NCBI RefSeq assembly: GCF_000740795.1
Contig: NZ_JGYG01000013.1
Coordinates: 1 to 64,000, forward strand
Direction of reading: 5' to 3'
DNA length: 64,000 nt
DNA from: Haematobacter massiliensis
GTDB taxonomy: Bacteria; Pseudomonadota; Alphaproteobacteria; Rhodobacterales; Rhodobacteraceae
Part shown: positions 1-64,000 of the stretch, piece after piece
How positions within the stretch are numbered: the stretch's first letter is position 1
How the letters are laid out: every line of letters starts with the position of its first letter
Made by a program: the position numbers and the translations under genes
The notes under the pieces: model-generated
Seen by the model: only the letters and a program-made list of their open reading frames with translations
Databases searched by the model: none
Told to the model about the DNA's origin: nothing

Positions 1-1418
1 ACATTGCCCCCCCGCGGCTGGGAGATACGGGCGCTTTTGGCACCATCGACGGATTTCAGCAGCAGGCCCGCCAGCCCCCCCTTGCTCATGTTGCTGTTCG
101 GCCGTTCCGTCTCGCTGTTGGAGATGGTGACCTTCGGCCCCGCCACGCTGACAACGGTGCGGATGCGGGTGATCAACGGCAGGTCGAGGCTTTCATGCGG
201 GGTGCGGTACCGCGCGAGGCTTTCTTCCGTCTCCACGTAATACTGGCCGAGGATGTTGCCGCCCGCGGGGGAGCTTTGCCCCCGGTCCCCGATGATGAAC
301 CCTGAGAGATCCGCCCCCGCCCAGTGCTGCTCGAGATAGACCATGGGGAACATGAAGGACCACAGCCCCCCGTTCGGGCCGAGATCGAGACCGCGGACCT
401 GAATGCCCCATGAAATCACCGCCCGCACCGCGCGCCTGACCTGCTCGGGGCTGCCGGCATCGGTCCACAGGAGGGGCAGGATCGCGGCCTGCATCGCCGC
501 GACCTCCCGCCCGTAGTTGCTGTCCATCACCCCCGTGCCATAGGGCATGTATTCCCGGTAACCGCCCTGCTCCGCGCCGTTTCCCGGAATGGTGTTCGTG
601 CCGAGCGAGGCCTGAAACTTCTCCGCCCGCGCCAGATAAGCCTCAAGGTCGCGCGGCGGGCGGGTGCCGGCGGCGGAGCGGCGCGGAAGGGCGCGCAGGA
701 TGTGATCCACATCCACCCGCTCCAGAACGATGGGCGCCACCGCCGCCCGGTTCACGGGGGGCGCGAAGTCGTTGGGCCCGGGCAGCGTGTCGCCGATCAT
801 CAGGCCGAAATATTCGTCCACCAGCGACGTGCCCGAGTCTCCGGCGCGGCGGATATGGGACCGGGCCGCCACCAGGATGTCCCCCCGCCGCATCTCGAGC
901 GGGAACTGCGCCACCGCCTCGGGCTGATGCATGGCGTTGATACGGCCGTCCTGGGACTTGGCCCGCTGATCATATCCGCGGCGCTCCGGCCCCGGATTGA
1001 GCGTGGCGCCGTGGATCGTCCGGCCATAGGCATCGGTCGTCGTCGCAGGGCTGCGCGACACGATGCGCACGATACCGCCCGCAGGCGGTACGATGACGGC
1101 CTGACGCTGCGGGTCCGACGTATAGCCGATCTGCGATCCTTCCGGCATCAGACCCGATATCTGGACCGTCCCGTCGGACGAGCTGACGGTGAAGGTCTCC
1201 GTCGGCTCCGGCGTCACGACCTGCCCGGAAGGGGGGGAGGCGGCCGCGGGACGCGTCATCGGCAGCGCGACAAGGGCGGTGGCCAGCAGGGCGCATAGCA
1301 AGGTCGCGGGAAGCAGGCGGAGGGCCGAGGTGCCCCGTTTTCCCGGCGGCGAGCGGTGCCTCGCCCGGGAAAGGGCATGGATCGTCGCCCGGCGGCGGGG
1401 GAAGGCAGGGAGGATCAT
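1..1418 (-). CDS. Exported protein of unknown function (3' end off the left edge)
   Basis: An uninterrupted minus-strand frame begins at the ATG at 1418 and is still open at base 1, giving at least 472 residues. Residues about 32-60 form a hydrophobic stretch (LRLLPATLLCALLATALVAL, then ending in AAA before SPPSG) that looks like a signal peptide or anchor behind a long arginine-rich start. The rest is soluble and mixed, with no family I recognise. It lies downstream of parB on the same strand, separated by 390 bp that hold two partition-type palindromes and a degenerate third. Codon use matches the GC-rich neighbours. I cannot assign a function. Because the stop codon is outside the window, the true length is unknown. 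Confidence 0.7.
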   Translation of the reverse strand, partial: MILPAFPRRRATIHALSRARHRSPPGKRGTSALRLLPATLLCALLATALVALPMTRPAAASPPSGQVVTPEPTETFTVSSSDGTVQISGLMPEGSQIGYTSDPQRQAVIVPPAGGIVRIVSRSPATTTDAYGRTIHGATLNPGPERRGYDQRAKSQDGRINAMHQPEAVAQFPLEMRRGDILVAARSHIRRAGDSGTSLVDEYFGLMIGDTLPGPNDFAPPVNRAAVAPIVLERVDVDHILRALPRRSAAGTRPPRDLEAYLARAEKFQASLGTNTIPGNGAEQGGYREYMPYGTGVMDSNYGREVAAMQAAILPLLWTDAGSPEQVRRAVRAVISWGIQVRGLDLGPNGGLWSFMFPMVYLEQHWAGADLSGFIIGDRGQSSPAGGNILGQYYVETEESLARYRTPHESLDLPLITRIRTVVSVAGPKVTISNSETERPNSNMSKGGLAGLLLKSVDGAKSARISQPRGGN

Positions 1419-1650
1419 GGCGTCAGCGTCCGCATCTGGCGGCCCGGCGGGGAGCGGCAGGCCCGTCCGTCTGAGACTGACGCCTTGGGACGGCAATGCA
1501 AATCACTTTCCGATCCCGCCCAGAGCTCTGGCCCTGCGCAGGGGCCGCGCGCCACCCCCGGGGGAGCGGCCGGAAGGGCAGATGTGCAGGACCATCCTGT
1601 TTTCGCCCGATCCGTCACCGCTATTCGGGGCCGCTTCCCTCTCTGGCCAT

Positions 1651-1666
1651 GTTTCGCGCGCGAAAC
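1651..1666. other. parS: parS-like palindrome, copy 1
   Basis: The perfect palindrome GTTTCGCGCGCGAAAC fits GTTNNNNGCNNNNAAC, the consensus described for alphaproteobacterial repABC parS sites. Here symmetry extends to 20 bp (1649-1668). It is probably a ParB-binding partition site. Confidence 0.8.
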
Positions 1667-1707
1667 ATTCAGCTCCCTCAAGGGTGACACGCTCGGCCTT
1701 CCCACCT

Positions 1708-1723
1708 GTTTCGCTTGCGAAAG
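1708..1723. other. Degenerate parS-like site
   Basis: GTTTCGCTTGCGAAAG matches the parS-like palindrome at 13 of 16 positions; both central bases and the last base differ. It sits 41 bp after copy 1. It may be a weak or decayed binding site. Confidence 0.4.
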
Positions 1724-1794
1724 TCTGGCCCCCCGGATTTTTGGTCCCCGGGTGCCTGGCCCCTGGCCCCGAAGGCGAACACGAGCTCCCCCGT

Positions 1795-1810
1795 GTTTCG
1801 CGCGCGAAAC
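1795..1810. other. parS: parS-like palindrome, copy 2
   Basis: Perfect 16-bp copy GTTTCGCGCGCGAAAC located immediately beyond the parB stop codon. Confidence 0.8.
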
Positions 1811-1811
1811 G

Positions 1812-2951
1812 TCAGCCCTGCAGACGCAGCCATTCCGCGAGCCGGTCGCGGAGCGCCGGGGTCACTGCCGGGCCGCTGAGGACGATGCGCCTTGCGCCAC
1901 CCGTCATGGCAAGGCCGGGCAGGATCTCCTGTGCGGCGGTCTTCTGCCGGAGGGCGGATCGCGGTGCTTCGGCCCACCGGGCAAGAGTGGCCAGTTCCAT
2001 GGCCGGATCCGCGCTCTCCCCGCTGCTCAGAAGGCGGGCCAGAGCCACCCCTGCCTCCGGCTCCTCCGCCAGCCGTTGCGCCAGTTGCAGCCCCAGCCGC
2101 TCACCGATTGCTGCCGGGAAGCGGAGACTGCCATCCAGCGCGTCGTAGAGGTTGAGGAAGGAGCCGATCTTCGACCGCTTGGCCCGGCTCGCCGTGGCGT
2201 AAAGGCTGCGGAGCGCTTCTCCCCGATCAGCGAAGGCGCCCGCCTCCACCGCCTTGGCGGCGATGCGGGCCCGCTCGTAATAGCTCAGGCCCGCGCGGAT
2301 CTCGTTCTCCTCCACCATGGCGACATAGGCGGCGCCCGAGCTTTCGGGTGTCCGCAGCAGCGCCAGCACGGTTGCGAACCGCGCCTCCCCCGTTTCCGCA
2401 TGGAGCCGCCGGAGCGCGGAGAGCCGCCGCCAGCCGGAGATCAGGCCGTAGCGGCGCCCAGTTTCGGGAGCGGCATCGCGCGCGGCATCGCCTTGTCCCA
2501 TCACCCTGCCCCGGGTCTCGCCGTCTGCAGAACTGGGGTGCAGATCTGAACGGAAACCTTGGCCGAGGTCGATCACCTCCACCGGGGCGCGCTGGCCATG
2601 GAGGCGCAGGCTTTCCACCAGCGCGTCGAAATCCTCGCCATCGAAACTCACCCGGTCGCGCACCAGATGGCCGGTGTCGATGGTGTCGAGGGGCAGCGCC
2701 TCCACCATCCGTCCCGTGGCGCGGGCCTCCGCCACCTCTCCCGCCAGCGCCTCCAGCGCGGCGGTGGCCGCCGTCTCCGCCGCGATGCGGGAGATGGGGG
2801 GCGGGCGCGGCGCGGGGGCGGCGGGCGGGACGGGCGAAACAGCCCGGGAGGCCGGGCCGAAGGGCATGGATTTCGTCTCCAGCGGGCCCTCCGGCATATC
2901 GGCCGGATCAGGCTCGGCGGCGAAGGGCAGGGTGAGGCGCTTACGGGCCAT
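1812..2951 (-). CDS. parB: ParB/RepB-family partition protein
   Basis: This 379-residue protein is the likely centromere-binding protein of the replicon. Recognisable ParB features are the motif GLISGWRRLSALRRL (the ParB GxRR box), followed by VEENEIRAGLSYYERARI (the ENxxR box), then a basic helical region SRAKRSKIGSFLNLY suited to DNA binding. The N-terminal 60 residues are proline- and alanine-rich and probably disordered. A strong ribosome-binding site (GGAGGAG) precedes the ATG. It follows parA on the same strand after 334 bp, and partition-type palindromes lie on both sides of it. By family knowledge it would load on parS and stimulate the ParA ATPase. The family assignment is secure; binding to these palindromes is inference. 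Confidence 0.9.
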   Translation of the reverse strand: MARKRLTLPFAAEPDPADMPEGPLETKSMPFGPASRAVSPVPPAAPAPRPPPISRIAAETAATAALEALAGEVAEARATGRMVEALPLDTIDTGHLVRDRVSFDGEDFDALVESLRLHGQRAPVEVIDLGQGFRSDLHPSSADGETRGRVMGQGDAARDAAPETGRRYGLISGWRRLSALRRLHAETGEARFATVLALLRTPESSGAAYVAMVEENEIRAGLSYYERARIAAKAVEAGAFADRGEALRSLYATASRAKRSKIGSFLNLYDALDGSLRFPAAIGERLGLQLAQRLAEEPEAGVALARLLSSGESADPAMELATLARWAEAPRSALRQKTAAQEILPGLAMTGGARRIVLSGPAVTPALRDRLAEWLRLQG

Positions 2952-2973
2952 GAGACTCCTCCGGGTCAGGAAT

Positions 2974-2989
2974 GTTTCGCGCGCGAAAC
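2974..2989. other. parS: parS-like palindrome, copy 3
   Basis: Perfect 16-bp copy, with symmetry extending to 20 bp (2972-2991). It lies just upstream of the parB ribosome-binding site, so it could also act as an operator. Confidence 0.8.
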
Positions 2990-3213
2990 ATCAGGATTTG
3001 GTTGGGCTGCCCATGGCAGGCAGACCATGCGGGGCAGGCCCTGCTGGCGGGACGGCAGGACATGAGGACATCCCCGCCGGCTCTGGTCGGCTTCTGCCGG
3101 GCACCGGGGTTTGCCCCAGCCCGCCGCGACACATCCGGCGGCAAGCCGCCATGGGCCGCCATCCGGGCCGCATCGGGGCGGGCCAGCACCGGGATCACGC
3201 CGCTTGCGCCGGT

Positions 3214-3250
3214 CTGCAAAAGCTCCTGCAAAAGTCCCGGCCTGCAAAAG
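3214..3250. repeat. Three short CTGCAAAAG direct repeats
   Basis: CTGCAAAAG occurs at 3214-3222, 3226-3234 and 3242-3250, with spacings of 12 and 16 bp. It lies in the parA-parB gap next to a partition-type palindrome. No function is assigned. Confidence 0.5.
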
Positions 3251-3268
3251 CTCTGGACGACCCGAGAT

Positions 3269-3284
3269 GTTTCGCGCGCGAAAC
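3269..3284. other. parS: parS-like palindrome, copy 4
   Basis: Perfect 16-bp copy, with symmetry extending to 22 bp (3266-3287). The extended palindrome overlaps the parA stop codon. Confidence 0.8.
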
Positions 3285-3285
3285 A

Positions 3286-4674
3286 TCACTCGGCCGCCTC
3301 CCGCGACGCCAGTTCATCCCGCCGCCAGCAGCCCAGCAGCAGCTTCTTGAACACCGCATAGGTCGCGTCGAATGTCTCCCGTCCGCGGATATAGGTGTCG
3401 CGGTTGAAGTCGCGGTAATCGGCCTCGTAGATGCCGGCGACCTGCTCCCCCGCCTGGCCGATCAGCGCGGTGAACCCCTGGCGGGAGGGGGAGAGGGTAC
3501 GGCCCAGATAGGCCTGCATCAGCCCCGCCAGCTCTGCCTGCTGCGCGCCGTCGTAACGGGTGACCAATGCGCGCACCGCATCCCATTCGAAGGAAAGCTC
3601 CGGCCGCCCCAGCGCGCGGGCCGCCACATTCTCCCCCTCCTCGATGGAGGCGAAGGTGGAATGCAGCATGTCGAAGAACCGCCCCGTGGAATCGAACTCC
3701 AGGAAGGAGGCCCCCATCGGGACGAGCAGGATATCCGCCGCCGACAGCCCGTTGATCGTCAGGTAGCCGAGCGCGGGGGGCGTATCGAGAAAGACGAGAT
3801 CGTATTTCTCCAGCACCCCGTCTTCGGCGAGGCTTTCGGAGAGCGCGTCCCAGAGCTTCCAGCCGCGCGCGGCCATGCGCCAGACGGGGATCTGGAACTC
3901 GGCCCAGTAGAGGTTGAGCTGCGCGCCGATCAGGTCGATGTTTGGCCAGTGGGTCGGGCGGATCAGCTCTTCCGCCGTGACCTTCAGCGCGTCGTTCAGT
4001 GTGTCGTCGATCGGGATCGGCGCCTCCCCCCGGTCGATCCGCCCGGCATTGGAGACGCGCAGGTGGCGGGCATAGTGGCGGGCGAGCAGCGGAAAGACCG
4101 TGCCCCATTCATCCGCCACCTGACCACCGAAGATCGAGGTCATCGACCCCTGGCTGTCCAGATCGACCACCAGCACCCGGTAGCCGTCGAGCGCCGCCGA
4201 CATGGCCAGATGCGCGGCGGTGGAGGTCTTGCCGACCCCGCCCTTGAAGTTCGCGACCGCGACGATCTTGGCGGGCTGACCCTTCGGCCGGTAGGGCTGG
4301 TATTCCTTCGCGCGGGAGCCTTCGGCGGCGAAATGGGCGCGCAGCCTGAGCACCTCATCCAGCGTGAACCACTTGGCGCCACCCTCCGTCTCCGAGGCGC
4401 CCTGCGGCAGCTCGGGGTTCTGGCGCAGCACCCGGCGGAAATGCTGGGGCGCGACGGGGATCAGGTATCTGGTGATCTCCCAGGTGGAGAAGAGCCGGAG
4501 CCGTTTCTGCCCCTGCGCATCGAGACCCCGGCCCACCAGATCCTCCCGCCCGCGGGCACAGGCGGCGGCGATCTCGGCAAAGCCGCGGCTGGTCACCGGG
4601 GCGCCCAGTTCCGCCAGCGCCGCATCGGGCGAGATGTTGAAATAGGGAGGATCGGCCTCCGGTCCCGTGCTCAT
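3286..4674 (-). CDS. parA: ParA/RepA-type partition ATPase
   Basis: This 462-residue protein is a plasmid-type ParA with an N-terminal DNA-binding domain of about 140 residues before the ATPase core, as in RepA proteins of alphaproteobacterial partition systems. The deviant Walker A motif KGGVGKTS lies near residue 147, the second motif is LVVDLDSQG, and Walker B is LVFLDTPPALG. I prefer the ATG at 4674 to the one at 4680, because the ribosome-binding site GGAGG sits seven bases from the former and only one or two from the latter. It is divergent from rep, across an AT-rich presumed origin. By family knowledge it moves ParB-bound DNA along the nucleoid and its N-terminus often autorepresses the operon. 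Confidence 0.92.
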   Translation of the reverse strand: MSTGPEADPPYFNISPDAALAELGAPVTSRGFAEIAAACARGREDLVGRGLDAQGQKRLRLFSTWEITRYLIPVAPQHFRRVLRQNPELPQGASETEGGAKWFTLDEVLRLRAHFAAEGSRAKEYQPYRPKGQPAKIVAVANFKGGVGKTSTAAHLAMSAALDGYRVLVVDLDSQGSMTSIFGGQVADEWGTVFPLLARHYARHLRVSNAGRIDRGEAPIPIDDTLNDALKVTAEELIRPTHWPNIDLIGAQLNLYWAEFQIPVWRMAARGWKLWDALSESLAEDGVLEKYDLVFLDTPPALGYLTINGLSAADILLVPMGASFLEFDSTGRFFDMLHSTFASIEEGENVAARALGRPELSFEWDAVRALVTRYDGAQQAELAGLMQAYLGRTLSPSRQGFTALIGQAGEQVAGIYEADYRDFNRDTYIRGRETFDATYAVFKKLLLGCWRRDELASREAAE

Positions 4675-5232
4675 CTGCATCCCTCCGGCAGGTCTGCACC
4701 TGCCCCTTTCGCGCGGCGGTTATCCACCAATGTATCGCTTTTTTTAACACATATCACAAAACGCGGTACATGAAACATAAAAGCGAACACAGCCGATTTT
4801 TTCTCAGCAAATAAAGGGGTTCCGAAGGAGGGGCGCGCGCAATTTTTCGTTCATTTGTGGCGCGCTTGTCACGGCTTCAGCGGGGGGCGGTGTTAGGTAT
4901 GGAGTTATTTCATAGTTACGGGATCGCGCTCTCTCCGCAAAGCCCTGAATTCACGGGGTGAGCGGTGGCTCGCAGGCGCAGGAGTGAATCCGAAACCCCG
5001 TTTCTTCGACTCGGAAACCACGTCGCTCCGATTCCAATCCCACGCTCGGCGGGCCGCAGGATCTGCATCGCCCTCCCCCGCGGCGCTGGACGGAAGGACG
5101 CGCGCTTTCTAGGGTGTCACTGAAACCACGAAACGAGTCACCCCGTCAGAGGGGACCGGAGAGGGTCGGGCAGATGCGGAAGACAGGCGCGGCACAGGCT
5201 GCGGAACCGGGCGGCAGCCGGGGGCGGGGGGC
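4675..5232. other. Presumed replication origin and divergent promoter region
   Basis: This gap between the divergent parA and rep genes has the layout of a plasmid origin. A DnaA-box-like sequence TTATCCACC (one mismatch to TTATCCACA) lies at 4720-4728. It is followed at about 4735-4815 by the most AT-rich stretch of the first 5 kb, a plausible unwinding element and parA promoter. GAAACCACG occurs twice (5014-5022 and 5122-5130), but I could not find a regular iteron array. Origin function is inferred from layout. Confidence 0.5.
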
Positions 5233-6309
5233 ATGACGGCCGCCGGTTCCCGCCGCCGAAATCCCCCGCGAGCGGAGGGGCTGCCGGTGCCCAAAACTGT
5301 GCCCGCTGCGAGCCTTCCGGCCGAACTGCCGCGGGGCGGCTTCTTCGTGGCGGATATCTTCGATGCGCTGCCCAAGGACGATCTGGGGAGCATGGAGCAT
5401 CCGATGTTCTCGCTCTCCACCCGGCCGGACCTGCGCATCCTCGCCTATGCCCATAACGGGGTGGAGATCACGGTGACCCCCTCCGTCCGCGGCCTCGCCA
5501 CGATCCACGACAAGGACATCCTGATCTTCTGCGTGAGCCAGCTCATGGCCGCGATCAACGCCGGTCGCCCGGTGTCGCGGAGCCTCCGGCTCAAGGCGGC
5601 CGACCTGATGGCGGCCACGGGGCGGGAGGCGTCGGGCGACGGCTACCAGCGGCTCCGCGAGGCTTTCGAGCGGCTGGCGGGCACCCGCATCACCACCAAC
5701 ATGGTGACCGGAGAAACCGAGACGACCACCGGCTTCGGCATGATCGAGGCCTGGCAGATCGTGCGGCATAGCCGGGGCGGGCGGATGATCTCCGTCTCCG
5801 TCACCCTGTCGGACTGGCTCTACCGGGCCGTGCTGTCGAAATCGGTCCTGACGCTTTCGCGGGACTACTTCCGGCTCAGGAAGCCGCTGGAGCGGCGGGT
5901 CTATGAGCTGGCGCGCAAGCACTGCGGGCGGCAGCCGGAATGGCGGGTGTCGATCGAGGTGCTGCACAAGAAATCCGGTTCCGCCTCTCCCCGCCGGGTG
6001 TTCCGCAAGATGATCCGCGACATGATCGCCGCCGATACCCTGCCCGATTACACGCTGGCGGAGGAGGCGGGCGATGTGCTCCGCGTCACGCCGCGCGAGG
6101 TGGTGGAGCGGGCGCGCACGCCGCTCGGCGCGCCGCAGCTCACGCCCGAGGCGATCGAGGAGGCGCGGGCGCTGGCCCCCGGCTGGGATATCTATGCGCT
6201 GGAGGCGGACTGGCGGCGCTACTGGGCCGCGACCGGGCGGCCGCGGCTGGCCTCCGCCCGGAAGGCCTTCCTCGGCTATGTCCGGGCGCGGGCGGCGGAG
6301 AAGGGCTGA
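5233..6309 (+). CDS. repA: Plasmid replication initiator, RPA family
   Basis: This 358-residue protein resembles the RPA-type replication initiators (Pfam RPA) found on Rhodobacterales plasmids. Typical features are the early segment on the 'FFVADIFDALPKDDLGSMEHP' theme, followed by the core around residues 60-250 with SLRLKAADLMAATGR, the GDGYQRLREAFERLAGTRI stretch, and a second winged-helix-like half (LSRDYFRLRKPLERRVYELARKH). The C-terminal 100 residues are charged. Its divergence from parAB and proximity to AT-rich DNA support initiator function. The start is uncertain: the ATG at 5233 is preceded by G-rich sequence, and a GTG at 5289 is an alternative. No repC or repB is present, so this is not a repABC replicon. 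Confidence 0.85.
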   Translation: MTAAGSRRRNPPRAEGLPVPKTVPAASLPAELPRGGFFVADIFDALPKDDLGSMEHPMFSLSTRPDLRILAYAHNGVEITVTPSVRGLATIHDKDILIFCVSQLMAAINAGRPVSRSLRLKAADLMAATGREASGDGYQRLREAFERLAGTRITTNMVTGETETTTGFGMIEAWQIVRHSRGGRMISVSVTLSDWLYRAVLSKSVLTLSRDYFRLRKPLERRVYELARKHCGRQPEWRVSIEVLHKKSGSASPRRVFRKMIRDMIAADTLPDYTLAEEAGDVLRVTPREVVERARTPLGAPQLTPEAIEEARALAPGWDIYALEADWRRYWAATGRPRLASARKAFLGYVRARAAEKG

Positions 6310-6697
6310 CCCGATGTTTCGCGCGCGAAACATTCCCGAATCGTAGCTTCACGCGGACCGGTCTGTGGAGGGCAGGGCAGGCGGGGCGCGCCTCTCTCGC
6401 CGTAAACAATCCGCCGGATTCCGGGGGGCGGTTCTTTGCGGATCGGAAAACAGTCAGGCGAGTTTCCGAGGCATCTGCGGGGGGCAAGAAACGAAAAGGT
6501 TGTCTTTGTTACATAAGATCGCCTTCAGGTTGTTAAATTGTTGACGGAATGCACCTCAAAGATGCATTCGAGAGCCGGTATTAACCCTATTGTTGTAATT
6601 CTTTCAGTTTGTTACCTTGGTCTTGCTACTAAAAGTTGAATTAATGTTTTTCCGCTCCCCCAAAGCGGTCTGACGGCCCCAAACAATAAGGATCAAC
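6310..6697. promoter_or_regulatory. Gap with parS-like site and upstream region of the first VPLPA-CTERM gene
   Basis: No gene is seen. A perfect partition-type palindrome follows the rep stop. From about 6495 the sequence turns AT-rich, as expected for a promoter region, and carries a perfect 7-bp inverted repeat GAATGCA...TGCATTC (6547-6553 and 6563-6569, 9-bp loop), a possible regulator site. A good ribosome-binding site (AAGGA) precedes the next gene. Confidence 0.45.
6316..6331. other. parS: parS-like palindrome, copy 5
   Basis: Perfect 16-bp copy starting seven bases after the rep stop codon. Confidence 0.8.
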
Positions 6698-7198
6698 ATG
6701 AAACATCTTCTCGCGGCTGCGTTTCTTGCAGCACTCCCCGTCGCGGCTCCGGCGGTCACCATAACACCGGTTGCAGGCGAGCTGACTTCGGCCACCGACG
6801 TGCTCTCTCCGGGCGGCACGGTGGTCTTCAACGTCATCGTGGACAGCCCGATGACCTTCGACTTCAGTCTGGCCGGATCGGGCGATTTCACCGATCTGCT
6901 CGACGTGACCTTCTCCATCAACGGCGGTCAAGCCTATACCTGGAGCACCTTCGGCACCTTCTTCGGGCGTGCGCAGCTTGCCACCGCCGGCGGGACGCTG
7001 CCCAGCTTCACGACGTCGGAAGATTTCTACGTCACCTTCTTTGACGGCGTGGCGAGCCCGGTGGGCGTGACGCTCACCCTGATATCCGAGGCGGTGCCCC
7101 AGGTGCCGCTTCCGGCCGCCGGTTTTCTGCTGCTGGCCGGCCTTGGCGCGGCGGGTATCGTCTCCCGCACCCGCCGGTCGGACGCCAAAGCCGCCTGA
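6698..7198 (+). CDS. VPLPA-CTERM sorted surface protein 1
   Basis: This 166-residue protein has a clear signal peptide (MKHLLAAAFLAALPVAAPAV) and a short, beta-rich, acidic body. Its C-terminus is a complete VPLPA-CTERM tripartite signal: VPLPA, a hydrophobic helix (AGFLLLAGLGAAGIV), then a basic tail (SRTRRSDAKAA). Such proteins are substrates of exosortase D, which is encoded in this window at 58.4-60.0 kb. The body has no recognised domain. A perfect hairpin terminator follows, so the gene is probably transcribed alone. It lies between two partition-type palindromes, far from the exosortase. Confidence 0.88.
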   Translation: MKHLLAAAFLAALPVAAPAVTITPVAGELTSATDVLSPGGTVVFNVIVDSPMTFDFSLAGSGDFTDLLDVTFSINGGQAYTWSTFGTFFGRAQLATAGGTLPSFTTSEDFYVTFFDGVASPVGVTLTLISEAVPQVPLPAAGFLLLAGLGAAGIVSRTRRSDAKAA

Positions 7199-7219
7199 TA
7201 CCGGATTATCCTTGCCGGG

Positions 7220-7243
7220 AAAGGCCGCCTTCGGGCGGTCTTT
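7220..7243 (+). terminator. Hairpin terminator after the first VPLPA-CTERM gene
   Basis: A 10-bp stem (AAAGGCCGCC / GGCGGTCTTT, one G-U pair) with a TTCG loop lies 21 bp after the stop codon. Confidence 0.75.
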
Positions 7244-7253
7244 CCTTTCGGAT

Positions 7254-7269
7254 GTTTCGCGCGCGAAAC
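7254..7269. other. parS: parS-like palindrome, copy 6
   Basis: Perfect 16-bp copy and the last one seen in the window. It lies just beyond the terminator of the first VPLPA-CTERM gene. Confidence 0.8.
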
Positions 7270-7450
7270 AGGGTCGGATGAGCGCTCCGCACGGAGACAT
7301 GTCCTGCGCGCCGGACTGCGCGCGCCAGCAGCACCTGAACCAGCAGCCCCTGAAGATGTGAGACCAGCCGTTGGCCTGTCCGCCCCGCATGGCCGCTGCG
7401 GTATCAGGCGGATGCGGAATTCTTCCTGCCTCCATCCCCGGCCCGGCCTC

Positions 7451-7492
7451 CCGGCCAGCGTCTTCCGGCCAGCGTCTCCCGGCCAGCGTTTC
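7451..7492. repeat. Tandem 14-bp repeat, three units
   Basis: Three nearly identical units of the form CCGGCCAGCGTCTY run head to tail, followed by more degenerate copies to about 7515. Noncoding. Confidence 0.7.
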
Positions 7493-7574
7493 CCGACCAG
7501 CACCGGCCGGCCAGCGCCTGGAGCCCGATACCCGACCTGTACCCGACCTGGCGCTCCCGACCCTGCAGACCCCC

Positions 7575-7634
7575 GGCCTGTCAATCTCCGGGCTGTCGAT
7601 CTCCGGCCTGTCAATCTCCGGCCTGTCGATCTTC
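7575..7634. repeat. Tandem 15-bp repeat, four units
   Basis: Four 15-bp units of the form GGCCTGTCRATCTCC run head to tail with only a few substitutions. Units alternate between CAATC and CGATC versions, which suggests expansion of a 30-bp dimer. Noncoding. Confidence 0.75.
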
Positions 7635-7786
7635 TATGACATTTCCAGCTTCCCCCGCCGGCCTGTGACCGGGCAGCCTCTCTCCCGCCCAAGCCGAAGA
7701 ACGCGCCGCCAAAGCCCCTGCAACCGCTTGCACGCGGAGCGAACTTCCGGTTTCATGCGGGTGACCCTGTCAGCCGAGAACTCCCC

Positions 7787-8263
7787 ATGATGAAGAAGAG
7801 TGGCTCATCCCACAGCCCCAAAATTCTGGCCGTGGCATCAACGGGAGGGCACTGGGAGCAGCTCATGCAGATCGCCCCCGCCTTCGAGGGGGGGAGCGTC
7901 ACCTTTGCCTGCACCGACGCCCGCCAGGCGGAGCATTACGATCTGCCCGCCTTTCTTTCGCTCCGGGATTACAACCAGAACGAACCGCTGAAGATGCTGC
8001 GCGGTCTGGGGGAGACCTTCGTTCTGGTCAGCCGGCTGAAACCGGATGTGATTCTGTCCACCGGCGCCGCTCCCGGGCTTCTTTGCCTGCTCTGGGGCCG
8101 GGTCTTCGGGGCGAAGACCATCTGGATCGACAGCATCGCCAATTCCGAGAAGCTGTCGTTGAGCGGCAAGCTGGCCCGAAAATTCTGTCACGTGACCCTG
8201 ACACAATGGGAGCATCTGGCGCAAAAGGAGAGCCAGCCGGCCTACTGGGGAAGCGTCATATGA
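7787..8263 (+). CDS. Alg14/PssD-like glycosyltransferase subunit
   Basis: This 158-residue protein matches the Alg14-type membrane half of split GT28 glycosyltransferases, as in PssD and Cps14F-type subunits. The early motif LAVASTGGHWEQLMQI is typical of the family, and the middle carries PDVILSTGAAPGLLCLL. The catalytic half is the next gene, whose start overlaps this stop codon by four bases (ATGA), indicating coupled translation and a stable complex. In rhizobia the equivalent PssD-PssE pair adds glucuronate to the lipid-linked sugar, and a UDP-glucose dehydrogenase lies 3.3 kb downstream here. The donor sugar is therefore a reasonable but unproven guess. Confidence 0.85.
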   Translation: MMKKSGSSHSPKILAVASTGGHWEQLMQIAPAFEGGSVTFACTDARQAEHYDLPAFLSLRDYNQNEPLKMLRGLGETFVLVSRLKPDVILSTGAAPGLLCLLWGRVFGAKTIWIDSIANSEKLSLSGKLARKFCHVTLTQWEHLAQKESQPAYWGSVI

Positions 8264-8730
8264 TCTTTCTGACCCTTGGCACCCAATTGCCGTTCGATCG
8301 TCTGGTGAAGGCGATGGACGAGGTCGCGCCCAGCCTCCAGGAGGCCATCTTCGGACAGATCGGCAATGCCCGCGTGAAGCCTGCCAACTTTGAAAGCGTC
8401 GATTTCCTGGCCCCGCGTGAGTTCAAGCAGCATTTCGACGCGGCCCGCGTCATCGTGGGCCATGCGGGGATCGGCACGATCCTGTCGGGGCTGAAGGCGG
8501 AGAAACCCCTTGTCCTGATGGCGCGGCGCGTGGCCTTCGGCGAACACCGCAACGATCACCAGCTCGCGACGGTTTCCCAGATGAACCGCATCCCCGGCAT
8601 CCACATCGCCGAGACGCGCGAGGATCTGCAAGCCCTTCTGTCGGAGCCGGACCTCGCCCCCATGAAGGCGGAGGAGTCCCTCTCCCGTCAGAACCTGCTC
8701 ACCCGTCTCCGGGCGGAAATCTTTTCCTGA
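8260..8730 (+). CDS. Alg13/PssE-like glycosyltransferase subunit
   Basis: This 156-residue protein is the GT28 C-terminal-domain partner of the preceding Alg14-like gene. It opens with MIFLTLGTQLPFDRLV and has the family's nucleotide-sugar-binding region around VIVGHAGIGTILSGL followed by KPLVLMARRVAFGEHRNDHQ. The start is fixed by homology and by a GGGGAAG ribosome-binding site seven bases upstream; a longer open frame exists but lacks family similarity. Together the pair would transfer one sugar to a lipid-linked acceptor on the inner face of the membrane. Confidence 0.87.
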   Translation: MIFLTLGTQLPFDRLVKAMDEVAPSLQEAIFGQIGNARVKPANFESVDFLAPREFKQHFDAARVIVGHAGIGTILSGLKAEKPLVLMARRVAFGEHRNDHQLATVSQMNRIPGIHIAETREDLQALLSEPDLAPMKAEESLSRQNLLTRLRAEIFS

Positions 8731-8874
8731 TCGCTTGCCCCTCATCGCGCCGTTTCGGGCCCCGGCAACCCGCGGGAGCCGGGGAGGGAGGGGGAGGCCG
8801 CGCGGGCACGGGCTTTCCTCACGGAGGGGAGTGCCCCGGAAGCACAGCCCTGCCTGCAGGCCATCCCTCCGATG

Positions 8875-8885
8875 CTGCAATGCAG
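8875..8885. promoter_or_regulatory. CTGCAATGCAG palindrome (candidate operator)
   Basis: The sequence CTGCA-A-TGCAG lies about 95 bp upstream of the next glycosyltransferase start. Two more exact copies and two one-mismatch copies occur in gaps next to EPS and VPLPA genes. Confidence 0.45.
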
Positions 8886-8980
8886 AACCCACTTTGTGTT
8901 TCCCGAACTTCCGTTTATATTGAAGAATGTATCGGGGCCTTCCGATGCGGGGACGAACTAGCGTAAGGGCTGCCAGACTT

Positions 8981-10030
8981 ATGGATTTCGACGTTGTCGT
9001 GGCTACCCGAAACCGCCCGGATGCGCTTGAACTCTGCCTTCCCCTGCTGATCGGGCAGTCCCGCCGGCCCTCAAGGATCATCGTGGTCGACAGCTCGGAC
9101 GATGCGGCGCCCGTTGCCGATCTGGTCGAACGGCTGCGCCCGCAGTCCGACGTGCCGCTGCGCCTCATGCGGTCGGCCAAGGGGCTGACGCGGCAGCGCA
9201 ACCTCGGCCTGACGGAAGTGACGGCCCCGGTCGTGTTCTTCCCCGACGACGATTCCCTCTGTCATCCGGGCACGACGGAGGCGCTCCTGCGCATCTATGA
9301 GCGGGACGGGGAGGAGATGATCGCCGGCGTGCGCTGCGTCGATGCGCCCGAGCCGCCCCCCGGCATCGATCTGGGGCGCAGCTACCAGATCAGCGATGCC
9401 CATCGGAGCGAGGCACGGATGAAGCGGCTCCGGCACCGGCTCGAACGGGGCATCGCCGACCGCAATCCTTTCCCCGCGATGGGCAATGCGCTTGCCGATC
9501 TCGTGCCCGCTCCCGACTGGCTGGAGGAGGAGGATGCGGTGAAGGTCGGCTGGATGACCGGCTATCTCATGTCCTTCCGCACCGCGGCGATCCGCCCCTC
9601 CGGGTTCGAGGAGGCTTTCGCGGGCTACGGCCTGTTCGAGGATATCGACGCGAGCTTTCAGGCCATGCGGTTCGGTGCGCTCGTGGCGGCAAGGCGGGCA
9701 CGGGTCTATCACCATCGTGCCCCCGCCGGGCGGCCGGATCCGTATCATCACGCCGCGATGAGCATCCTGAACCGTGGCCTCATCTTCGCCAAGCAGTTCG
9801 GCTCGGGCAGGCTGGCTCCGGCGCAGGTCGCCGATATCCGTGCGCGCACCTATTCCTATGCCCGGTTGCGGATGATGGGGCTTTTGCCGCGGATCCGTTC
9901 GGCAGAGGCGCGGGCGGAACTCAAGGGAACGCGCGACGCGCTCCGCGCGCTCGATCAGCTGCTGAAACTGCCTCCCGACCGGCTGGGGGAGGGATACCTG
10001 CGTCTGGCGCGGGATCTCGGTATCGGGTGA
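8981..10030 (+). CDS. Family 2 glycosyltransferase (paralogue of 35508-36602)
   Basis: This 349-residue GT-A enzyme starts MDFDVVVATRNRPDALELCL, with IIVVDSSDD and VVFFPDDDSLC (the DxD-type metal site) near residues 35 and 85, and an acceptor-domain motif FEDIDASFQAMRFG. The ATG at 8981 is preferred over one at 8927, because the family motif begins immediately after it and the gene's paralogue starts at the equivalent point. The paralogue shares VVDSSDD, the PDDDSL block, FEDIDAS and a tract on RLRxRLE near the C-terminus. The sugar is not predictable. It is cytoplasmic, acting on the lipid-linked EPS unit. Confidence 0.85.
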   Translation: MDFDVVVATRNRPDALELCLPLLIGQSRRPSRIIVVDSSDDAAPVADLVERLRPQSDVPLRLMRSAKGLTRQRNLGLTEVTAPVVFFPDDDSLCHPGTTEALLRIYERDGEEMIAGVRCVDAPEPPPGIDLGRSYQISDAHRSEARMKRLRHRLERGIADRNPFPAMGNALADLVPAPDWLEEEDAVKVGWMTGYLMSFRTAAIRPSGFEEAFAGYGLFEDIDASFQAMRFGALVAARRARVYHHRAPAGRPDPYHHAAMSILNRGLIFAKQFGSGRLAPAQVADIRARTYSYARLRMMGLLPRIRSAEARAELKGTRDALRALDQLLKLPPDRLGEGYLRLARDLGIG

Positions 10031-10157
10031 CAGGGATGATGGCGGAGTGGCGAGTGACAGCGGAACGATGACCTCCGATCCCGCCGCAGGGCGGCAACCC
10101 GACCAGAGTGGAACGCCCGTTGGCATGCAATCCCCCCTTCCTTCCCGCGGAGCACCC

Positions 10158-11474
10158 ATGCGGCAGAAACTGAAATCAGCCCTGTTCGGCGGGCCCGCGG
10201 GCGCCGTGTTCCGGGGCATGAGCATTCTGGCGATCGGCGGGATGGCGGCCCGGGTCATCGGCTTTGCCAGCTATCCGATCGTGACCCGGCTCTACAGTTC
10301 CCATGATTTCGGCATCGCGGCGCTCATGCTCGCCTTTACCGGGATGATCGCGCCGCTGCTGACGCTGCGCTATGGCACGCCGATCGCCCAGCAGCGCAGC
10401 GACGGCGCGGCAATGAACCTCTTCGTGCTTTCCCTGACCTGCGCCCTGACGATAATCGCGGTCGTGACGCTTGTGCTGTTCTTCTGGGGAGAGCGGCTTT
10501 TCGCCCGCATGTCCATGGAGGATCTGGCGCCCTGGTGGTGGCTGGTCCCCGTGGGCCTGATCGCCTCGGTAACCTATGAGATGCTGTTGTCCTGGGGCGT
10601 CAGGCGGCGGAACTACCGGGTGATCTCGCAGTCCCAGATCAGCCAGTCCATCACCAGCAGCCTCGCCAAGATCGGGTTCGGCCTTGCCGCTGCCGGGCCG
10701 ATCGGCCTGCTGCTCGGCGGGGTTCTTGCAAGCGGGGGAGGGTCGGGGCGGATGCTGCGCGCCTTCCTGCCGGATTTCCGCAAGAGCTTCCGCATGGTTT
10801 CCTGGCGGCGCATGCGCTACTTCGCCTGGCGCTTCCGCAGCTTTCCGATCTTCCGGCTGCCCTCGCATTTCCTGCTGGCCTTCGCCATGCAGGCGCCCCT
10901 CATCTTTTCGGCTTCGCTCTACGATCCCGCGACGACGGGGCAGTTCGGCCTTGCCATGCAGGTCATGGCGCTGCCGATCGTGATCATCTCCCAGACCCTC
11001 GGCAATGCCTATTACGGCGAGATCGCCAAGCTCGGCCGGCGTCAGGCGGGCCGCATCTTCGATCTGAGCAAGATCATCCAGAAGCGGCTGTTTCTGGTGG
11101 GTATCCTGCCCACGCTCGTCGTGACCTTCTGGGGACCGTCCCTTTTCTCCCTGGTCTTCGGGGCGAACTGGGCGCAGGCGGGATATTTCGCCTCATGGCT
11201 CGCGCTCTACATGCTGTTCCAGGTCACTTCGACGCCGCTCATGCAGGTGTTCAACATCATGGGCAATCTGGCGGCCTATCTGATCATCAACGGATTGCGC
11301 GTGGCCCTGCTGCTGGTTCTTTACTGGGCCTGCCGGCGCACCGGGGCGGAGGCAGAGGTCTATGTGGCCAGCTACAGCATGATAATGGTGTTTTTCTACC
11401 TGTTCTCCAGCGGCTATGTCTTCTTCGAGCTCGCGCGCACCGCCCGCCGGCAGCGAGAGGGGAGTTCTGCATGA
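10158..11474 (+). CDS. Wzx-type polysaccharide flippase 1
   Basis: This 438-residue multi-pass membrane protein of the MOP/polysaccharide-flippase type has around a dozen hydrophobic segments and the usual N-terminal pattern (GMAARVIGFASYPIVTRLYS). I choose the ATG at 10158, which has a GGAG ribosome-binding site and directly precedes the conserved region; an ATG at 10047 would add 37 atypical residues. It should flip the lipid-linked repeat unit across the inner membrane. A second flippase at 40.3 kb raises the possibility of two substrates. Confidence 0.85.
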   Translation: MRQKLKSALFGGPAGAVFRGMSILAIGGMAARVIGFASYPIVTRLYSSHDFGIAALMLAFTGMIAPLLTLRYGTPIAQQRSDGAAMNLFVLSLTCALTIIAVVTLVLFFWGERLFARMSMEDLAPWWWLVPVGLIASVTYEMLLSWGVRRRNYRVISQSQISQSITSSLAKIGFGLAAAGPIGLLLGGVLASGGGSGRMLRAFLPDFRKSFRMVSWRRMRYFAWRFRSFPIFRLPSHFLLAFAMQAPLIFSASLYDPATTGQFGLAMQVMALPIVIISQTLGNAYYGEIAKLGRRQAGRIFDLSKIIQKRLFLVGILPTLVVTFWGPSLFSLVFGANWAQAGYFASWLALYMLFQVTSTPLMQVFNIMGNLAAYLIINGLRVALLLVLYWACRRTGAEAEVYVASYSMIMVFFYLFSSGYVFFELARTARRQREGSSA

Positions 11475-11583
11475 GGCGGAACGTTTCGCAGTTGTGCGGG
11501 CAGATGATTGTCGCTTTAACCTTCCCGAACACCCCTCCTTTTCTGAACACCCCCTTGAACAAGCATCAAAAGGCAACCTCCCC

Positions 11584-12888
11584 ATGAAGATAGCGATGAT
11601 TGGCACGGGCTATGTGGGCCTCGTCTCCGGCGTGTGCTTTTCCGACTTCGGACATGACGTGGTCTGCGTGGACAAGGACCCCCGCAAGATCGAGATGCTG
11701 AAGCGGGGCGAGGTGCCGATCTACGAGCCTGGCCTCGATCAGCTCATGGCCAAGAACGTGCAGGCCGGACGGCTGTCCTTCACCGGCGATCTGAAGGAGG
11801 CGGTGGAGGGTGCGGATGCCGTCTTCATCGCGGTCGGCACGCCGACGCGGCGGGGGGACGGGCATGCGGACCTGACCTATGTCTTCGCCGCCGCGCGCGA
11901 GGTGGCCGAGGCGCTGACCGGCTATGCGGTGATCGTGACGAAATCCACCGTGCCCGTCGGGACCAATGCCAAGGTGGCCGCAGAGATCCGGGACGCCAAT
12001 CCGGCCGCAGACTTCGACGTGGCCTCCAACCCCGAATTCCTGCGCGAAGGTGCTGCGATCGACGATTTCATGCGCCCCGACCGCGTGGTGGTGGGTGTCA
12101 CCTCCGAGCGCGCGAAGGAAGTGATGGGCGCGATCTATCGCCCGCTCTTCCTGCGCGACTTCCCGATCCTCTACACGGATCTGGAAACGGCGGAGATGAT
12201 CAAATACGCAGCCAACGCCTTCCTCGCCACCAAGATCACCTTCATCAACGAGATCGCGCGGCTGTGCGAAAAGGTCGGCGCGGATGTGAAGCAGGTCTCG
12301 AAGGGCATCGGCCTCGACGGGCGGATCGGCAACAAGTTCCTGCATGCGGGGCCGGGCTACGGCGGGTCGTGCTTCCCCAAGGATACCTCGGCGCTGGCCC
12401 GCATCGGGCAGGACCATGCCGTGCCGATGCAGATCGTGGAGACGGTCATTGCGGTGAACGACGCGATCAAGCGGCGCATGGTGGACAAGGTCGTCGACCT
12501 CTGCGACGGCTCGGTCAACGGCAAGAAGGTCGCCGTCCTCGGCGTGACCTTCAAGCCCAACACCGACGACATGCGCGACGCGCCCTCGCTCACCATCGTA
12601 CCGGCGCTGGTGGGCGCGGGGGCGCGGGTCTCCGTCGTCGATCCGCAAGGGAAACGCGAGGGGGAGAAGCTCCTGCCCGGCGTCGCCTGGAGCGAGGATC
12701 CCTATGAGGCGGCGAAGGGCGCCGATTGCGTCGTCCTGCTGACCGAATGGAACGAGTTCCGCGCCCTCGACCTGCCCCGGCTGGCGGAGACGATGGCCGT
12801 GGCGAGGATGGCCGACCTGCGCAACGTCTATGACGAGACCGGCGTGCTGGAGGCGGGGTTTGCCGCCTATGCCGGCGTCGGGCGCTGA
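11584..12888 (+). CDS. ugd: UDP-glucose 6-dehydrogenase
   Basis: This 434-residue protein has the family's usual length. It oxidises UDP-glucose to UDP-glucuronate with two NAD. Visible signatures are the N-terminal Rossmann motif MKIAMIGTGYVGLVSG, the central KSTVPVGT, the catalytic cysteine in GPGYGGSCFPKD and the C-terminal LGVTFKPNTDDMRDAPS. The start is set by homology. It supplies uronic acid precursor to EPS block 1 and is followed 13 bp later by a UDP-uronate epimerase, with which it probably forms an operon. Confidence 0.96.
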   Translation: MKIAMIGTGYVGLVSGVCFSDFGHDVVCVDKDPRKIEMLKRGEVPIYEPGLDQLMAKNVQAGRLSFTGDLKEAVEGADAVFIAVGTPTRRGDGHADLTYVFAAAREVAEALTGYAVIVTKSTVPVGTNAKVAAEIRDANPAADFDVASNPEFLREGAAIDDFMRPDRVVVGVTSERAKEVMGAIYRPLFLRDFPILYTDLETAEMIKYAANAFLATKITFINEIARLCEKVGADVKQVSKGIGLDGRIGNKFLHAGPGYGGSCFPKDTSALARIGQDHAVPMQIVETVIAVNDAIKRRMVDKVVDLCDGSVNGKKVAVLGVTFKPNTDDMRDAPSLTIVPALVGAGARVSVVDPQGKREGEKLLPGVAWSEDPYEAAKGADCVVLLTEWNEFRALDLPRLAETMAVARMADLRNVYDETGVLEAGFAAYAGVGR

Positions 12889-12901
12889 GGGGACGGAGAA
12901 G

Positions 12902-13912
12902 ATGGCGGGGCAGAGGGCTTTCATCACCGGCTCGGCCGGGTTCATCGGCTACCATCTGGCCGAAAGGCTGCTCTCCGATGGCTGGCAGGTCCTCGGCCTC
13001 GACGCGATGAGCGACTACTACGAGGTCTCGCTGAAGGAGAAGCGCCACGCCATGCTGGGCGCACATCCCGGCTTCCGCGCGGTGATCGGCCGCGTGGAGG
13101 ATCCGGGGCTGGTGCGCGGCCTGATGGAGGAGTTCCGCCCCGATGCGGTGATCCACCTCGCAGCCCAGGCGGGGGTGCGCTATTCCATCGATGCGCCGCG
13201 GTCCTATGTGGAGGCGAACCTCATCGGCACCTTCGAGGTGCTGGAGGCGGCGCGGGCGGTGCCGCCCGCACATCTGCTGCTGGCCTCCACCTCCTCTGCC
13301 TATGGCGCCAATACCAGGATGCCCTATGCGGAGACGGACAGGGCCGACCACCAGATGTCCTTCTACGCCGCGACGAAGAAGGCCACGGAATCGATGGCGC
13401 ATTCCTATGCCCATCTCTACGGCCTGCCGACGACCATGTTCCGCTTCTTTACCGTCTACGGCCCCTGGGGCCGGCCGGACATGGCGCTGTTCAAGTTCAC
13501 CAAGGCCGTGCTGCAAGGCAAGCCCATCGACATCTACAACCACGGCGACATGAAGCGTGACTTCACCTATGTCGCCGATCTGGTGGAGGGGATCGCGGGG
13601 CTGATCGACGTGGCGCCCGGGCAGGAGCCGGTGGGAGAATTCGACAGCCTCTCCCCGGTGGCGCCCTGGCGGGTGGTCAATATCGGCAATGGCGCGCCCG
13701 TGCCGCTGATGGATTTCGTCTCCGCCATCGAGGCGGCGACGGGCCGGGAGGCGGAGAAGAACTTCCTGCCCATGCAGCCCGGCGACGTGCCCGCCACCTG
13801 GGCGGATGCGACACTCATCACCCGCTTGCTGGGCCATCCCCTGCCGAAGACCGACATCAATGAAGGGGTGGCCCGTTTCGTGGAGTGGTACAGAGAGTAT
13901 TATCGTATCTGA
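12902..13912 (+). CDS. UDP-glucuronate 4-epimerase-like SDR enzyme
   Basis: This 336-residue short-chain dehydrogenase/reductase has TGSAGFIGYHLAERLL at the N-terminus, the active-site serine region ASTSSAYG and the YAATKKA triad motif. The strong similarity in the DAMSDYYEVSLKEKR, PWGRPDMALFKFT and MKRDFTYV segments is typical of UDP-glucuronate 4-epimerases (LspL/Gae), giving UDP-galacturonate. The start has a GGAG site, and the preceding ugd makes the substrate. A generic UDP-glucose epimerase is less likely because a galE is present elsewhere in the window. Confidence 0.9.
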   Translation: MAGQRAFITGSAGFIGYHLAERLLSDGWQVLGLDAMSDYYEVSLKEKRHAMLGAHPGFRAVIGRVEDPGLVRGLMEEFRPDAVIHLAAQAGVRYSIDAPRSYVEANLIGTFEVLEAARAVPPAHLLLASTSSAYGANTRMPYAETDRADHQMSFYAATKKATESMAHSYAHLYGLPTTMFRFFTVYGPWGRPDMALFKFTKAVLQGKPIDIYNHGDMKRDFTYVADLVEGIAGLIDVAPGQEPVGEFDSLSPVAPWRVVNIGNGAPVPLMDFVSAIEAATGREAEKNFLPMQPGDVPATWADATLITRLLGHPLPKTDINEGVARFVEWYREYYRI

Positions 13913-13930
13913 CTTCCACGGGGTTCTTTC

Positions 13931-14769
13931 ATGAAGATCGCGGCCCTCATTCAAGCGCATCACCGCCCGGACCTGATGGAAAGACTGCTCGACCGGCTTT
14001 CGGGGGAGCTTGGGCACGGTATGTCCATATAGATGCCAAGTCCGACATCGGAATTTTTTCACCGCTTTTCGGAAAGGCCGACTTCCTGCACGACCGGGTC
14101 GCAGTCTACTGGGGCGGTTTTTCCCAGGTCGAGGCGACGCTGCGGTTGATCGAGGCGGCGCTGGCAAACCCGGAGGTGACCCATCTCTACCTGATGAGCG
14201 GCCAGGACTATCCGCTTCGGAGCGATGAGGAGATCCGCCAGGGGATCGCCGGCGCAACGCGGGACAAGGGAGGGGAGGGCGGGAACTTCCTGGAGATCGC
14301 CAGAATGCCTTTTCCCGACAAGCCGATGACCAGGATCGAGAAACGGTTCTTCCGGGATAATCCGCCGGGCGTGGCGATCTGGCTTGAACGCGCAGCCCGG
14401 ATCCTTCCCCGGCGCAAGGCGGAGGTGCTGCTGCGCGGGCGCGTTTCCCATGCGGGCTGGCAGTGGTGGCTGCTGGAGCGCCGGGCGGCATAGTCTCCGG
14501 GATTTCCACAAGGCCAATCCCTGGTGCGCGAAAGCCTTCCGGGGAACGTTCTGCAGCGACGAAGTCTTCTTCCAGATGCTTTTCGCCCCTTTGGGCTTCG
14601 AGGCCGACAGACAGGGACCGACCGTCATGCGCTGGACGCCGGGCAGTTACAATCCCGATCCCGTGACACCCGAGGTTTATGAGGACATGCGTCGCGACCG
14701 GCACCTCATGGCGCGCAAGTGCGCCGATTTCCACCCGGCGGACCACAGGCCCGGCTCAGGGATGGACCA
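13931..14769 (+). pseudogene. Frameshifted core-2/I-branching-type glycosyltransferase
   Basis: The reading starts MKIAALIQAHHRPDLMERLL, typical of bacterial proteins similar to core-2/I-branching beta-1,6-N-acetylglucosaminyltransferases. It then stops at 14033 because of a frameshift. The remainder continues in a second frame (YVHIDAKSDIG, LYLMSGQDYPL) until a stop at 14491-14493, and resumes in the original frame with FRGTFCSDEVFFQML. The first break coincides with a run of five G (14002-14006): six would restore the frame. The second needs removal of one base near 14490. The two shifts compensate, so most of the gene is intact in sequence. It could be a true pseudogene, a phase-variable gene or two assembly errors. 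The 3' end is uncertain and abuts the convergent gene. Confidence 0.75.
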
Positions 14770-15837
14770 TCACAAGGGGCGGGATTGCCTGAGGACCGGG
14801 ATCGGCTTGACCTGGCGCGGATCCTGGATTTTGCGGAAGCGGAAGGCCGCCTGCACCAGCGGGCGGGAGAGGCGGCCCTCCTGCATGGCGATCATGCTCC
14901 GAGCAAGGCGGCCATCTCGGGTATGGTGTTCCTTCCAGGAGAGGGCCGCGAAGTAGCGCGCCTCCTCGACCAGTCCGGCCTTGAGGTATTTTACCGCGAT
15001 CCGGGCGAGATAGCTGGCCAGATAGGCGCTGGGTTCCCGGAACATCCCGGCCTGCATGCCGAAAACATCGATGGAATCGAACCCCTGCCGGTCCCATTCA
15101 CGGGCGCATTGCAGCGCCATGACGGCCAGGGTGATCTGGGCGACATGTTTCTGCATGTCGGTGGCGATGCCATCGCCCGCGAAAAGCCGGCGTTCGTAAA
15201 GCACATCCGGGATCACGGCATATTTGCCCCCGTAGCGCGACATCCGGCACCACAGGTCCAGATCCTGGGTGAAACGGAAGAACGGCCGGTATCCGCCCAC
15301 CGCCTCGTAGGCGGAGCGCCGGTACATCACCTCGCCATGGGTGAAGGGGGAGTGGATGCGCCCCAGAACCTGCTCATGCGTGATTTCGGGCCGCGCCTTG
15401 AGGCCAAGGTCGCGGACCTTGACGATCTTCCAGTCGCGATCTACCTCCGCCTCCCGCAGACCGCAGGCGACGCCGATATGATCGGGGTGGGTGTCGAGGA
15501 ATTCAGCCTGCTTGCGCAGCCGCGCAGGCAGGGAAGCATCGCCGGCTCCCATGACAGCGATGTATTCGCCGCCTGAGCTGTCGATGGCCTTGCGGATCGC
15601 GCTCACGAAGCCTGCGTTCGCCTGATGGATCACCCGGAGGCGCGGAGTATCGTAGCTGTCGAGGATCTCTCGCACACGGGGATCGGGACTGCCGTCATTG
15701 ACCAGCACGATCTCGTAATCATCGAAATCCTGGGCCAGCAGGCTGTCTACCGTATCGCGCACGAAATCCGCCCTGTTGTACCAGGCGCAGACGACTGAAA
15801 CTTTCGGAGATCGGGGGTGGGAAGGAGTCATTCTCAT
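14770..15837 (-). CDS. Family 2 glycosyltransferase
   Basis: This GT-A protein of about 355 residues starts with PKVSVVCAWYNRADFVRDTV, followed by YEIVLVNDGSPD and EYIAVMGAGDASLP (a variant of the usual DDD metal-binding region, with GAGDAS). The acceptor-side motif is FTQDLDLWCRMSRYG. The likely start is the ATG at 15837 or 15831. It is the only minus-strand glycosyltransferase in EPS block 1 and converges on the frameshifted gene. The sugar is unknown. Confidence 0.85.
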   Translation of the reverse strand: MRMTPSHPRSPKVSVVCAWYNRADFVRDTVDSLLAQDFDDYEIVLVNDGSPDPRVREILDSYDTPRLRVIHQANAGFVSAIRKAIDSSGGEYIAVMGAGDASLPARLRKQAEFLDTHPDHIGVACGLREAEVDRDWKIVKVRDLGLKARPEITHEQVLGRIHSPFTHGEVMYRRSAYEAVGGYRPFFRFTQDLDLWCRMSRYGGKYAVIPDVLYERRLFAGDGIATDMQKHVAQITLAVMALQCAREWDRQGFDSIDVFGMQAGMFREPSAYLASYLARIAVKYLKAGLVEEARYFAALSWKEHHTRDGRLARSMIAMQEGRLSRPLVQAAFRFRKIQDPRQVKPIPVLRQSRPL

Positions 15838-15919
15838 CCAATCCGGTTCGCAAGAACCCTGCAGGAAGGCCACTGCCTCTCAACAGTATCAAATGGATCC
15901 GGGGGTTCAAGTGGCCGTG

Positions 15920-15930
15920 CTGCAATGCAG
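15920..15930. promoter_or_regulatory. CTGCAATGCAG palindrome (candidate operator)
   Basis: An exact copy of the 11-bp palindrome lies in the gap between the divergent glycosyltransferase (start 15837) and murA (start 16126), well placed to influence either promoter. Confidence 0.45.
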
Positions 15931-16125
15931 AGATTAACTTTGAGATGAATCGGCGGGTCTGGAGGTTGCCATCATGTTTTGTTAGAAAAAAGAGATATGC
16001 CGATAGAATCGTTAGCGGTATCTTTTGCACTGCAGCGATTGGCAGGAAGAAGAAACTGGTTTACGGTCGAGACAAGGCCTGTGGAGCCTCACAGTATGTT
16101 TTCAAGCATCATTAGGTGAAAGCGG

Positions 16126-17439
16126 ATGTACGCAATCATTGACGGCGGGATCATCCCGCGCGGCCATGTCCGGGTGAGTGGAGCGAAGAATTCTGCAACG
16201 CGGCTTCTCTCGGCGGCTCTGCTCAGCGATGAGCCCGTCACGCTGCGCAACTTTCCCACAGAACTGGTCGATGTCGGTCACAAGGTAAACTTCTGCCGCA
16301 AGCTCGGGGCCGAGATCACGCTGGACCGCGAGACGGAGCAGGCCTCCATCAGCGCGCAGGCGCTCAAGTCCCGGTTGCTAACCCGCAACGACTACGATGT
16401 GCCGATCCGCACGACCTATCTGCTCTCGGCGGCGCAGGTACTCCGCTCCGGCATCGCGCGCATCCCTTATCCCGGCGGCTGCCCTATCGGCGGCGGCTCG
16501 GCCGGCGGGCGCGGCTATGACCAGCACATCATGGTATGGAAGGCGCTTGGCGCCGAGGTGACGGAAAAGGACGACCATATCGAGATCACAGCCCCCCAAG
16601 GCTTTCAGGGCGGAGAAATCCGTTTCAGCATCTCCACCGTCGGCGGCACGGAGACGGCGCTGATCTGCACTGCCATCGCCAAGGGGCGGAGCGAGATATA
16701 CAACGCCTACATCACCCCGGAGGTCGAGGACCTGATCGCCTTCCTGCGCCGCATGGGCGCGAACATAGAGGTCTTCGGCTCCAGCCACATCGTGGTGGAG
16801 GGGCGGGGCCAGCCGCTCGGTGGCACTCATATGTCGGTGATGAGCGACCGGATCGAGGCGCTGACCTGGATCGTCTACGGCATCCTCTCAGGCGGCGAAC
16901 TCACCGTGCATAACGTGCCTTTCGAGAGCATGGAAGTGCCGCTTCTGCATCTGCAGCAGGCGGGTATCGACTTCTTCCGCAACTCCCGTTCGGTGCATGT
17001 GACGCCGGGATGCCTGACCTCCGGTTCTGTCCAGCCGTTTGAGTTGGCCTGTGGGGCGCATCCGGGTGTGATTTCGGACATGCAGTCCTTCTACGTCATC
17101 CTTGCGCTGGCGGCGGCGGGCACTTCTCGGGTCTATGACTACCGCTACCCGGAGCGCATTGCTTTCGTGGGTGAACTGGCAAAGCTCGTTCAGGGCGACC
17201 ACCTGACGGCGGAACGGGGCAAGATCACCATCAACGGGTCGGCGCGCTTCAAGCCGGGGGTGGCGGATTCCACCGATCTGCGCGGTTCCATGGCTGTCGT
17301 GATGGCTGCGCTCTGTGCCGACGGGCGGTCGATCATCAACAATGTCCACATGGCGCTTCGGGGGTACAACGACCTGGAGGGCAAGCTGCGCACCATCGGT
17401 GGCCGTATAGAGGTGCGTGAGGATCGGCATGCCGCCTGA
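16126..17439 (+). CDS. murA: MurA-like UDP-GlcNAc enolpyruvyl transferase
   Basis: This 437-residue protein belongs to the EPSP/MurA family, which transfers enolpyruvate from PEP to UDP-GlcNAc. It keeps SGAKNSA with the catalytic lysine, the PEP-reactive cysteine in PGGCPIGGG, the aspartate in SDMQSF and the C-terminal RGYNDLEGKL arginine. The loop after the cysteine, GGGSAGGRGYDQH, differs from the usual GARPxDLH, so it is a divergent paralogue rather than a copy of the housekeeping enzyme. A good ribosome-binding site (AGGTGAAAG) precedes the start. It overlaps murB. Its position inside an EPS locus suggests supply of a lactyl-ether amino sugar such as MurNAc for the polysaccharide; that role is inference. 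Confidence 0.9.
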   Translation: MYAIIDGGIIPRGHVRVSGAKNSATRLLSAALLSDEPVTLRNFPTELVDVGHKVNFCRKLGAEITLDRETEQASISAQALKSRLLTRNDYDVPIRTTYLLSAAQVLRSGIARIPYPGGCPIGGGSAGGRGYDQHIMVWKALGAEVTEKDDHIEITAPQGFQGGEIRFSISTVGGTETALICTAIAKGRSEIYNAYITPEVEDLIAFLRRMGANIEVFGSSHIVVEGRGQPLGGTHMSVMSDRIEALTWIVYGILSGGELTVHNVPFESMEVPLLHLQQAGIDFFRNSRSVHVTPGCLTSGSVQPFELACGAHPGVISDMQSFYVILALAAAGTSRVYDYRYPERIAFVGELAKLVQGDHLTAERGKITINGSARFKPGVADSTDLRGSMAVVMAALCADGRSIINNVHMALRGYNDLEGKLRTIGGRIEVREDRHAA

Positions 17440-18469
17440 GGCAGCTTTGCTGCGGGCAAATGTCTCCGCACCTATCGCGGCCCTTCTCGTGGCACTGCGT
17501 CAGGCGGGAGTGACCCGTATCGCCGAAGGGCGGCCGCTGGCCCAAGAGGTTCGCTGGCGGATCGGCGGGCCGGCTGATCTGCTGGTGGAGGCGGAAAGCA
17601 GCACGGAGGTGGCGGCCTGTCTGCGGTTGGCGCGAGCGCATGGCGTACCGGTCTTCATTCTGGGCGACGGCTCCAACATGTTGATGGACAGCCACGGCTA
17701 CCGCGGCCTCGTGCTCAGGATCGGGCGGGCCATGTCCGCGCTGCACATCGAGGGGACGCGGGTCATCTGCGGCGGTGGCCTCTGGGTGCCACGCTTGGCC
17801 TTGGAACTGGCACGGCGCGGGCTCACGGGGCTTGAGCATGTGGCAGGCATTCCTGGAACGATCGGCGGGCTCGTGCTGATGAACGGCGGGAGCCAGCGCA
17901 AGGGCGTCGGCGCTCATGTCCGCCGCGTCACCGTGGTGACGCCGGAGGGAGATATCCGCAGTCTCACGCAGGAAGAGATGGCTTTTTCCTATCGCCATTC
18001 GGCGTTGCAGGGCCGTGGCTGTGCCATCACTGAAGTGGAGTTGGAACTGGAACCGGGAGATCCGGCGGCGATCCGGCGCGAGATGATCGACATCCTTGCC
18101 TCCCGCCGGCGGAAATTCCCGAAGAACCTGCCCAATTGCGGCTCTACCTTCCTGTCGAACCCCGCGATGTATGCGGTGGTCGGCCCGCCCGGCAAGGCCA
18201 TAGAGGAGGCGGGACTGAAGGGCATTGCCTTGGGCGGGGCTCAGGTCTCGCCGCTCCATGCGAATTTCATCGTCAACCGGGGCGGCGCTACATCGGACGA
18301 GGTTCTGGCCCTGATTGCCCATATCCGGCAGACTGTCCACGCCCGTACAGGCTACAGGATGGACTGCGAGGCGCGCTTCGTCAGCGCCGAGGGTGAGGAA
18401 CGCCCCGCGCATGATTTCACCGACGCAGGGCGGTTCGATATTGGCCTGCTGGGCCGGATCGCGCTCTGA
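17429..18469 (+). CDS. murB: MurB-like UDP-enolpyruvyl-GlcNAc reductase
   Basis: This FAD- and NADPH-dependent enzyme of 346 residues would reduce the MurA product to UDP-MurNAc. Signatures are RIGGPADLLVEA, the FAD-binding GDGSNML, GIPGTIGGLVLMNGG, the catalytic serine region NCGSTFLSNP, AGLKGIALGGAQVSPLHANFIVN and a C-terminal glutamate in MDCEARFV. I prefer the ATG at 17429 with GAGGA five bases upstream, over a GTG at 17417. It overlaps the end of murA by 11 bases, so the two are translationally coupled and probably inherited together. All catalytic elements are present, arguing that the pair is functional. Confidence 0.92.
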   Translation: MPPEAALLRANVSAPIAALLVALRQAGVTRIAEGRPLAQEVRWRIGGPADLLVEAESSTEVAACLRLARAHGVPVFILGDGSNMLMDSHGYRGLVLRIGRAMSALHIEGTRVICGGGLWVPRLALELARRGLTGLEHVAGIPGTIGGLVLMNGGSQRKGVGAHVRRVTVVTPEGDIRSLTQEEMAFSYRHSALQGRGCAITEVELELEPGDPAAIRREMIDILASRRRKFPKNLPNCGSTFLSNPAMYAVVGPPGKAIEEAGLKGIALGGAQVSPLHANFIVNRGGATSDEVLALIAHIRQTVHARTGYRMDCEARFVSAEGEERPAHDFTDAGRFDIGLLGRIAL

Positions 18470-18498
18470 CCACAGCTATCTGTCGAAGAGGGCATCCG

Positions 18499-19680
18499 CT
18501 AGGGATTGGACAGGGTGCGGCTTTTTCTGTGTCCGAGCAATAGGCCGGTCATCTGCTGTGCGACACGAACCGGCGTCTGTAGGACCGGGAATGCCTTCCT
18601 TAGCTGGTCCCAGATCAGGGTGGCGCCTCCGCAGAACACAAGGAAAGCCACCGTGAACGATGCCTTGCCCCAGAAGGGTAGCCAGTCGAGCGATGGCAGA
18701 ATCAGGAGAAGCGCATTCCCAATGAAGAAATAGGCCAGCGTCGCACCGCCGATCCGGGCCAGCGGCGTGACGACCCACTGGGGAGCGATAATGCAGATTG
18801 ATCGGGCGAGGAACAGAAGCCCGAGGGCGGAGAGCAGGCCATAGGCGTAATAGCCGATGTCATTATCCCCCCGCCATTGCGTGATGTCCGCGATCCGCAG
18901 CAGAACGCCATGCAACCCGAACCAGCCGAGTTTCGTGCCTAACAGCAGCAGGCTCAGGCCAGTGGCCATGCCGAGCCAGAGGCGGGCCGCATGCATCTCG
19001 GCCTTCTCTGTCAGCCGGGAAGGGCTGAAGAAAGCGGCACCCAGGGTCATGCCCATCACGACGAGTGTTAGACTGTGCAGGATACTCGGTCCCCATGAGG
19101 TTCCGATGCCGAACAGGAAGCCCGCGAAGTGGGCGAAAACGGGAGGAGCGGGCAAGTGGTCCAGCACAATCCAGTCTAGCAGCCAGATGCCTGCGACAAC
19201 CACCCAAGGCCCTAGGAGGCCCGTGCGCGCCCGGAGTTGGACAAGCAGGAGTGTAATCGGCAGCAGAAAGGTATAGATTTTGAAGATATTGGCATAAGGT
19301 GAGGGCGCCACCAGCAGCGTCGCCCGTATAGCCTGTCCTCCTCTCACATGGCCGAAGACCAAGGCGAGAACGACCAGCGCAACATAGCAGATGTAGCAGA
19401 TGATCGCGCGCGAAATCATGCCCTGCGCTGCCCTGTCCGGGTCGCTTCGGTAGCGTCTCAGGTAGACAATCTCTGCCATGACCCCGAACAGGATCATCAG
19501 GGCAGGCGTTGCGGTGCGGGTGATCGATTTCAGCCCCAGTATCACATCGCCACCCGAGAAGGCGTCCGACTTCAAGAAGAGAAGTGTGTGAGAAAAAAGC
19601 GCGAAGCTAACGGTGAGATAGCGAAATAGGTCGATGGAAGAGATGCGGGACACGGCCGGCTGCATTTTTCTCTCCTGCAC
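18499..19680 (-). CDS. OpgC-like membrane acyltransferase
   Basis: This 393-residue integral membrane protein has about ten hydrophobic segments and starts with RISSIDLFRYLTVSFALFSH, as in the OpgC/acyltransferase-3 group, which transfers acetyl or succinyl groups to periplasmic or lipid-linked glycans. The gene converges on murB with a 29-bp gap, in a region with somewhat lower GC than the flanking EPS genes. Acylation of the EPS repeat unit is the natural guess. The N-terminal motif and topology support the family; the acyl group cannot be predicted. Confidence 0.75.
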   Translation of the reverse strand: MQERKMQPAVSRISSIDLFRYLTVSFALFSHTLLFLKSDAFSGGDVILGLKSITRTATPALMILFGVMAEIVYLRRYRSDPDRAAQGMISRAIICYICYVALVVLALVFGHVRGGQAIRATLLVAPSPYANIFKIYTFLLPITLLLVQLRARTGLLGPWVVVAGIWLLDWIVLDHLPAPPVFAHFAGFLFGIGTSWGPSILHSLTLVVMGMTLGAAFFSPSRLTEKAEMHAARLWLGMATGLSLLLLGTKLGWFGLHGVLLRIADITQWRGDNDIGYYAYGLLSALGLLFLARSICIIAPQWVVTPLARIGGATLAYFFIGNALLLILPSLDWLPFWGKASFTVAFLVFCGGATLIWDQLRKAFPVLQTPVRVAQQMTGLLLGHRKSRTLSNP

Positions 19681-20453
19681 ACGAGGACTTCAGGATTCTG
19701 CGGGTGCGAAGAGATTCAAGCAAGCATAACCTTACCGAGTTGTGTTCTTCGTGGCATTCATCTCCACCGCGCACCCGATGTCGGCTGCGAGCTGCTGATG
19801 GCGGTGCGGATGCACAGCGGGCATCGGGCGAACATTAAGGAAAGCGTCTGCATTGCATGCTGGGTGATAGCGCCCAGGCTGTGGTGTCCACGGAGGAGTT
19901 TTGTCACTTGCTGACCGTGCCGGCGAAGTCGATCAAGCGCAGCCTCCACCGGCTGCTCTCGGAGGTCGAACTCAAGATGCTCTGGGAGGCGCTGCGCAAG
20001 CCTGTGGCTTGAATTTGGACGAACCGAGGGTCTGCGTTGGTGCCCGAAGGATCTTCGTTCAGTACGATATTTAACGATATTCGTTATAATATTCGGGCCG
20101 ATCTCCAGGGATCGGCTTCCTCCGAGGTCCGGTCCGATAATACCCCTGGATCCTGCCCCGTGTGATCGGTGGTTTGGCCTCCCCGCTGGTGTTGCTGCCC
20201 CAACCGGGGGCCGATCGCGCCCGTGGCATGTCGCCGGGGGGCCGAGACGCAGGCCTGAGCCGGGAGGCCTTTACAAGGCGCTGTCTCCGATCAGAAAACC
20301 CCACGCTCTTCACCCCTGCTGGGCGCGACGAAGGCGCTGATCCGCCTTGAGGCATCCGTCATCCCTGCGGACTGATACATCTTAATCTTTGCACTTGCTC
20401 GAATCGTCGGCCTCACGGCACCGTGAGGCGATTGGTTAATCGGAGGATTTGGG
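19681..20453. other. Long gap upstream of the second VPLPA-CTERM gene
   Basis: No secure gene is seen. An ATG at 19857 opens a 51-residue frame to 20012 (reading VVSTEEFCHLLTVPAKSIKR and ending LWEALRKPVA) that looks like the C-terminal fragment of a longer lost gene. A one-mismatch copy of the CTGCA-N-TGCAG motif is at 19848-19858. An AT-rich patch with repeated CGATAT is at 20066-20095. The last 60 bases are a plausible promoter region with a GGAGG ribosome-binding site before the next gene. Confidence 0.4.
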
Positions 20454-21116
20454 ATGAGAGCGTTTGCGCTGGCGGCTGCGGCTTGCCTGACGGTGGGGCA
20501 GGCTGATGCAGCGATTTACAAGTTCGACTTTGAGTGGACACAGCGTAGCTGGGACCCCAATATCAATGATGACACAGTGAATGGAGGGTATTTCCGTCGA
20601 TCTGGTGGTTCTCTAATTATAAACGAAGCCCTCTACCCTGGTCGCTCAATTGCGAACACTACACTCAGATTTACTGCGAACTATTGGCCGCAGGTGGCGG
20701 AAGTAAGTATAGCGGGATCCTCTACATACGACGCCTTTACAACCGATGATGATGGGCAGACCATTCTACATGAAATCGGACTTATCTTTTCAGGGGCTTG
20801 GCCTGTCGGATACCCTGTGACGATGCAAAACTCGATTGAGATATCGTTCGATAGCGTCGGGCAGATAGTATCTTTTTCTGGCTCTGAAGCTATCGGTGGA
20901 AGTGAAGATTACATATTTGGTGGGCCGGGCTGGAACCCGTTCTGGGATGAACTTTTTGAACAGGGATATGATGATATCAGCGAGCGAATACCCTCTACGG
21001 TCGTGCGATCAACCCTTGCCCCCGTCCCCCTTCCTGCTGCCGCCCCGCTGCTGCTGGCAGGGACGGCTGCGCTTTGGGCAGTCGGGCGCAGGCGCAAGGC
21101 GCGTCAGGGGGCGTAG
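20454..21116 (+). CDS. VPLPA-CTERM sorted surface protein 2
   Basis: This 220-residue protein has a signal peptide (MRAFALAAAACLTVGQADA), a beta-rich aromatic body and a C-terminal VPLPA, a hydrophobic helix (AAPLLLAGTAALWAV) and a basic tail (GRRRKARQGA), the full exosortase D signal. The body from about 20540 to 20990 is clearly lower in GC than the ends of the gene and the neighbours, suggesting transfer or rapid divergence between conserved sorting ends. Its 3' end overlaps the convergent 544-residue gene by 13 bases. Confidence 0.88.
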   Translation: MRAFALAAAACLTVGQADAAIYKFDFEWTQRSWDPNINDDTVNGGYFRRSGGSLIINEALYPGRSIANTTLRFTANYWPQVAEVSIAGSSTYDAFTTDDDGQTILHEIGLIFSGAWPVGYPVTMQNSIEISFDSVGQIVSFSGSEAIGGSEDYIFGGPGWNPFWDELFEQGYDDISERIPSTVVRSTLAPVPLPAAAPLLLAGTAALWAVGRRRKARQGA

Positions 21117-22738
21117 GGCAGCACCGCTTTCTCGTAGACCGGCAGATATAGCCCATCCTTGCTGACCTGCCCTATCACCGGGAGGCCGTATTTGAACAAC
21201 CCCTTCGGATATGCCTCCCACACGATCCCCTCGAAAACGGTTTGATCTCCGGCATCGTTCATCGCAGTCGCCCCCGGCTGCCCATTTCCCGGCCATTGCT
21301 GGAAGTAGCCCCCGGCGCTGTGATAGAGGCTCGGAGTGATGCGCACTTTGGTGCTGACCGGGAACGCCTTTCCCTCGGGGTGAACAATCGTGACTTCCCC
21401 ATCCGACAGGCTTGCCAAGAGATACGAACTCGTCGTCCCGCCGGCCACGTCTGTCCACATGAAACCCGAGATGTTCTTCGGATTGAGGGCCGATATATTC
21501 CCGCGGTTCGCCGCGACGACAGGCACGATGATCTCCGTTCGACGCGCATTGCCAAATCTGGCTTGTCCGAAATGAGGAATGCCCGGGCCGCGTCCGAGAG
21601 CGCTTGCCAGAGCCATGCCTGTTATCGGGGCCTGCAAGACAGCGCCATTCGTAACGTCCTGCCTCGGATGCGCTGTAAGGTTTCCGACCAAGCCTGCGGT
21701 GTCGCGCAAATCCATGCGCGTAAGAGCGAGGACACCCGTCACGCCCCCTTCAGCGGCGAATTGGATGGCTGACTGGATATATTGGTCTTTGGCAGGTTTT
21801 GAATTGACCGCCTGTTGGCCACGCGCGGGCGCATTTACCAGCCTATAGCCCGGTTGAATGATCTGGTCGAAGTGCATGAGTTGGCCGGGCGCCCCCCCTC
21901 GGAGGACGGAGGCCAGCGTCTGTGTGGCACTGCCCGCGTTGACGGCTTCGTTGAACAGCAGGACCGTGATGTCGTTTCCCGCTAGGTCGATCATCGTCTG
22001 AAGCTGGTCAATCTCGGCTTGCATTCGGAGGAGGTTCCTCGACCCGCCCCAGACGCCTCGCCCCGCCTCCGAGGCGTTGACGATGGCGTGGATGCCCGGA
22101 ACCATGCTGGCAAGCTGTTGGGCAAGGAGCATCTGACCGCAGTTCTGGAAGCTGTCGGGATTGGTCGTGCTGACGGGGGGCGTCCCCGACCCTGTAATTC
22201 CGTACCGGGCAGGAGCCTCATCAGACCCTCCGGCCAATGTGGATTTCCCTTCCCAGAAGGTGCAGTAGGCAACTTTTCCGATGTCGGGCAGGGGAGGCAT
22301 GGTGAACGCCGCGCCGTAGACGCTCGGATTGGGGCATTGGGTTCCGCGCGCCAGCGAGGACGGGCCAACCAGCAGATGCTTGAACCCGACAGCGCAGCGC
22401 CCGACGCTCCGCGCCACGATCTCCGGGCTGGCTGTCAGGCGGACCTCCCGCCAGCACCAATGCTTCGTGGCCGGGATCGACCGCCTGACGCTCCATGCCC
22501 CACCGGTGATCCTGCCTGCGCTTACCCAGCCGGTGACCGCCTCGCCTCCCGTACCGACAAGGCGGAACTCGACCGCCATCCCCTCCAAGGTGGCGTGAGC
22601 CGGGCCAGAGAAGGTCACAGCGCGTTCCAGCGCCTCGATCTCGTCCCCGCGCAGCCCATAGACCCAGCCGTCCATAGCGAAATTCGGCACGCCGTCCCGG
22701 ATCGAAGGGTATGGGTCATGGTCCAGCATGCCCGACAT
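21104..22738 (-). CDS. Large protein of unknown function in the EPS region
   Basis: This 544-residue protein has no signal peptide or membrane segment that I can see. I take the ATG at 22738 (reading MSGMLDHDPYPSIRDG) as the start; a longer frame reaches 22960 but its first 74 residues look noncoding. The N-terminal 120 residues appear beta-rich and end near a tryptophan-rich stretch. The middle has GQMLLAQQLASMVPGIHAIVN followed by a glycine-rich segment and VLLFNEAVNAGSA, which loosely resembles an SGNH-type esterase fold. The C-terminus is beta-rich. No catalytic motif is certain. It might be a polysaccharide-acting or phage-derived surface protein. Decayed insertion-sequence DNA lies upstream. 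Confidence 0.6.
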   Translation of the reverse strand: MSGMLDHDPYPSIRDGVPNFAMDGWVYGLRGDEIEALERAVTFSGPAHATLEGMAVEFRLVGTGGEAVTGWVSAGRITGGAWSVRRSIPATKHWCWREVRLTASPEIVARSVGRCAVGFKHLLVGPSSLARGTQCPNPSVYGAAFTMPPLPDIGKVAYCTFWEGKSTLAGGSDEAPARYGITGSGTPPVSTTNPDSFQNCGQMLLAQQLASMVPGIHAIVNASEAGRGVWGGSRNLLRMQAEIDQLQTMIDLAGNDITVLLFNEAVNAGSATQTLASVLRGGAPGQLMHFDQIIQPGYRLVNAPARGQQAVNSKPAKDQYIQSAIQFAAEGGVTGVLALTRMDLRDTAGLVGNLTAHPRQDVTNGAVLQAPITGMALASALGRGPGIPHFGQARFGNARRTEIIVPVVAANRGNISALNPKNISGFMWTDVAGGTTSSYLLASLSDGEVTIVHPEGKAFPVSTKVRITPSLYHSAGGYFQQWPGNGQPGATAMNDAGDQTVFEGIVWEAYPKGLFKYGLPVIGQVSKDGLYLPVYEKAVLPYAP

Positions 22739-23089
22739 AACTGCTCCCACTGTCGTATACCTAACGGGTTCCTCGTGTGGCGCACGCAAGCCGTAGCCCG
22801 ATCTCGCGATCAGAGAGGCGAGGAAGTGAGCCTGCTGCCCGCGAGCCTGGCAGCCCGAGGCCGATACCGAAATAGTGCCATGCTCAGGTTCCTTATGCAC
22901 GCAGCATTGGGCCAGGGACGATGTTACTCGTAGAATAGTCGCGGTTGCCCTCCCAGACATCGGTGTTTCCCTTCAACCCATTGTGGCAATACACGCCGCA
23001 GGTCACGCGAGATGGGACGATCCGGTTCCCGATAGGCCATCGGCCCCGGGGTCTTCCGAGAGGAGACCATTTCCACCGAGCGCGGGCTG

Positions 23090-23250
23090 AGCTCCCCCCG
23101 AAACAGTGACGGAGGCGCGATCGCGCTGAAAGCCGTGAAAGGCGAGCGCCCTGTGTCGGAGCTGGCGGCCGAATACGGCGTGCATCCGATGAGGATCCCC
23201 CGTGGAAGAAGGCGTTGCTCAATGGCGGTGGCTATCTGTGAGCGGGGCAG
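23090..23250 (+). pseudogene. Remnant of an IS3-type orfA transposase gene
   Basis: The frame reads AIALKAVKGERPVSELAAEYGVHP, which matches the N-terminal helix-turn-helix of IS3-family OrfA proteins. The next family motif, WKKALLNG, is in a different frame, so a frameshift has occurred around 23195-23210. No terminal inverted repeats or downstream orfB were found. Confidence 0.6.
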
Positions 23251-23439
23251 CAGGAAAGCCCGCAGCGGAGGAAACGGTCCCTGCATGCCAGGAGTGGAGA
23301 TCTGGCTGTCGCCAACGATTTTCTGTCACGACAGTGGATCGGCAAGTGAGGCGTGGCGGGACCGAACAGGACCCTCCCGTGCTGTCGATCGGGCGCAGGG
23401 AGGGACTCAGGCACCCGCCGCCCCGTTCCCGGACAGCCC

Positions 23440-23510
23440 TGTGGCGGCCAATTGGCTCCCGTCGAGAACATCTGGATGCAAAAATACCACGGCCCTGTCA
23501 CTCAGAACGA
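23440..23510 (+). pseudogene. Possible IS630-type transposase fragment
   Basis: A short frame reads QLAPVENIWMQKY, which resembles the conserved 'LNPVENIW' box near the C-terminus of IS630-family transposases. The surrounding sequence is out of frame. Too short to be sure. Confidence 0.35.
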
Positions 23511-24306
23511 TGTGCGGGGGTCAGAATTTTATGCGCCTCCGCCGTGAACCACAGAAGCGGCCAGCCAGCGCAGCACCGGTAAGAAGGCAACCCGTTTCGG
23601 CATCATTCTTGCGCCCTGCACCCGCCGGGGTCATCGCGGCCCGTAGGGATGGCGGGACGGAGGACTTTCAGAACACGATAAATCCCGGATACCCGCCCAT
23701 TTCGGCGATTCATGCGATCATTACGGGGTGTTCTCAGACGCCGCGTTGTCATTATTGCATCTCATTCGATAAGCGCAACTTATCGGTAATGATGGAGGAC
23801 AGTCTGGTCGTTTCATGTGGCGCGCGGAATCGCAAAATTCTGCGCCTACAGTATCCGATATCTCAGTAAACAGGCGTGTTGTTACAGATCACGGTGGCGG
23901 CGGGTGAATCCTCCATCGACCAGCGGTTCTGTGGTTGCCTCTTCTGGTCCATGCAGGCGGCAGGAGGTCGCCAGCCATCGGGCATTGGCCTGAAGGGCGG
24001 TCGGCCTGCTGGCTGCCACGAGCGGAACAGGCGGCAGCCATTTCTCCAAATGGCCAAGGACAGCCTCGGCCGTGGAATGCAGATGCATCACCTGTCGACA
24101 TCAGCCGTCATTGCGCCGCGCGCCATTGCCATGCCACTCACCGCTTCCTGAAGGCATGGCCCCCCGATGCCCTGCGGCCCGCCGCTCTGAACATGTGATC
24201 ACAGGGGGCGCGGGCGAAAGAATGTCAGGAAGCGGCTGACTGCTCCACAGAGTGGCCTTACCCCTGCTACACTGCCGGTCCATGCCCTTACATGAAGAGG
24301 CCGCAG

Positions 24307-25059
24307 ATGATCCGTTCCCGCTTCCCTGCCTGCGCCATGCTGGCCGCGGCTGTCTTGACCGGTTCCCTTTCCACCAGTCCCCTTTCCGCCGAGACCCTGC
24401 GTGGAACCGTCACCTATCGGGAGCGTATGGCCCTGCCGCCCGGAGCCGAAGTGGAGGTGAAGCTCGTCGATGTCTCCCGCGCCGATGCGCCGGCGACGGT
24501 TCTTGGCGAAACCACGCTGCAGTCCGACCATGCCGCGCCGTTTCCCTTCGCTCTGGATTATGACGCGGCCGCCATCGTGCCGAACCACAGCTATGCGTTG
24601 CAGGCACGCATCACGGCAGGGGGGCAGCTGCTTTTCATCACCACAGCCCATCATCCGGCCTTCGAGCACCCGGCAGGGCAGGCCGAAATCGTGGTGGAAC
24701 GCGTCGCCACCCCCGCCGCAAGCCCCGCGGGCCTCTGGCGGCTCGAAAGCCTCATGGGTCAGCCGGCGGAGGCGGGCGTCCAGTCGGTGATCGAGATTGC
24801 GGCAGATGGCACGTTGTCCGGCTCTGGCGGCTGCAACATGATCACCGGCAAGGCGAGGATAGAGGGGGAGCGGATCGATTTCGGCCGCGTCGCCAGCACG
24901 ATGATGGCCTGTCCGCCCATCGCGATGGGGCAGGAAATGGCGCTTTTCCAGGCGCTCGAAGCGGCGCGGCGCTGGCAGATAGATCCCACCGGTCAGGCCC
25001 TTATTCTCTTTGATGAGGCTGGGGGCGGGCTTGCGGCGTTCCGCAGCACCGAAAGGTGA
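24307..25059 (+). CDS. YbaY-META two-domain envelope protein
   Basis: This 250-residue secreted protein has a signal peptide ending near PLSA. Residues about 30-140 form a YbaY/YscW-like domain (LRGTVTYRERMALPPGAEVEVKL is the typical opening). Residues about 150-248 form a META/HslJ-like domain (LWRLESL, then GTLSGSGGCNMITGKARIEG and STMMACP). Both domains occur in envelope-stress or motility-related lipoproteins, but there is no lipobox cysteine here. The ATG at 24307 has an AGAGG site; an ATG at 24292 would add five residues. Link to EPS is not evident. Confidence 0.8.
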   Translation: MIRSRFPACAMLAAAVLTGSLSTSPLSAETLRGTVTYRERMALPPGAEVEVKLVDVSRADAPATVLGETTLQSDHAAPFPFALDYDAAAIVPNHSYALQARITAGGQLLFITTAHHPAFEHPAGQAEIVVERVATPAASPAGLWRLESLMGQPAEAGVQSVIEIAADGTLSGSGGCNMITGKARIEGERIDFGRVASTMMACPPIAMGQEMALFQALEAARRWQIDPTGQALILFDEAGGGLAAFRSTER

Positions 25060-25166
25060 GCGGAACGCCGGAAATATCCCGGAAAGCCGCACCGGGCGGC
25101 GATGGCGGAAAAGCCCCCGTCGTCCGCCTGCTTGCCCGGGATCGGCACACAGGCGGCAAAGCAAAA

Positions 25167-25187
25167 GGGCACGCGAATGGCGTGCCC
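25167..25187 (-). terminator. Hairpin terminator of the small exported protein gene
   Basis: An 8-bp perfect stem (GGGCACGC / GCGTGCCC) with a 5-base loop is followed, on the minus strand, by TTTT. It lies just past the end of the minus-strand gene. Confidence 0.7.
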
Positions 25188-25215
25188 TGTGCGAGTGGTG
25201 CAGTGATCCGGGGGA

Positions 25216-25485
25216 TCAGTCGTCAACGTAATCCGGTACGATCAGCGCGGTAGGGGTGTTGGCACCGCGGGTGACCATCGCATCATGGCTGAGGATCAGG
25301 TTGATCCGCTCATGGTCATTGTTGCGTTTCGCATTGTCGAGCTGGACCAGCTCGTTCAGGCTGAATTCCGTGGGGTTCACACCGAGTTGCTGGGCAAGCT
25401 GGGCTTTGCCGGGATTGACGCCCTGCGCCATGACGGGAGCGGCAAGACCCAGAAGAGCAACGGCGAGCATGGATTTGGCAAACAT
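25216..25485 (-). CDS. Small exported protein of unknown function
   Basis: This 89-residue protein has a clear signal peptide (MFAKSMLAVALLGLAAPVMA, cleaved before QG) and a small polar mature part of about 70 residues (NPGKAQLAQQLGVNP, LVQLDNAKR). The ATG at 25485 is chosen because AAGGA lies eight bases upstream; ATGs at 25494 and 25548 are alternatives. It has its own terminator and AT-rich upstream DNA, suggesting a single-gene unit. No family is recognised with certainty. Confidence 0.7.
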   Translation of the reverse strand: MFAKSMLAVALLGLAAPVMAQGVNPGKAQLAQQLGVNPTEFSLNELVQLDNAKRNNDHERINLILSHDAMVTRGANTPTALIVPDYVDD

Positions 25486-25776
25486 CTCTTTCATCCTTCG
25501 TTTGGACCGTCTTGCAGTTTCACTCTTGCGGTCCACCGATCTTTCCATCGGCTACGGCACTGATATAGGCTCAAACATAAAAGTAGATAAGTACCGTAAT
25601 CACACATGATATGTGCACCAACGCACATACATTTTCCGATAGTCACGATTGACTTTGCCGCATCTCCCTTGCTGTGATCACAGAAAGTATGGCTGGAAGA
25701 AAACGGAAATCCGTCAATGGTCCATGCCCGCGCCCTGACGGCGCCTGATGGCCCCTACAGTGCCGATCCCGATATC

Positions 25777-26508
25777 TCAGCGCTTCCGGGCGGCGACGAG
25801 CAGGATCATCGGCCGCTCCCGCTCCACCGCAAGTTCCGGCATGGCGGTGACCTGTGCCCTGGTCGGAGCGAATTCGTCCAGCCGCAGCAGATCGAAACCG
25901 CCCGCGATCAGCGTGTTGAGCGTCGTGGCGAGCTTACGGTGCTGCTTGACCACTCCGGGTGCGAACCAGTCGGTGCGCCGCTCCCCCTCATCGGCATAGC
26001 CGTTGACGGGCCAGGTCGGGCGGCCGTCCTCATCCTCCGTCCAGCGGGGATGCGCCGCGGCCATGTAGACCGGATGTTCGATGGTGAAGACCAGGCTGCC
26101 CCCCGGCACCAGCGCCCGATGGATCATCTCGGCCAGCCGGGAGAAGTCGACGATGTAATGGAAGGTGAGCGCGCTGTAGACCAGATCGAAGGCACTCGCG
26201 GGCAGGGTGAGCTCTTCCAGATCAGCGATGCGGTACTCTATGGCCGGATCATCGGTTCTGGCCCGCGCCTGTGCGATCATGTTCTCCGACAGATCATACC
26301 CCAGAACCGAGGCGGCGCCCCCGGCCCGGAACCAGCGGGAGGCCCAGCCGAAGCCACAGCCCAGATCAGCCACGCGCGCGCCCCTCACATCCGGCAGCAG
26401 GGCGCGGATGGCGTCCCATTCCGGCGCGCCTGCCAGCCCCAGAACCTGGCGCGGAAGCTGGCTGTAGCCGGCAAAGAAATCGGGGGTGTCGTAGATGTTC
26501 TGGGCCAT
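25777..26508 (-). CDS. SAM-dependent methyltransferase
   Basis: This 243-residue class I methyltransferase has motif I VADLGCGFGWASRWF, the acidic loop LGYDLSENMI, motif II IADLEELTLPASAFDLVYSA and post-motif region LVPGGSLVFTIEHP. The ATG at 26508 follows a GAGGG site; an ATG at 26520 and a longer frame are possible. The substrate is unknown, most likely a small molecule. It stands alone between a terminator and the AT-rich gap upstream of the small exported gene. Confidence 0.85.
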   Translation of the reverse strand: MAQNIYDTPDFFAGYSQLPRQVLGLAGAPEWDAIRALLPDVRGARVADLGCGFGWASRWFRAGGAASVLGYDLSENMIAQARARTDDPAIEYRIADLEELTLPASAFDLVYSALTFHYIVDFSRLAEMIHRALVPGGSLVFTIEHPVYMAAAHPRWTEDEDGRPTWPVNGYADEGERRTDWFAPGVVKQHRKLATTLNTLIAGGFDLLRLDEFAPTRAQVTAMPELAVERERPMILLVAARKR

Positions 26509-26572
26509 GGTTTCCCTCATGCCGGGGGCCGACCATGCCCGACCTCTGCCTGAAAGGAGAAGCCCCAAATGA

Positions 26573-26600
26573 AAAAGCCCCGCGCGAAGGCGGGGCTTTT
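26573..26600 (-). terminator. Strong hairpin terminator after the Nramp-like gene
   Basis: A perfect 11-bp stem (AAAAGCCCCGC / GCGGGGCTTTT) with a 6-base loop and flanking T-run lies 18 bp past the stop codon. The symmetry would also serve plus-strand transcripts. Confidence 0.85.
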
Positions 26601-26617
26601 CCGGTTTTCAGGGCAGC

Positions 26618-27874
26618 TCAGAACACCCGCATGATCGCGCCGCGGAGCTGATCCACCGCGAGAGCGGCGAAGGCCAGCGTGCAGAGCAGCAGCATGATGT
26701 TGATGAACAGCCCGTTGCGCCATTGCTTCGGCACGCGGTCGGTATTCAGGATCCACAGCAGCGTCACCGACATGAAGGGCATGAACAGCGCGCCGAGCAC
26801 CCCATAGGCCAGGATCAGATAGACCGGCTGGCCCAGGAACAGCATCACCATGGGCGGGATCGTCAGCCAGACGATGTAGAACTTGTAATACCGCCCGCCG
26901 GCGAGCCGGTCGGGGTCGTTATGCGGCTTGCCCTGCACATGGCCGAGGAAGTCCGCGAACATCAGGCTCACCCCGTTCCACACGCCGACGAGAGAGGACA
27001 TGGCCGCCGACCAGAAGCCGATCAGGAACAGCTTGCTCATCCAGGTGCCATAGCGTTCGCCCAGCACGGTGGCGAGGTCCACCATCCCCTGATCGCCACC
27101 ACCGATGGCGATATTGGCCGAGTAAAGCAGCTCCGCGCCCACGATCAGCGTCGCCACGACGAAGATGCCGGTCACCAGATAGGCGACGCCGTTGTCGATC
27201 TGCATGACCTTCATGTAGCGCGGCGTGTCCCAGCCCTTTTCCCGCAACCAGTAGCCATAGGCGGCAAGCGTGATCGTGCCGCCCACGCCGCCCGCGACGG
27301 AGAGCACGTTGATCATCGCGCCTTCGGGGATATGGGGGACGAGCCCCCGCACGATCTCTCCGAGGTTCGGTACGGTAAAGGCGGCGGCGGCGACCATCGA
27401 GATGAACATCAGGATGACCATCACGGTCAGCACCTTCTCGAACAGGTCGTATTTGCCCGACCAGACGAGCGCCATGCCCAGCAGCCCCGAGATGATGCCC
27501 CAGACGGCGACGCTGAAGAAGGGGAACAGCGAATAGAGCGCAAGTCCCGTGCCCGCCATGGCGGCCGCGCCATAGACGAAGCCCCAGATGACGATATAGG
27601 GACCGAAATACCAGCTGGTCCATTTGCCAAGGCTCGACCAGCCTTCGAAGATCGTGTTGCCCGTGGCGAGGGTATAGCGACCAGCACCCTCCACCAGGAT
27701 CACCTTCATGATGCAGCCTGCGATCACCGACCACAGCAGGGCATAGCCGTATTTGCTGCCTGCGACAGTGGTGGCGATAAGGTCGGCCGCCCCGACGCCG
27801 GTCGCGGCCACGACGAGCCCAGGCCCGACGATGCTCCACTTCGGCTCGGCGGCCTGTTGGGATTGCTGGGTCAT
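26618..27874 (-). CDS. Nramp-family transporter lacking the canonical metal motif
   Basis: This 418-residue membrane protein has about eleven hydrophobic segments with the Nramp layout. The start at 27874 has a GGGAG-type site and opens directly into the conserved region; a longer frame to 27997 looks noncoding. In true Nramp manganese/iron transporters, TM1 holds DPGN and TM6 holds MPH. Here TM1 reads GVGAADLIA and TM6 reads GGTITLAAYGYW, so the canonical metal ligands are absent. It may move a different cation or belong to one of the Nramp-related groups. The gene is monocistronic, with no metal-regulator site recognised. Confidence 0.85.
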   Translation of the reverse strand: MTQQSQQAAEPKWSIVGPGLVVAATGVGAADLIATTVAGSKYGYALLWSVIAGCIMKVILVEGAGRYTLATGNTIFEGWSSLGKWTSWYFGPYIVIWGFVYGAAAMAGTGLALYSLFPFFSVAVWGIISGLLGMALVWSGKYDLFEKVLTVMVILMFISMVAAAAFTVPNLGEIVRGLVPHIPEGAMINVLSVAGGVGGTITLAAYGYWLREKGWDTPRYMKVMQIDNGVAYLVTGIFVVATLIVGAELLYSANIAIGGGDQGMVDLATVLGERYGTWMSKLFLIGFWSAAMSSLVGVWNGVSLMFADFLGHVQGKPHNDPDRLAGGRYYKFYIVWLTIPPMVMLFLGQPVYLILAYGVLGALFMPFMSVTLLWILNTDRVPKQWRNGLFINIMLLLCTLAFAALAVDQLRGAIMRVF

Positions 27875-28288
27875 CCTCACTCCCTTGTTACAATGAGGCC
27901 CCCATAATCGGCGCACCTGCCCTAGGCAACCGATGCGCCCGCCAAAGGGCCTTCGGCACATAACGAAGGGAGTGTCATGTGTCGCTTTGTCACACAAGGT
28001 GAGATATTTGTCTTCTTCCTGTGCCTCTTTGGCGGGCGGTGCGCGCTAAATGGGCACGAAGGCGACCAAGTCCGGGCCAAGTGTCCAAGGTGTTCGGGGT
28101 CAGGTGTTTAGGCCGGATGCTCCGGGCCGGGTGTCCAGCGCCGATTGCTCCGGGCCTGAGTACTGCAGGCCGGTCGCAGACGGGCCACCCCAGCAGCCAC
28201 ATCACAGCAATCAGGCGCCGCGCCCCATCGCCGCAGACGCAAAAGACGCGGGAACCCGGCAGGGGGTGCGGAGATTGAGGAACAGAAG
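27875..28288. other. Divergent gap with degenerate repeats
   Basis: No gene is seen between the Nramp-like gene and the DUF1902 gene. From 28071 to about 28170 there are four degenerate units related to TCCGGGCCNNGTGTCCA, spaced 23-28 bp apart. The first 150 bp should hold the Nramp-like promoter. Confidence 0.5.
28071..28166. repeat. Degenerate tandem repeat, four units
   Basis: Units begin at about 28071, 28094, 28121 and 28149. The best-conserved core is TCCGGGCC followed by GTGTCCA. Noncoding. Confidence 0.5.
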
Positions 28289-28513
28289 ATGATCGAGAGG
28301 ACTGGAATGCCACAGCCGAAGATTACCGTCAGTACCCGCTGGAACGATGCCGCCGGAGTCTGGACGGCCACCTCCGGCGATATCGCCGGTCTCAGGCTCT
28401 CCGCCCATAGTTTCGGCGAGTTGCAGGAACGGCTGCCGGGAGTTCTGAGAAGCCTTCTCGCCCGGTCACGGCCGGCAGCAGGTCTCCAGAAGGGGGAACA
28501 GGGCAGGGCCTGA
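28289..28513 (+). CDS. DUF1902 (HicB-like) small protein
   Basis: This 74-residue protein contains the DUF1902 pattern: ITVSTRWNDAAGVWTATSGDI then LRLSAHSFGELQERLPGVL. The fold is HicB-like, and such proteins are often annotated as antitoxin-like. There is no HicA-type toxin partner next to it, so it is an orphan here. The start has AGGAA six bases upstream; an ATG at 28307 is possible. Confidence 0.7.
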   Translation: MIERTGMPQPKITVSTRWNDAAGVWTATSGDIAGLRLSAHSFGELQERLPGVLRSLLARSRPAAGLQKGEQGRA

Positions 28514-29465
28514 ATGGCCTCAGAAGGGGAGGGCGGCAGGGGAATCCGCGTTTGAATCCCGTCCTGTTGCGGATCCTGCGGGTCATGATGTTTCCCTGAC
28601 CTGCAGTCTGGCTTCCTGCCTTTCGCGGCCCTTCGCCAGCAAGGCTGCCCTATCCGATGAGCATGCAAGGCTGTCGCGGGAGCGGGTCGATCCCCGTCAT
28701 CGCCATCATTTCTACCATTTCTACCGATAAACTTACTCACCGAGACGCCAAGGGCCTGCTCCTCCCGCAGCATGAGGCCCGGTCGTCCGCCGGAGGCCAT
28801 GCGGATAGCGAGCTGCCGCGCGGCCCCTTTGCCACAGCCCCTGCGCTGGCTGCCCAAGGTCGCCTTCCTACACCGGCGGGGCTTCGGTCAGGTCGATGTC
28901 ATCCGCCAGAAGGGCTGCGACGCGTGGCCCAGCGCCGCTGATCGGGCGGAGCGTGATCGCCCCCATTCCGGCCTATCGCCCCGAAATGCCAGTCTTTCCG
29001 CGGGCCGGAAAGGCGCCGGCATGGGCCCTTCTGTCGGCTGGCGCAGCGGTTCCACATGCCGCACCGCATCGCAATGCATTGGCAATGGGGCCGCCGCCGC
29101 TGCCGGGGTGGAGGCGCTCTGCCGAAGTCGCGGTCGTGCCATTGCCAGGGGCGGCGTTTCAGGACGCCGCCACGGCGCTGAGCGAACCAGGGGCGCTGGC
29201 GACGACGCCATGTTCATCGGAAGCGGGCTGAAGGTGTGGATCGGCTCAGCAAACGGCGAGTGGGCTGGCGCCGAAGGGAAGGGTGGGGTCGTCCCCTGTT
29301 CCCTGTCCCTTGGCCCTGTCCCTTCGCCCCGCAACAGGAGCAGGGCGGCGACCTCTACGGGGATTTTCCGACCCATGCAGGAAGGAGCCGCTCCCCGGAC
29401 AGGGGTGACCCGGATTGCCAAATTGCGGGAGGCTCGTGCCGCCTCCCGCAAGATCAGTCGACCTG
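28514..29465. other. Gene-poor stretch
   Basis: No convincing gene is seen in 950 bp. Open frames exist on both strands but have low-complexity, proline/arginine-rich translations typical of noncoding GC-rich DNA. Transposase or regulator homology was not recognised. Confidence 0.5.
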
Positions 29466-30704
29466 TTACTCGACCAGCCCGCGCAGGCGGCTCATCACAT
29501 CGGTGAGCACCGGGCGGATCACCTCGGCGATCTCGCTATTGCCGAAGAGCCGTTCCTGTGTGGATTGCAGGGCAGGCAGGGCACTGTTGATGACCCCGTT
29601 GATCGCAGTCCTCGCGGTATCTGGCAGGGCGCTCACCATCGAGGCAACGGAACCGAGACTGTCGCTCACCCCTTGCAGGGCGGGAAGCGCCGCTTCGGCA
29701 CTGGCGCGGTCCGTCACGGTGTCAAGCGTGCTGCGCAGCCGGTCGATAGCCCCTGTGATCACATCCGTCGGCCCGCCGGACGGAGCCGGGGTGGTAGTCG
29801 GTGCGGGGGTTGGTGCGGGAGTCGCCGGCTCGGGGGTCGTTGAGGTTGCCGGCGGCGTAGATGTCGGCGCCGGGGCTGCCGCGGGCGGGGGAGCGGGCGG
29901 AGCCGGGGGCGGCGAGCGGAAGGCGCCGAGTGCCCATGCGGCCAGCAGGGCCAGTACCACGACCCCCAGTATCAACGGCAGTTTCGAAGGGCTTTTCTGG
30001 GCCGGCGGTGTCTCTTTCTTGGGGGTGGCCGCGGGTTTCGCTGTGGCGGCAGGCGGTGTTTCCACGGCCGTCTTGGCGGCTGCGGCCTTGGCCGTCACGG
30101 ATTCCACGCCGCTCGCCGCGGCAGTCGAAGCCGTGGTCGCCGCAGAGGCGGCAGCCCCGCCCAGCCCGCCGAGCAACCCGCCCGCCGCGCCGAGGCTCTG
30201 GGCCAGGCCGGAAGGCAGGGCCTTGGCGATCTCGTCCTTTCCGGCGATGAGCTGATCGAGGATACCCGCGGGCGTAGCCCCCGGCGCCGCCACGGCCTTG
30301 CCGAGCGAGCCGAGCAGGAGGCTGCCTACGGCCCCCATCAGCGGGGCCGACTTCTCCTGCGAAAGACCGGCGTAATCCCCTACCTTGGAGGACAGCGTCT
30401 TGAGCGTCCCCTCTCCGAAGAGGGAGGAGAGTATCCCCCCCACGCCGGTCACGCCCGCCCCGGTGGCGGTCAGGTCGTCAGCCAGCGGATCCCCCTCCTG
30501 CTTGCCGAGCCCGGTAAGCGCAGAGACAAGCGCCTTGCTGCCCTGCGGATTGGTGGCTGCGCTGACGAGACCCGCCAGCAAGGCAGGGGCTGCCGCCGTG
30601 ATCGCCTGCCGCGCCTTGGCAGGATCGACCCCGATCAACCCGGCGATGCGGTCCACGACAGGACCGGACAATACCGTGGTTAAAAGCGTCTGAACGAGTG
30701 ACAT
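29466..30704 (-). CDS. DUF937-type protein with membrane segment and Pro/Thr-rich linker
   Basis: This 412-residue protein has three parts. The first 180 residues match the DUF937 pattern ([33 protein letters not shown]). After an alanine-rich stretch comes one transmembrane helix ([19 protein letters not shown]). Then follows a long proline, threonine and alanine linker and a helical C-terminal domain of about 110 residues ([18 protein letters not shown]). The start at 30704 has a GGAGG site. The function of DUF937 is unknown. The layout suggests a membrane-anchored protein with one domain on each side. Confidence 0.75.
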
Positions 30705-30976
30705 GGAACCTCCCTCTGGAAAGCCGTTCCTGCAGGGGTCCTTCCGTATCCGTCCCGGCACGGAATGCCCCGAACTTGTAGACATATCGCAATGGGTGCA
30801 AAAGCCACCCCTAAAAACAGCGAAAAAGCGGGAAATGGCCATCCTTCCCTTTGGAGGAACGATGGGCTGTCAGTAAAGATCGGCCAGAGGGGGTGGCTGG
30901 ACAGCCGCAGGACGGGCAGGAAGCTTGCGTCCAGCGCCGAACGGGTGCAGGCGGGAAAGGAAATCCCGGAGGTGTC

Positions 30977-32566
30977 ATGCCCTACAAGAGGCCCCCCGCC
31001 ACGCACCCGCTTCAGGAACCGGCCGAAGCCGGACCTGCCTCCACCGCAAATGCCGGAGGCGGGGAAAGCGGCACCTCTCCCCCCTCTGCCATGTTCCGGG
31101 CGGATGGGGAGCCGGATGCGCGGCAGGAGCGTGAGCAGGAGCCTGAGCAGGATCTGGGGCAGGATCTGCGGTCGGGCCCTGCGGGAAGGCCGGAGGAGGG
31201 CGGTGCTCCCTCCCGCCCGGTCCGGGCGCGGCTGCGCCGGGGGGCTCTCCGCCGGTCGCAGGCGCTGCTCGTTTCCCCGGCCCGCTGGCGGGCAAGGCTC
31301 GTCTTCTGGATCGGCGCGCTTGTCACGGGGCTGGTCAGCGTGGCCTTTGCCCATGCCGCCGATACCGCGCAACATCTGTTCGGCAGGATGATCTCCGGCC
31401 CGCCGTGGCGGCTCTGGGCCACGCTCCTGCTGACCCCTGCGGGGTTCATCGCCTGCGCCCTCATCGCCTGGCGCTATTTCCCCGGCTCGCAGGGCAGCGG
31501 CATCCCACAGACCATCGCGGCGCGAGAGCTGAAAGGGCGGGGGCGGCTCATCTATCTCTCGATCCGAACGGCGGTGGGGAAAATCCTGCTGACCGTGGCC
31601 GGCCTGCTTTGCGGCGCCTCCATCGGGAGGGAGGGGCCGACGGTGCAGATCGGCGCGGCGATCATGCTGCTTTCCGCCCGGCTCGGCGGCATGACTCAGG
31701 CGCGGGGGCTGATCCTGGCCGGATCGGCGGCGGGGATCGCCGCGGCCTTCAACACCCCCCTTGCCGGGATCGTCTTCGCCATCGAGGAAATGGGGCGGAG
31801 CTATCATGCCCGCACGAATGGCCTTGTGCTGTCCACCGTCGTGATCGCCGGCCTGGCCTCCCTGGCGATAGAGGGGCATTACACCTATTTCGGGGCCTCG
31901 CAGGGCACGCTGGCGCTGGCGGAGGGATTGCCGCTGATCCTTGCCACGGGCGTGGCGGGCGGCGTTCTGGGGGCCGGGTTCTCTGCCGGAGCCCTCTGGC
32001 TCACGCGGCGGATCCGGCGCTGGAATCCCGGATCACCTGCGCGGCGGATCGTGGCGGTCGCAGGGATCGCCGGGCTGGTCGTGGCGGTGGCGGGCATCGC
32101 CACGCACGGGGCGGCCTTCGGCACAAGCTATGACCACGCCCGCGCGGCGATCGGGGGCGAGACGCTGGGACCCGAGTTTTTTCTGGCAAAGCTCGCAGCC
32201 ACGCTGGCCTCCACCGTCTCGGGGATTCCCGGCGGCCTCTTCGCGCCCTCCCTTTCCGTCGGCGCAGGGCTGGGCAGCGTGATCGGGGCCTTGATCGGCA
32301 CGCCGGGCGGCATGGCGGCGGTGCTTGGCATGACGGGCTATTTCGCCGGAGTGGTTCAGGCGCCGATGACCGCCTTCGTCATCGTCTTCGAGATGACCGG
32401 CAATCATGACGACATCCTGCCCGTCATGGCCACGGCGCTCATCGGCTACGGGGTGGCCCGGATCCTGACGCCGGAGCCGCTCTATCACGGCCTCGCCCGC
32501 CTGTGGCTCGCCGATGCGCTCCGCCTGATGCGCAGCAGAGAGCAGGACAATAGGCCCCCCCTCTGA
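30977..32566 (+). CDS. ClC-type H+/Cl- exchanging protein
   Basis: This 529-residue membrane protein carries all core ClC signatures: GSGIPQ, GREGPTVQIG with the gating glutamate, a second conserved glutamate in FAIEEMGRSY, and GIPGGLFAPSLSVGAGLG. The first 110 residues are a hydrophilic, proline- and glutamate-rich extension absent from most bacterial ClC proteins. The ATG at 30977 has GGAGG four bases upstream; 30851 would add 42 more low-complexity residues. The proton-path glutamate supports an antiporter rather than a channel. It is divergent from the DUF937 gene. No clear link to EPS. Confidence 0.93.
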   Translation: MPYKRPPATHPLQEPAEAGPASTANAGGGESGTSPPSAMFRADGEPDARQEREQEPEQDLGQDLRSGPAGRPEEGGAPSRPVRARLRRGALRRSQALLVSPARWRARLVFWIGALVTGLVSVAFAHAADTAQHLFGRMISGPPWRLWATLLLTPAGFIACALIAWRYFPGSQGSGIPQTIAARELKGRGRLIYLSIRTAVGKILLTVAGLLCGASIGREGPTVQIGAAIMLLSARLGGMTQARGLILAGSAAGIAAAFNTPLAGIVFAIEEMGRSYHARTNGLVLSTVVIAGLASLAIEGHYTYFGASQGTLALAEGLPLILATGVAGGVLGAGFSAGALWLTRRIRRWNPGSPARRIVAVAGIAGLVVAVAGIATHGAAFGTSYDHARAAIGGETLGPEFFLAKLAATLASTVSGIPGGLFAPSLSVGAGLGSVIGALIGTPGGMAAVLGMTGYFAGVVQAPMTAFVIVFEMTGNHDDILPVMATALIGYGVARILTPEPLYHGLARLWLADALRLMRSREQDNRPPL

Positions 32567-32588
32567 TCGCGGGTGATCAGGACCTATC

Positions 32589-32735
32589 TCACCAGAAAGT
32601 ATCTAGGTAATCGGGATCCTCGCCGCCCTCATCCTGACATTCCTGATCCTCGCGCGTGGAAACAGAAAGCGCAAAATATATTACAGTGACGACGATAATC
32701 GCGATGGCGCAGGCGATTTTTATCTCTGGAAGCAT
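32589..32735 (-). CDS. Possible small membrane protein
   Basis: A 48-residue frame starts MLPEIKIACAIAIIVVTVIY, giving one transmembrane helix, followed by a strongly acidic tail (DEGGEDPDYLDTFW). The composition is protein-like rather than random, but there is no clear ribosome-binding site and no recognised family. A longer frame starting at 32792 is less likely. Confidence 0.35.
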   Translation of the reverse strand: MLPEIKIACAIAIIVVTVIYFALSVSTREDQECQDEGGEDPDYLDTFW

Positions 32736-32813
32736 TGAGCAAGCGACATGATTAATATAAATATCTATATAATAATATACATGGCCGGACATGCGGCCAG
32801 TAATAATCCGAAA

Positions 32814-33219
32814 TCACTAAGTCATCGCAGGGTGACCATTTCTATTTCTGGCGTCAAGAAATCCGGTTCGGAATTAATATAGCCTATCGGTCTTCGTCAA
32901 CAGGATTTTATTGGCATCGAACATGTCGATTGGCTTCATAAATATGCTGCCCCGGGCCATACATAAAGAAGTAAAATGAGTTCATTTTGATATGATTTAA
33001 TCTCTTTTCCCGCAGCACCTCAATTCTGGCACATGATTTCCGAATGCCGATCTCTATAACATATTATGAAGTTTATGAAATCTTTTGTATTGGAAATGGG
33101 TCTGCAGGATCGATTTCAATGAATCGCGATTATTTACGCCAAAATCAATAGTATTGCTTATGGTATCATCATGATGAATCATCAGAGCGGGATAATGACT
33201 TTCTCCTTCACTAAGTCAT
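32814..33219. repeat. 12-bp direct repeats bracketing AT-rich DNA
   Basis: TCACTAAGTCAT occurs exactly at 32814-32825 and 33208-33219. The enclosed segment is among the most AT-rich DNA in the window and has no clear gene. This may be the trace of an insertion or a duplicated regulatory site. Confidence 0.4.
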
Positions 33220-33560
33220 GCCCCGGTCAAGATGTAACTCCGCATGGCCAATTGATATTGTTCTGCGGAGGCGTCGGCGCTCCGGGGCGGTCAATGCCAG
33301 AGTTCATTTAAGGCGTTATATGCCGTGCAAACGGCATGGTCCCTGACAAAGGCGGCATAAAAAACCCGCTCGTGCGACGTGCGGGCCTGAACAAACGTCA
33401 TGTTACAACGGATACACTCGGCCCTCGCCCCGGGTACAAGCAGACCGCAGATCCGGCCGGATATCGGAGCGATGATCGCAGCATCTTGTCTAAAGGGATA
33501 AGCGGGTGCAAACTTAACGAGGTTTTCAGTACGTCTACCCAATTTCGGGAGTTCTCCATC

Positions 33561-34274
33561 ATGCAGAAGCAGCTGGTTGCCGAAGGGCTTGGAACCTTCT
33601 GGCTGGTTTTTGGCGGTTGTGGCAGTGCCATCTTTGCCGCGGCGTTTCCCGGACTCGGGATCGGGTTCGCAGGCGTGGCTCTCGCTTTCGGGCTGACCGT
33701 GCTGACCATGGTCTATGCTGTCGGCTGGATCTCGGGCGGGCATTTCAACCCCGCGGTTTCTGTCGGGCTGGCGGTCGCGGGGCGATTTCCCTCCGCCCAT
33801 GTCGTGCCCTATGTCGTGGCGCAGCTTGCAGGGGCCATTCTCGCCGCCGCCGCACTCTATCTGATTGCAACGGGCAAGCCGGGCTTCGAGATCGGCGGCT
33901 TTGCCGCAAATGGCTATGGCGACCATTCGCCCGGGGGCTACTCGATGATGTCGGCGTTCCTGATCGAAACGATCCTGACCGCCTTCTTTGTCATCATCAT
34001 CCTTGGCGCGACCCATCCGCGTGCCCCCGCGGGCTTCGCCGGAATCGCGATCGGGCTGGCCCTGACGCTGATCCACCTGATCGCCATTCCGGTGACCAAC
34101 ACATCGGTCAACCCGGCGCGCTCAACCAGCCAGGCGCTCTTTGCCGGGGGATGGGCGCTTGGTCAGCTGTGGCTCTTCTGGCTGGCGCCTCTGCTCGGCG
34201 CGGTGATCGGGGGCATGATCTGGCGGATGCTTGCCCATGACGGCCATGTGGCGACCGGTCAGCCCGCCGCCTGA
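33561..34274 (+). CDS. aqpZ: Aquaporin Z-like water channel
   Basis: This 237-residue protein is of the usual AqpZ length with six membrane helices and both NPA boxes ([11 protein letters not shown] and [12 protein letters not shown]). The start at 33561 is set by homology ([19 protein letters not shown]). The arginine after the second NPA and the histidine in [12 protein letters not shown] fit the water-selective filter, so it should conduct water rather than glycerol. It has its own AT-rich upstream region and terminator, so it is probably monocistronic. Confidence 0.95.
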
Positions 34275-34313
34275 CGGGCGACACGGGAAACGGATCTCCG
34301 GGAGTCTCCGGAG

Positions 34314-34346
34314 GAAACAGCCCTGCCTCCGGGTCAGGGCTGTTTC
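34314..34346 (+). terminator. Hairpin terminator after aqpZ
   Basis: A perfect 12-bp stem (GAAACAGCCCTG / CAGGGCTGTTTC) with a 9-base loop, followed by TGTTTC, lies 39 bp after the stop codon. Confidence 0.85.
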
Positions 34347-34419
34347 TGTTTCACCCGGTCCGACGGTCTCCCTGCCGATTCACATCGCCCCGGCCGCCGA
34401 CCAGGAAACAGAGTTATTC

Positions 34420-34440
34420 TTTTATTTTTAAAAAATAAAA
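34420..34440. promoter_or_regulatory. AT-only inverted repeat upstream of the pyruvyl transferase
   Basis: A perfect 10-bp inverted repeat around a single A (TTTTATTTTT and AAAAATAAAA) lies about 65 bp before the gene start. Such AT-only tracts curve DNA and are typical targets of xenogeneic silencers or MucR/H-NS-like proteins. That role is inference. Confidence 0.35.
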
Positions 34441-34505
34441 TGTATTGCATTGCCTTTTGTGGCAATCAATCGACATTGTAACAGAGCCTCTTCCCGGAGC
34501 CTGAA

Positions 34506-35357
34506 ATGAATCTCTTGCCCTTTCCCACCTCCTCGGAGCGCGTCACCCCCCTGGCCAAAGCGCCTGCAGAAGTTTCCAGCAGCCATCTCCTGCCTGCCTT
34601 CGATACGCTGGCCCGTGTCATCCAGGAGAAATCGGCGGGGCGGCAGGTCATTTTCCTGCCCAATCCCGGCAACTTCGGGGATGGGCTGATCCGTCACGGG
34701 GCGAAGCGGTTCTTGTATGACTACCGGATTCCCCATACCGAAATTCATCTCGGCAAGGGATCGGCCCGCTATTTCCTGGCGCCCTATCTCGCCCGCAGGA
34801 ACCGGTATCTCTTCATCTACTCGGGCGGGTCCGCCTGGGGGCACAACTATCGTCACGCTGGCGATATCTGTGCCTTTATTTCCTATTTCACAGACAATCT
34901 CATCGTTTTACCCTCCACTTTATACCATCAGGCACCAAAAGTGCGGGGAACCCTGTTTCGCCGAGATGAATATGAGAGCAAGGAAGCCTGTCCGCGGTCG
35001 CTTTTCTGTCATGATATGGCGCTCTACCTGATGGCCAAGGGACTGAAGTACGATTTCGGCCCCCCGGAAACCCCTGTAGGCTACGCCTACCGGCGCGATC
35101 GGGAATCCTCTCATCGGTTCGAGAAGGCCGCGGGCAACATTGACATCAGCGCGCTTGGCAATCACATGTCCAACGGCGACGACTTCCTGCGCGAGATCGC
35201 CCGGTATGAAACAATCGTGACCGACCGGTTACATATCGGCATCGGTGCGGCGATCGTTGGACGCAAAGTGAAACTGTACAGCGGCAACGATTACAAGATA
35301 CGCGCGATCTATCGGACCAGCCTCACCCATGTTCCGAACATCGAATTTCTGGACTGA
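34506..35357 (+). CDS. Polysaccharide pyruvyl transferase
   Basis: This 283-residue protein belongs to the polysaccharide pyruvyl transferase family, which puts pyruvate ketals from PEP onto EPS sugars. Signatures are NPGNFGDGLIRHGA, FIYSGGSAWGHNY and the C-terminal TDRLHIGIGAAI. It has no membrane segment, consistent with action on the lipid-linked unit at the inner membrane. A GGAG site precedes the start. It opens EPS block 2 and is preceded by a very AT-rich promoter region. Confidence 0.88.
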   Translation: MNLLPFPTSSERVTPLAKAPAEVSSSHLLPAFDTLARVIQEKSAGRQVIFLPNPGNFGDGLIRHGAKRFLYDYRIPHTEIHLGKGSARYFLAPYLARRNRYLFIYSGGSAWGHNYRHAGDICAFISYFTDNLIVLPSTLYHQAPKVRGTLFRRDEYESKEACPRSLFCHDMALYLMAKGLKYDFGPPETPVGYAYRRDRESSHRFEKAAGNIDISALGNHMSNGDDFLREIARYETIVTDRLHIGIGAAIVGRKVKLYSGNDYKIRAIYRTSLTHVPNIEFLD

Positions 35358-35507
35358 CCGCACGCCTTTCGCACAAGAGGCATGCAGACCGGAAATTTTT
35401 TGCTACGAGCTTGGCCTCCCGGTCACGTCTTATCTTGTAAAACATTATCATGTTGAAGATCATTGGTGGTGACTCCCTTGCCGTAGTACGAGTACGAGGA
35501 TCTCACC

Positions 35508-36602
35508 ATGAACTACTCCTGCGTGATTGCGACCCGGAACCGGCTGGAAGCGTTGAAGCTCAGCATACCGATGCTGCTCGGCCAGACCCGTCCGCCTCAG
35601 GACATCATTGTCGTTGATTCAAGTGATGATGAAGCGGCCGTCCGCAGCCTTGTCGAAGAGTTCGCGGCCGCGGCTCCCTTGCCTGTGCGCTACATCCGCA
35701 GCGGACCGGGCGCGGCGGCGCAGCGCAACCTCGGCCTGCGCCATGTCACCGGCGAAGTCGTGCTGTTTCCCGATGACGATTCCCTTCTCTATCCCGATGC
35801 GATGGATCACATCATGCGGGTCTATGAGCGGGATACCGAGGGTTTGATCGGAGGGGTCTGCGCGGCGGAAGCCCATGCCCCTCATGAAAGCGCCGGCATC
35901 GCCGGGGCCAGCGACCGCCCCGGCTACCGCCGCCGGCGGAGCGATGCGATGTCCCTTGCCCTTCTGCCCCTCCGGCGGCGGATGGAGGACCGGCTGATCC
36001 CCGACCCTTTCCTGACCCTTGCCGCGCAGAAACTTGCGCGCCTGCGGCAGCCGGACTGGCTGGAAGAGGTGCAGGCGATCCATGTTCCCTACATGACCGG
36101 CTTCCGCATGTCCTTCCGGACAGAGGTGATCCGTGCCCTTCAGTTCGATGAAGGGCTGGGCCGTTACGCGCTGTTCGAGGATATCGACGCCTCCCTGCGG
36201 ACGCTCGACAATTTTTGCGTCGTGGCTGCGACGCAGGCGTTCATCTATCACCACAAGGCCCCCGAACGGCGGGACGCGGGGCGGGCGATGGGGGTCATGC
36301 ATATCCTCAACCGCGCCTATGTGCTGGCGAAGGACAGGTCCGACAATCCGCGGGAATGGGCACGGATACAATCGGAAGCCCGGCGCTTTGCCGGCTACAA
36401 GACCCTGCTCTACCGGCTGCGCGCGAAATCCACCTTCGCGCGGGATCGCCTGCGCGGTGCGGAACTCGCCTCCGCCGACCAGCAGAAACTCTTCAACGCA
36501 CCGCGGCACGAACTGGCCGCGACCTATGCCCGCGTGAAGGAGTTTTGCTTGCGGAGCCCCGTGCGGGAAAGCTCCGGGCCACAGGCCACTTCCACCTCCT
36601 GA
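35508..36602 (+). CDS. Family 2 glycosyltransferase (paralogue of 8981-10030)
   Basis: This 364-residue GT-A enzyme opens with MNYSCVIATRNRLEALKLSI and shows IIVVDSSDDEA, LFPDDDSLLYPDAMDHI, YMTGFRMSFRTEVIR and YALFEDIDASLRTL. The similarity to the enzyme at 8981-10030 is strong along the whole length, although the two lie 26 kb apart in different EPS blocks. Ribosome-binding site GAGGA is well placed. The pair may add related sugars in two positions or two repeat units. Confidence 0.86.
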   Translation: MNYSCVIATRNRLEALKLSIPMLLGQTRPPQDIIVVDSSDDEAAVRSLVEEFAAAAPLPVRYIRSGPGAAAQRNLGLRHVTGEVVLFPDDDSLLYPDAMDHIMRVYERDTEGLIGGVCAAEAHAPHESAGIAGASDRPGYRRRRSDAMSLALLPLRRRMEDRLIPDPFLTLAAQKLARLRQPDWLEEVQAIHVPYMTGFRMSFRTEVIRALQFDEGLGRYALFEDIDASLRTLDNFCVVAATQAFIYHHKAPERRDAGRAMGVMHILNRAYVLAKDRSDNPREWARIQSEARRFAGYKTLLYRLRAKSTFARDRLRGAELASADQQKLFNAPRHELAATYARVKEFCLRSPVRESSGPQATSTS

Positions 36603-36764
36603 ATTGCCTTGAGCGCCCCTCCGGCGGGCGATGGCTCACCGGAAATATCGGATGGCGGCAGGAGCAGAAACCAGCCGCCATGATCCGCCCCGACATTCCC
36701 GCGCTTGACCCAAACCACCAAGACTGGAAGGCTCCAGCCAGGGTCTGCCCCCAGGAGGCGCGTC

Positions 36765-39104
36765 GTGGCCGTTCCGAACTTCGTCCCCTCGCCGGTGCAG
36801 GGCATCTCCGGTCCCGGCCCCTATGCCATCCCGCATCCCTATGAGGCGGGGGATATCGGGGTGCTGGTCCTGCATCACGATACACGGATCGAACTGTCGG
36901 AGGCGGAGTTCCGGCTGATCCCGCCCGCTTCCTCTACGACGGGGGAGCTTTTGCTCGCGCCCGAAACGGCGGAGCGGCTGGCGGGGGGTCTGCTTCTGCC
37001 CTTCCGGCAGAGCCAGCTTGCGCAGGGCTGGGGACGGAGCGGGGGGCGGCACGGACTGGAGGCACAGCTCGACCTCATCGTGCGGGCGTTGCAGGACCAG
37101 ACGCGGAGGCTGGATGCGGCGCTCAGGCTCGACATGCCGGTGGCGCCGCTCCATCCGCAGCCGGGGCGCCCGCTGGTGGGGACGGAGACGGGCGGGCTCG
37201 ACTGGGGCCGGACCACTGTGGAGACGGCGGAGACCGCTGCCGCGATGCTGGAGCAGGCGGGCCTGATCGCCACGCCCATGCCCTGGCCCGGCAAGGCGGA
37301 GTTCCTCTCCGCGCCCCTCAATCCCGCAACCCGCCTCGCCCGGGTCATGGGGGACGGGCTGGAACTGGTTTACCGGCGCGACCCGGCGGGCGCCACGCGC
37401 CATGAGGATGGCAGCCGCTGGCGGCTCCTCTCGGGGGCGCATTACCCCGATGTGGCCAGCCTCCGCGCGGCGCGGCATCCGTTCGATCCGGGCGACAGGC
37501 TGCGGGCCGGGAGCTTCGGCTATGTCACCTTGGCCGCAGACCGGACGGCCGCCCCCGACCTGGTCACAGCGGGGGGAACGACGCTGGCGGTGGAGGCGGA
37601 CCGGGATGGCTACGTGGATCTCGACGCCTTCGGGGCAGCGGGCGACGGGCGGACGGATGACAGCGCGGCCCTGACACGCGCCATCGCCCGCGGCAAGGTG
37701 CGCCTCGGGCCGCATACCTATGCGGTCAACGAGATCCAGCCCGTAACCGGCATGCGCATCGAAGGCCCGGGGGGAGAGCTTCAGGCGGGGCGCTACGGCC
37801 TCGTCTGCACGGTAAAAGGGGGGGCCATCTTCCGTGACCGGGATGAAAAACCGATCTATGCGGCGGTTCTGGAGGGCTTCTTCGCACAGGCAGCCGCCCC
37901 CGGCGTGATCTTCTACGACAGCCCCGCACAGAAGAAATACACCGGCGGCTTCCGCATCCGTCGTCTGGAGATATCGAACGAATTCCAGCTCCTCTTCCGC
38001 TGCGTGCCGATCTACTGGTCGATCGACGACTGCCGCTTCGGCTTCTTCGGGGGAAGGCAGGGAGGCGGGCAGGCGTTCAGGGTTTTCGAGGCATGGTCCG
38101 ACTCGACCGGCTGCCCCGTGAACCTGAACAAGGTCACGAACACCACTCACTACCACTGCGCCGCGGATAAGGATTTCCCGGCGGCCTATATATTGCGCTG
38201 CGGGGCGAGCTGGACATTCGAGAACTGTTCGGCCGAACAGTTCAGCTGCGCGGTCGTGGAGGCGAGGAGCTTCTCCACCGTCCAGTGGCTGGGAGGATGG
38301 ATCGAACATATCGACTATCCCGTGGTCTTTCGCGCAACGATAGACAAAGGCGCCCCCTATGTCCTGAACGGCACCCCGCTTGCTGTCGAGGGGACAAAGT
38401 TCTTCATCGGCAATGAAACCTGCCGTCATCTGGTGGATAACAGGAACGGCCTGGTTACCCTGCGCAACCTGAATATCCTGGGCCAGGCGACCGGGTTCCG
38501 GGCCGTGACGAACCCCTGGCAGGTCGCGCTCTTTCGCGGCAACTACATCGGGCGAAATCCCGCTTTCGATACAGCTCTCGTGGAGCAGGGCCAGCTTCGC
38601 ACCGGCAGGCTGTCCCCCTGGCGAAACGGCATCCCGCCCGAGCGTCTCACATCCCTTTCCAGAACCCTGCGCCTTTCCCCCCGGGTATCCGGCCTGACCG
38701 GCGAGCAGACAAGCCTTCTGCATCTCGCCGGTGGTTCGGCCAGTCAGGCGGTGACGCTGGAAGTGCCGCTCCAGATCCTTGCGCCCCTGGACGCAGGCTA
38801 TGTGACGATGGCCGCCATCGGCGCGTGGAATGGTTCAGGACAGGGACGGCTGGTGCGCGCCGCCTACTGGGCGAATGCGGATCCCGCCTCTGCCCAGGCG
38901 GCGGCGACCGCCGCTCCCGAGCAGGGCATCACCCGGAGCGACACCGGTCTCGGGATCACCCGGCTGACATGTTTTGTTCCGCATGAGGTGTCCTCCTTCC
39001 ACATCGGCCTCGTGTTCGAAACGTCCCGCGATGAGGAGTTTCTTCTGGAAGGCATGCATCTTCTGGTCGGCGATGCGGTCTGCAACTATCCCTTCTTCGC
39101 CTGA
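36765..39104 (+). CDS. Tailspike-like protein: T7-tail-like N-terminus plus pectate-lyase-type beta-helix
   Basis: This 779-residue protein starts at a GTG with AGGAGG seven bases upstream. Residues about 10-110 resemble the head-binding N-terminal domain of T7-type tail fibres (GPYAIPHPYEAG, then an ELxxAEFRL strand pattern, ending in a helical LDLIVRALQDQTRRLDAALR). Residues about 280-330 hold the pectate-lyase-superfamily opening YVDLDAFGAAGDGRTDDSAALTRAI, followed by a long beta-helix region and a beta-rich C-terminus. No signal peptide is seen. This is the architecture of a phage tailspike depolymerase, but it sits between two EPS glycosyltransferase genes with no other phage gene near. 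A role in cutting or shaping the EPS is inference. Confidence 0.75.
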   Translation: MAVPNFVPSPVQGISGPGPYAIPHPYEAGDIGVLVLHHDTRIELSEAEFRLIPPASSTTGELLLAPETAERLAGGLLLPFRQSQLAQGWGRSGGRHGLEAQLDLIVRALQDQTRRLDAALRLDMPVAPLHPQPGRPLVGTETGGLDWGRTTVETAETAAAMLEQAGLIATPMPWPGKAEFLSAPLNPATRLARVMGDGLELVYRRDPAGATRHEDGSRWRLLSGAHYPDVASLRAARHPFDPGDRLRAGSFGYVTLAADRTAAPDLVTAGGTTLAVEADRDGYVDLDAFGAAGDGRTDDSAALTRAIARGKVRLGPHTYAVNEIQPVTGMRIEGPGGELQAGRYGLVCTVKGGAIFRDRDEKPIYAAVLEGFFAQAAAPGVIFYDSPAQKKYTGGFRIRRLEISNEFQLLFRCVPIYWSIDDCRFGFFGGRQGGGQAFRVFEAWSDSTGCPVNLNKVTNTTHYHCAADKDFPAAYILRCGASWTFENCSAEQFSCAVVEARSFSTVQWLGGWIEHIDYPVVFRATIDKGAPYVLNGTPLAVEGTKFFIGNETCRHLVDNRNGLVTLRNLNILGQATGFRAVTNPWQVALFRGNYIGRNPAFDTALVEQGQLRTGRLSPWRNGIPPERLTSLSRTLRLSPRVSGLTGEQTSLLHLAGGSASQAVTLEVPLQILAPLDAGYVTMAAIGAWNGSGQGRLVRAAYWANADPASAQAAATAAPEQGITRSDTGLGITRLTCFVPHEVSSFHIGLVFETSRDEEFLLEGMHLLVGDAVCNYPFFA

Positions 39105-39138
39105 AGCGAAGCGGTTGCGCCTGAAGCGAAGCGGTTGC
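39099..39138. repeat. 20-bp perfect tandem duplication
   Basis: GCCTGAAGCGAAGCGGTTGC occurs twice head to tail. The first copy contains the stop codon of the tailspike-like gene, so the duplication does not alter that protein. Confidence 0.75.
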
Positions 39139-39159
39139 GAAGGCGGCGAGAGCGGCATT

Positions 39160-39939
39160 ATGGAGGGTCCGGGGCAGGTTCTGCCCGGCAGCGCAACCGG
39201 AGCCGACCCTGTGACGCCTTCTCCTCCCCTCCTGCTGACATCGGCCATCCATGTCTCTGCGCCCCTGACCAACCTGACCGATGCGAAACAGCGCCTTGAT
39301 GCCCATCTCGACAGTCTGGCGGAATGGAGCAGGACGCCGGGTGTAGAGGAAATCGTGATCTGCGACGGTTCGGGTTACGATCTGGAGCCGCATCTCGCTC
39401 CCCTGCGCCAGGCCCATCCCCATATGCGGTATGAAGCCCTTTCCTTTCGCAACGATCAGGAAATGGTTGCCCGGCGAGGGAAGGGCTATGGCGAGGGCGA
39501 GATCGTCCTTCATGCCCTCGGCCACAGCAGGATCCTGCAAAACAGCCCCGCTTTCGCCAAATGCACGGGGAAGCTGTGGCTCAGTAACTTTTCCGCCTGT
39601 CTTCGGGGGTGGAATGGGCAGGCTGGCTTCAATCTCTGGGGCCGCACCCGGATCGACAGCATCGATACGCGCTTCTATCTTGTCGCGCGCGATTTCTTCG
39701 ACCGCCATCTTCGCGATCGCTACCGCGATGTCGACGATCCGGCGGGATATTACCTTGAGCACAGCTATCGCGACGGGTTGGAGGGACTTCCTCCCCGCAG
39801 CTATGTGATGTGGCCCGCCCCGCGCCTGCAAGGCGTGTCGGGTTCCTCAGGGCAGGGCCTGCCGCCCCAGGGGGTCGGCAGGCGGATGAGGAATGACTTG
39901 CGCAACCTTGCCTTTCGCGCGGGAATCCTGCCGCTCTAG
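39160..39939 (+). CDS. Putative polysaccharide-biosynthesis glycosyltransferase
   Basis: This 259-residue protein has the feel of a GT-A-like transferase: EEIVICDGSGYDLE in place of the usual nucleotide-sugar loop, then RRGKGYGEGEIVLHALGHS and CTGKLWLSNF, a pattern seen in poorly characterised capsule and LPS proteins. The C-terminus has DFFDRHLRDRYRDV. The ATG at 39160 has a weak ribosome-binding site; a GTG at 39210 after GGAG is a plausible alternative. It lies between the tailspike-like gene and a flippase. The function is inferred mainly from context. Confidence 0.6.
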   Translation: MEGPGQVLPGSATGADPVTPSPPLLLTSAIHVSAPLTNLTDAKQRLDAHLDSLAEWSRTPGVEEIVICDGSGYDLEPHLAPLRQAHPHMRYEALSFRNDQEMVARRGKGYGEGEIVLHALGHSRILQNSPAFAKCTGKLWLSNFSACLRGWNGQAGFNLWGRTRIDSIDTRFYLVARDFFDRHLRDRYRDVDDPAGYYLEHSYRDGLEGLPPRSYVMWPAPRLQGVSGSSGQGLPPQGVGRRMRNDLRNLAFRAGILPL

Positions 39940-40271
39940 CCTTGGGAGCACAGGCGGGCATTGCCTATCCCTTCGCCAGATTTTATTCCCGTCCCGGTGC
40001 GCGAGACGGTGGCCCTCCGAGCCGCCCATCTCCCGACCGGAGAGCTTATGGACCTGCATCATCCCCAACCGCGACCCCTTTTCTCCGACCGGGAGGGTGC
40101 AAGCAGCCTCGGTTCCGCAATCCCCCCCGTGCTTGCCGGCAAGGGGACAGTCCATGACACGCCCCATGCGCGGGACTGCGGTACGGAAAGAGGCCCCCTG
40201 AGCGGCTCCGCGACCCTGTCCCGCCCTGACGGGATCCCTGCCGATCTGCGCCCCGGGAACCAGCATCTGTC
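39940..40271. other. Gap before the second flippase
   Basis: No gene, repeat or clear promoter is seen in these 332 bp; short open frames on both strands look like noncoding DNA. Confidence 0.4.
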
Positions 40272-41558
40272 ATGACGGAAGCCCGCTTCAACCTGAGGAA
40301 GAATGTCCTCCATCAGGCGTTCTCCTTCGCCGTCAGCCTGGCTCTCACCTTCCTGACCTACCGCATCCTGATCGAGCGCAGCGGGATCGAGGCTGTCGGA
40401 ACATGGTCTCTCCTGCTTGCCTGGACCTCGCTGATCCGGCTTGGCGATCTGGGCCTTGCCACGGCCACGTTGAGGTTCGTGGCACGGCATGATCTGGATC
40501 ATGAGCAGGAAGTCATCCGGGATACGATCGAAACGGGGATACTTTCCAACAGCGCCATCTTCGGACTGCTGAATCTTCTTGGCTGGCTCATCCTGACATG
40601 GGCCCTGCCTTATCTTGTCTCGGCCGATCATCTGGCGGAGGGGGAAGCGCTGCTTCCCTGGCTGTTTCTTCTGTCTTTTCTGAGCAACCTGTCCTGGATC
40701 GTTCTGGGCAGTCTTCAGGGCCTTCATGCCGGCTATGTGGCGGCCCGGCTTTCCGTGGCGGGAAACATCCTGCAGCTTCTGTTGGCCCTCCTGCTCATTC
40801 CGGCCTTCAGCCTGCTGGGACTGGCCTGGGCCCAGATCGCGATGCACCTCGCCCTGGCGATTGTCGGGTGGCTTCTGCTGCATCACTGGGTGCCTTCCGC
40901 CGGGTGGGTGCCGTATCACTTCAACCGCGAGCGGTTCCGCGAGATGCTCGGCTACAGCCTGCGCGCTCAGGTGGCGAGCACGCTGTCCAACTTCTTCGAG
41001 CCTGCCACGAAACTGCTCGTCAGCCTGTTCGGCGATGCCGCGCTTCAGGGGATCTACGAACTGGCCTACAAGACGGTCATGCTGCCCCGCTCCGTCGTGA
41101 TGGCCAGCATTCAGGCCTCCATGCCCGCGTTCAGCTATCAGACCAAGACCGATCCGGAAGCAAGCCGTGCCCTCTATCGCCGTATCCTGCGCCGCACCGC
41201 GCAGGTGACAGTCGCGGTCGGCGTGGCGATCTGCCTCGGTGCACCGGTTGCCTCCTGGCTCTGGCTCGGGCACGTGGATCTGCGCTACTGGGCGTTCACG
41301 GTGATCCTGACCCTGGGGATCCTCACAGCCCTCCTCAATGCGCCCGGCGCATCGATAGGCTTCGTGACGGGAAATCTCCGCCACAATATCTGGACGGCCC
41401 TTGCCACCCTTGCCCTGACCTTCGCGCTGGGGTTCGTGATCGGGCAAATCTTCGGGCCCTACGGCACGGTGGCGGCCATTTCCGCAGGAACGGGCCTGGG
41501 CAGTATCATCCTCAGACGGATGAACGAGCGCTTCCTGCACCAGCAGGCACCAACGTGA
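40272..41558 (+). CDS. Wzx-type polysaccharide flippase 2
   Basis: This 428-residue polytopic membrane protein of the MOP type has about twelve hydrophobic helices (AFSFAVSLALTFLTYRILI at the start) and short basic loops. It resembles the flippase at 10158-11474 only in general layout, not in close sequence. Two flippases in one locus often mean two exported glycans, or a lipid-linked precursor besides the main repeat unit. Confidence 0.84.
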   Translation: MTEARFNLRKNVLHQAFSFAVSLALTFLTYRILIERSGIEAVGTWSLLLAWTSLIRLGDLGLATATLRFVARHDLDHEQEVIRDTIETGILSNSAIFGLLNLLGWLILTWALPYLVSADHLAEGEALLPWLFLLSFLSNLSWIVLGSLQGLHAGYVAARLSVAGNILQLLLALLLIPAFSLLGLAWAQIAMHLALAIVGWLLLHHWVPSAGWVPYHFNRERFREMLGYSLRAQVASTLSNFFEPATKLLVSLFGDAALQGIYELAYKTVMLPRSVVMASIQASMPAFSYQTKTDPEASRALYRRILRRTAQVTVAVGVAICLGAPVASWLWLGHVDLRYWAFTVILTLGILTALLNAPGASIGFVTGNLRHNIWTALATLALTFALGFVIGQIFGPYGTVAAISAGTGLGSIILRRMNERFLHQQAPT

Positions 41559-41612
41559 TCCTCCGCCTCTGCTCCCTTTCCGTTTCGATCTCCGGCCTGT
41601 AGGTAATCCCTC

Positions 41613-42443
41613 ATGAGACTTGCCATCCTGTGCGCCAGCTTCAATCGTGTTGCCGTCACGCTCCAGGGCCTTGAAAGCCTGCGGAACGCGCTCGCCTCCG
41701 CACCGGGGCTGGAGTGGAAGATATACCTGCTCGACGATGCCTCTCCCGACGGAACGGCGGAAGCGGTTCGCACCCGCTTTCCGGATGTGCGGGTCATAGA
41801 GGGAACGGGAAACCTCTTCTGGAACCAGGGGATGCGCCGCGCCCAGGCCGCCGCCCGGGAAGAGGGGCCGTGGGATGCCTATCTGCTCTACAATGACGAT
41901 TCCGTACTGATCCGGGAGGCGGTGGTCGATTTCATTTCCCGTTATGACGCTTACAATCGCGAAGCTCCGACGGCCTGTGTCGGCTCCTTCCTCGACCCCG
42001 ACAGCCGGGAGCCGACATACAGCGGCTACGCCCGGAAATCGCGGCATTTCCCCCTGACCGTCGCGCCGGTCTTTCCCAAGGGCCAGGACATCGCCTGCGA
42101 CACGTTCAACGGCAACTTCGTCATGGTGCCCGGGGTCGCGTTCGAGGCGCTCGGGGGGCTCAGCCCAAGCTACAACCACACCTATGGCGATATCGACCTG
42201 GGTTACGGGCTTGGCCGGAACGGCGTGCGCCGTATCGTGATCGGCAATCCGGTCGGATATGCGAGCCGCAATCCCCCGGCGGATCTTTCGACCCTTTCGA
42301 AACGCTGGAAGAAACATTTCGGGGGGCCGGACAGCTGGCGGCAACATGCAGCCTTCTACCGGCGAAACACCGGGTCCGCGCTCTGGCCGGCCGTCATGAC
42401 GCTCGGCCTTGCCGCCCGGGTAAAACGCGCGCTTCTGGGATGA
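41613..42443 (+). CDS. Family 2 glycosyltransferase
   Basis: This 276-residue GT-A enzyme has MRLAILCASFNRVAVTLQGL, YLLDDASPDGTAEAV, the GTGNLFWNQGM motif common in rhamnosyl- and related transferases, and YLLYNDDSVLI with a metal-binding DD pair. The acceptor-side NHTYGDIDLGYGLGRNG completes the fold. It closes the plus-strand run of EPS block 2. Ribosome-binding site AGGT is present. Confidence 0.85.
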   Translation: MRLAILCASFNRVAVTLQGLESLRNALASAPGLEWKIYLLDDASPDGTAEAVRTRFPDVRVIEGTGNLFWNQGMRRAQAAAREEGPWDAYLLYNDDSVLIREAVVDFISRYDAYNREAPTACVGSFLDPDSREPTYSGYARKSRHFPLTVAPVFPKGQDIACDTFNGNFVMVPGVAFEALGGLSPSYNHTYGDIDLGYGLGRNGVRRIVIGNPVGYASRNPPADLSTLSKRWKKHFGGPDSWRQHAAFYRRNTGSALWPAVMTLGLAARVKRALLG

Positions 42444-42489
42444 TCTTCACGGCTTCTGCCCGGCTCCCCCGCGGGGCGGAGCCGTCAGC

Positions 42490-43713
42490 TCACTTCATCA
42501 GTTCCCGCACGCCGGCGGCGAAGGCGGGCACGTCGCCGCGGGGGGCGTAGTCGGCGGCGCCGCGGCACTGGCGTTCCCACAGATCGCGGTCCGTGGCCAG
42601 GAGACGCATGAAGAAGGCGAAGCCCTCCGGATTGTCCGGCTCCACCACGAAGCCGTTCACGCCGGTGCGCACCAGGCTGTCCCGCGCGCCGCAGATATCG
42701 GAGAGGATTGAGGGCACACCCATCGCCTGCGCCTCGATCACCACGTTTCCGAACTGCTCCTCGGTACTTGTCAGCACGAGGGCCAGGGTGGAGGTGAGCA
42801 ATCGCGCGATGGCATCGGTCTGCAAGAAGCCGTGGAATATCACGCGCTCCGCAATGCCGAGCGCCTCGGCCCGGGCGCGCAGTTCTGCCTCCAGCGGGCC
42901 GGAGCCGCAGAGATGGAGCGGGCGCGGCGCGGGATCGGCAGCGGCATAGAGCGCATAGGCCTCCAGCGCCACGAAGAGGTTCTTCTTCGGCACGAGCCGG
43001 GCCACGATGGTGAAATGCCGTTCCCCGAACGGGATACCTTCCGGGGCTGGCTGGCCCTCCGACATCCGGCGGATGCGGTCCAGAGAGACGGTATTATATA
43101 CCCCCGTGATCCGCTTCTCCGGGATTCCGAGAAACCGGAAATAGTCCCGCGTCCTGAAGCCCGATCCGATCGCCCCCTGATAGGGTTTCAAGAACCACGA
43201 TTTCACCCATTCGCGGAAGGGCCTGCGCGGCATGTCGTCAAACTTCGAGCAGCCCATGGTATAGACCCGGTCCCCCCGCAGCCGCAGCAGGCAGGCAAAG
43301 GCAAAGACCGGCATCCAGCTGTAGTGGCACATGAACCAGATGGCCCGCCCCTCCCGCCGCCGGAAAGCCGCGAGAGAGCGCAGGAGCGCCAGCCCCGTCG
43401 GGCGGGACGCGGGATGGAGCGTCACCTTGCGGAAGCCCTCGCCCGTCTCCGGCACCCAGTCATAGGTGTCGCTCTGCCCATAGAGTTCGAGGCCCACCAC
43501 CTCCGCCTCTCCGCGGACCTCCGCTGCCACGGCGTCGCAGCGGTCGGCATGCATGGGGCCGAAGTTCTCCCACAGGAAGACGAGCCGCGGCAGGGAACCG
43601 GCCGGCTTTACACCCGGCTCCACACCCCGCGGGGCTTCCCCTGCGGGGTTGCGGGGATCGGGGTTTCGGGTATCCGGGAGTGCGGCCTCGGGCGGAGATA
43701 CGGGATGGCTCAT
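42490..43713 (-). CDS. Family 4 glycosyltransferase
   Basis: This 407-residue GT-B enzyme has the GT4 C-terminal motifs FTIVARLVPKKNLFVAL, PLHLCGSGPLEAEL and the EX7E-type segment TEEQFGNVVIEAQAMG. The first 40 residues are proline-rich and probably disordered. It starts six bases after the fcl stop codon, making it the third gene of the gmd-fcl operon. A fucosyltransferase using GDP-fucose is a reasonable inference from this position. Confidence 0.86.
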   Translation of the reverse strand: MSHPVSPPEAALPDTRNPDPRNPAGEAPRGVEPGVKPAGSLPRLVFLWENFGPMHADRCDAVAAEVRGEAEVVGLELYGQSDTYDWVPETGEGFRKVTLHPASRPTGLALLRSLAAFRRREGRAIWFMCHYSWMPVFAFACLLRLRGDRVYTMGCSKFDDMPRRPFREWVKSWFLKPYQGAIGSGFRTRDYFRFLGIPEKRITGVYNTVSLDRIRRMSEGQPAPEGIPFGERHFTIVARLVPKKNLFVALEAYALYAAADPAPRPLHLCGSGPLEAELRARAEALGIAERVIFHGFLQTDAIARLLTSTLALVLTSTEEQFGNVVIEAQAMGVPSILSDICGARDSLVRTGVNGFVVEPDNPEGFAFFMRLLATDRDLWERQCRGAADYAPRGDVPAFAAGVRELMK

Positions 43714-43719
43714 CGGGGA

Positions 43720-44676
43720 TCAGGCCTCCCGCAGCGCGGTGGTATGATCCTTGAACCAGCCGTAGGTATCGCGCAGGCCATCCTCCAGCCCGGTCTGCGC
43801 CTGCCAGCCCATCGCGGCGAGGCGGGAGACATCCATGAGCTTCCGCGCCGTCCCGTCGGGTTTCGTCGTGTCGAAGGAAATACGGCCCTCGAAGCCGGTG
43901 ACCTTCGCGATCATCGCGGCCAGCTCCGCGATGGTCACGTCCTGACCTGTCCCTACGTTGATATGGGACAGCATCGGCTCGGTATTCGCCTCATAGACCG
44001 CGCGGGGCAGGCCCAGGACAAAGAGCGAGGCCTCCGCCATGTCATCCACATGCAGGAATTCGCGCATGGGCGTGCCGGTGCCCCAGATCACCACCTCGTC
44101 GCGGCCCTCGCGCGCGGCCTCATGGAAGCGGCGGATGAGGGCGGGCATGACATGGCTGTTCTCGGGGTGGAAGTTGTCGCCCGGACCATAGAGGTTCGTG
44201 GGCATCACCGAGCGGTAGTCGGTGCCGTATTGCCGGTTGTAGCTCTCGCAGAGCTTGATCCCCGCGATCTTGGCAACCGCATAGGGTTCGTTCGTGGGCT
44301 CCAGCACCCCGGTCAGCAGCGCATCCTCCGCCATCGGCTGAGCGACGGCGCGGGGATAGATGCAGGAGGATCCCAGGAACAGCAGATGCTGCACGCCCGC
44401 CTTGTGGGCCTGATGGATGACATTCGCCTCCATCATCAGGTTTTCATAGATGAACTCGGCCGGGTAGGTGTTGTTGGCATGGATGCCGCCCACCTTGGCC
44501 GCGGCGAGGATCACGGCATCGGGCTTTTCCTCCGCCATGAAGGCCCGCACTGCGGCCTGGTCGGTCAGGTCGAGTTCGGCATGGGTGCGGGTGACGACAT
44601 CCGCCCCCCGGGCCTGCAGGCGGCGCAGGATCGCCCCCCCCACCATGCCGCGATGTCCGGCGACGTAGTATTTCAT
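43720..44676 (-). CDS. fcl: GDP-L-fucose synthase
   Basis: This 318-residue SDR enzyme converts GDP-4-keto-6-deoxymannose to GDP-L-fucose by epimerisation and reduction. Signatures are [46 protein letters not shown] and the YAVAKIAG triad motif. I take the ATG at 44676, where the Rossmann fold begins, ten bases after the gmd stop; an upstream ATG at 44721 lies inside gmd. It acts directly after Gmd. Confidence 0.95.
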
Positions 44677-44686
44677 GTCCCGCCCC

Positions 44687-45805
44687 TTACGCTTCGACCG
44701 AGACCGGCGCGTGGAAGCCATGCTCCCGCAGCAGCCGGTGACGGCGGGCGGATTGCAGATCCTCGGCCACCATCTCGGCGCACATCTCCTGCGCGGTGAT
44801 CTCCGGCACCCAGCCGAGCTTCTCCTTGGCCTTGGTCGGATCGCCGAGCAGCGTCTCCACCTCGGCCGGGCGGAAATAGCGCGGGTCGATGCGCATGATG
44901 ACCTGGCCCGTCTTCACGTCGGGCGCCTTGTCCCCCGTAATGGCGGTGACGGTCGCCACCTCCTCCACGCCGGTCCCGGTGAACTCCAGCGTCAGCCCCA
45001 GCTCTGCCGCCGACCAGCGGATGAATTCGCGCACCGAATACTGCTTGCCGGTGGCGATGACGAAATCCTCCGCCGCCTCCTGCTGGAGCATCATCCACTG
45101 CATGCGGACATAGTCCTTGGCATGGCCCCAGTCGCGCAGGCTGTCGATATTGCCCATGTAGAGGCACTGCTCCAGCCCCTGCGCGATGTTGGCCAGGCCC
45201 CGGGTGATCTTGCGCGTCACGAAGGTCTCGCCGCGGCGGGGGCTCTCATGATTGAAGAGGATGCCGTTGCAGGCATAGATCCCATAGGCCTCGCGGTAGT
45301 TCACCGCGATCCAGTAGGCATACATCTTGGCCACCGCGTAAGGGCTGCGCGGATGGAAGGGGGTCGTCTCCTTCTGCGGGATCTCCTGCACCAGCCCGTA
45401 GAGTTCGGAGGTGGAGGCCTGGTAGAAGCGGGTCTTCTGCTCCAGCCCGAGGAAGCGGATCGCCTCCAGAAGCCGCAGCGTGCCGATCGCATCCACGTCG
45501 GCGGTGTATTCCGGCGCCTCGAAGCTCACCGCGACATGGGATTGCGCGCCGAGGTTGTAGACCTCGTCGGGCTCCACCTCGCGCAGGATGCGCGTCAGGT
45601 TCGACGTGTCGGTGAGGTCGCCGTAATGCAGCTTCAGCCGCGGGTCCGGGTTGTGCGGGTCTTCATAGATGTGGTCGATCCGCTGGGTGTTGAACAGCGA
45701 GGCGCGGCGCTTGATCCCATGGACTTCATAGCCCTTGGCGAGCAGGAATTCCGCCAGATAGGAGCCGTCCTGGCCGGTGATACCTGTGATAAGGGCCTTT
45801 TTCAT
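44687..45805 (-). CDS. gmd: GDP-mannose 4,6-dehydratase
   Basis: This 372-residue protein has the usual Gmd length. It makes GDP-4-keto-6-deoxy-D-mannose, the precursor of GDP-fucose and some other deoxysugars. Motifs are [61 protein letters not shown] and the [17 protein letters not shown] loop. It heads the operon gmd-fcl-GT4. With no other GDP-deoxysugar enzyme nearby, fucose is the likely product. Confidence 0.97.
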
Positions 45806-46042
45806 CGGGGTCTCCTGGCTGAAAGCGGGCGGGGATGGCTGGAAGGCGCCCGCGGACTGCAGGCGGTTATCGTGAAAATCCGCCGGGCGCGGACAAGAGC
45901 GGAAATAACCGCGGGACGCCGACGGACGAAGAGCGGCACCTCCTGCGGGCGGGCGGGGCGGGCTGCAGAAGCGCGGCCGGGCAGGCCGGCTCTACGGGAA
46001 TGGCGAATGCCGCAAGGGCAATTGTCCGGGAGACAGGTCATG

Positions 46043-46792
46043 TCAGTGCCGGACCAGTTCCAGAAGCTTGCGGGGATATTTCGACAGGATGCGCGGATAG
46101 CTGGTGGCAATGCCGTTCTCCCGGCAGGCGCGGCGCACTTCCTGCGTGCCGAGGATCTTGCTCCTCAGCCCCGAGGTGCTGGCGCCGCCCGCCTCCATCC
46201 TGACCCAGACCTCCGGGACATGCCGCCAGCGGATGTCGCCCTTCCGGAACACGCGGGCCACGAATTCGAAATCCCCGGCGATGCGGTAATCTGTCCGGTA
46301 AAGACCATGCGCCTCGAACACACGGCGATGAAGGAACAGCGCGGTATGGGCGGGCATCGCCCCCGCCGCGATCCGCTCGGGCCGGAAGTGGGAACTGTCA
46401 TAGCGCCGGATCACCCGGTCCGGCTGGCCGGGCGGATGAAAGGTCACATCGGCAAAGACCGCATCGAGATCACCCCCCGCAAAGGCTTCCGCCACGCGGG
46501 AGAGGACATGCGGATGGGCGTAACGGTCATTGGAGTGCAGGATACCGATCACCTCTCCCTCCGCCCGGGCGATACCCTTGTTGATCGCGTCGTAGATGCC
46601 GCGATCCGGCCCGGAGGCGAGACTGATGAGCGGGCTGGCGAACCCCTCCACCACGGCACAGGTCTCGTCCTTCGACGCACCGTCCACCACGACAAGCTCC
46701 CGCTCCGCATGGTCCTGAAGGAGAAAACTCTCAACCGCCCGCGCGACCGTCGCCCCGGAATTGTAGCAGGCCATGACGGCGGAAATCTTCAT
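46043..46792 (-). CDS. Family 2 glycosyltransferase, WcaE-like
   Basis: This 249-residue GT-A enzyme has MKISAVMACYNSGATVARAVESFL, ELVVVDGASKDET, a GIYDAINKGIARAEGE motif and GILHSNDRYAHP. This pattern matches the colanic-acid-type glycosyltransferases that act early in repeat-unit assembly. It is followed 238 bp later by gmd on the same strand. The sugar is not predicted. Confidence 0.85.
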   Translation of the reverse strand: MKISAVMACYNSGATVARAVESFLLQDHAERELVVVDGASKDETCAVVEGFASPLISLASGPDRGIYDAINKGIARAEGEVIGILHSNDRYAHPHVLSRVAEAFAGGDLDAVFADVTFHPPGQPDRVIRRYDSSHFRPERIAAGAMPAHTALFLHRRVFEAHGLYRTDYRIAGDFEFVARVFRKGDIRWRHVPEVWVRMEAGGASTSGLRSKILGTQEVRRACRENGIATSYPRILSKYPRKLLELVRH

Positions 46793-47702
46793 GCGGTGGC
46801 TCGGGTATCCTGGGCCTTCGGTTGGTTCTGCCGCCTAGCACGGGCGGGCCGTCATGGAAAGGGAAGGGAAGGGGCGGGCAGGCGGATTGCTGCGCCTGGC
46901 GCGGAAGCAGGCGGAAGGGGCCGCTTCGCCTCGACCGGCTCCCGACCCTTAATCGCCAATGGCCCCATGTCACGGAAGGGGATGGAGTGCGGCGCCCTCA
47001 CGATATCGGTGACCGGCTTTGCCATGGCGGGTGGCCTGGTGTCGATTGCACCGGGCAGGACGAGGCGGTGCAGGAGGAGGCCGGGCGGGAGGAGAGTGGG
47101 TAGGTGGAGACTGGGTGGGGGCAGGCTGGGCGGGGGCAGGCTGGGCAGGACGCGACACGGGGGGGTAGGGAGAAGCAGCAGGCAAGGGGGTACCCGGGCA
47201 GGGGCAGGCAGGGGCCTGACCACGGGCCTTCCTTGCCTCTCCCTCCCGGATCCCCATACCGACCCGACCGGGAGGGCGAAACCGATGGCCTCTCTCCCCG
47301 ATCTCCCCCCACGGATCTCTCCCCCCGGTCTCCCCCGACAGAATATCCCGGAGGCCCGCATGGCCACGGCCCGCCTGTGAGCCCGGTATTTCGCTGAGGC
47401 CGGTATTTCGTGGGAGCCCAGTATTTCGTGGGAGCCCGGTATTTGAGTCTGGTATTTTGAGTACGGCATTTCCTGAAGCAGGGATGCACACGGCCAGTCG
47501 CATCGGCCTCCCTCCTCCTGCTTCGGGCGCGCGCCGCTCCGATGCCACAAAATCGTCAGGCGCAGATGCACCGTGACCGCCCGCTCCGGCGCGCAGGTCC
47601 TCATCCGGTCGTGACGCCCTGTCGGCTCGACCTCGGCAGCGGGGCTGCATATAGTACCGCCACCGGCGGCACCCCGCCCCGGAGGCCAAGCATGGGAAAG
47701 CG
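46793..47702. other. Repeat-rich gap upstream of the polymerase gene
   Basis: No gene is seen in 910 bp. Two low-complexity zones stand out: G-rich repeats on GGGCAGGCTGGGC at about 47093-47165 and a tandem array at 47381-47473. The gap separates divergent genes and should hold the promoters of the minus-strand GT2 and the plus-strand polymerase. Confidence 0.5.
47381..47473. repeat. Degenerate tandem repeat (GCCCGGTATTTC units)
   Basis: About six units sharing CGGTATTT run head to tail: the first three are 17-18 bp with GTATTTCG, the later ones shorter and more diverged. Noncoding. Confidence 0.65.
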
Positions 47703-48707
47703 ATGACGAGCCGCGCCATTGACGCCAGTCCGGTCGCACAGCCTTTCCGGGCAGGCCTCAGGGGGGCCGATCTGCTGGCGGGGATGCTCGTCTTCCTGGT
47801 GGCCTTCGGCATCTCCCTCTCGCTGCTGGGAGCCTATACAGGGGGAGACCAGCTCAACTACCGCGCCTTCTATGACGAGGTACGGGGTGTGCGGGCCGAT
47901 GCCGTGCCGATCGTTCAGGCGATGACCACCGGCTCGGCCGAACCGCTCTATGGCTATCTGATGTGGGTCACCTCCAGCGCGGGGCTGGACAAGGATGTCG
48001 TGATTTCCGTGATGAACGGAATACTGGCGCTGGTCCTTTTCCTGTTCCTGCGTCGCTATCGGGCTGGTGTGCTGCCGACCGCTCTCATCTTTACGAACTT
48101 CTACCTCATCACGCTGTTCACGTCGCTCGAACGCCTGAAGCTCGCCTATATCCTGCTGACGCTCGCCATGCTGGTGTCGGGGTGGAAAAGGGCGCTGATC
48201 CTGTTCATATCCATGACGGCGCATTTCCAGTCCTTCCTGCTGATCGCGGCGGGGGCGGGTCTGCGTGTCGGGTCTGCCGACTTCCTGCGCCGCTACGTCA
48301 CCCCGTTACAGCTGCTTCTCATCCTCATGGGGATTCCGGTCGCCATCATCGGATTTCTGCTCTTTGTGCTGCGCTTCCTGCCCGCCATTCAGGGCAAGAT
48401 GGCCGCGTATCAGGGGGGCGGGGTGGCCGAACTGGCCAGCATGGGGCTGCTCATCATCGTGGGAGTGGTCGTGCTCCGCCGGAAGCAGGCATTCCTGGTG
48501 GGTCTCATTCCGATCGCGATGGCGGCGGCGGTCTTCGGGGCCTCCCGCATCAACGTCATGGCAGTCACATTCCTGCTCTACCTTGCCGTGACGGAGCGGC
48601 GGGCCAGTCATCCGCTGATGCTGGCGCTTCTGGTCTATTTCAGCCTGAAGACCATCCCCTTCGTCGAGAACATCTATGCCTGGGGCGATGGCTATTACAT
48701 CCCCTGA
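47703..48707 (+). CDS. EpsG-family polysaccharide polymerase (Wzy-like)
   Basis: This 334-residue membrane protein has about nine hydrophobic segments, with an early periplasmic loop carrying GGDQLNYRAFYDEV and GSAEPLYGYLMWVTS, then the typical SLERLKLAYILLTLAML and ISMTAHFQSFLL helices. This matches the EpsG family, which fills the Wzy polymerase role. It is the only polymerase candidate in the window and so sets the EPS pathway as Wzx/Wzy type. It is followed by a GT4 gene 18 bp downstream. Confidence 0.8.
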   Translation: MTSRAIDASPVAQPFRAGLRGADLLAGMLVFLVAFGISLSLLGAYTGGDQLNYRAFYDEVRGVRADAVPIVQAMTTGSAEPLYGYLMWVTSSAGLDKDVVISVMNGILALVLFLFLRRYRAGVLPTALIFTNFYLITLFTSLERLKLAYILLTLAMLVSGWKRALILFISMTAHFQSFLLIAAGAGLRVGSADFLRRYVTPLQLLLILMGIPVAIIGFLLFVLRFLPAIQGKMAAYQGGGVAELASMGLLIIVGVVVLRRKQAFLVGLIPIAMAAAVFGASRINVMAVTFLLYLAVTERRASHPLMLALLVYFSLKTIPFVENIYAWGDGYYIP

Positions 48708-48725
48708 TCCCAGCCCGGATATCCC

Positions 48726-49889
48726 ATGACCTTTCGCCTTCTGATCAATGCTTCCAACCTCCGTGTCGGCGGGGTGGTGCAGGTCGGCATCTCCGCCATC
48801 GACGAAATCGCGCGCCTCGGCCCGGAGGGAATGGAGATCAGCGTGCTCGCCTGCGAGGGGGTGGACCGCAACCTTGCCCAGATCGGCTGCGACACGGGCG
48901 CCTTTGCGCGCTACCGGGTGCGCTCCGTTCCCGGTCTCTCGCCCTTCGACCCCGTGCTGGATGAGGAGATCGCGCGGGCCGATGCGGTCTTTACCATATT
49001 CGGCCCGCTCTATGCCCGCCGCCGCCCGAAAGTGAGCGTGATGGGCTTTGCCCAGCCGTGGATCATCTATCCCGACAATGACATCTACAAAGGCCTTTCC
49101 CCGCTCGCCAAAGCGAAATCGCGGCTGAAATACGGCCTGCAGGCGGCGATCCTGCGGCGGAATGCCGACCATGCCATCGTGGAGGCCGGGCATGTGAAGG
49201 AGCGGCTCGTCGCCCGCGGGCTGTTCCGCGAAGGACAGGTGAGCGTGGTCTCGAACTGCGTGAGCGACATCTTCCGTCAGCTGGAGATTTGGCGGCCGGT
49301 GGCGCTGCCGGAGCGTAAGGGGCTGCGCATCGGTTTTCTTGGCCGGGATTACCCGCACAAGAACCTGTCCATCCTGCCGGAGGTGGCGCGCGCGCTCCGT
49401 GAACGGCATGGGATTGCGGTGGAGTTCCTCGTCACCCTGACGGAAGCAGAATGGCAGGCACGCAGCCCGGAGTTCCGAAGCGCGGTCACCAATGTCGGGC
49501 CGCTCGACCTCGCCCAGTGCCCCTCCTTCTACGCGGGGCTGGACGCCGCGATCTTCCCGAGCCTGCTCGAATGCTTCTCCGTCATGCCGCTGGAGGCGAT
49601 GGCGATGGGGCTGCGGGTGTTCGCTTCCGACCGGCCCTTCGTAAGGGACATCTGCGGACCCTTCGCGCGCTATTTCGACCCCCATGCACCGGAGGCAGCG
49701 GCCGCCTGTATCGCCGAAGGACTGGCCACCCCCCCGTCGGATGAGGAGCGGGAGATGATCCGCGCGCAGGGTTTTGCAGGTATGAGCCCCACCGAACGCG
49801 CGAAAAGCTATCTGGAGATCGTCCGCCGGGTCGTCGCGGAAAAGGGTGGCGCTGTCCCGGCCGGAGCACGCATCCCGCTCAGGGGATGA
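48726..49889 (+). CDS. Family 4 glycosyltransferase
   Basis: This 387-residue GT-B enzyme has the N-terminal LLINASNLRVGGVVQVG, then LRIGFLGRDYPHKNLSIL and the donor-site stretch FPSLLECFSVMPLEAMAMG with the EX7E glutamates. It is encoded with the polymerase gene as a plus-strand pair. Its 3' end is 18 bp from the convergent PNPT gene. Specificity is unknown. Confidence 0.86.
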   Translation: MTFRLLINASNLRVGGVVQVGISAIDEIARLGPEGMEISVLACEGVDRNLAQIGCDTGAFARYRVRSVPGLSPFDPVLDEEIARADAVFTIFGPLYARRRPKVSVMGFAQPWIIYPDNDIYKGLSPLAKAKSRLKYGLQAAILRRNADHAIVEAGHVKERLVARGLFREGQVSVVSNCVSDIFRQLEIWRPVALPERKGLRIGFLGRDYPHKNLSILPEVARALRERHGIAVEFLVTLTEAEWQARSPEFRSAVTNVGPLDLAQCPSFYAGLDAAIFPSLLECFSVMPLEAMAMGLRVFASDRPFVRDICGPFARYFDPHAPEAAAACIAEGLATPPSDEEREMIRAQGFAGMSPTERAKSYLEIVRRVVAEKGGAVPAGARIPLRG

Positions 49890-49907
49890 TACGCCGCTCC
49901 TTGCGGC

Positions 49908-51032
49908 CTATTCGGCCGGATGGGCCGCAGGATGATGCGGACGGATGTTCCGCCCGGAAGGACCATTCCCGCCCCGGCCGCGCAGCAGCGCCACGCGGCG
50001 GTAGAGCAGCAGGTAGCAGCAGGCCACCACGAGCAGCGCCCCCCAGATGGCGAGCGAGCTTTTCGCACAGAACACCGCCAATACGGTGGACAGCAGCGGG
50101 AAGGCCCAGAGGATCGTGCTGGCCACGGGGTTGCGCAGCTGGGGCCTGCCCAGCCCCCGTGCGATACGGCGGGCGAGGCTGCGATAGACGAGGCTGTGCA
50201 GATGCAACCGGTCGGGCTGGCCGGGATGGCTGCCGGTCCGCACGGTGCGGCGGTGGATCGACACGAAGGTCTCGATCATCGGATAGGCCAGGAGCAGGAT
50301 GCCGATGATCGGCGAGATCTCCGGGTTGCGGGCAGGGAGCGCGACGGCGAGAACCGCCAGCAGATAGCCCGTCCCATAGGCGCCGGCATCGCCGAAGAAG
50401 ATCAGCCCGAGCGGATAGTTCAGCAGGAAGAACCCGGCGATGGCCCCGATGGCGACAAGGCAGACACCCATGATCGCCGTATCCCCCGTCTGCCAGGCGA
50501 TGAGCCCGAAGCCGGCGAGGATGATGATCGCCGTCCCCGAAGCCAGCCCGTTCACCCCGTCGATGATGTTCAGCGCATTGGCGATGCCGCCAATGGCGAA
50601 GGCGGTGAAGAGCACGGCAATCGGGCCGATGGCCAGCAGCATGTCCACCCCCGGCAGGTCCACCCCCCGGATGGCGTAGCCCGAGAGCAGGCAGAAGATC
50701 AGCCCCGACAGGATGGTGGCCAGCAGGCGGGTGCGTACGCCCACCCGCTTGGTCACGTCCTCGATCAGCCCGGAGGCGAAGGCGGGGATCGCAGCAAGAC
50801 AGATCATCCACCACAGCTCCCGCCCGCCATCCGGCAGGGCAAAACCACCCGCCAGCGCACCGACCATGAGGGCAAGCCCGCCGACCCGCGGGGTCGGCAC
50901 GGCATGGAGCTTCTGCACGCCCACCTGACTGTCGAGGGTCAGATGCCCATGCAAATGGCGCGTCAGGACGAGAACGGTGGCGAACAGGCAACTTGCCAGG
51001 ATCGCGAAGGCGAATGCGTTGACGAAGATCAT
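49908..51032 (-). CDS. WecA/MraY-type undecaprenyl-phosphate sugar-1-phosphate transferase
   Basis: This 374-residue membrane enzyme with about ten helices starts EPS assembly by linking a sugar-1-phosphate to undecaprenyl phosphate. Key motifs are LHAVPTPRVGGLAL, GLIEDVTKRVG (ED in place of the usual DD), NALNIIDGVNGLASG, FFGDAGAYGTGYLLA and the HLHSLVYR histidine loop. The substrate is likely a UDP-N-acetylhexosamine, as for WecA. The start at 51032 is supported by homology and an AGG site; a frame from 51092 adds 20 atypical residues. Confidence 0.9.
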   Translation of the reverse strand: MIFVNAFAFAILASCLFATVLVLTRHLHGHLTLDSQVGVQKLHAVPTPRVGGLALMVGALAGGFALPDGGRELWWMICLAAIPAFASGLIEDVTKRVGVRTRLLATILSGLIFCLLSGYAIRGVDLPGVDMLLAIGPIAVLFTAFAIGGIANALNIIDGVNGLASGTAIIILAGFGLIAWQTGDTAIMGVCLVAIGAIAGFFLLNYPLGLIFFGDAGAYGTGYLLAVLAVALPARNPEISPIIGILLLAYPMIETFVSIHRRTVRTGSHPGQPDRLHLHSLVYRSLARRIARGLGRPQLRNPVASTILWAFPLLSTVLAVFCAKSSLAIWGALLVVACCYLLLYRRVALLRGRGGNGPSGRNIRPHHPAAHPAE

Positions 51033-51460
51033 GCCGGAACCTTGAGGTGGGCGGGTGATATCCCGCCACATTGGAAATACTGCCCGCTGCACCGGGCCGC
51101 GACAGCCCGGAAAGAAGGCCTCCGAGGAGGCTGGATCGTGGAGGACTGCCTCCAGGGCTGTCCCAAGTCTGACAGGTGCCCTGAAGGAAGGGGAGGAACG
51201 ACCGCCCTTTTCATCCGGCGCCGGCTCATCCCTCCGGACCGTCTACCCGGAGGCATTCATGGAGGCCCTGCCGGTGTAAAGTCTCATTCGATTGTCCTGC
51301 ACGGCTCACGAACTACGCCCATCATTATCGCTCATGATTGGCAAACGGCAACGGTCGCCGACCCATGTTTATCGTTTTGCGGCCCAGGCACATCAGACCA
51401 TGTTGCTCCTGTGCCGCCATCGGCGATCTTTTGCCTTTCATTTTCCGGGCGAAAGGGAGG
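51033..51460. other. Gap between the PNPT and Wzz/kinase genes
   Basis: No gene or clear repeat is seen in these 428 bp. It should hold the promoter of the PNPT gene and the end of the upstream export operon. Confidence 0.4.
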
Positions 51461-53638
51461 TTACTCCTCCTTCGCCTTGTATTCATAGCGATAGGAATAG
51501 CTCTGCGCCGATTTGGCCTTGCGGTGATCATAGGCATTGAAAACCGCGCCCTTGAAGCCGGTGCCTGCCGCCTCCATCGCGGCCTGAGCCGCGCGGATCT
51601 CGCCCTCCGGCGTCTCGTCGAAGCGGGCGACGAGCAGGCTCGCCCCCGCTGCCTTGGCGATGATGACCGGATCGGTGACCGCCAGAACCGGGGGGCAGTC
51701 GAAGATCGACAGATCGAACCGCTGGTCCAGCTCGCGGATGAGCGCCGGAAGCGTCGGGCGCAGCAGCAATTCCGCCGGGTTCGGGGGGAACTTGCCTGCA
51801 GGCAGGAAAACCAGCCCCTGCACCCCGGTTGGCACCAGCACATCCTCAAGCCGCGCCTGTCCGGTCAGGATATCGGCAAAGCCCGGTGCATCGCGGGGCA
51901 CGTCGAACATCCGCCGCAGGCGCCCGCGCCGCATGTCCGCGTCGATCAGGCAGACCGACTGTCCCGCCTGGGCGGAGACGACGGCGAAGTTGGCCGACAG
52001 GAAGCTCTTGCCCGCACCCGGCGCGGTGGAGGTGATGGCCAGCGTGCGGGAGGGGGCGTCCAGCATCCCGAAATGCAGCCCCGTGCGGAGCGAACGCAGC
52101 CCCTCCACGGCAAGGTCGGTGGGCTTGGTTGCCGCCAGCAGCGGAACGCGCCCGCCGCGCCCGCCTTCCGGCCTTTCGGCATCCGGGCTCTTGTTGATGG
52201 TGGCAAAGACCGTGAGACCCATGTCCTCCAGGTCGGAAGCGCTCTGAATACCCTTCCGCAGCCAGTTCCGCAGCAGCACATAGCCCGCCCCCAGCATTCC
52301 GCCCAGCAACAGGGCAAGAGCGAGAACGCGCGCCTTGCGGGGCGCCACGGGACGGATCTGGGTCTCTGCCGGATCGACGATCCGCACATTGCCGACGGTG
52401 GAGGCGCGCATGACATCCACTTCCTGCGCGCGGGTCAGAAGCTCGGTATAGATCTCCTGCGCCATTTCCACGTCATGGGTGTAGTTCAGGATCTCCCGCT
52501 GCGTGTCGGGCAGGGTGCCGATCTCCCCCCGCAGCTTGTTGAGCTGATCCTCCAGCCGCTCCCGCTGCGCCAGAAGCTGGCGGTAGCGCGGGTGGTTCTT
52601 GGTATAGAGATCGGCGACCTCGTCCTCCTGCGAGCGGAGTTCACGAAGTTCGGTCTCCAGCGTGCCGATCTGGGTCAGCAGGTTCTGTGTCTCGAACTGG
52701 ATATCGACGGAACGCTGCGACTCGCGATAGGTGTTCAGCCGGTCCTGTGCATCCAGCATGTCCTGCCGGGCCTTGGGGATCTGCTGCTGGATGAAGCCAA
52801 GGCTGTTTTCTGCCTGCGCGGCAGAGCGCTCCACATTCTGGCGGACATAGGCCTGCGCGATGGCGGCCAGCGTGCGCTGCGCCTCCACCCGGTCGCGGGA
52901 GGTGAAGGACAACTCCAGGATGCCGGAATCGCGGGTCTTTTCGGCAACCGACAGGGACCGGCGAAGCCCTTCGATGACATCCTGCGTCTCGCGGTGGGCG
53001 ATCTCGAACTGCCGTCCCGGCTGGCCTTCCAATTCCCCCACGCGGAGGGCGAAGCCGATATCGGTATCCTGCAGGACTTCCCCCACGCGGCCCTCGAACA
53101 GGCGGCCGTCGGGGGTGGTCACGCGGAAGGTATCCCCGTCGCCCTTGGTGAGGGTGAAGGTTTCTCCCGTCCAGTGCGGCGGCACGGCGAGCAGATCGAG
53201 GCGGATCCGCTCCCCCCCTTGGGCATAGGGCCGCAGAAAACTCATTCCCTTGAAGGGCAGCGCGCGGGACCGCAGCGCATAGCCGATCACCGGGAACTGC
53301 CGGGGCCGGGCTGTCCATTCCAGATGCACATCCGCCACCGCCTGGTTCAGCACCAGACGCGACATGATCAGTTCCCGTTCGGTCGTGGCCTGGGTCTGAC
53401 CACCGCCCATCAGATCGGAAAGCCCCGAGGGCACGGCGAGGTTGCCGGTCTTCGGTTCCAGCTGGATCAGCGCATCCGCCTCATAGGTGGGGGCGGTGAG
53501 GAAGATGTAGAGAACCCCCGCGAGCAGCCCGGCCGCGGTAAATCCAGCGACCTTGCCCTTGGCGGCCCAAAGCTCCTCGGCCAGCGCGGCGAGATCGACT
53601 TCCTTCGCTTCCGCCTCGCGCGGGGGCTTCGGGCTCAT
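51461..53638 (-). CDS. Wzz/BY-kinase fusion for EPS chain-length control and export
   Basis: This 725-residue inner-membrane protein fuses a Wzz polysaccharide co-polymerase domain to a bacterial tyrosine kinase. The N-terminal helix is VAGFTAAGLLAGVLYIF. A long coiled coil around residues 260-400 is periplasmic, and the second helix is VLALALLLGGMLGAGYVLL. The kinase holds Walker A APGAGKSF, Walker A' LIDADMRRG and Walker B FDCPPVLAVTD, and ends in a tyrosine cluster (YSYRYEY) for autophosphorylation. Its start overlaps the phosphatase stop by four bases (ATGA), so kinase and phosphatase are translated together. Confidence 0.95.
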   Translation of the reverse strand: MSPKPPREAEAKEVDLAALAEELWAAKGKVAGFTAAGLLAGVLYIFLTAPTYEADALIQLEPKTGNLAVPSGLSDLMGGGQTQATTERELIMSRLVLNQAVADVHLEWTARPRQFPVIGYALRSRALPFKGMSFLRPYAQGGERIRLDLLAVPPHWTGETFTLTKGDGDTFRVTTPDGRLFEGRVGEVLQDTDIGFALRVGELEGQPGRQFEIAHRETQDVIEGLRRSLSVAEKTRDSGILELSFTSRDRVEAQRTLAAIAQAYVRQNVERSAAQAENSLGFIQQQIPKARQDMLDAQDRLNTYRESQRSVDIQFETQNLLTQIGTLETELRELRSQEDEVADLYTKNHPRYRQLLAQRERLEDQLNKLRGEIGTLPDTQREILNYTHDVEMAQEIYTELLTRAQEVDVMRASTVGNVRIVDPAETQIRPVAPRKARVLALALLLGGMLGAGYVLLRNWLRKGIQSASDLEDMGLTVFATINKSPDAERPEGGRGGRVPLLAATKPTDLAVEGLRSLRTGLHFGMLDAPSRTLAITSTAPGAGKSFLSANFAVVSAQAGQSVCLIDADMRRGRLRRMFDVPRDAPGFADILTGQARLEDVLVPTGVQGLVFLPAGKFPPNPAELLLRPTLPALIRELDQRFDLSIFDCPPVLAVTDPVIIAKAAGASLLVARFDETPEGEIRAAQAAMEAAGTGFKGAVFNAYDHRKAKSAQSYSYRYEYKAKEE

Positions 53639-54111
53639 GCCCCGGCTCCGGAACCTGAACCTGGGCGGGAACTAGGCCGGGGGCCGAGCCGGGCGATCCA
53701 GCCCTGCGCCGCCGCCGCGATTTCCCCATGCACGGCCTCGTGGAATTCCCGCGACCGCTGATAAGGGTCGGCGATCCCCTTGGCGCCGGTCCATTGATCG
53801 AACAGCATCACGCGGCCCGACAGCGCGGGGGCCAGGCGGGTGATCTCCGCCTTGTGCCCCGGCTCCATGACCAGGATCAGATCCTGCGTGCCGCCCAGTT
53901 CGGCGGTGAACTGCCGCGCCACATGGCCTTCGAGCGAGATGCCATGCTCCGCTGCCACCTCCGCGGCCAGCGGATCCGCGGCATGGCCGACCAGCGCCCC
54001 GATCCCCGCCGAAGTCACTCTGACCCCCGGCAGACCCGCCTGCAGCACGCGCTCTCCCAGCGGGGAACGGCAGATATTGCCGACGCAGACGACCATCACA
54101 TTCGAAATCAT
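53635..54111 (-). CDS. Low-molecular-weight protein-tyrosine phosphatase
   Basis: This 158-residue enzyme has the active-site loop VCVGNICRSP near the N-terminus and the DPYQRS general-acid loop. It would dephosphorylate the tyrosine cluster of the kinase encoded next to it (the Wzb/Wzc pair logic), cycling polymerisation. It is coupled to the kinase by an ATGA overlap and follows a Wza gene by 14 bp, so the three form an operon in the order wza-wzb-wzc type. The last 15 residues are a glycine/serine-rich tail. Confidence 0.95.
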   Translation of the reverse strand: MISNVMVVCVGNICRSPLGERVLQAGLPGVRVTSAGIGALVGHAADPLAAEVAAEHGISLEGHVARQFTAELGGTQDLILVMEPGHKAEITRLAPALSGRVMLFDQWTGAKGIADPYQRSREFHEAVHGEIAAAAQGWIARLGPRPSSRPGSGSGAGA

Positions 54112-54125
54112 GGGCTCTTCCAGGA

Positions 54126-55202
54126 TCAGTTCAGCGCATTGTCGGTCGCCGCGACCACATTCGTCGCCTGCACCGTCGGCAGCAGTTTGGAGATCGTGTC
54201 GTTCCAGCGTTGCAGCGGGTTGCGCGTGACATAGACGACATCGCCCGGCTCCAGCACGAAGCGCGTGCCAAGCAGCAGCCCGGTGGGGGAACTCGTCTCG
54301 AGCTGGAAGACGGTCATGCGCCCCCGCACGTTGCGGAAGACAAAGACGCCGCGCGCATCGGACCGGGTGGAGCGCACACCCTTCTGCAGGGCCAGCGCCT
54401 GGGTGAGAGAGACGGTGTCGAGCGACAGGTCGACCGGCCCCGCCTCCGATATCTCGCCCATCAGATAGGCCTCCTGCGCGCGTTTGCGCAGCACGGAGAC
54501 CACATCCCCCGACCGGAGCATCGGGTTGTTGGCGGCCATTCCGGCGGAGAGATAGCCCTCCACATCCACGTCGTAGAACTGGCTGCCGCGCTGGACGCGG
54601 ACGCGGCGCATGTCGGCATTCTCGGTGAAACCGCCCGCCTCGCTGATCGCTTCCAGCAGCGTGCGGGGACTGGTCGTCATCTCCAGCCGCTGCGGCATCT
54701 TCACCTCGCCCGAGACGACGACGCTCTGGGAGTTGAAGGCGGCGACACGCACCTCGAGCTGCGGCTCCGGGACGTATTCGGCCAGCCGCCGCGTCACCTC
54801 CTCGCGGATCTGCTCGAGCGGGCGGCCCTCGGCCCGGACCTGGCCGATGAAGGGGTAGAAGAAACTGCCGTCCGCCTGCACGCGGAAACCGGAATCCTCC
54901 GCCGCCCGCTGCGGCCCGGCAGGGAGCGTCAGCTCCGGATGATCGAAGACGATGATGTCAAGAATGTCGCCCGGCCCGACGAGATAGTTCCAGCGCCCGC
55001 CCCGCGGCATGCTGGTGGCGACATGGCCCTTGGTGGGCTGAGCGAAGCTTGCGATATTATCCGGGGTCAGACGGATGATATCGACATTCTCCTCCTGCGC
55101 CGCACGCTCCTGGCCGCTTTCATCGACGGGGAAATAGACGAAACCATCCGTGCAGGCAGTCAGGATCAGCGGGAGGCAGAAGAAGATGGCATGCTGGCGC
55201 AT
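54126..55202 (-). CDS. Wza-family polysaccharide export lipoprotein
   Basis: This 358-residue protein has a lipoprotein signal with lipobox LTAC near residue 17, an N-terminal Poly_export/SBB region (YLVGPGDILDIIVFDHPELT; ADGSFFYPFIGQV) and repeated SLBB-type domains (VVVSGEVKMPQRL, AYLMGEISEAGPVDL). It should form the outer-membrane EPS channel. It heads the operon with the phosphatase and Wzz/kinase. A second, non-lipidated export protein is encoded at 61.7-62.3 kb. Confidence 0.93.
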   Translation of the reverse strand: MRQHAIFFCLPLILTACTDGFVYFPVDESGQERAAQEENVDIIRLTPDNIASFAQPTKGHVATSMPRGGRWNYLVGPGDILDIIVFDHPELTLPAGPQRAAEDSGFRVQADGSFFYPFIGQVRAEGRPLEQIREEVTRRLAEYVPEPQLEVRVAAFNSQSVVVSGEVKMPQRLEMTTSPRTLLEAISEAGGFTENADMRRVRVQRGSQFYDVDVEGYLSAGMAANNPMLRSGDVVSVLRKRAQEAYLMGEISEAGPVDLSLDTVSLTQALALQKGVRSTRSDARGVFVFRNVRGRMTVFQLETSSPTGLLLGTRFVLEPGDVVYVTRNPLQRWNDTISKLLPTVQATNVVAATDNALN

Positions 55203-55485
55203 GTCGTTCCTTTTATTGTTCCGAATCCCGCGGGTGTCCCGCCCCTCGGGAGGTGAATATACACGTCATCCCGCCAAGAAAACCCGCGCCGGCACAGCCA
55301 ATCGCGATTGTGACATCCCCTGCCCGCACTTCGGCGGAGCTCTGCTGGCAGGAGAGGCGGCATGGCGGCATGGATCCGGGTGCACCGACCGGACGGGAGG
55401 GACCATGCCCGGTGGCGGGGCCCGTCGCTCTTTCGCCGTCTCCGGGCAGGGTCGTGCCGGAGGGGCGCAGGATCACGCGCCCGGC

Positions 55486-56517
55486 TCAGGCATTCTCCAG
55501 CGCCGGGCCACCCGCCACCGTCCTGTCCCAGCCCACAGTGCGATAGGACCGCCAGGCATCCTCGATCATGGTGCCGAGGTCGGAGCGGGCCGGGGTCCAG
55601 CCCAGTTCGCGCCCCGCCTTCTCGCTGCCGCAGACCAGCGCCACGGCATCGCCCGCGCGCCGCTCCCCCAGGACCACCGGCACCTCGCGATTGGTGATGC
55701 GACGGGCCTCCTCGATCACCTCCCGGACGGAGAAACCGCTGCCGGAGCCGAGGCAGAAGACCTCCACCCCGCCATCCGCCACCCGTCCCGCTTCCAGCGC
55801 CTTCACGCCGAGCACATGGGCATCCACCAGGTCCGAGACATGCACATAGTCGCGGATGCAGGTGCCGTCCCGCGTCGGGTAATCGGTGCCGAAGACGGTG
55901 AGCGCCGGGCGCCTGCCGGAGATCGCCTCAAGGATCAGCGGGATCAGATGCGTCTCGGGGTCGTGGAACTCGCCCACCTCCGCCTCCGGATCGGCCCCCG
56001 CCACGTTGAAGTAGCGGAAGATCACCGAGCGCAGTCCGTAGGCCGCGCCGAAGTCGCGCAACATGTCCTCGATCGCGCGCTTGGAGGCGCCATAGGCGTT
56101 GATCGGCGCCTGCGGGGTCTCCTCCGTCAGTACCACGCCGTCTTGATCGCCATAGGTCGCGCAGGTGGAGGAGAACACCACGTCGAGGCAGCCCGCCGCC
56201 ACTGCCGCCTCCAGCAGGGTGAGGGAGGCAGCGACATTGCCGCGCCAGTATTTCCCCGGCTCCCGCATCGCCTCTCCCACCTGGGAGAGGGCGGCGAAAT
56301 GCATCACCGCGACCGGCCTCCACCTGGCAAAGACCTCATCCAGCCGCGCCCTGTCGGCGAGGTCGCCCTGCTCGAACGGGCCAAAGCGCACCGCCTGCTG
56401 CCAGCCGGTAACCAGGCTGTCGTAGGTGACGGGCACATAGCCGGCGCGCTGTAATGCCTTGCAGGCATGGGAACCGATATACCCTGCTCCGCCAGTGACC
56501 AATACATGTTTCGTCAA
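55486..56517 (-). CDS. galE: UDP-glucose 4-epimerase
   Basis: This 343-residue SDR enzyme interconverts UDP-glucose and UDP-galactose. Motifs are HVLVTGGAGYIGSHACKAL, FSSTCATYGDQDGV, the YGASKRAIEDM triad and PTRDGTCIRDYVHV. I place the start at the TTG at 56517: GGAGAG lies five bases upstream and the Rossmann fold begins there. An ATG at 56598 would add 27 atypical residues and overlap the rhomboid gene. The first base of the gene is 71 bp past the rhomboid stop, in a gap carrying a candidate operator palindrome. Confidence 0.94.
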   Translation of the reverse strand: MTKHVLVTGGAGYIGSHACKALQRAGYVPVTYDSLVTGWQQAVRFGPFEQGDLADRARLDEVFARWRPVAVMHFAALSQVGEAMREPGKYWRGNVAASLTLLEAAVAAGCLDVVFSSTCATYGDQDGVVLTEETPQAPINAYGASKRAIEDMLRDFGAAYGLRSVIFRYFNVAGADPEAEVGEFHDPETHLIPLILEAISGRRPALTVFGTDYPTRDGTCIRDYVHVSDLVDAHVLGVKALEAGRVADGGVEVFCLGSGSGFSVREVIEEARRITNREVPVVLGERRAGDAVALVCGSEKAGRELGWTPARSDLGTMIEDAWRSYRTVGWDRTVAGGPALENA

Positions 56518-56576
56518 AGATATCTCTCCGAAGTCGTCATGGCAGCCTGCCAGCAGAGCCGGAGCATGACAAGTCG

Positions 56577-56587
56577 CTGCAATGCAG
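56577..56587. promoter_or_regulatory. CTGCAATGCAG palindrome (candidate operator)
   Basis: An exact copy of the palindrome lies in the 70-bp gap between the rhomboid stop and the galE start, 60 bp upstream of galE. Confidence 0.45.
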
Positions 56588-57274
56588 CTATCGCCCATCC
56601 CTCACCAGCCACAGGCCCATGAGCCAGCCGACGACGAAACCACCCAGATGGGTTTCCCAGGCCAGCATCCCGCTCATCGCCCACCAGAGGACCAGGTTCA
56701 GCCCGGCAAGCCACAGAAGGGACCGGATCACCGGCCTGAGGCTCTCCCCCCGTGCCCGCAGATATTGCCAGCTCAGCGCCATGACCGCGCCCGCCAGCCC
56801 GAACAGCGCCCCCGACGCCCCCACCATCGGCTGCGGGGACTGGGACAGCAGCGCAAAGCCCAGACCGCCACCGATCATGGAGGCCATGTAGAGCAGCAGG
56901 AACCGTCCCTGCCCCATCCGCTCCACCAGCGGCGGCGCAAGAGAGAACAGGGTGAGCATGTTCACCCCGAAATGGATCATCCCCCCGTGCAGGAAGCCGT
57001 AGGTCAGGAACATGAGCCAGGGTTGCGCGGCATAGTTGGGCCGCCAGTTGCCCAGAAGCCCCGTCCAGAAGCCGCCATGCTGCCAGGCCCAGAGCCGCCA
57101 GCCGGGATCGCCCCAAAGCCCGTAATCAGCTCCGGAGAGAATGAGTTCCGGGATCAGGCAGGCCACGAACAGCACGAGCACCACCGGCATGGCGCGCATT
57201 CGGTCTGTCAGAATGCCCTCCCGCCGCGGGAAGCGGGGACGCTGACGGGCGGGAAGGGGTTTGTCGGGCCGCAT
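56588..57274 (-). CDS. Rhomboid-family intramembrane protease
   Basis: This 228-residue protein has six or seven hydrophobic segments and the rhomboid catalytic dyad: Ser154 in GASGALFG and His209 in THLGGF, plus the HGGMIHFGVNM loop. It cuts transmembrane segments within the membrane. The start at 57274 is set after a terminator hairpin; the frame runs back to 57361. It lies directly downstream of the third VPLPA-CTERM gene and near the exosortase, on the same strand. A role in processing sorted surface proteins is possible but unproven; a housekeeping rhomboid is the alternative. Confidence 0.88.
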   Translation of the reverse strand: MRPDKPLPARQRPRFPRREGILTDRMRAMPVVLVLFVACLIPELILSGADYGLWGDPGWRLWAWQHGGFWTGLLGNWRPNYAAQPWLMFLTYGFLHGGMIHFGVNMLTLFSLAPPLVERMGQGRFLLLYMASMIGGGLGFALLSQSPQPMVGASGALFGLAGAVMALSWQYLRARGESLRPVIRSLLWLAGLNLVLWWAMSGMLAWETHLGGFVVGWLMGLWLVRDGR

Positions 57275-57342
57275 GATGCCTGAGAGGTGATCCAGCAACG
57301 CCCAGGATGCAAGGGAAACCTTGGAAGCAGCCCGGAAAGCAA

Positions 57343-57368
57343 AACGCCGGCGCAATCGCACCGGCGTT
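57343..57368 (-). terminator. Hairpin terminator after the third VPLPA-CTERM gene
   Basis: An 8-bp perfect stem (AACGCCGG / CCGGCGTT) with a 10-base loop is followed on the minus strand by TTTTGC. It lies 21 bp beyond the stop codon. Confidence 0.75.
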
Positions 57369-57389
57369 CCGAAAATCGTTTCTTGAGGC

Positions 57390-57941
57390 TCAGGCCGCTT
57401 TGCGGCGCTTTATGGCGCCCAGGCCGGCCAGACCACCGATCAGCAGCAGGCCCGCCGCCGGAAGCGGAACCGCGGCGACATATTCTTCGAAGCCGATGGC
57501 GTCGATGTCATAGCCGTCACGGCCATGGCCGGCGATCACCGGGCTGGTGTCCTCCACCTTGAGGAAGAGGAACGGCGTCGCCGAATAGAGCGAGCTGACC
57601 TGGTTGGAGTATTCCCCCAGAGTGGTCCAGGATTTTCCGTCGAGGCTGACCGAGAAGATCGCGCTCTCGATATAGGTTTCCCGCGGGAGGTTGGTGACTT
57701 CGAACACCTTCCCAGCGCCGCTCACCAGGCTCGAGAAGCCGAGCACGATGCTGCCACCGAAGCCGAGGGAGTAGAAGCTCCCATCCTCGGCACCCGTTGC
57801 TGCGATCGGGTTGCTGCGCACCGGCGCAACATAGCCCTTCTGTTTAGCCGAAACCACGCTGCTTGCATAAATGACAGCAGCATTTGCCGAGGCAGCGGAG
57901 GCCGCGGCGATGAGGGCAGCCGTAACAACCTTCTTCAACAT
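57390..57941 (-). CDS. VPLPA-CTERM sorted surface protein 3
   Basis: This 183-residue protein has a signal peptide (MLKKVVTAALIAAASAASANA) and a beta-rich body. It ends in VPLPA, a hydrophobic helix (AGLLLIGGLAGLGAI) and a KRRKAA tail, the exosortase D signal. The start at 57941 has GGAGA five bases upstream; a longer frame reaches 58118 but is atypical. It is the substrate encoded closest to the exosortase and has its own terminator and AT-rich upstream DNA. Confidence 0.9.
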   Translation of the reverse strand: MLKKVVTAALIAAASAASANAAVIYASSVVSAKQKGYVAPVRSNPIAATGAEDGSFYSLGFGGSIVLGFSSLVSGAGKVFEVTNLPRETYIESAIFSVSLDGKSWTTLGEYSNQVSSLYSATPFLFLKVEDTSPVIAGHGRDGYDIDAIGFEEYVAAVPLPAAGLLLIGGLAGLGAIKRRKAA

Positions 57942-58398
57942 GTTTCTCTCCATAATTCTGCCAATCGGCTCAGGGGCCGGAGCCGAGTTCATCACGCTTA
58001 TGTCAATTATTAACATGTTGCGATGCGGCGTGACAGCGGTTTTTTTAATATTTCCTAGTTTATTAATAAAACTCAGCTGCTTGCGCTTAAGAGAGCGCCT
58101 TTGTCCCCGATATGGCACAAAAGATCGGAATTTCTTGAACTTGTTCGCTGGAATAGCCCGATGCGCTCGCCGTAAAGGTGTTATTTTTAATAACTTTTAT
58201 CCTGAGGCGCGAAATGAGGGAGGTAATCATCTTCGTCTTAAGATTGAAAATTCTCTTTCATCCACCTGCTTGCAGGTGAACTGTTGAATACTTTCGTTTT
58301 GGAAAGTTGTGTCCGAACAAGGGGGATTCGCCGCGCTCGGGATGCTGCAACGCAGAAAACCCGGCCGGAGCCGGGTTGTTCAGTTTGCCTTCAGCAAG
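57942..58398. promoter_or_regulatory. AT-rich upstream region of the third VPLPA-CTERM gene
   Basis: No gene is seen. The first 330 bp upstream of the gene are AT-rich (about 57990-58290) and are the likely promoter/regulatory zone. A one-mismatch copy of the CTGCA-N-TGCAG palindrome is at 58345-58355, next to the exosortase terminator. Confidence 0.45.
58358..58377 (-). terminator. Hairpin terminator after the exosortase gene
   Basis: An 8-bp perfect stem (AACCCGGC / GCCGGGTT) with a CGGA loop, followed on the minus strand by TTCTGCG, lies 21 bp past the stop codon. Confidence 0.65.
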
Positions 58399-60003
58399 TC
58401 AGAACGGAATGTAGCGGGGCAGGACGTTCAGGCTTTTCGCCATCAGCCGCTGAATGCGGGCATCGGCGTCGGCCTCGCTCTCGTTCGTGCCGATCGGGGT
58501 GACATAGCGCACCAGCGCCCCGTCCGTACGGCCGCGGGTCAGGCTGTCCCAGACGACGCTGGCCTTGGCGAGATAATCGTTGGTCATCCGCTTGCCGCGC
58601 TGCTCGAACCAGTAATAGACGAGCTGTTTGGACAACCCTTTCTGGATTACCGCCCGGTTCACGGTGAAGGTACCGTAGGGCGTTCCCGGGAAGCTCACCT
58701 CGTGCGGCTGGAAGGTGAAGATCTCCCAGCCCCCGACCGGGAGACAGACTTCCGGCGAGTGGATGCCGGCGCCTTCCGTCTGCTTCTCGTAATAGGCCGA
58801 GAAGAAATGCACATAGTCCTTCTCGCCCGGTGCGGTATAGGCGGCGTTCATGTAATCGGTCGCGGCCAGCACCCGCTCGATCTCCGGGTCGAGACCGGAG
58901 GCCGCGCCCGACCATTCCCCGAATTGCCGGGGGAAGAGCGCGAAGGGCTCCCGGTCCATCTGCTGGGCCTGCGGCCCGCCATGCAGCGCCCAGCCCGCCG
59001 ACAGGGCAAGCGTCAGCAGTGCCCCCGCCGCCAGCGCCTTCGAGGGGCGGATCGACAGGATGCGCCCCATGAGCGGCGCCATGCCGCGGGTGTCGAGGTC
59101 GATCGCCTCCGCCAGCGGCAGCGGGTTCCGCGTCAGCCGTTGCAGGCCCATCGCCATCAGGAACAGGATGCCGATACAGGCGATGAAGATCACCCAGCCT
59201 TCGAAGAAGTGCAGGAACCCTTCGGCATGCTCGATACCGTAGGAGTTCACCAGCACCCCGATCACCCCGATGCGGAAGGAGTTCATCAGCACGGTGAGCG
59301 GCACGGCCGACAGCATCAGCACAGCCTTGTGCCAGAAGGGGCCGCGATAGAGGATGGCGAAGAGATAGGTGAAGCTCAGGATCGGGAACAGGTAGCGCAG
59401 GCCCGAACAGGCTTCCGCCACCTGCAGCTTGTAGACCCCGAGGTCGATCACATTGCCTTCGAGATAGACCGGCACACCGGCAAGGCGCACGAACCACACG
59501 CCGATCTCCGACGAGATCCCCTGCAGGAAGATCGTCAGGTGCCAGTAGAGGAACTGTGGCAGCGGCAGCATGAAGATCAGGTGCAGGACAGGAAGCTGAT
59601 GATGCTTGCCCCGCTCCCAGCCGAAGACGGTGAGGACCACACCACCCACCCAGATGATCATCGCATAGGTGACGATATCGGGAATGCGGGTGAGGTTGCC
59701 GAACAGCGCAACCGTGAGGCCCAGCAGGATGACGAGGAGTCCCGGCCAGCGGTCCCGTACCTCGGCCGCGGGCGGCGGCATCTGCCGCAACTCCCGCAGG
59801 AAGAGGTAGAGCGAGATCAGCGGTATGAGCGGCCCATGGCTGTATTCCGGCGTGGACCAGGCCTTCGCCAGCGAGACGAAGCCGATCCAGAAGATCGGGA
59901 TCGACCCGGCCAGAAGCAGAATGAACCACATGAAACCGGGGGCGTTCACCGAGGGAAGCGCAGCCGCCAGGGAGGAGCGGGAATTCTCGTTCGCGGCCGT
60001 CAT
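58399..60003 (-). CDS. xrtD: Exosortase (XrtD type) with fused EpsI domain
   Basis: This 534-residue protein has about eight membrane helices followed by a soluble C-terminal domain. The exosortase active site is visible: Cys199 in [10 protein letters not shown], Arg244 in NSFRIG and the histidines around residues 259-265 ([13 protein letters not shown]). Residues about 330-530 match EpsI ([17 protein letters not shown]; the [14 protein letters not shown] cysteine motif). Fused EpsI is typical of exosortase D, which sorts VPLPA-CTERM proteins, three of which are in this window. The start has AGAGGA well placed. It should cut substrates at the VPLPA motif on the outer face of the inner membrane. 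Confidence 0.93.
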
Positions 60004-60197
60004 GGAAATCCTCTAGTCAAATGTGGCCGGGGATAGCCCAGGGCGCCCGGCATATTCGCCGGAAGTATGTCCCTGTATAACATAAGGCTGCACATGCGGA
60101 AACCGAAGCAAAACCATGACCCGGCCGCGAATGGTACAGAAAATTCACATGGTTGTGAGAGCGTGCCCGGCCGCACGGATCTTTTCAGGTCCTGAGC

Positions 60198-61679
60198 TCA
60201 GGGCCTGAAAAGGAACTGGCGCTGTATGGTCAGGAAGACGGCGTTTTCCTTGGCCGTTCCTGCGGGGCGCTCCAGCTGGGTATATTCGTAACCGCCCGAA
60301 AGCTCCCAGTCCCGGGTCAGGTCATGGGAATAGGCCGCGCGGATCTGACTGCGCGTCCGGTCGCCCCCGGAATCCTGGAGGTTGTTGAGATCGGCATAGC
60401 TTACGCTCAGCGAAACACCCGAAACCGGGGTCAGCTCATGCGATAGCCGGAGCAGGAAATTGCGCGCCTCCACCTCTTCGTCGTCGCTGTTGGTGCTGAC
60501 CGATTGCGACAGCCGTGCGGAAAGGCTCCCATTCTCCAGGTCATGATTGTAGGTGATCGACCCGATGGCGGTCGTCTTGCCGCTGTCGCCCCGCGAGGCG
60601 CCGAGGCTGAGCGCAAGGCTGCCGCTCGGCAGGTCCATTGCGCGGGACACCTGGAGGGTGGAGCGGCTGCCGGAGGTATTCTGGCTCTGGTCGAAACTGA
60701 TTCCGACCGTGCCGTTGGTTAGTTCCTGCGTGGCGCCGAGAGTGCCGATGACCCCGGTCGTCCGCTCTGTTCCGCGGTAGCCGGAGAGATCGGTCTTCTC
60801 GCTCTCGATCTCCTGATAGCCTATGGAGCCATTGAGCGTGAGCCCGGTACCGACCTCATGCACGGCACCCGTAGAGAGCGAGCGGGTCTGCCGGTCGGTC
60901 TGCTCCGTATCGTCGGCGGAATAGTCGCGATACAACCCATCCAGCGTCAGCCGGGTGGTCGGCGTGATCAGGAAGCCGAAACCTGCCGTCGCCGTATAGG
61001 TTTCGTTGTCTTCGAAGCTCGTGTCGCTCGTCTCAAGGAAGTTCCGCTTGTAGGCGCTCAACCCCGCATTGAAGCTGAGCGGCCCGGACATGCCGGTGCG
61101 GAAGCCGACACTGGCGCGGATCATCTCCCGATACCCGTCGCTGGTTGAAAGATCCTGCGCTTCGAGATCGATATTTTCCTGCACGAGCTGGAACGGATCG
61201 AAGAAGGCGATGTCGGCGCGGTTGTAATAGGCCGACGATGTCAATTCGCTGTCCGCCCCCGTCAGCGTATAGCCGAAGCGGAGGGTCTGGTTGTCGAAAT
61301 CGGTCTGGTAGCCGCTGTTCGTCGCATCGCTCGGATAATCGGCCAGACGCAGCACCCCGCTCGCCGCGAGGCTGAGCTTCTGGACATCCGTCTCGCTCAG
61401 GTAGCTGAGGCCGAGGGTGTTATCGACATAGGTGGTGGTTCCTGACGGATCATCCGACAGGTCGTAGTTGTCGCTCACATGCAGTGAGGACGAAAAGCTG
61501 AACGTCAGCAGCGGGTTCGGCAGATCGCCTGCCGCCTGTGCCGGCGCCTCCACAGGCACAAGGGCCGTTCCGGCGAGAAGAAGAAATGCGAGCGGCAGCC
61601 GGCGAAGGCCTGCCGCAGCACGGGACCGCCCGGTCTCCCGGCTGAGGGAAGCGAGGCATGCGGAACGGGCAGGGGTCAT
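60198..61679 (-). CDS. Outer-membrane beta-barrel protein of the EPS system
   Basis: This 493-residue protein has a signal peptide-like start (RRLPLAFLLLAGTALVPVEAPAQA) and then regularly alternating beta-strand segments rich in Ser/Thr/Asn, ending in the typical barrel terminus with a penultimate arginine and aromatic (QRQFLFRP). It resembles the outer-membrane barrel proteins found in PEP-CTERM/exosortase EPS loci. It follows the second Wza-family gene with only four bases between stop and start, so the two are co-translated. It may form the EPS outlet or a porin partner of the export protein. Confidence 0.78.
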   Translation of the reverse strand: MTPARSACLASLSRETGRSRAAAGLRRLPLAFLLLAGTALVPVEAPAQAAGDLPNPLLTFSFSSSLHVSDNYDLSDDPSGTTTYVDNTLGLSYLSETDVQKLSLAASGVLRLADYPSDATNSGYQTDFDNQTLRFGYTLTGADSELTSSAYYNRADIAFFDPFQLVQENIDLEAQDLSTSDGYREMIRASVGFRTGMSGPLSFNAGLSAYKRNFLETSDTSFEDNETYTATAGFGFLITPTTRLTLDGLYRDYSADDTEQTDRQTRSLSTGAVHEVGTGLTLNGSIGYQEIESEKTDLSGYRGTERTTGVIGTLGATQELTNGTVGISFDQSQNTSGSRSTLQVSRAMDLPSGSLALSLGASRGDSGKTTAIGSITYNHDLENGSLSARLSQSVSTNSDDEEVEARNFLLRLSHELTPVSGVSLSVSYADLNNLQDSGGDRTRSQIRAAYSHDLTRDWELSGGYEYTQLERPAGTAKENAVFLTIQRQFLFRP

Positions 61680-61683
61680 CTGC

Positions 61684-62337
61684 TTACTCGAACAGCCGGC
61701 GCTGCGGGACGATGATGACATCGCCTTCGGTGATGGTGGTCATGCCGCTGATCCGGTTCTGGCCACCCCCCACATGGTCGAGGTCGAAGAGATAGACGGC
61801 CGCAGCCTTGGTCCGGGGATCCTGACGGTGGAGTTCGATCCGATTCCGCGCGGCAAAGCGGCTGAGCTGACCGGCCTCGGCCAGGAACTGCAGCAGCGTG
61901 GTGCCGGACTTGATGTCCTTGCGGCCGGGTTCGTTAACTTCTCCCATCACATATACGGGAAATCCTTCCGCGGCAGCGGCGGCGGACTGCGGCGGCGCGA
62001 CGCTTCCCACGGTGACATAGACGGTAGGCGTCGCAGCGAAGTTCGGCGAGAGGCCCTGCGTCAGGGCGGAGCGCAGCTGCTCCACCGTCCGGCCGCTGGC
62101 GCGCAGCGTTCCGGCCTGCGGGAAGCTGATGCTGCCATCGGGAAGGACGAGCACGGAACGGTTGAGGCTCGGATCGTCGAGCACCTCGACCTGCACCACA
62201 TCGCCCGGACGCAGGTGATAGCCGCTCTGGGCCGAGGCAGGCGCGGAGAAACCGCCGGCGACGCCGCCCGCCACAAGGGCGACCGCCGCGATACGTGAAA
62301 GGGGGGAAACAAAGATCCCGAGCAAGGTTCTGAACAT
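61684..62337 (-). CDS. Wza-family periplasmic polysaccharide export protein
   Basis: This 217-residue protein has a signal peptide (ending SAPASA before QSGYHLRPGDVV) and the Poly_export opening (YHLRPGDVVQVEVLDDPSLNRSV; GSISFPQAGTLRASGRTVEQL), with one SLBB-type stretch (VYVMGEVNEPGRKDIKSG). It lacks a lipobox, unlike the export lipoprotein at 54.1-55.2 kb, and is shorter, resembling the XrtA/XrtD-associated EPS export proteins. The start at 62337 is set by the signal peptide. It lies in one operon with the barrel protein and follows the TPR gene. Confidence 0.88.
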   Translation of the reverse strand: MFRTLLGIFVSPLSRIAAVALVAGGVAGGFSAPASAQSGYHLRPGDVVQVEVLDDPSLNRSVLVLPDGSISFPQAGTLRASGRTVEQLRSALTQGLSPNFAATPTVYVTVGSVAPPQSAAAAAEGFPVYVMGEVNEPGRKDIKSGTTLLQFLAEAGQLSRFAARNRIELHRQDPRTKAAAVYLFDLDHVGGGQNRISGMTTITEGDVIIVPQRRLFE

Positions 62338-62470
62338 CAGGCGCACCCGTTGGGGAATGGTTACGATCAGGGATAGGAGGTTTGCGGGCAGGTGGAAAGC
62401 CGAGCTCCGCAAAAGGCGAGGACTGCGACACTTCTGCCGCGGTTCTGAAGAAAAATCCGCCGGAATAAAA

Positions 62471-62502
62471 GGCTTGCCCGGCAAAGTTCCGCTGGGCAAG
62501 CC
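62471..62502 (-). terminator. Hairpin terminator after the TPR gene
   Basis: A 9-bp perfect stem (GGCTTGCCC / GGGCAAGCC) followed on the minus strand by TTTTATT lies about 50 bp past the TPR stop codon. Confidence 0.8.
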
Positions 62503-62554
62503 CGTCATTCCTTTCCGGTGGCCCTCTGCGGCGGCCATTTTCGGCAACGGCTGC

Positions 62555-64000
62555 TCAGTTGCGCGCCTCGGGTGTCGAGACCACAGGCGCATCCGGCACG
62601 GCAAGGCGGGCAAGCTCCGCCTTTACCCGGTCGGCATAATCGGCAGGAAGCGGAATGGCCCCCTCATCGAGCCGGAGGAGAAGCTGCTTCGCCTCATCCT
62701 TCCGCCCCAGCGCAGAATAGGTCATGGCAAGGTGATACTGCACCGTCCCATCCTGCGGCAGGCCTTGGGCGGCAGGTTCCAGATTGCTGAGCGCCTCGTC
62801 AAAGTTGCCGCGCCGGTAGGCGATCCAGCCATAGGTGTCCTGGAAGGCAGGCACCGTCGTTCCGCGAAGCCGCCGGGCGACCGTATAGGCCCTGTCGAGG
62901 CTTGCGTCGTCACTCCGGTAACCGGCCAGCAGGCTGGCGAGGTTGTTGGCAATGATCGGCGAATTCGAATCGCGCTCGTACATCGCCTCGTAGAGAGTGA
63001 TCGCCCCGTCGATATCGCCGGATTTCTCCAGAATGCCCGCCTTGATCCAGGAAAGCGTGGGCGCCGTCGGAATGGCGGCAAGACCCGCCTCCAGCACCTT
63101 GCCCGCGCCTTCCGTGTCGCCGGTGCTGAGCAGCGCATTGTGCAGCGCGGCCCAGCCCATCTCGAAACCGGGATGCGATTGGGTAAGGGCGCGCATCTCG
63201 TCAAGCCCTTCCTTCTGCCCGGCAGAGAGCAGCACGGCGGCATGGAGGTAAAGGGCCGTCGGATTGTCGGGCGTCTTGGCGAGCAGGGCATCGGCCTGGC
63301 GCAGGGCCTCCTGCGTGTCGCCGCGCAGCAGGCTGGTGCGAATCAGGGCAAGCTCCACGCCGGGACCACTGTCCCCCTCCGCGGCCAGACCGCGCAGGAA
63401 GGCGGCGAGTTCCTGATCCTGGTTCAGCGCGGCGAGCCGGTTCGCCGTGATCTCATTGGCGGAGTTGACCGCCTGATCGGTACCGATCTCCTTCAGGGTG
63501 CGCACGACATGATCGGCGCGCGGCCAGTCCTTCATCGCGACATAGACGCGCCCCAGCGCGGAGAGCAGGTCGACGTTGCGCGGCTGAAGCCGGAGCGCGT
63601 TGACCAGCGCATCCTCCGCCGGAAGATGCTTGCCGTCCTGCTCGAGGAAGGCGGCATACCGCAGCGATTCGGACGGCGCCCGGCTGGAGGCGACCACCGC
63701 CTGGGAAAGCATCTCCCCCATCAGGTCTCGGCTGCCGTCCCGCTCATGCGCGCGGGCCATGAGCGTCATGATCTGCGGATCGCGGGGAGCATATTCGAGG
63801 GCGGAGCGGAGCGCGACCAGCGCATCGCCGGTCCTGTCGTCGTCGATCAGCCAGTTGCCCTTGAGTTTAAGCGCATCGACATCGCTGGGCGTGGAGGCGA
63901 GCACCTCCTCCACCAGAGCCCGGCCGCCAACCTTGTTGCCGACCTGCGCCATCATCCGCGCGAGCGTCACGCGCGCCTGGTTCAGCACATCCGGTTCGGG
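62555..64000 (-). CDS. PrsT-like TPR protein (5' end off the right edge)
   Basis: The frame is open to the right edge, giving at least 481 residues of tandem tetratricopeptide repeats (for example ADHVVRTLKEIG, DALLAKTPDNPTALYLHAAVLL, AITLYEAMYERDSNSPIIANNLASLL). A GTG at 63988 is an internal codon rather than a secure start. TPR proteins of this kind (PrsT) are standard members of PEP-CTERM/exosortase EPS loci and are thought to act as scaffolds in the periplasm. It lies upstream of the second export protein and barrel genes on the same strand, with a terminator between them. Confidence 0.85.
   Translation of the reverse strand, partial: PEPDVLNQARVTLARMMAQVGNKVGGRALVEEVLASTPSDVDALKLKGNWLIDDDRTGDALVALRSALEYAPRDPQIMTLMARAHERDGSRDLMGEMLSQAVVASSRAPSESLRYAAFLEQDGKHLPAEDALVNALRLQPRNVDLLSALGRVYVAMKDWPRADHVVRTLKEIGTDQAVNSANEITANRLAALNQDQELAAFLRGLAAEGDSGPGVELALIRTSLLRGDTQEALRQADALLAKTPDNPTALYLHAAVLLSAGQKEGLDEMRALTQSHPGFEMGWAALHNALLSTGDTEGAGKVLEAGLAAIPTAPTLSWIKAGILEKSGDIDGAITLYEAMYERDSNSPIIANNLASLLAGYRSDDASLDRAYTVARRLRGTTVPAFQDTYGWIAYRRGNFDEALSNLEPAAQGLPQDGTVQYHLAMTYSALGRKDEAKQLLLRLDEGAIPLPADYADRVKAELARLAVPDAPVVSTPEARN

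Follow-up and report, generated by a model that had tools for sequence, protein, structure and literature searches.

An orphan tailspike of 779 residues is encoded within an exopolysaccharide (EPS) locus of Haematobacter massiliensis, in the window analysed here (the whole stretch of 64,000 nucleotides from contig NZ_JGYG01000013.1). The best explanation, to which we would give roughly an even chance, is that this protein, hereafter the spike, is a captured phage tailspike that has been kept by the host in its EPS locus, acts on the cell's own EPS as a depolymerase or lectin and is released by lysis.

The spike gene and the EPS locus

The setting of the spike is an EPS locus of the Wzx/Wzy type, in which genes for glycosyltransferases, a flippase, a pyruvyl transferase, EpsG, Wzc and Wza are found.

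34506..35357, + strand: polysaccharide pyruvyl transferase
35508..36602, + strand: family 2 glycosyltransferase (GT2), immediately 5' of the spike
36753..36758, + strand: Shine-Dalgarno sequence AGGAGG, 6 nt 5' of the GTG, conserved in L008 and L009
36765..39104 (including stop codon), + strand: orphan tailspike gene, 779 aa, GTG start, homologues in three other Haematobacter strains
39211..39939, + strand: downstream gene with no Pfam or NCBIfam match and no assigned family, within the divergent block described below
40272..41558, + strand: oligosaccharide flippase (Wzx type)
41613..42443, + strand: family 2 glycosyltransferase
47703..48707, + strand: EpsG-family gene, candidate Wzy-type polymerase
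51461..53638, - strand: Wzc-type chain-length kinase
54126..55202, - strand: Wza-type export protein

The gene annotation of the locus places the spike outside any phage structural operon. The corresponding 42 kb of plasmid pOT1-6 (strain OT1), with an IS21 transposase and a recombinase at its ends, has no annotated phage gene (the gene table is incomplete), and the idea that the spike is cargo of a nearby prophage was rejected on this ground. An earlier, sequence-only reading, which had described the gene as flanked by EPS glycosyltransferases with no phage genes around it, thus agrees with the annotation. The linkage that it proposed to survey is conserved, since the spike occupies the same EPS-locus site, not beside phage genes, in all four Haematobacter strains with data; homologues of each half of the spike do lie among phage genes elsewhere.

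The open frame around the spike extends over 36705-39104 (+), and GTG 36765 is its likely start, favoured because of the AGGAGG preceding it. This start aligns with that of the phage homologues. In comparison with Haematobacter missouriensis, the 20 codons 5' of it show one synonymous and six nonsynonymous changes, while the first 60 codons from it show 13 and 3, respectively. A Tat signal gained through the longer frame was rejected, as the extra 20 codons are without coding constraint. Inspection of the sequence by eye from either candidate start revealed no hydrophobic leader, in keeping with the earlier claim that a signal peptide is lacking. A scan for sigma-70 promoters and terminators gave nothing in the interval that separates the spike from the gene preceding it. 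Inside the spike gene, at 36927-36948, are three terminator-like sites that overlap one another, against 2.3 expected.

The frame is open in three of the four copies (G000-G002), whereas in H. massiliensis OT1 it is split by a one-base gap within a G6 run (at 37769 of the window). The same stretch of the OT1 record has three or more further single-base gaps in homopolymers, so the split is a probable sequencing error; the pseudogene reading was set aside, given that the gap amounts to one G in that run.

Among the genomes searched, the complete gene was found in Haematobacter only. The spike protein gave no tblastn match in 50,697 phage records, no relative in a single-protein scan of viral contigs, no Pfam or NCBIfam match above cut-off for the whole protein, and no phmmer match among PDB chains (assumed to include WceF) at E up to 1. 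In PHROGs, the matches were all weak and to phage structural families; most lay near the beta-helix cap, and none was better than E 4e-4.

Two halves of phage origin

Three domains are predicted in the spike.

36765..37139, + strand: T7 gp17-type virion adaptor domain plus helix, residues 1-125 (from model, profile and prophage homologues)
37602..38579, + strand: right-handed beta-helix of the tailspike type, residues about 280-605 (predicted model)
38652..39074, + strand: C-terminal beta-sandwich resembling carbohydrate-binding modules, residues about 630-770 (predicted model)

The T7-tail-fibre-like N-terminus suggested by the sequence-only reading is recovered in the structural model, which does show a tail-type domain: residues 5-89 model as a T7 gp17-type tail-fibre attachment domain. 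The AlphaFold model of residues 1-147 has a mean pLDDT of 68, with block means of 83-94 across residues 11-80. In VIA-align, the top 11 rows contain phage tail chains, including the T7 tail fibre gp17 N-terminus (7boz; Z 6.8, rmsd 2.4, 71 aligned), with Z values that lie below the tool's caution line of 8; most other top rows are labelled merely as tail complexes, and tailspike TSP4 of CBA120 (aligned at 187-250) occupies row 11. Foldseek gave no E below 0.001 for the adaptor model; its best match was a phage Kp9 tail (0.088), closely followed by unrelated proteins. An adaptor profile matches residues 1-130 of the solved tailspike Dpo31/Dpo36 (E=5e-4), while none of eight adaptor sequences has a Pfam match.

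Genomic context also connects the adaptor with virions. In all nine distinct, strongly matching non-Haematobacter genomes of the family, adaptor gene homologues lie directly behind the phrog_684 virion gene; G419 and G602, identical in coordinates and scores, were counted as one genome, and weak matches without phrog_684 in G008, G572 and G647 (E 3e-4 to 5e-4) were excluded. The same order was observed in the five viral-contig loci (L108-L112) found by three adaptor queries. Two of these loci duplicate genomes included above, as L108 and L112 match queries from those genomes with 100% identity, and L109 and L110 are identical to one another over the adaptor. Three other adaptor queries found no relative in the viral contigs, and the P. 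marinaquae adaptor gave no tblastn match in the 50,697 phage records. A class-wide adaptor search yielded weak matches in 28 non-own genomes of 385 (best E 2e-10). Ten of their contexts were fetched and genes were scanned for nine (L133 left out); three had a phrog_376 tail gene at most 1.1 kb before the adaptor gene, one had phrog_684, two adaptor genes lay behind giant genes of phage families, and one had a phage-family protein about 2 kb away. For L128 (itself a tail protein) and L131, the one neighbour scanned in each belonged to no tail or virion family.

The beta-helix model has a mean pLDDT of at least 70 in 24 of the 32 ten-residue blocks of residues 281-600, and its best VIA match is phage tailspike 6e1r (Z 30.1). 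A beta-helix had previously been proposed for residues 270-700; the tailspike-type helix stands, but the range proved to hold two domains, helix and sandwich. Low Foldseek TM-scores of the full model (0.17-0.32 on the query among the top 18) are probably due to its poorly modelled N-terminal part.

Residues 175-778 share 45% identity with the tailspike of a siphoprophage in the same genome (C10:128873-130693), which is surrounded by terminase, portal, tape measure, J-like and endolysin genes; in genomospecies 1 the prophage counterpart of this receptor module comes after a J-like tail gene. The beta-helix profile matches in 13 of 15 genomes are weak; they extend over brief segments only, chiefly the cap motif, and were not counted as relatives. 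Among four viral-contig matches to the spike, L065, L067 and L068 resemble, by ORF lengths, prophages already seen, and L066 alone is separate. Since the adaptor is of the class found behind phrog_684 and the receptor module is this close to a siphoprophage tailspike, the spike is, on comparison of its sequence, a chimera in which a podophage-type adaptor (residues 1 to about 145) is joined to a Haematobacter siphophage receptor-binding module (about 175-779).

Selection and possible exchange with the EPS genes

The earlier suggestion of a domesticated protein, retained by the host, is strengthened by a dN/dS of 0.20 against H. missouriensis, which indicates purifying selection. The value (0.201, a figure that includes the 20 upstream codons) is the highest of the 14 genes compared, the next being 0.198. 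Within the spike frame, codons 81-160 have a ratio of 0.02 (dN 0.006, dS 0.264), the next lowest being 0.03 for codons 401-480, and the ratio is 0.20 in codons 1-80, comprising the first half of the adaptor and the 20 upstream codons. Residues 1-150 are 97% identical between the species.

37665..42443, + strand: block of high synonymous divergence from H. missouriensis, running from the beta-helix interior through the downstream unassigned gene, the flippase and GT2

Synonymous divergence in the spike frame rises from 0.23-0.29 in codons 1-320 to 1.0-2.2 from codon 401, so that the left edge of the block falls within 37665-37904, and reaches 1.41 in the downstream unassigned gene, 0.89 in the flippase and 0.98 in GT2; the right edge declines through GT4 (0.68) before fucose synthase. 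The other genes of the region have dS values of 0.19-0.76, uneven outside the block and higher upstream and at EpsG. Because dS jumps inside the beta-helix and stays high through these three genes, it looks as if the sugar-binding half of the spike was exchanged together with EPS genes, an argument carried by one species pair and by dS values that are near saturation above 1.

Proposed function and alternatives

Under the preferred explanation, the spike would fold in the cytoplasm as a homotrimer, with the former adaptor now serving as a trimer cap. Exit through lysis is proposed because the spike lacks an export signal; it would leave when a fraction of cells lyse during prophage or gene-transfer-agent release. 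Outside the cell, the beta-helix would bind, and most likely cleave, the EPS of kin cells, which would trim or loosen the matrix in the way described for WceF and TspA in their own hosts. Recognition of the cell's own EPS is inferred from the location of the spike and its co-divergence with the EPS genes. Against this explanation, a steady extracellular role is hard to reconcile with the lack of an export signal, which WceF possesses.

Whether the spike cuts its ligand bears on a first alternative, considered unlikely, in which it is a lectin-like organiser of the matrix that binds and cross-links EPS without cutting. Its C-terminal sandwich resembles carbohydrate-binding modules, and WceF is reported to agglutinate with its polysaccharide and to cut slowly (PMC7949094). 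The folds nearest to the spike model are mostly those of depolymerases, lyases and epimerases, which speaks for catalysis, but the adhesin PfbA is near too and the fold alone is therefore indecisive on cleavage versus binding. The EPS-locus spike keeps 105 of the 139 beta-helix positions that are invariant in four prophage spikes. The acidic ones show no above-average retention: 10 of 15 remain, with D421, E442, E491, E514 and D527 among the kept acidic residues, and one of the five substitutions is D to E. These five substitutions favour a lectin, whereas the ten retained, together with all four invariant tryptophans and the single invariant histidine, argue against it.

Less probable again is that a phage-like particle receives the spike in trans: virions of an infecting podophage of the phrog_684 kind would take it up through the intact adaptor, or the Haematobacter gene transfer agent through another surface. 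Progeny or agent particles would then bear a spike directed at the EPS of the host itself, for retargeting, as a decoy or in replacement of TspA. The adaptor, with the low ratio of codons 81-160 and near-identity between species noted above, is among the most constrained parts of the protein, although codons 1-80 are not so constrained and the conservation may reflect trimer stability alone, as WceF without its head domain is reported to aggregate (PMC7949094). The gene-transfer-agent baseplate protein GTA_TIM is present in all three Haematobacter genomes, and a TspA-type profile built from four proteins finds nothing in any of them, the genome of the spike included. On the other hand, TspA is described as docking via surfaces other than a podophage-type adaptor (PMC13420450), and phrog_684, the usual virion neighbour of the adaptor, was found in none of the three in a search that was positive in all six adaptor-bearing control genomes. 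The failure to find it in the spike's genome weakens attachment to a particle, which the presence of the baseplate gene and a siphoprophage would still allow.

A passive phage remnant that landed by chance between EPS genes and has no role is improbable and already disfavoured: both halves are of phage origin, the whole gene was found in Haematobacter only among the genomes searched and the frame of OT1 is interrupted, though this may be an error, but the frame is open in the other copies, at the same site, with a conserved Shine-Dalgarno sequence and under purifying selection. Most doubtful of all is that an EPS locus with its matching tailspike forms a lock-and-key cassette (plasmid-borne in OT1), with a functional adaptor, loading in trans and particles specific for kin EPS; podophage or gene-transfer-agent particles leaving the cell would then be specific for kin with the same EPS.

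Comparison with known systems

The beta-helix of RbmB, a polysaccharide lyase of Vibrio cholerae and a member of a biofilm gene cluster, is near that of the spike model (9ozl; Z 25.1, rmsd 3.0, 294 aligned), but the match does not include a phage adaptor. The adaptor domain of the spike is the same as that of Dpo31/Dpo36 and of the Paracoccaceae prophage tailspikes and tail fibres; the latter are encoded by virion genes directly behind phrog_684, whereas the Haematobacter spike is an orphan. Phage phiV10 has a phrog_684 relative too, but its tail fibre gene lies further downstream. The Haematobacter siphoprophage tailspike has the receptor module in common with the spike and differs in its N-terminus and in its place in a J-linked tail operon.

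In Rhodobacter capsulatus, TspA is the tailspike of the gene transfer agent; according to a preprint (PMC13420450), it is carried on the agent's particles, is GafA-controlled, clears biofilm, has a carbohydrate-binding N-terminal sandwich and is encoded beside lysS. Like TspA as described there, the spike is a host-encoded beta-helix tailspike of similar length from Rhodobacterales, encoded apart from the main particle genes; unlike the TspA gene, it lies on C13, while lysS of its genome is on C2. BLASTP against a presumed TspA orthologue, chosen by its place near lysS and its length, detected only the shared cap motif (36 residues, E 0.027). On the grounds of its sequence, the position of its gene and its type of N-terminus, the spike was judged not to belong with TspA.

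The closest precedent is WceF of Pantoea stewartii, a stewartan hydrolase of tailspike fold encoded in an EPS cluster, with a Tat signal and a P22-type head (PMC7949094). As that report describes for WceF, the spike gene has glycosyltransferase genes as neighbours within an EPS cluster, where a pyruvyl-transferase gene also occurs, and the protein combines a phage-type N-terminal domain, a beta-helix and a C-terminal sandwich, those of the spike coming from predicted models. In contrast to WceF so described, the spike lacks an evident signal, carries a T7-type adaptor, still shares about 40-45% identity with prophage genes of today and shows co-divergence with EPS genes in its second half; a phage source of WceF is put forward by its authors as speculation only. 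Next to WceF, the spike is a second and seemingly independent example of an EPS locus that has incorporated a tailspike, one in which the phage relatives of both halves, the podophage-type adaptor and the siphoprophage receptor module, are still visible. With an adaptor and no evident export signal, it makes the exit route of unsecreted EPS-locus depolymerases testable in one genus, where the mounting of host-encoded spikes on phage-like particles can be tested as well. If the receptor half of the spike truly tracks EPS alleles, the gene may provide a ready-made, type-specific reagent for the adjacent EPS.

Genomic setting of the spike gene

The orphan tailspike gene (hereafter, the spike) lies within a Wzx/Wzy-type exopolysaccharide (EPS) cluster comprising a flippase, an EpsG-type polymerase candidate, Wzc, a phosphatase, Wza, glycosyltransferases, a pyruvyl transferase and GDP-fucose genes. 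The window shares 99.1 % identity across 24.6 kb with plasmid pOT1-6 of H. massiliensis OT1. The spike is flanked by a family 2 glycosyltransferase on one side and an unknown gene on the other, and the 42 kb of OT1 surrounding it contain no annotated phage gene, in line with the sequence-only reading of an EPS-glycosyltransferase setting. In a survey of related EPS loci, the spike occupied the same place in 4/4 Haematobacter strains having data.

Features of the region (window coordinates)
36765-39104 (+), spike, 779 aa
36636-38723 (-), antisense 695-aa open frame over the spike
39211-39939 (+), gene of an unrecognised family
58399-60003 (-), exosortase EpsH and DUF3485

The public OT1 plasmid record (NZ_CP035506.1) lacks single homopolymer bases in several EPS genes (at window positions 37769, 51690, 52525 and 53219), leaving the spike and the wzc region fragmented there. 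The EPS region contains the exosortase and DUF3485, and on the OT1 plasmid it also encodes a VPLPA-CTERM protein together with a rhomboid protease, so a connection between EPS and protein sorting is possible there.

The open frame of the spike starts upstream, at TTG 36705, but GTG 36765 is most likely the true start, judging from the AGGAGG located 6 nt before it, the alignment with the starts of phage homologues and the pattern of codon changes relative to H. missouriensis (1 synonymous and 6 nonsynonymous in the 20 codons before GTG 36765; 13 and 3, respectively, in the first 60 codons after it). The gene is real and was placed correctly; neither start yields a hydrophobic leader, in keeping with the proposed lack of a signal peptide. 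The antisense frame is probably a by-product of high G+C.

A podophage-type adaptor

At its N-terminus the spike carries an adaptor of podophage type. Searching with a profile of residues 1-147 gave strong matches in 5 genomes outside Haematobacter out of 394 from the family, and in 4 further ones out of 390 from the order, one of them Paracoccus marinaquae. The adaptor domain lies directly behind phrog_684, a virion structural gene family, in 9/9 distinct genomes, with a gap of 12-21 nt between the phrog_684 match and the adaptor start in eight and 173 nt in one. The preceding gene is also phrog_684 in 5/5 viral-contig loci, three of which contribute two sequences beyond those already counted. 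Relatives of phrog_684 occur in phages including Dunaliella viridis virus SI2, the nearest (32 %), and phiV10 (Uetakevirus); in phiV10, the tail fibre gene does not follow it immediately. The search of bacterial genomes for phrog_684 found none in 3/3 Haematobacter genomes.

The predicted adaptor structure (mean pLDDT 68; block means of 83-94 across residues 11-80) aligns best with phage tail chains, the top 11 rows all being phage tail proteins. Its alignment with T7 gp17 (Z 6.8, rmsd 2.4, 71 residues; Z below 8 calls for caution) bears out the suggested T7-tail-fibre-like domain. Searched with a profile built from eight adaptors, the solved tailspike Dpo31/Dpo36 gives a match over residues 1-130 (E 5e-4).

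Another alphaproteobacterial genus also has adaptor-bearing proteins in a similar gene order, seen in two of its genomes (L128 4891-7512, a PHROG tail protein; L131 2608-5103). The single downstream neighbour scanned in each matched no tail or virion family; that in L128 weakly matches a phage family of unknown function, and that in L131 has no match. Perhaps this protein is another orphan tail protein.

A siphophage receptor module

Towards its C-terminus, the spike is a siphophage receptor module: over residues 175-778 it is 45 % identical to another gene of its own genome, on contig C10. Around that gene lie terminase, portal, head, tape measure, J-like, endolysin and repressor genes. Its counterpart in genomospecies 1 comes after a J-like tail gene, preceded by tape measure and minor tail genes. 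The alignment between the EPS-locus spike and the prophage spikes is good from roughly residue 175 onward to the C-terminus and poor over the preceding part.

The full-length model has a mean pLDDT of 58 (below 50 for residues 1-274), with 24 of the 32 blocks in residues 281-600 reaching at least 70. The proposed tailspike-type beta-helix is recovered in this model: in Foldseek, every one of the first 18 rows is a phage spike, tail fibre or depolymerase, with proteins recurring over several rows (K2-2 spike, E 8e-12), and the first VIA match is phage tailspike 6e1r (Z 30.1), with PfbA, alginate epimerases and the Vibrio lyase RbmB near after the phage tailspikes. Named top rows of the viral-model comparison include tail fibre and pectate-lyase-type proteins.

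Four prophage spikes share 139 invariant positions in residues 275-600. The window spike keeps 105 of these and that of H. missouriensis 112, including 4/4 tryptophans in both. Acidic positions (10/15 and 11/15, respectively) are kept no better than the others. By sequence comparison, this retention fits a kept sugar-binding face, short of proof of catalysis.

Selection and a proposed exchanged block

Between the window and H. missouriensis (one species pair), the spike shows dN 0.130 and dS 0.648; its ratio of 0.20, compared with 0.065-0.198 in 13 other region genes, indicates constraint, though weaker than in any of those 13. Within the spike (codons of the TTG frame), dS is 0.23-0.29 in 1-320, 0.50 in 321-400 and 1.0-2.2 beyond, followed by 1.41 in the unknown gene, 0.89 in the flippase, 0.98 in the second GT2 and 0.68 in GT4, before dropping in the three genes that follow (0.29, 0.23 and 0.19). 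The background is uneven yet below the block (upstream 0.76, 0.52, 0.57 and 0.37; EpsG 0.59; following GT4 0.47). Protein identity falls from 97 % (residues 1-150) through 94 % (175-370) and 78 % (371-600) to 58 % (601-779). We read this as one exchanged block uniting the sugar-recognising half of the spike with adjoining EPS genes, in a single species pair and with dS near saturation. The gene at 39211-39939 diverges jointly with the C-terminal half and is possibly an EPS-type-specific enzyme.

Possible function and the TspA tailspike

The origin, place and constraint of the spike, and its co-divergence in one species pair, are established by these comparisons; that it is retained by the host and acts on the cell's own EPS is the preferred explanation and has, in our judgement, an even chance. 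The protein would fold as a trimer, recognise and cleave this EPS, and leave the cell by lysis.

TspA, a Rhodobacterales tailspike, is described in a preprint as produced together with the gene transfer agent and as clearing biofilm; its authors suggest that soluble release at lysis is also possible (PMC13420450). By analogy, such release may model export of the spike without a signal. Identity of the spike with TspA was rejected on comparison with a presumed orthologue and a TspA-type profile. This profile was built from presumed orthologues in four relatives, recognised by length and place near lysS, and matched 5/6 relatives (the four source genomes and one independent genome). It found no TspA-type gene in 3/3 Haematobacter genomes, nor was one present near lysS in these, and all three have a gene with GTA_TIM, the baseplate protein domain of the agent. 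These three genomes have apparently lost the agent's biofilm-clearing spike; that the EPS-locus spike took over this task is speculation. A second GTA_TIM-bearing frame in the same genome as the window (753 aa; G000:C6:22722-23246), whose domain match begins at profile position 125, may be a baseplate gene that has decayed or is borne by a phage.

Comparison with WceF

In the literature on tailspikes, EPS gene clusters, domestication and Rhodobacterales, no report of the Haematobacter gene was found among the matches listed, and one close precedent surfaced; on Haematobacter and prophages, a single paper was listed, on an unrelated matter. WceF of Pantoea stewartii is reported as an EPS-cluster protein with a tailspike fold, a P22-like head, a Tat signal and stewartan hydrolase activity, whose mutant makes longer EPS (PMC7949094). 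Headless WceF versions aggregate, according to the same source, which illustrates how an adaptor could be retained even where no virion uses it. The spike shares the plan of WceF, which serves as a guide for mechanism, but differs in descending from different phage parents, in having no evident signal peptide and in the traceable relatives of both its halves.
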